In this document: one piece after another, positions 1 to 12,433 of the stretch
How positions within the stretch are numbered: the first letter of the stretch is position 1
Layout: every line of letters begins with the position of its first letter
DNA from: Bacteroides sp.
GTDB taxonomy: Bacteria; Bacteroidota; Bacteroidia; Bacteroidales; Muribaculaceae
Assembly (NCBI GenBank): GCA_014801655.1
Contig: JAAVDT010000061.1
Span: 42,088 to 54,520 of the forward strand
Direction: 5' to 3'
Length of the DNA stretch: 12,433 nucleotides
Position numbers and translations under genes: made by a program
Notes under the pieces: generated by a model
What the model saw: only the letters and a program-made list of their open reading frames with translations
What the model was told of the DNA's origin: nothing
The model's database searches: none

Positions 1-349
1 GGTCCGGAGCGACATCGGGTGTGAGGGCGGAGCCGGCCTGAGTGATGCCCCATGGCTTGAGGTTGGCGATGGACTCATAGGGGAAATCGAGGGTGATGGT
101 GGCGCCGCTTTCGTTGTAGACCATGTTGGCGGTGATGCGTGTGGTGTTGGTGTTGGTGAGCTGACACACGTTGCGGTAGAAGCAATAATAGTTGTGGCCC
201 TCGGGGTTGGTGACGGTGCCGTCGGGGTGTTCGATAGTCAGAATCTGCCACTGGCCGGCGAGGTCGCCATCCTGAGAGAGCTCGCGGCATGACGATACTG
301 CCAGTGCTGCCAGTGCGATAAGAAGCAAGTTGAGAAGTCGGGTTTTCAT
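1..349 (-). CDS. Lipoprotein with lipocalin-like fold (3' end cut by window edge)
   Basis: Read from 349 leftward, the frame stays open to the window edge (116 codons seen). The N-terminus is a lipoprotein signal: basic MKTR, a Leu/Ala core, and a lipobox VSSC with the lipidated cysteine at residue 21. The mature part opens with GDLAGQWQIL and continues with alternating polar and hydrophobic stretches rich in Thr and Asn. This resembles the small lipocalin-like lipoproteins (DUF families) common in Bacteroidales; the family assignment is by look only. The ATG overlaps the stop codon of the upstream Wzi-family gene in an ATGA arrangement (346-349), so translation is probably coupled and the product belongs to the same operon. 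A role at the outer membrane next to the capsule porin is inference. The C-terminus is not visible. Confidence 0.8.
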   Translation of the reverse strand, partial: MKTRLLNLLLIALAALAVSSCRELSQDGDLAGQWQILTIEHPDGTVTNPEGHNYYCFYRNVCQLTNTNTTRITANMVYNESGATITLDFPYESIANLKPWGITQAGSALTPDVAPD

Positions 350-1860
350 AACCATCCTGATTTAGAGATTGTCAGCATTGCTCCGAAGCTGCGGCCAAGC
401 AGGCATCCGCCGTCGGCGCCCAGCGAAAGGCGTCCGCGCCATCCCGGGAGTCGGGCCGGCGAGTAGGAGACTTCGAGCAGGAAATTGAAATTGTGGCGCA
501 GGCGGGGTGCGGGTTCGAGATAGCTGCCCCATGAGCGCGTGAAAGTCAGCAGGGTGCGGTAGTCGAGACCGGGCAGTGGACTGCCCTCCCAGCCGAAGTG
601 ATGACCCTTGATGCGGTTGTTGAGGAAATCGTAGGAGTCGAAGAGGCCGGGGGTGTTGTAGATGGGCGAGATGAGCAGCGGATTGCCCTGTCCCATGCCC
701 CAGGTCTGCCATCCGGTGTAGAGATAATGATAGTAGTAGTTGTCGCGACCGCTGATCTGGGCGGGAATTTCAGGAGTGTGGTCCCAGTAGACGGCGCCAC
801 TCTGGTCTTTGGTGTTGATGTATTCGTAGACAAACTTGCTGACTACCGGGTTTTTGGGAACGGTCACTTCAACTCCGAGCAGCATATCTTTCCATGCGTG
901 GTCGAAAAACATCATCGAATGGTCGTCGAAGAAATGCTCATAGTAGGCGCGAGCCTTCCAGGGGGAGTCCTTGGGGGTGTAGTTGGCCGCGAGCGACCAC
1001 TGGCCCAGGTGGTTGCCATAGACGTTGGTGATTTCGCCCAACTGATTGGGGTCGGATGCGTCGCCGCCGCTGCGGGGAATGATGACTTTCATCAGGTCTT
1101 TGATGCCATGGGGAAAGCGCACGGTGTAATGCTCATGCGTGTAGCGGTTTACGGCATGAAGTGTGCCGCCCCACTGTGCTCCCATTTCAAGGCCGCCCTC
1201 AACCGTCAGCGGGAATCGGTCGGGATTGCCGCCGCGCAGAAAAAGGCCTTTGGTGTGGAGCAGGCGTTTGTCAATCCAGGGGGCATCGGGGTTTGCGCGG
1301 TCGCGTTCCCATCGCCAGTCGGTGTAGAGCCCCAGCGAGAAGTAGCCTCTGACTGCCAACCATTTGTTGGTCAGCGGCACATAATTGTAGCGCGGCATCT
1401 CGAGCATCACCTGCGGAATCGGTCGATAGTTTTGCGAAAAGAGCATATCGCCGGAGCTGAGGTTGGAGTCGACCACGCCGTTGCTCCATTCGCGAGCGCC
1501 GATGGTCAGATTCAGAGATCGGTAGCGCACACCGCCATAGAGCTGCTGAATCACGAATGGTGATGTGTAGTTATACGGCAACACCAGGTCGGCACCCGCC
1601 TGCCAGTCGAATCGGCGGTCGGCGGTGTGTTCGTGGCGAAAGAAACCGGCGCGTAGATAACCGTTTGATTTCTTGAGTGATGAAAGCCCTTGGCGATTGT
1701 TGACAAGCCAGAATGGTGTGGACTCGCCAGTGGAAAGCGAGGCAGAGATTTCAACATTGTAGCTATAAGTGCTGTCGGGAATCTCCAGAGCCTTTGTCCC
1801 GACCGGCTGCAGAAAGGCCGATGCAGAGAGTAATATGGTGGCTGTTAGTGGTATGCGCAT
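346..1860 (-). CDS. Capsule assembly Wzi-family outer-membrane protein
   Basis: This 504-aa protein begins with a signal peptide (about residues 1-24, cleaved near TKA|LEI) followed by a domain starting YSYNVEISASLSTGESTPFW, typical of the Bacteroidetes Wzi-like family. The rest is an alternating, aromatic-rich pattern of amphipathic strands (for example YGGVRYRSLNLTIGAREWS and QWSLAANYTPKDSPWKARAY) expected of a beta barrel, and it ends with a strand at the C-terminus. Known E. coli Wzi is an 18-strand outer-membrane barrel with lectin activity that anchors K30 capsule to the cell surface; the Bacteroidetes relatives are longer and less studied. It starts 24 bp after the fmt stop codon and overlaps the following lipoprotein gene by 4 bp, so the three are probably one transcript. 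The glycan it handles cannot be told from the sequence. Confidence 0.85.
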   Translation of the reverse strand: MRIPLTATILLSASAFLQPVGTKALEIPDSTYSYNVEISASLSTGESTPFWLVNNRQGLSSLKKSNGYLRAGFFRHEHTADRRFDWQAGADLVLPYNYTSPFVIQQLYGGVRYRSLNLTIGAREWSNGVVDSNLSSGDMLFSQNYRPIPQVMLEMPRYNYVPLTNKWLAVRGYFSLGLYTDWRWERDRANPDAPWIDKRLLHTKGLFLRGGNPDRFPLTVEGGLEMGAQWGGTLHAVNRYTHEHYTVRFPHGIKDLMKVIIPRSGGDASDPNQLGEITNVYGNHLGQWSLAANYTPKDSPWKARAYYEHFFDDHSMMFFDHAWKDMLLGVEVTVPKNPVVSKFVYEYINTKDQSGAVYWDHTPEIPAQISGRDNYYYHYLYTGWQTWGMGQGNPLLISPIYNTPGLFDSYDFLNNRIKGHHFGWEGSPLPGLDYRTLLTFTRSWGSYLEPAPRLRHNFNFLLEVSYSPARLPGWRGRLSLGADGGCLLGRSFGAMLTISKSGWL

Positions 1861-1884
1861 AATGTGAAGCGGGGTTAGGAGAGA

Positions 1885-2844
1885 TTATTTGAGCGACATT
1901 TCCTGCAGGCGGCAGCCGCGGAGGAAGTCGGCCGTTGGCATGCGGCGCTTGCCCGGAGCCTGGAGCGAGAGGATTTCGAGGGCACGGTCGGCGCAGTCAA
2001 CAAACATGCGGCCGTCGGGCTCGATGGTGATCAGGCCGGGCCGGGTGGCCTGACGGTCGGTCAGGCGGGTTGTGAAAATTTTCAAAGTGCCCTGCTCCGT
2101 GTCGCCGGCATAGAGAGTCGACCAAGCCGTGGGGTAGGGGGAGAGACCGCGCACCAGATTGTGGACCTCGGCAGCGGGGCGAGTCCAGTCGATGCGGCAG
2201 GTGTCTTTGAAAATCTTCGGCGCATGGGTGACCGTTTCACCCTCCACATCCGTCTGGGGTGTAGTCTGAAGGTCGCCGGCAATGATGTGGCCCACGGTGT
2301 CGAGGGTCAGGTCGGCACCAAGCATCATAAGTCGGTCATGCACCGAGCCTGCATCTTCGTCAGGGCCAATGGCGATTGATTCACGCTTGATAATGTCGCC
2401 CGTGTCGATTTCGTGTTGCAGGAAGAAGGTGGTGACACCGGTTTCAGTGTCGCCGTTGATCACAGCCCAGTTGATGGGCGCCGCGCCGCGATAGCGCGGC
2501 AGCAGCGAAGCGTGGAGATTAAATGTGCCCAGAGGAGGCATCTGCCACACCGCCTCGGGGAGCATGCGGAATGCTATGACGATAAAGAGCTGAGCGTCAA
2601 ATGAGCGCAGCTGTTCGATAAACTCCGGGTCTTTCAGCTTCACGGGCTGAAGCACCGGCAGGCCGGCTTCAAGAGCAAACTTCTTCACGTCGCTCATCTG
2701 AATTGAGCGGCCGCGTCCGGCAGGTTTGTCAGGGGCGGTGACCACGGCCACCACGTTATATCCGCCATCGAGGAGGCGGCGCAGGCTCTCCACAGCAAAG
2801 TCGGGAGTGCCGAAAAACACTATACGGAGGTCAGATTTATTCAT
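1885..2844 (-). CDS. fmt: Methionyl-tRNA formyltransferase
   Basis: Fmt transfers a formyl group from 10-formyl-tetrahydrofolate to Met-tRNA(fMet) in the cytoplasm, making the initiator tRNA. The 319-aa product starts MNKSDLRIVFFGTPDFA, the usual N-terminal Rossmann strand and GTPDFA loop. The catalytic triad is present: Asn109 and His111 in FNLHASLLPRYRG, and Asp147 in EIDTGDI (E. coli Asn106, His108, Asp144, a constant offset of 3). The folate-site loop and the C-terminal OB-fold domain (from about residue 205, THAPKI...) are intact, and the length is normal. The frame is open up to 3003, but the 53 extra codons are unlike any Fmt and cover promoter-like repeats, so ATG 2844 is chosen. It is first in the minus-strand group with the Wzi and lipoprotein genes. 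In many bacteria fmt sits with def instead. Confidence 0.97.
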   Translation of the reverse strand: MNKSDLRIVFFGTPDFAVESLRRLLDGGYNVVAVVTAPDKPAGRGRSIQMSDVKKFALEAGLPVLQPVKLKDPEFIEQLRSFDAQLFIVIAFRMLPEAVWQMPPLGTFNLHASLLPRYRGAAPINWAVINGDTETGVTTFFLQHEIDTGDIIKRESIAIGPDEDAGSVHDRLMMLGADLTLDTVGHIIAGDLQTTPQTDVEGETVTHAPKIFKDTCRIDWTRPAAEVHNLVRGLSPYPTAWSTLYAGDTEQGTLKIFTTRLTDRQATRPGLITIEPDGRMFVDCADRALEILSLQAPGKRRMPTADFLRGCRLQEMSLK

Positions 2845-2861
2845 CGGTAATTGAAAATAAA

Positions 2862-2912
2862 ATTGCGTAACTGCAAAAATTGAATGACTGCAAAAGTTGT
2901 GTAGCTGCAAAT
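2862..2912 (-). repeat. Three tandem 17-bp units in the fmt leader
   Basis: On the minus strand three contiguous 17-mers read ATTTGCAGCTACACAAC (2912-2896), TTTTGCAGTCATTCAAT (2895-2879) and TTTTGCAGTTACGCAAT (2878-2862). The consensus is WTTTGCAGNNAYNCAAY. The first unit overlaps the fmt -7 element and each later unit keeps an AAnnTTTG near-match. They end 17 bp before the fmt ATG. They may be duplicated promoter or initial-transcript sequence, or an operator array; the function is not known. Confidence 0.8.
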
Positions 2913-2915
2913 TTA
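2907..2915 (-). promoter_or_regulatory. Candidate -7 promoter element for fmt operon
   Basis: The minus strand reads TAAATTTGC, a full match to the Bacteroidetes sigma-ABfr -7 element TAnnTTTG, about 63 bp upstream of the fmt ATG. No clear -33 TTTG is seen about 20 bp upstream. A second match (TAATTTTGC, plus coordinates 2982-2990) lies further upstream and may be an alternative start. Confidence 0.5.
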
Positions 2916-2981
2916 CGCCAATTTTTTCAGATTCCATTCTTTTCGCCTCCGGATTTCGATGCAGCTCATCGGCTTTCGACT

Positions 2982-2990
2982 GCAAAATTA
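2982..2990 (-). promoter_or_regulatory. Second candidate -7 element upstream of fmt
   Basis: The minus strand reads TAATTTTGC followed by AGTC, matching TAnnTTTG and sharing TTTTGCAGTC with the 17-bp units downstream. No convincing -33 box is seen, so this is a weaker candidate. Confidence 0.35.
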
Positions 2991-3074
2991 CAACACGCGG
3001 CACCCTTCCTGTGCGAGAATCCCGCGGAATGGAGGTGTGAAATAGTGTTAAATAAAATGTTAAAGAGAGTTAAT

Positions 3075-3107
3075 GGGGGGGGGTAAAAAGTCTTTTATAT
3101 AATTTTG
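3075..3107 (+). promoter_or_regulatory. Candidate promoter with G9 tract for the exported protein at 3239
   Basis: TAATTTTG at 3100-3107 matches the Bacteroidetes -7 consensus. A run of nine G (3075-3083) lies where the -33 region would be, 16 bp upstream of the -7 box. The start of translation is about 130 bp further downstream, which leaves a long leader. The promoter assignment rests on the -7 motif and orientation only. Confidence 0.4.
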
Positions 3108-3238
3108 TTCAGCAAATCTGCCTGTGGCGGCTCAGGCCCGCGGTTGCATGGGGGAATTTGCAGACAATCTGATTAACGTCAGTCAAGATGTTTTTCCTGA
3201 CAACACAACACACATTAACTAATAAACATCAATCCTTC

Positions 3239-3754
3239 ATGTTCTTCAACAAAACCATCACCATTGTAAGCATCTTGCTCGCAGCCGGATTCTCCGCTGC
3301 GCAGGCCGACATCAAGCCCTGCATCATCGCGCGAGGCGACGGCGTTGCAGACCACAATGCCGATCTCGAGCAGTTTGACCGCATCATGTTCGGGCAGGAG
3401 TCGATGACCCTCACGAACTCCGTCGACCCCACCGTGAGCCACGAGCTGTCCTATTCGGAGTACAACCGCATCCTCGTGGGCCTCGCCGAACCAACAGTCG
3501 ATCTCGCAGAAATCACCGAAACCCACACCGCGCCCGATGGCTGCCTGCATTACGACAAGGCCGCCCAAACCATCACCGTCCTCAACGCTGCCGAGCCACT
3601 GAGCGTCATCGTCTACAACCCTTCCGGCGCGCTGCTTCTCAAAGGCACACTCCGTCAGGGCGAAACCCTCTCGGTTTCAACCTTGCCTCAGGGACTCAAC
3701 ATAGTGGTAGCCACCGGCTCATCAGCCACCTACACCCTCAAATTCTTCAAGTAA
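3239..3754 (+). CDS. Small exported protein with possible C-terminal sorting-like domain
   Basis: I do not recognise the family. The 171-aa product starts MFFNKTITIVSILLAAGFSA, a good signal peptide probably cleaved at AQA|DIK. An upstream in-frame ATG at 3188 would add 17 polar residues before the signal peptide, so ATG 3239 is preferred. The mature N-terminal half has two similar short motifs, LEQFDRIMFG and YSEYNRILVG, of the kind seen in many short Bacteroidales exported proteins. The last 60 residues (ITVLNAAEPLSVIVYNPSG, LPQGLNIVVATG, ending LKFFK) resemble the type A C-terminal sorting domain of the type IX secretion system, but whether this organism has that system is not visible. Codon use is more GC-rich than in the three genes that follow. 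Its relation to the downstream trio is unknown. Confidence 0.7.
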   Translation: MFFNKTITIVSILLAAGFSAAQADIKPCIIARGDGVADHNADLEQFDRIMFGQESMTLTNSVDPTVSHELSYSEYNRILVGLAEPTVDLAEITETHTAPDGCLHYDKAAQTITVLNAAEPLSVIVYNPSGALLLKGTLRQGETLSVSTLPQGLNIVVATGSSATYTLKFFK

Positions 3755-3858
3755 TTCATCTCCTAATTAATTGAATCAATGTTGCGTGCAGGCTTTGCGG
3801 ATACCTCATGTAGGTCGCGACTCAATTCCGGGTGTAACTTAATGAAATCGAATGGATT

Positions 3859-3912
3859 GGTTTCCCCTGGCTTCACCCGAATTGTGGTTTCCTCAGGCTT
3901 CACCCTGATTGT
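3859..3912 (+). repeat. Tandem 27-bp duplication
   Basis: Two adjacent 27-bp units (3859-3885 and 3886-3912) share GGTTTCC, then GGCTTCACCC, then ATTGT, differing at about five positions. The second unit overlaps the left arm of the 40-bp inverted repeat, so the first looks like a duplicated edge of that element. Confidence 0.85.
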
Positions 3913-3995
3913 AGGGACGCACCCTGGTGCGTCCGCAAACGTCTGATTATCAACTCGGACGCACCAGGGTGCGTCCCTACAATCAGGGTGAAGCC
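3896..3995. repeat. Perfect 40-bp inverted repeat, each arm itself palindromic
   Basis: The left arm 3896-3935 is the exact reverse complement of the right arm 3956-3995, with a 20-bp spacer. Within each arm GGACGCACC and GGTGCGTCC form a smaller hairpin. The element sits in the 327-bp spacer between the exported protein (3239-3754) and the first FGE-like gene; apart from the 27-bp duplication and the FGE leader, I see no gene there. Paired palindromes of this kind resemble REP/REPIN or MITE elements. Its long stem could also attenuate transcription. Confidence 0.9.
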
Positions 3996-4015
3996 CGGAT
4001 GTGTACAACCTCCAG

Positions 4016-4081
4016 CACCGACATTTAGATGACGAACCACAATCACAAAACAATTAACCAACCGAAAAACCAAATCGCACA
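4016..4081 (+). promoter_or_regulatory. Conserved 66-nt leader, copy 1
   Basis: This A- and C-rich leader begins CACCGACATTT and ends CACA directly before the ATG. The same 66 nt precede the other two paralogues (5101-5166, 6252-6317) at equal length and with only a few substitutions (four between copies 1 and 2). It holds no Shine-Dalgarno sequence, as is usual in Bacteroidetes. The conservation suggests a shared translation or transcription signal, or simply recent duplication. Confidence 0.6.
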
Positions 4082-4927
4082 ATGATAACAAACAAACTAC
4101 TCAAAAGCATAATGCTCGGTGGCCTTTGCGCCGTTGCCGTCTTCGCCTACGCCGAAACAGAAAAAGTAATCAAGGTTTACAATAACGGTGAAGTGGTGGC
4201 AAGATACTGGCTCACTGATTTCGAATACATCCAGATTGAAGATGTCGAAACATCCGAAACGGATAAAGATGTTGAGACCATCACCGTCAATGGCGTCAGC
4301 TTCGATATGATCAAGGTAGAGGGTGGCACCTACAAGATGGGCAGCAATGATGGTGAATCTAATGAAAAACCCGTACATGATGAAACGATAGCGACCTTCC
4401 AGATAGGCAAGACCGAGGTAACTCAGGAACTTTGGGAGGCGGTGATGGGGACTAATCCCTCATATTTCAAGGGCGAAGCCAACCTGCCCGTTGAAAATGT
4501 ATCTTGGACAGACTGCAACACGTTCATCGCCAAACTCAATGAATTGACCGGCAAAAACTTCCGCCTGCCGACCGAGGCAGAATGGGAGTATGCAGCGAGA
4601 GGTGGCAACAATTCACAGGGCTATACTTACTCAGGGAGCAATACCATTGAGGACGTTGCGTGGTACGGTTCAAAGTCATCATCAAAGACTCACCCCGTAG
4701 CCAAGAAGCAGCCGAATGAACTAGGCATTTATGACATGTCAGGTAATGTATGGGAATGGACTTTTGATAAGTATAGCAGCAGTTACAGCAGCGAACGCAC
4801 GAGCTCGTACCGCGTTAGTCGCGGCGGCAGCTGGTACTTCGGTACTACTTACTCGCGCGTTGCTTATCGCGACAGCGTTAGCGAGTCCACTGCGAACTAC
4901 TTCATTGGGTTCCGCCTGGCTCTCTAA
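4082..4927 (+). CDS. Exported FGE/SUMF-fold protein, putative DGR variable protein 1
   Basis: The 281-aa protein has a signal peptide (1 to about 25, AVFAYA|ETE), a short segment VIKVYNNGEVVARYWLTDF shared with its two paralogues, and an FGE-sulfatase domain from about residue 70 (FDMIKVEGGTYKMGS, LPTEAEWEYAARGG, MSGNVWEWT, GFRLAL at the end). Formylglycine-generating enzymes need two cysteines in the RVxxGGSxxC....C region. Here those positions are Phe and Ser, so it is unlikely to be a sulfatase activator. The fold is that of C-type lectins and of DGR variable proteins. Residues 243-275 are hypervariable against the paralogues in a way that matches adenine mutagenesis (see findings). It is probably a secreted or periplasmic binding protein; no lipobox precedes a cysteine. 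It is first of three tandem copies, and its centre is nearly identical to copy 3. Confidence 0.85.
   Translation: MITNKLLKSIMLGGLCAVAVFAYAETEKVIKVYNNGEVVARYWLTDFEYIQIEDVETSETDKDVETITVNGVSFDMIKVEGGTYKMGSNDGESNEKPVHDETIATFQIGKTEVTQELWEAVMGTNPSYFKGEANLPVENVSWTDCNTFIAKLNELTGKNFRLPTEAEWEYAARGGNNSQGYTYSGSNTIEDVAWYGSKSSSKTHPVAKKQPNELGIYDMSGNVWEWTFDKYSSSYSSERTSSYRVSRGGSWYFGTTYSRVAYRDSVSESTANYFIGFRLAL
4808..4924 (+). other. Putative DGR variable region, copy 1
   Basis: Codons 243-281 of the first FGE-like gene. They encode the pattern RVxRGGSW, six variable residues, RVAYR, four variable residues, ES, variable residues, GFRLAL. Variable codons end in C, T or G, never A. The invariant GC-rich tail CGCCTGGCTCTC (4913-4924) would be the mutagenic-homology initiation side. 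Third bases at several framework codons (GTT, CGC, GGC, GCT) differ from copies 2 and 3, so this copy may be older or templated differently. Confidence 0.65.
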
Positions 4928-4948
4928 GTTTACAACTTCTTCCCTTTG

Positions 4949-4967
4949 AATCTGCGATTTTTAGATT
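4949..4967 (+). other. Short hairpin downstream of variable region 1
   Basis: AATCT (4949-4953) pairs with AGATT (4963-4967), 22 nt after the stop codon. The hairpin recurs in a 6-bp form after copy 2. Known DGR targets often have a hairpin shortly after the variable region; here the stem is weak, and it could equally be part of a terminator. Confidence 0.4.
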
Positions 4968-5100
4968 GTAGTCTCAGGAGGATGGAGGGGGTTGGAGAAA
5001 TTTAATCATGCGGATACACTCTAGTGCTTCCCTCTCCTTGTGAACGCACGGATGTGTACAACAATTCTGAAAATTTGACAGCATCTGAAGCAACCTCCTG

Positions 5101-5166
5101 CACCGACATTTAAATGACAAACCACAATCACAAAGCAATTAACCAACCGAAAAACCAAATCACACA
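5101..5166 (+). promoter_or_regulatory. Conserved 66-nt leader, copy 2
   Basis: This copy is nearly the same as the leader of the first paralogue and ends directly at the ATG. Upstream, at about 5065-5100, a stretch with GAAAATTTGACAGCATC is also shared with copy 3 (about 6214-6239) but not with copy 1, so the duplicated unit is longer between copies 2 and 3. Confidence 0.55.
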
Positions 5167-6003
5167 ATGATGACAAACAAACTACTCAAAAGCATAATGC
5201 TTGGTGGCCTATGCGCTGTGGCTCTCTTGGCCTACGCCGAAACAGAAAAAGTAATCAAGGTCTACAATAACGGAGAAGTAGTGGCCACCCACAAACTCTC
5301 GGATTTCGAATACATCCAGGTTGAAGATGCCGAATTGAATCAAGATGTTGAAACCTTCACCGTCAACGGCGTCAGCTTCGATATGATCAAAGTTGTAGGG
5401 GGCACCTACAAGATGGGCAGCAATGATGGATCTTCACATGAAAAACCCGTACATGATGAAACGGTTGCGACTTTTCAGATAGGCAAGACCGAAGTGACGC
5501 AGGAACTTTGGCAGGCAGTGATGGGCAGTAATCCCTCAAACTTCAAGGGCGAAGCCAACCTGCCGGTTGAAATGGTTTCATGGACAGAATGCAACACATT
5601 CATAACTAAACTCAACGCAGCAACCGGCAAGAACTTCCGCTTGCCGACAGAAGCGGAATGGGAGTATGCTGCACGTGGAGGCAATAAATCTCAGGGCTAT
5701 ACCTATTCGGGCAGCAATACTATTGGTGATGTTGCGTGGTATGACGGAAACTCATCCTCAAAGACTCACCCCGTTGCTCAGAAGCAGCCGAATGAACTTG
5801 GTGTATATGATATGTCAGGTAACGTATGGGAATGGACCTCTGACAAGTATAGCGACAATTACAGCAGTGCACGCACGAGCTCTCATCGCGTCCATCGTGG
5901 CGGTAACTGGGGCATCAATGCTCCTGGTGCGCGCGTTGCCTTTCGCGGCTACGATTACGAGTCCTCTGCGACCAGCGGCCTTGGGCTGCGCCTGGCTCTC
6001 TGA
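5167..6003 (+). CDS. Exported FGE/SUMF-fold protein, putative DGR variable protein 2
   Basis: The 278-aa second paralogue has the same layout: signal peptide ending near LLAYA|ETE, the VIKVYNNGEVVATHKLSDF segment, then the FGE-sulfatase domain from about residue 66. Two ATG codons stand in tandem at 5167 and 5170; the first is taken because it keeps the 66-nt leader at its constant length. Its central domain differs from copies 1 and 3 mainly by ordinary third-base substitutions, so by body sequence it is the most diverged of the three. In the last 40 codons, however, it shares nearly every third base with copy 3. The FGE catalytic cysteine positions hold Ile and Ala. It probably binds a ligand through its variable C-terminal face; the ligand is unknown. 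It ends with TGA where the others use TAA. Confidence 0.85.
   Translation: MMTNKLLKSIMLGGLCAVALLAYAETEKVIKVYNNGEVVATHKLSDFEYIQVEDAELNQDVETFTVNGVSFDMIKVVGGTYKMGSNDGSSHEKPVHDETVATFQIGKTEVTQELWQAVMGSNPSNFKGEANLPVEMVSWTECNTFITKLNAATGKNFRLPTEAEWEYAARGGNKSQGYTYSGSNTIGDVAWYDGNSSSKTHPVAQKQPNELGVYDMSGNVWEWTSDKYSDNYSSARTSSHRVHRGGNWGINAPGARVAFRGYDYESSATSGLGLRLAL
5884..6000 (+). other. Putative DGR variable region, copy 2
   Basis: Codons 240-278. The framework RVxRGGxW, ARVA, R, ES, LGLRLAL is kept and the positions between are hypervariable. It aligns without gaps to copies 1 and 3. Against copy 3 there are 25 differences at codon positions 1 and 2 and one at position 3 (codon 35 of the block). The invariant GC-rich tail is at 5989-6000. 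Confidence 0.7.
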
Positions 6004-6024
6004 GTTTACAATTTCTTTCCTTTG

Positions 6025-6044
6025 AATCTGCGATTTTTCAGATT
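6025..6044 (+). other. Short hairpin downstream of variable region 2
   Basis: AATCTG (6025-6030) pairs perfectly with CAGATT (6039-6044) around an 8-nt loop, 21 nt after the stop codon. The position is the same as in copy 1. After copy 3 the pairing is largely lost. Confidence 0.45.
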
Positions 6045-6111
6045 GTAGGCTCAGGGGAAGGATGGGGTTGGAGAAATTTAATCATGCGGACACTCTGGAG
6101 CTATCCTCTCC

Positions 6112-6190
6112 TTGTAGGAACGCATGGTTCGTGCTTCAGACGATAACACGTTGATTACCAACTGGACGCACGAGCCGTGCGTCCCTACAA
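6112..6190. repeat. Imperfect inverted repeat, diverged relative of the 3896-3995 element
   Basis: The 26-bp arms 6112-6137 and 6165-6190 match at 22 positions. The right arm GACGCACGAGCCGTGCGTCC is itself palindromic. The core GATTAYCAACT of the loop and the outer TTGTAGG also occur in the perfect repeat at 3896-3995, so both belong to one family. The rest of the 314-bp spacer holds the post-variable-region hairpin and the leader of copy 3. Confidence 0.8.
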
Positions 6191-6251
6191 TTTGGATAAA
6201 TCAACTCCGACGGAATTCTGAAAATTTGACAGCATCCGCAGCAATCTCCTG

Positions 6252-6317
6252 CACCGACATTTAGATGACAAACCACACTCGCGAAACAATTAATCAACCG
6301 AAAAAGCAAATCACACA
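6252..6317 (+). promoter_or_regulatory. Conserved 66-nt leader, copy 3
   Basis: Same length and start (CACCGACATTTAGATGACAA) as the other two leaders, with scattered substitutions (for example CACTCGCG in the middle). It ends at the ATG of the third paralogue. Confidence 0.55.
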
Positions 6318-7172
6318 ATGAAAACGAACAAGCTACTCAAAAGCATAATGTTAGGCAGTCTTTGCGCTGTGGCCGTCTTGGCCTACGCCGAGAAAGAAAA
6401 AGTAATTAGGGTTTACAATAACGGTGAAGTGGTGGCAACCTACAAACTCTCTGATTTTGAATACATCCAGGTTGAAGATGTCATTGTAGATGACGAAACA
6501 TCCGAAATGATTAAAGATGTTGAGAACATCACCGTAAACGGCGTCAGCTTCGACATGATAAAGGTTGAAGGAGGCACCTACAGGATGGGCAGTACTGTCA
6601 TTGATGTTGAAATGCCCATACATGATGAAACGGTTGCTACGTTTCAGATAGGCAAGACCGAAGTTACTCAGGAGCTTTGGGAGGCAGTGATGGGGACTAA
6701 TCCCTCAAACTTCAAGGGTGAAGCCAACCTGCCCGTTGAAAATGTATCTTGGACAGATTGCAATACGTTCATCGCCAAACTCAATGAATTGACCGGCAAA
6801 AACTTCCGCCTGCCGACCGAGGCAGAATGGGAGTATGCAGCGAGAGGTGGCAATAAGTCTCAGCGCTACACTTATTCAGGCAGCTACACCCTTGGAGATG
6901 TGGCATGGTACAAAGACAATGCATCCTCAAAGACACATCCTGTAGCTCAGAAGCAGCCGAATGAGCTTGGCATCTATGACATGTCGGGCAATGTATTTGA
7001 ATGGACGTCAGATAAGTATAGCACAGATTACAGCCAACCTCGCACGAGCTCTAATCGCGTCCTTCGTGGCGGTAGCTGGTACTACATTGCTGTTTATGCG
7101 CGCGTTGCCTATCGCCACGACTATAGCGAGTCCACTACGAACGGCTACCTTGGGCTCCGCCTGGCTCTCTAA
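6318..7172 (+). CDS. Exported FGE/SUMF-fold protein, putative DGR variable protein 3
   Basis: The 284-aa third paralogue has a signal peptide (cleavage near VLAYA|EKE), the VIRVYNNGEVVATYKLSDF segment, a linker six residues longer than in copy 2, and the FGE-sulfatase domain from about residue 73. In its centre (6735-6853) it differs from copy 1 by only 2 of 119 bases, which suggests recent duplication or gene conversion. The usual GNVWEW reads GNVFEW here. The FGE catalytic cysteine positions hold Tyr and Ala. As in the other copies there is no lipobox and no C-terminal anchor, so the protein is expected to be periplasmic or secreted. It is followed by a large nested palindrome rather than another copy. 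Confidence 0.85.
   Translation: MKTNKLLKSIMLGSLCAVAVLAYAEKEKVIRVYNNGEVVATYKLSDFEYIQVEDVIVDDETSEMIKDVENITVNGVSFDMIKVEGGTYRMGSTVIDVEMPIHDETVATFQIGKTEVTQELWEAVMGTNPSNFKGEANLPVENVSWTDCNTFIAKLNELTGKNFRLPTEAEWEYAARGGNKSQRYTYSGSYTLGDVAWYKDNASSKTHPVAQKQPNELGIYDMSGNVFEWTSDKYSTDYSQPRTSSNRVLRGGSWYYIAVYARVAYRHDYSESTTNGYLGLRLAL
7053..7169 (+). other. Putative DGR variable region, copy 3
   Basis: Codons 246-284, gap-free against the other two copies. Against copy 1 there are 27 differences in the 120 nt including the stop codon, although the genes are almost identical 200 bp upstream. Variable codons again end in C, T or G. The invariant tail CGCCTGGCTCTC is at 7158-7169. Confidence 0.7.
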
Positions 7173-7224
7173 GTTTACAACTTTTTCCGATTTGGTCTGC
7201 TGTCTCCGATTGTAGGCTAAGGAG

Positions 7225-7508
7225 GAGGGGCGCGCCGGAGGTGTGCCGGTTGCTTATAACCCCAGGCGTAGAGACCCGTAGGGCTCGGAGCCTGGGGGGA
7301 TGGGGGATATACATACTATAATGGGAGCCTCGTAGAGGCGATGTTTTGTGGGGCGACAGGTTGTCGCATAGGGTATTCACCAACAAAAACACCGCCTCTA
7401 CGAGGCTCGAAGTATATAGCCTGCACTCTGCCTACCCCAGACTCCGAGTCCCTACGGGCCTCTGCGTCTGGGGTTTGGAATGACCGACGCACCTCCGGTG
7501 CGCCTCTC
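7225..7508. repeat. Three concentric inverted repeats (nested palindromic elements)
   Basis: Three arm pairs share one centre near 7366: outer 7225-7250 with 7483-7508, middle 7258-7297 with 7435-7475, inner 7325-7351 with 7380-7408. All are imperfect, but most positions pair. At the tip GCGACA (7353-7358) pairs with TGTCGC (7362-7367). Several arms are themselves palindromic, for example GCCTCGTAGAGGC. I see no gene in the 531-bp spacer 7173-7703; short open frames through it merely follow the repeats. It could be several elements inserted into one another, and transcribed it would form one very long hairpin that may end transcription of the trio. Confidence 0.85.
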
Positions 7509-7629
7509 GCGTAAGTCACCTGGATACGAAATTTTTGGTGCAGCTCAATATGTGTTGCGAATAATTCGATTCCGACATACGGCGGAATGGATGGTAAAAG
7601 ATTAAAAAAGGTGTGAAAAAGTGGGTGGG

Positions 7630-7664
7630 AATTGATGTTAGTTGATGTAAGTTGATTATCTTTG
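7630..7664 (+). promoter_or_regulatory. Candidate promoter of the GH92 gene with 10-bp tandem units
   Basis: TATCTTTG at 7657-7664 matches the Bacteroidetes -7 element, 40 bp before the ATG. A TTG at 7632-7634 could serve as the -33 box. Three 10-bp units AATTGATGTT, AGTTGATGTA and AGTTGATTAT (7630-7659) run through this interval, each bringing a TTG. Confidence 0.55.
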
Positions 7665-7703
7665 TGGTTACTAAATTGCAATTAACATAACCAAAAGATA
7701 TCT

Positions 7704-10037
7704 ATGAAGAAAATCAGCGTTTCGCTTGCTTTGCTGGGTGCTTCGGCGGTGATGGTTAGTGCCGCTGACCCGGTGGATTATGTGAATACTCTTTCGGGCA
7801 CTCAGTCGAAGTATGAGCTTTCGACCGGTAACACTCTGCCTATCGTGACTATGCCTTGGGGTATGAATGGCTGGACTCCTCAGACCGGCAAGATGGGCGA
7901 TGGTTGGGTTTACACCTACGATGCCGATAAAATAGTGGGTTTCAAACAGACCCACCGCCCCTCGCCATGGATCAATGACTATGGTCAGTTTTCGCTGATG
8001 CCTGTGACCGGTAAGCCGGTGTTTGATGAGCAGCAGCGTGCAAGCTGGTTCAGCCACAAGGCTGAGAAGGCTACGCCTTATTATTATAAGGTGTATCTCG
8101 CCGACCATGACGTGACCACGGAGTTTGCGCCGACCGAACGTGCCGTGGCTTTCCGCTTCACTTTCCCGGAGGCGGAACTTTCAACGGTGGTGATTGATGC
8201 GTTTGATCATGGTTCAGCCGTGACTGTCGATAAGGCCAACCGTCGAATCACGGGCTACACCACTAAAAACTCCGGCGGCGTGCCTGAGAATTTCAAGAAC
8301 TATTTCGTGATTGAATTTGACACGGATTTCGGCTACACGGCCACCGTGCTCGACAGCGTGATTTCTGAAGGTGTCAGCTCGGCTGCAGGCAATCATGCCG
8401 GTGCAATCGTGGGTTTCAAGACCCATAAGGGTCAGACGGTCAATGCCCGCGTGGCCTCCTCATTTATCTCTCCCGAGCAGGCTCTGATCAATCTCAAGGA
8501 GCTTGGCGACGGCGACTTTGACCGCATCTGCAAGGAGGGCCGCGCCCGCTGGAACGATGTGCTCGGCCGCATCGAAGTGGCTCCCGACAGCTATGACTTT
8601 CAGCTCGACCGCCTGCGCACATTCTACTCCAACCTCTATCATGCGCTGCTCTTCCCTCACGCATTTTATGAAATCGATGCTGCCGGCAAGGTGGTTCACT
8701 ACAGCCCCTACAACGGCGAGGTGTGTCCCGGATATATGTTTACCGATACCGGCTTCTGGGATACGTTCCGCGCTCTGTTCCCGCTTGTTAATCTCGTGTA
8801 CCCCTCCGAGAGTACCAAGATTCAGGATGGCCTCGTCAACGCCTATCTTGAAAGCGGCTTCCTGCCTGAGTGGGCATCGCCGGGCCATCGCGGATGCATG
8901 GTGGGCAACAACAGCGCATCCGTTGTTGCAGACGCTTATCTCAACGGCATCCGTGGCTACGACATTGAAAAGCTCTGGGAAGCAGTGACCTCCGGCGCTC
9001 ACAAAGTGCATCCCGAAGTCTCCTCGACCGGCCGTCTGGGTCATGAATATTATGATGCCCTGGGCTATGTGCCCTATAACGTGGGCATCAATGAAAGCGC
9101 AGCCCGCACGCTCGAATATGCCTACGACGACTGGTGTATCTATCAGCTCGGCAAGGCTTTGGGTAAATCGAAGAAGGAACTTGAACCATATGCCAAGGCT
9201 GCGATGAACTATCGCAACCTTTTCGATAAGGAACACAATCTGATGCGCGGACGCAACGAAGACGGCACTTTCCAAACCCCCTTCAATCCGCTGAAATGGG
9301 GCGATGCGTTCACTGAAGGGAACTCTTGGCACTACACCTGGTCGGTGTTTCACGACCCGCAGGGTCTCATCAACCTGATGGGTGGTGCGAGCGAGTTCAA
9401 CCAGATGATGGACTCAGTGTTCACCGTGCCGCCGGTGTTTGACGACAGCTATTATGGCTTCCCCATCCACGAAATCCGCGAGATGCAGATCATGAATATG
9501 GGTAACTATGCGCATGGCAATCAGCCGATTCAGCACATGATTTATCTCTATGACTGGTCGGGCGAACCCTGGAAAGCACAATATTGGGTGCGCGAGGTGA
9601 TGAACCGCATGTACACCCCCAACCCCGACGGCTATTGCGGCGACGAAGACAATGGTCAGACATCGGCCTGGTATGTGTTCTCGGCCATGGGCTTCTATCC
9701 GGTGGCTCCCGGTTCGGGCGAATATGCGCTCGGCGCACCGCTCTTCAAGTCTGTGAAGCTGCATCTTGAAAATGGCAACACCGTGACCATCAATGCTCCG
9801 GCCAACAGCGACACCAATCGCTACGTTGAGGCGCTGAGTGTCGACGGCAAACCCTACGACAAGAATTTCGTGACCTATACTCAGCTCACCGGTGGCGCAA
9901 CTCTTGATTTCACAATGGGTTCCAAACCCAACACCGAGCGTGGCACATCGGTTGAGGCGCGTCCTTATTCATTCTCCACAGCGGCCGATGCTCCCGTCAT
10001 CAAAGCTGCCAAGAAAACCTCTAAAAAACGTAAGTAA
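7704..10037 (+). CDS. GH92 family alpha-mannosidase, exported
   Basis: GH92 enzymes are calcium-dependent exo-acting alpha-mannosidases that trim mannose from N-glycans and yeast mannan by an inverting mechanism. The 777-aa product has a signal peptide (MKKISVSLALLGASAVMVSA), then the GH92 N-terminal beta-sandwich (PVDYVNTLSG, NTLPIVTMPWGMNGWTPQTG) and the catalytic alpha/alpha barrel. Landmarks are GCMVGNNSASVVADAY, TEGNSWHYTW with the probable general acid Glu538, HGNQPIQHMIYLY, and GDEDNGQTSAWY with Asp647 and Asp649. These match, with a constant offset of five, the residues I recall for Bacteroides BT3990 (Glu533, Asp642, Asp644). Linkage specificity cannot be read reliably. There is no lipobox, so it is probably periplasmic; the C-terminus is a short basic tail (KKTSKKRK). 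It has its own promoter and no SusC/SusD pair nearby. A GYF_2 protein follows after 5 bp. Confidence 0.95.
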   Translation: MKKISVSLALLGASAVMVSAADPVDYVNTLSGTQSKYELSTGNTLPIVTMPWGMNGWTPQTGKMGDGWVYTYDADKIVGFKQTHRPSPWINDYGQFSLMPVTGKPVFDEQQRASWFSHKAEKATPYYYKVYLADHDVTTEFAPTERAVAFRFTFPEAELSTVVIDAFDHGSAVTVDKANRRITGYTTKNSGGVPENFKNYFVIEFDTDFGYTATVLDSVISEGVSSAAGNHAGAIVGFKTHKGQTVNARVASSFISPEQALINLKELGDGDFDRICKEGRARWNDVLGRIEVAPDSYDFQLDRLRTFYSNLYHALLFPHAFYEIDAAGKVVHYSPYNGEVCPGYMFTDTGFWDTFRALFPLVNLVYPSESTKIQDGLVNAYLESGFLPEWASPGHRGCMVGNNSASVVADAYLNGIRGYDIEKLWEAVTSGAHKVHPEVSSTGRLGHEYYDALGYVPYNVGINESAARTLEYAYDDWCIYQLGKALGKSKKELEPYAKAAMNYRNLFDKEHNLMRGRNEDGTFQTPFNPLKWGDAFTEGNSWHYTWSVFHDPQGLINLMGGASEFNQMMDSVFTVPPVFDDSYYGFPIHEIREMQIMNMGNYAHGNQPIQHMIYLYDWSGEPWKAQYWVREVMNRMYTPNPDGYCGDEDNGQTSAWYVFSAMGFYPVAPGSGEYALGAPLFKSVKLHLENGNTVTINAPANSDTNRYVEALSVDGKPYDKNFVTYTQLTGGATLDFTMGSKPNTERGTSVEARPYSFSTAADAPVIKAAKKTSKKRK

Positions 10038-10042
10038 CAGAA

Positions 10043-10612
10043 ATGAAGTATTATGCTATTATAAACGGAGTGCAGCAGGGGCCGGTTGAGGCTTCTGCGC
10101 TTAAGCAGCTGCCGGGATTTTCGGCAGAAACTCCGGTGTGGTGTGAATCGATGACTGATTGGGCCCCTGCCTCGCAGGTGGCTGACCTGTCGTGGCTGTT
10201 TATCACCCCCGGTGACACGCCGCCACCGCTCGATTCTGCCCCCGGATCGGGTCCGGGCTATGGTCCACGTACCCGACCGCTCGGCGGCACGGCATCTAAT
10301 ATGGGTGTGCCCGGCTTCAATCCTTATGGCCCGGATCCGGCTCGCCGTCCATACAACTGGATGGGATGGTCGATTTTCAATACCGTCATGGGGTTGCTTT
10401 TCGGCTGGATTTCAACTATTCTCGGCATTGTTGGAATCATCTTTTCGGCACAGGCCAAAAACCGATATGAGCAATGTGATTATGCCGGCGCCGAGTCTTC
10501 GGCTCGCGTGGCCAAGATTGTCAATATTATTGGCCTGGTGATTCTGGGTCTGGCTATTTTGCTTGCGATAGCGCTGTTTGGGCTGATTTTTGCGGGATTT
10601 AATTATCATTAA
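10043..10612 (+). CDS. GYF_2 domain plus CD225/dispanin-like membrane protein
   Basis: The 189-aa product starts with a GYF_2 domain (residues 1-53: MKYYAIINGVQQGPV, then TPVWCESMTDWAPASQ), a fold thought to bind proline-rich peptides. A Pro/Gly-rich linker (55-103) follows, then a CD225-like region (104-175). The latter has YNWMGWSIFNTVMGL, a first membrane segment (about 108-134), the loop SAQAKNRYEQCDYAGAESSA, and a second membrane segment (about 157-186). This pairing is common in Bacteroidetes; its role is not established. It starts 5 bp after the GH92 stop codon and is closed by a clear terminator, so the two genes are probably co-transcribed. No signal peptide is seen, so the GYF_2 part is probably cytoplasmic. 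Confidence 0.85.
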   Translation: MKYYAIINGVQQGPVEASALKQLPGFSAETPVWCESMTDWAPASQVADLSWLFITPGDTPPPLDSAPGSGPGYGPRTRPLGGTASNMGVPGFNPYGPDPARRPYNWMGWSIFNTVMGLLFGWISTILGIVGIIFSAQAKNRYEQCDYAGAESSARVAKIVNIIGLVILGLAILLAIALFGLIFAGFNYH

Positions 10613-10630
10613 GTTGAAAATTTTAGATAG

Positions 10631-10662
10631 AAAGCCGCTCCCGGTTTGGGCGCGGCTTTTTT
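10631..10662 (+). terminator. Rho-independent terminator
   Basis: AAAGCCGC (10631-10638) pairs with GCGGCTTT (10652-10659), with CCC and GGG extending the stem inside, followed by a T run. It lies 19 bp after the stop codon of the GYF_2 gene and closes the GH92 transcript. Confidence 0.9.
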
Positions 10663-10848
10663 GTTTAGGTTTTTGGAACTTAGGGATTTGAAAGCCTACG
10701 GAACTTTTTTTGTCGGCTTGCGCCTCAAATACGGAACGGAGCGGAACGACACGGAACTTTTTTGTTTTTTCCGGTTTGCTTGAAACTGAACTCGCGGGGA
10801 CTCGCTTCGCTCTCCGGGCAGGAACTCGTGGAACACTTGATAGAGGAC

Positions 10849-10876
10849 AGAGTTTAGAGATTAGAGTTTAGAGAAT
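10849..10876. repeat. Two tandem 14-bp units
   Basis: AGAGTTTAGAGATT (10849-10862) is followed directly by AGAGTTTAGAGAAT (10863-10876), one mismatch apart. The unit is simple purine-rich sequence and may change copy number. Confidence 0.8.
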
Positions 10877-10895
10877 AAAGAATGGAGGTGGGGGA

Positions 10896-10929
10896 TTGGG
10901 GTGAATTTCGGAAAAAATTGTTAACTTTG
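10896..10929 (+). promoter_or_regulatory. Candidate carB promoter
   Basis: TAACTTTG at 10922-10929 matches the Bacteroidetes -7 element exactly, 32 bp before the carB ATG. TTG at 10896-10898 is a possible -33 box, 23 bp upstream. After the -7 box the sequence GCAGAGTCATTACACAAC resembles the 17-bp units in front of fmt. Confidence 0.65.
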
Positions 10930-10961
10930 CAGAGTCATTACACAACAAATATTGTAACACA

Positions 10962-12433
10962 ATGAAAAAGGTTCTGTTGCTTGGCTCCGGAGCCCTGAAA
11001 ATCGGTCAAGCCGGCGAGTTTGACTACTCAGGTTCCCAGGCCCTCAAGGCGATGCGCGAAGAAGGCATCTCCACGGTATTAATCAATCCGAATATCGCCA
11101 CGATCCAGACGTCGGAAGGTGTGGCCGATAAGGTTTATTTCCTCCCTATCACTCCGCATTTTGTTGAGGAGGTCATCAAGAAGGAAAACCCCGATGGAAT
11201 TTTGCTGGCGTTCGGCGGCCAGACTGCATTGAATTGCGGTACGGAGCTTTATCTCAACGGAACTCTTGATAAATATGGCGTGAAGGTTCTCGGCACATCA
11301 GTGGAAGCTATTATGATCACTGAAGACCGAGACCTTTTTGTAAAGAAACTGAGCGAAATCGAAGCGAAGACTCCGGTGTCGCAGGCTGTTGAGAATCTTG
11401 AAGATGCTCTCGAAGTGGCCCATCGCATCGGCTATCCGGTGATGGTGCGTTCGGCCTATGCGCTGGGCGGTCTGGGCTCGGGTATCTGCAATAACGACGA
11501 AGAGTTCAAGCGCCACTGCGAAAGCGCGCTGACTTATGCTTCGCAGATTCTCGTGGAAGAGTCGCTCAAGGGCTGGAAGGAAATCGAGTTTGAGGTGATT
11601 CGCGATGCCAACGATCATTGCTTCACCGTTGTGCCGATGGAGAACTTCGACCCGCTGGGCATCCACACCGGCGAATCTATCGTCGTGGCTCCCATCGTGT
11701 CGCTGAGCCGCGAGCAGATTTCGATGCTTGAGGATATTGCCCGCCAGGTTGTGCGCCACATCGGCATCGTTGGCGAATGTAACATCCAGTATGCTTTCAA
11801 CGCTGAAACAAATGACTATCGAATCATTGAAATCAACGCGCGCCTGAGCCGCTCGTCGGCGCTCGCATCGAAGGCTTCAGGCTATCCTCTGGCTTTCGTC
11901 GCCGCCAAGCTCGCGCTGGGCTATACGCTCGACCAGATCGGCGAGATGAACACTGCCAACTCGGCATATGTGGCTCCGTCGGTTGACTATATGATCGTGA
12001 AGATTCCCCGCTGGGACTTGACGAAATTCGTTGGTGTTGACCGCGAAATCGGTTCGTCGATGAAGTCGGTGGGCGAAATCATGTCGATTGGCAAATCTTT
12101 TGAGGAAATCATTCAGAAGGGTCTGCGCATGATCGGTCAGGGCATGCATGGTTTCGTTGGCAACAGCGACTTACAGTTCGACAATCTCGACGAAGCTCTC
12201 GCCAATCCGACCGACCTCCGCATCTTCGCCATCGCTCAGGCTCTTGAGCAGGGCTACACGATTGACCGCATCGTTGAGCTGACCAAGATTGACCGCTGGT
12301 TTATCGAACGTCTGAACAACATCGTTGAATATGCCGCCCATCTGGCCACATTCAAAAAGGTTGCCGACCTCGACCGCGAAACGCTCCACAAAGCCAAGGT
12401 GCTCGGCTTCTCCGACTTCCAGATTGCCCGCCT
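10962..12433 (+). CDS. carB: Carbamoyl-phosphate synthase large subunit (3' end cut by window edge)
   Basis: CarB makes carbamoyl phosphate from bicarbonate, two ATP and ammonia supplied by CarA, for pyrimidine and arginine synthesis. The 490 codons seen cover roughly the first half of a protein usually near 1,070 aa: the preATP-grasp start (KKVLLLGSGALKIGQAGEF, DYSGSQALKAMREEG), the first ATP-grasp domain (FGGQTALNCG, YALGGLGSGI, NARLSRSSALASKASGYPLA, VKIPRWDLTKF) and the start of the oligomerisation domain. The wording (GSGxLxIGQAGEFDYSGSQ, NPNIATIQTS, DKVYFLPITPHFV) is closer to eukaryotic CAD/CPSII than to E. coli CarB. The first ATG after the promoter is used, as Lys-Lys-Val begins the first beta strand. 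No carA lies upstream; a terminator and about 300 bp separate it from the GYF_2 gene. Confidence 0.96.
   Translation, partial: MKKVLLLGSGALKIGQAGEFDYSGSQALKAMREEGISTVLINPNIATIQTSEGVADKVYFLPITPHFVEEVIKKENPDGILLAFGGQTALNCGTELYLNGTLDKYGVKVLGTSVEAIMITEDRDLFVKKLSEIEAKTPVSQAVENLEDALEVAHRIGYPVMVRSAYALGGLGSGICNNDEEFKRHCESALTYASQILVEESLKGWKEIEFEVIRDANDHCFTVVPMENFDPLGIHTGESIVVAPIVSLSREQISMLEDIARQVVRHIGIVGECNIQYAFNAETNDYRIIEINARLSRSSALASKASGYPLAFVAAKLALGYTLDQIGEMNTANSAYVAPSVDYMIVKIPRWDLTKFVGVDREIGSSMKSVGEIMSIGKSFEEIIQKGLRMIGQGMHGFVGNSDLQFDNLDEALANPTDLRIFAIAQALEQGYTIDRIVELTKIDRWFIERLNNIVEYAAHLATFKKVADLDRETLHKAKVLGFSDFQIAR

Follow-up and report, generated by a model that had tools for sequence, protein, structure and literature searches.

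The window, a stretch of 12,433 nucleotides from a Bacteroides sp. (Muribaculaceae), contains three tandem genes for secreted proteins, w1, w2 and w3 (Table 1), the 3' ends of which raise the question of whether they are rewritten by a diversity-generating retroelement (DGR) and, if so, from which template. DGRs are known bacterial systems making antibody-like variety. In the established mechanism, a reverse transcriptase (RT) makes cDNA from a template, misincorporating bases opposite adenine, and this cDNA is then substituted for the 3' end of the target gene. We consider it very probable that w1 to w3 are paralogous targets of such an element.

The three proteins are predicted to have a C-type-lectin-type ligand-binding fold, being members of PF03781; for w3, the best solved relative is the DGR variable protein 2Y3C (E 1e-37). 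At the positions of two cysteines in the aligned S. coelicolor-type FGE (6muj), which we take to be the catalytic pair of that enzyme, w3 has Y and A, making binding rather than FGE catalysis its likely role. The small secreted protein encoded upstream is a possible partner of the FGE-fold targets, because relatives of it are encoded directly 5' of an FGE gene at C63, C18, C23, C36 and both G004 loci.

Table 1. Positions of the genes and their parts in the window, with the basis of each assignment.
Feature	Position	Strand	Basis
Small secreted protein with T9SS type A sorting tail	3188..3754	+	TIGR04183 E 7e-6
w1, predicted secreted FGE-sulfatase-fold protein, probable DGR-type target gene, 281 aa	4082..4927	+	ORF, PF03781 E 9.7e-49, codon pattern
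w1 putative variable repeat (VR), 41 codons	4802..4924	+	codon positions, homologous templates
w1 VR-type 3' end TAAGTTTACAA	4925..4935	+	T at the base that is C in homologous templates
w2, w1 paralog, 278 aa	5167..6003	+	ORF, PF03781 E 3.1e-47, codon pattern
w2 putative VR, 41 codons	5878..6000	+	codon positions, homologous templates
w2 VR-type 3' end TGAGTTTACAA	6001..6011	+	comparison with homologous VRs and templates
w3, w1/w2 paralog, 284 aa	6318..7172	+	ORF, PF03781 E 1.3e-47, 2Y3C best solved relative
w3 putative VR, 41 codons	7047..7169	+	codon positions, homologous templates
w3 VR-type 3' end TAAGTTTACAA	7170..7180	+	comparison with homologous VRs and templates

Codon positions in the tails

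A preliminary description of this locus reported that, in the 39 sense codons preceding the stop codon (4808-4924, 5884-6000 and 7053-7169), 22 change the amino acid, that the third base is kept in all three copies at 19 of these 22, and that 12 of 13 invariant codons lack A. Our recount gave the same figures, with A present in one of the 13; the other four codons change synonymously only. The variable codons were said to end in C, T or G, and their third bases are indeed C (31), T (28) or G (7), never A. In a control of 198 upstream segments of 39 aligned codons, no segment has more than 14 changing codons or more than 10 that change while retaining the third base. The upstream part as a whole comprises 236 aligned codons of w1 to w3; the amino acid changes in 52, and 22 of these retain the third base.

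The aligned block starts two codons before the limits given earlier (Table 1), both codons encoding serine (SS) in all three genes. Within these 41 codons, changes at the first, second and third codon bases number 16, 13 and 8 between w1 and w2, against 23, 16 and 74 in the core (Fisher p 3.5e-6). Between w1 and w3, they number 13, 8 and 7 against 21, 23 and 66 (p 1.3e-3), and between w2 and w3, 13, 12 and 1 against 27, 21 and 83 (p 5.8e-9); the pattern of w1 is less clean than that of w2 and w3. As had been proposed, this is the reverse of ordinary divergence: unlike the gene cores, the tails vary at bases 1 and 2 and mostly not at base 3. The reversal has p<0.05 in 20 of the 21 pairs among w1 to w3, C30, C63, C23 and C36 (w3-C36, p 0.081, is the exception), in a test that covers these seven sequences and leaves out two from G004.

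Template adenines and variation among relatives

As DGR targets, w1 to w3 would carry VRs in a C-type-lectin-like (FGE-sulfatase) fold as their last 41 codons. A template rich in AAC and AAT codons would be copied by a DGR RT with errors opposite adenine, and the resulting cDNA would replace their 3' ends. A template inferred on the idea of AAC or AAT (AAY) at the variable codons led to actual templates in other genera of the family, non-coding and adjacent to RTs (two candidates per genome scored). Compared with the template of the homologous DGR L155, from one of these other genera, the window tails are variable at 25 of 31 A sites and at 17 of 92 others. The weakest of the 11 homologous templates, L163, gives 20 of 34 and 22 of 89; like L157 and L161, it carries an extra codon and is out of register with the window tails. 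Variable sites facing bases other than A had been named as evidence against a DGR; instead, the variable sites in the C-terminal block of w1 to w3 mostly face adenine in homologous templates, the cognate one not being among them.

DGRs have distinct 3' ends in VR (IMH) and template (IMH*). The base that is C in 10 of 10 templates is T in all three window genes, and in homologous VRs it is T (9 of 11) or G (2 of 11). T-type ends also occur in FGE genes without a detected RT and, together with similar tails, in FGE genes of genomes without a relative, at E<=1e-20, of the RT on contig C34 described below. The stem after the stop codon was rejected as a DGR hairpin or cruciform and is not used as evidence: its z values for w1, w2 and w3 are −2.70, −5.24 and −0.03 as RNA and −0.03, −1.16 and +2.00 as DNA, and changes are found on both sides in 2 of 16 pairs.

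To be retained by the template/VR finder, a pair needed at least 70% (one run) or at least 80% (the other run) of its differences at A; the shares of differences at A are therefore not an unbiased sample. The 80% run, over 80 GTDB loci and L013, gave pairs from seven loci, one of which (L122) consists of overlapping repeats, and some output of the 70% run, in L164 and L165, was spurious. L156 has an RT, an HRDC gene and a repeat resembling a template; the finder missed it, and by eye it contains non-A differences.

A comparison of strains had been suggested earlier; among database proteins, tail-restricted variation is seen in close relatives. Six near-identical proteins, chosen after the tail conservation of the nearest database proteins had been seen, vary at only 3 of 240 core columns, against 18 of 41 in the tail. 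Where the template has A at base 1 or 2, 16 of 17 columns vary, and 2 of the 24 other columns do. Among 50 proteins, selected for length and for the form of the tail out of 120 matches listed of 4403, K, E, Q, M and W make up 5 of 650 residues at AAY columns versus 2199 of 8968 in the core. The nearest database proteins to w1, w2 and w3 keep 41, 40 and 41 of the 41 tail positions; no recent change is therefore seen in the w1 to w3 alleles themselves. The codon pattern, the adenines of homologous templates and the tail-only variation in relatives together give good support to the earlier DGR reading, the cognate template not having been found.

The source of the variation

A complete DGR, with an FGE target, an HRDC gene, an RT and a template, lies on contig C34 of the same genome; 11 of the 12 differences between template and target are at A. 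Of the two elements that had been predicted, a DGR-type RT and a template fitting the window tails, the first was thus found, with its HRDC gene and its own template, and the second was not found in the assembly, which is 84% complete. The search of the genome gave no DGR-type RT other than that of C34, which does not adjoin w1 to w3, and the N-terminal part of its target differs from theirs and has a weak CsgG match. RTs on C53 and C36 were rejected as drivers of w1 to w3, their best family matches being retron RTs.

The cognate template would be a non-coding repeat that resembles the tail, has AAC or AAT where the codons vary and closes with a sequence similar to TAAGCTTACA. In the own assembly, no fitting template was found by BLAST with the w3 tail (E<=10), with the inferred template as query, or with a pattern allowing up to three mismatches; the pattern gave 26 matches, seven being known tails and 19 having two or three mismatches, versus 17 for a reversed control. 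The exact pattern had no match in GTDB contigs, where the top identity was 61% among the best 80 of 574 relatives, and none in viral contigs. In the latter, identity was at most 55% among the best 80 of 116 relatives of P0026 and at most 43% for three relatives of the RT P0137, and no viral carrier of the window gene family was seen by these three routes. The lack of a template or RT in a complete genome, once offered as grounds for refutation, is inapplicable, because the assembly is incomplete.

Since the C34 template does not fit and no fitting template was found in the assembly, w1 to w3 are best seen as remote targets of a cassette that either escaped assembly or has been lost. Not being adjacent to their RT and template, they would be either served in trans or left behind after cassette loss. 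We lean towards a cognate cassette that is in the cell and absent from the assembly, and we infer that w1 to w3 would be copied in trans, may still be diversified and may bind ligands. We give even chances to a broader arrangement, in which the tandem triplet and four distinct tails on other contigs form a dispersed repertoire of secreted lectin-fold proteins, diversified in trans by one remote RT-template cassette, its members being mutable, frozen or decayed. If so, one cell would show several independently drawn binding faces, beside the separate second DGR on C34.

Loss of the cassette, a sub-case of the DGR reading in which the tails were diversified by a since-lost element and are now inherited without hypermutation, is rather unlikely. 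It agrees with the retained tails of near-identical database copies, with the greater number of third-base changes in the C36 and C23 tails, with the lack of a cognate cassette in the assembly and with the orphan targets that the available text on Treponema denticola reports (PMC4891356). The tail-only variation in the six relatives and the incompleteness of the assembly argue against it, as does the single third base at which the w2 and w3 tails differ in 41 codons; it is therefore not long since both last received sequence from a shared template.

Less likely still is that the C34 RT diversifies w1 to w3 in trans via a second, unassembled template. No other DGR-type RT was found, and remote targets can be served by one RT, as described in the available portions of PMC4891356 and PMC10907252. 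The C34 template, however, is a different sequence from the window tails, fits only its own target and matches the inferred window template at 73% over 76 bases, and a close family member, P0015, may be linked to another RT, P0137, which is a lead rather than proof.

An explanation without any retroelement, in which an ordinary binding site is under diversifying selection and the paralogs exchange sequence by recombination, is very improbable: tandem paralogs can recombine, P0003 and P0004 bear the exact w1 tail on a core about 0.91 identical to that of w1, and the tail motif layout is common to FGE genes of genomes without a detected DGR, but selection alone neither excludes K, E, Q, M and W nor keeps the third base of a codon constant when its first two bases change, and recombination moves tails without confining variation to the A sites of homologous templates.

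Comparison with known systems

As this case shows, codon positions and the templates of homologous DGRs suffice to recognise remote DGR targets when nothing but the target genes is at hand, and a gene family of gut-type Bacteroidales is now named in which trans diversification is testable. The C34 DGR and its relatives in the family (L013, L155-L163 and L165) share with w1 to w3 the FGE-fold target, the tail layout, AAY template codons at the same columns and the VR-type end. They differ in that the target adjoins the RT and template, and in a template sequence unlike the window tails.

The DGRs of Thiohalocapsa PB-PSB1, as far as the available text describes them (PMC10907252), resemble the window in having remote targets, incomplete loci with diversity and FGE domains in some targets, and trans diversification is argued for them. 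Some of those remote targets have a matching template at another site in the genome, and the targets are putative conflict-system proteins, neither of which was found for w1 to w3.

The published precedent for the arrangement of w1 to w3 is T. denticola, for which the accessible part of the report (PMC4891356) describes isolates with between two and seven targets, many of which lie far from the core cassette, and some isolates with targets but neither RT nor template. Its TvpA-type targets (structure 2Y3C) have, like w1 to w3, the FGE-sulfatase fold with a C-terminal VR, and an HRDC accessory gene overlaps the RT. That gene lies between template and RT, whereas C34-type cassettes have the order target, HRDC gene, RT, template. 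According to the same text, complete T. denticola isolates have a known template that fits the remote targets, unlike for w1 to w3, where none was found, and, compared with what is described there, three remote targets in tandem are a feature of the window.

Codon changes in the tails of three tandem genes

The three tandem paralogous genes w1, w2 and w3, whose products have an FGE-sulfatase domain and a signal-like N-terminus (read by eye), are well supported as targets of a diversity-generating retroelement (DGR), in which a reverse transcriptase (RT) copies a template with errors opposite A and the cDNA replaces a variable repeat (VR). The candidate VR is the last 41 codons, here called the tail; the core is the rest. 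The preliminary description, which had read the genes in this way, counted 22 amino-acid-changing codons among 39 in the tail, 19 of them keeping the third base. Our recount was exact, and in 198 upstream control windows of 39 codons the maxima were 14 and 10, respectively. Between w2 and w3, the changes at codon bases one, two and three are 13, 12 and 1 in the tail (41 codons) and 27, 21 and 83 in the rest (Fisher p 5.8e-9). The same reversal is found between w1 and w2 (p 3.5e-6) and between w1 and w3 (p 1.3e-3), with more numerous third-base changes. This codon pattern, the A sites of homologous templates and the protein variation confined to the tails together give good support to their identification as DGR targets.

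Features of the window and of related loci
Feature	Position	Product (aa)	Remarks
T9SS sorting-tail gene	3188-3754		one flank of the w1-w3 group
Inverted repeat upstream of w1	3900-3935, 3956-3991		perfect, 36-base arms, 20-base spacer
w1	4082-4927	281	PF03781 FGE-sulfatase domain
Stem after w1	4928-4997		RNA, z -2.7
w2	5167-6003	278	PF03781 FGE-sulfatase domain
Stem after w2	6004-6073		RNA, z -5.2
w3	6318-7172	284	PF03781 FGE-sulfatase domain
Nested inverted repeats downstream of w3	7225-7508		two, arms of 59 and 31 bases
GH92 glycosidase gene	7704-10037		other flank of the w1-w3 group
Complete DGR, contig C34	L013:5434-8360		FGE target, HRDC-domain gene, RT, non-coding template
Retron-like RT locus, contig C53	L002:676-2322		followed by a second ORF of the same kind
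Similar retron-like RT locus, contig C36	L001:676-2310		followed by a second ORF of the same kind
Two FGE targets whose tails differ, genome G258	L160:5682-10113		flank a single template

The core of the inverted repeat upstream of w1, GGACGCACC, recurs in the same genome (six times each in the fetched stretches L016 and L020, three times each in L022 and L024, twice in L021); it is perhaps a small repeated element. The stretch after the w3 stop codon (7173-7242) has no stem beyond shuffles as RNA, and as DNA none of the three stretches after the stop codons has one.

Homologous templates and protein variation

A search of 397 family genomes with an inferred template, carrying AAY at the variable codons, gave a match at E<=1e-5 in 16; among 34 genomes of the genus, only the window's own genome and G004 matched. 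Around the matches 15 stretches were fetched, ten of which have an FGE gene with an RT and an HRDC gene close by, always in the order target, HRDC gene, RT, template or template-like repeat. Nine of these ten gave a template/VR pair under a filter that kept only pairs with at least 70% of differences at A: 15/16 in L155, 13/13 in L157, 23/24 in L158, 24/24 in L159, 16 and 17 of 21 for the two VRs of the one template in L160, 12/14 in L161, 16/17 in L162, 9/11 in L163 and 18/19 in L165. The L155 target is the closest to w3 within the panel (68%). Variable nucleotides of w1-w3 fall on 25/31 A sites of the L155 template and on 17/92 others (p 7.3e-10); with codon bases one and two only, the values are 24/30 and 10/52 (p 9.5e-8).

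The remaining five stretches (L164, L166-L169) contain FGE genes with similar tails and no RT nearby, at least four such genes standing in a row in L164. The C34 RT had no match at E<=1e-20 in the genomes behind them (G131, G089, G090 and G364; 80, 96, 97 and 78% complete), nor in G004, which has two family members with 64 and 69% identity to w3 and tails that differ from each other. Because similar-tailed FGE genes occur in genomes without a match to this RT, the tail layout alone is no proof of a DGR.

The w3 protein found 4403 proteins at E<=1e-60, the best 120 of which were used for comparisons. Six near-identical ones, chosen after the tail comparison had been seen (P0018, P0022, P0025, P0026, P0028 and P0030), vary in 18/41 tail columns vs 3/240 core columns; they vary in 16/17 columns where the L155 template codon has A at base one or two, and in 2/24 others. 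In 50 family proteins, filtered by length and tail form, Lys, Glu, Gln, Met and Trp make up 5/650 residues at AAY columns vs 2199/8968 in the core, which is what third bases confined to C or T would give. Contrary to DGR change, tails of the C36 type are frozen, six proteins keeping 38-41 of 41 positions; among the matches listed, the nearest proteins keep 41 (w1), 40 (w2) and 41 (w3) of 41, some of them maybe from the same sample; in all 36 pairs whose cores agree to 98% or more, tail identity averages 83%. In P0003 and P0004 the tail is exactly that of w1, but the core has an identity to w1 of about 0.91, as if the tail had moved between paralogs.

The C34 cassette and the template of the window tails

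The preliminary description had proposed a genome search for a DGR-type RT and a fitting template. The former was found on C34, in an RT with the stretches IGNLTSQ and YMDD, which we take to be of DGR type; the latter was not found in the own assembly (2.29 Mb, 63 contigs, 84.16% complete), and exact patterns gave nothing in GTDB contigs or in viral contigs. The C34 template differs from the tail of its own target, which has a weak CsgG match, at 12 positions, 11 of them template A. It shares homology with the window tails without being their template; the inferred template is 73% identical to it over 76 bases. The two remaining RVT_1 matches of the genome have retron RTs as best family; one of them is on C53, the contig whose positions 42088-54520 form the window, and lies some 38 kb upstream of the window.

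Tail family members are also present on contigs C30, C63, C18, C23 and C36. These contigs are partly redundant, since the tail protein sequence is identical between C63 and C18 and neighbouring genes are common to C63 and C23; allowing for this, four distinct further tails are left. C63 goes with C23 by its neighbours and with C18 by its tail, the cause being recombination between targets or, alternatively, an artefact of assembly. The C36 and C23 tails have more numerous third-base changes and look older.

A candidate cassette is suggested by P0015, a close family member (81% to w3), and P0137, an RT 47% identical to that of C34 with the same two stretches: their source contigs are of exactly equal size, 10728. 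Between 120 FGE and 115 RT proteins there are four exact size matches above 4 kb; shifted offsets gave a mean of 0.175, at most 4. P0137 matches 7/397 family genomes at E<=1e-90, neither the own genome nor any other of its genus being among the seven. Several close protein relatives of w3 are labelled as from Paramuribaculum sp. or Muribaculaceae. A P0137-like cassette likely served w1-w3 and is now outside the assembly or lost.

Comparison with known systems

The best solved relative of w3 is variable protein 1 of Treponema denticola (2Y3C, E 1e-37). At the stop region, the base after AG is C in 10/10 templates; in 11 VRs it is T in nine (in L157 after a one-base shift) and G in two. It is T in all three window genes, and it can also be T in FGE genes without a detected RT (L049, L053). 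This split resembles the difference between IMH and IMH* that PMC4891356 gives for Bordetella phage and T. denticola. According to the same paper, the HRDC gene of T. denticola overlaps the RT, isolates with a complete system have two to seven FGE targets, many of them remote, and some isolates have targets while RT and template are both absent. Our literature search, which covered neither bioRxiv nor most subscription journals, found no description of this FGE-tail family; PMC8144416 states that remote targets are invisible to its own approach. Diversification of remote targets in trans is argued for in PMC10907252. The genes w1-w3 may be copied into in trans, may be active at present and may bind ligands. 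The three genes are remote or orphan targets, and the system is of a known kind.
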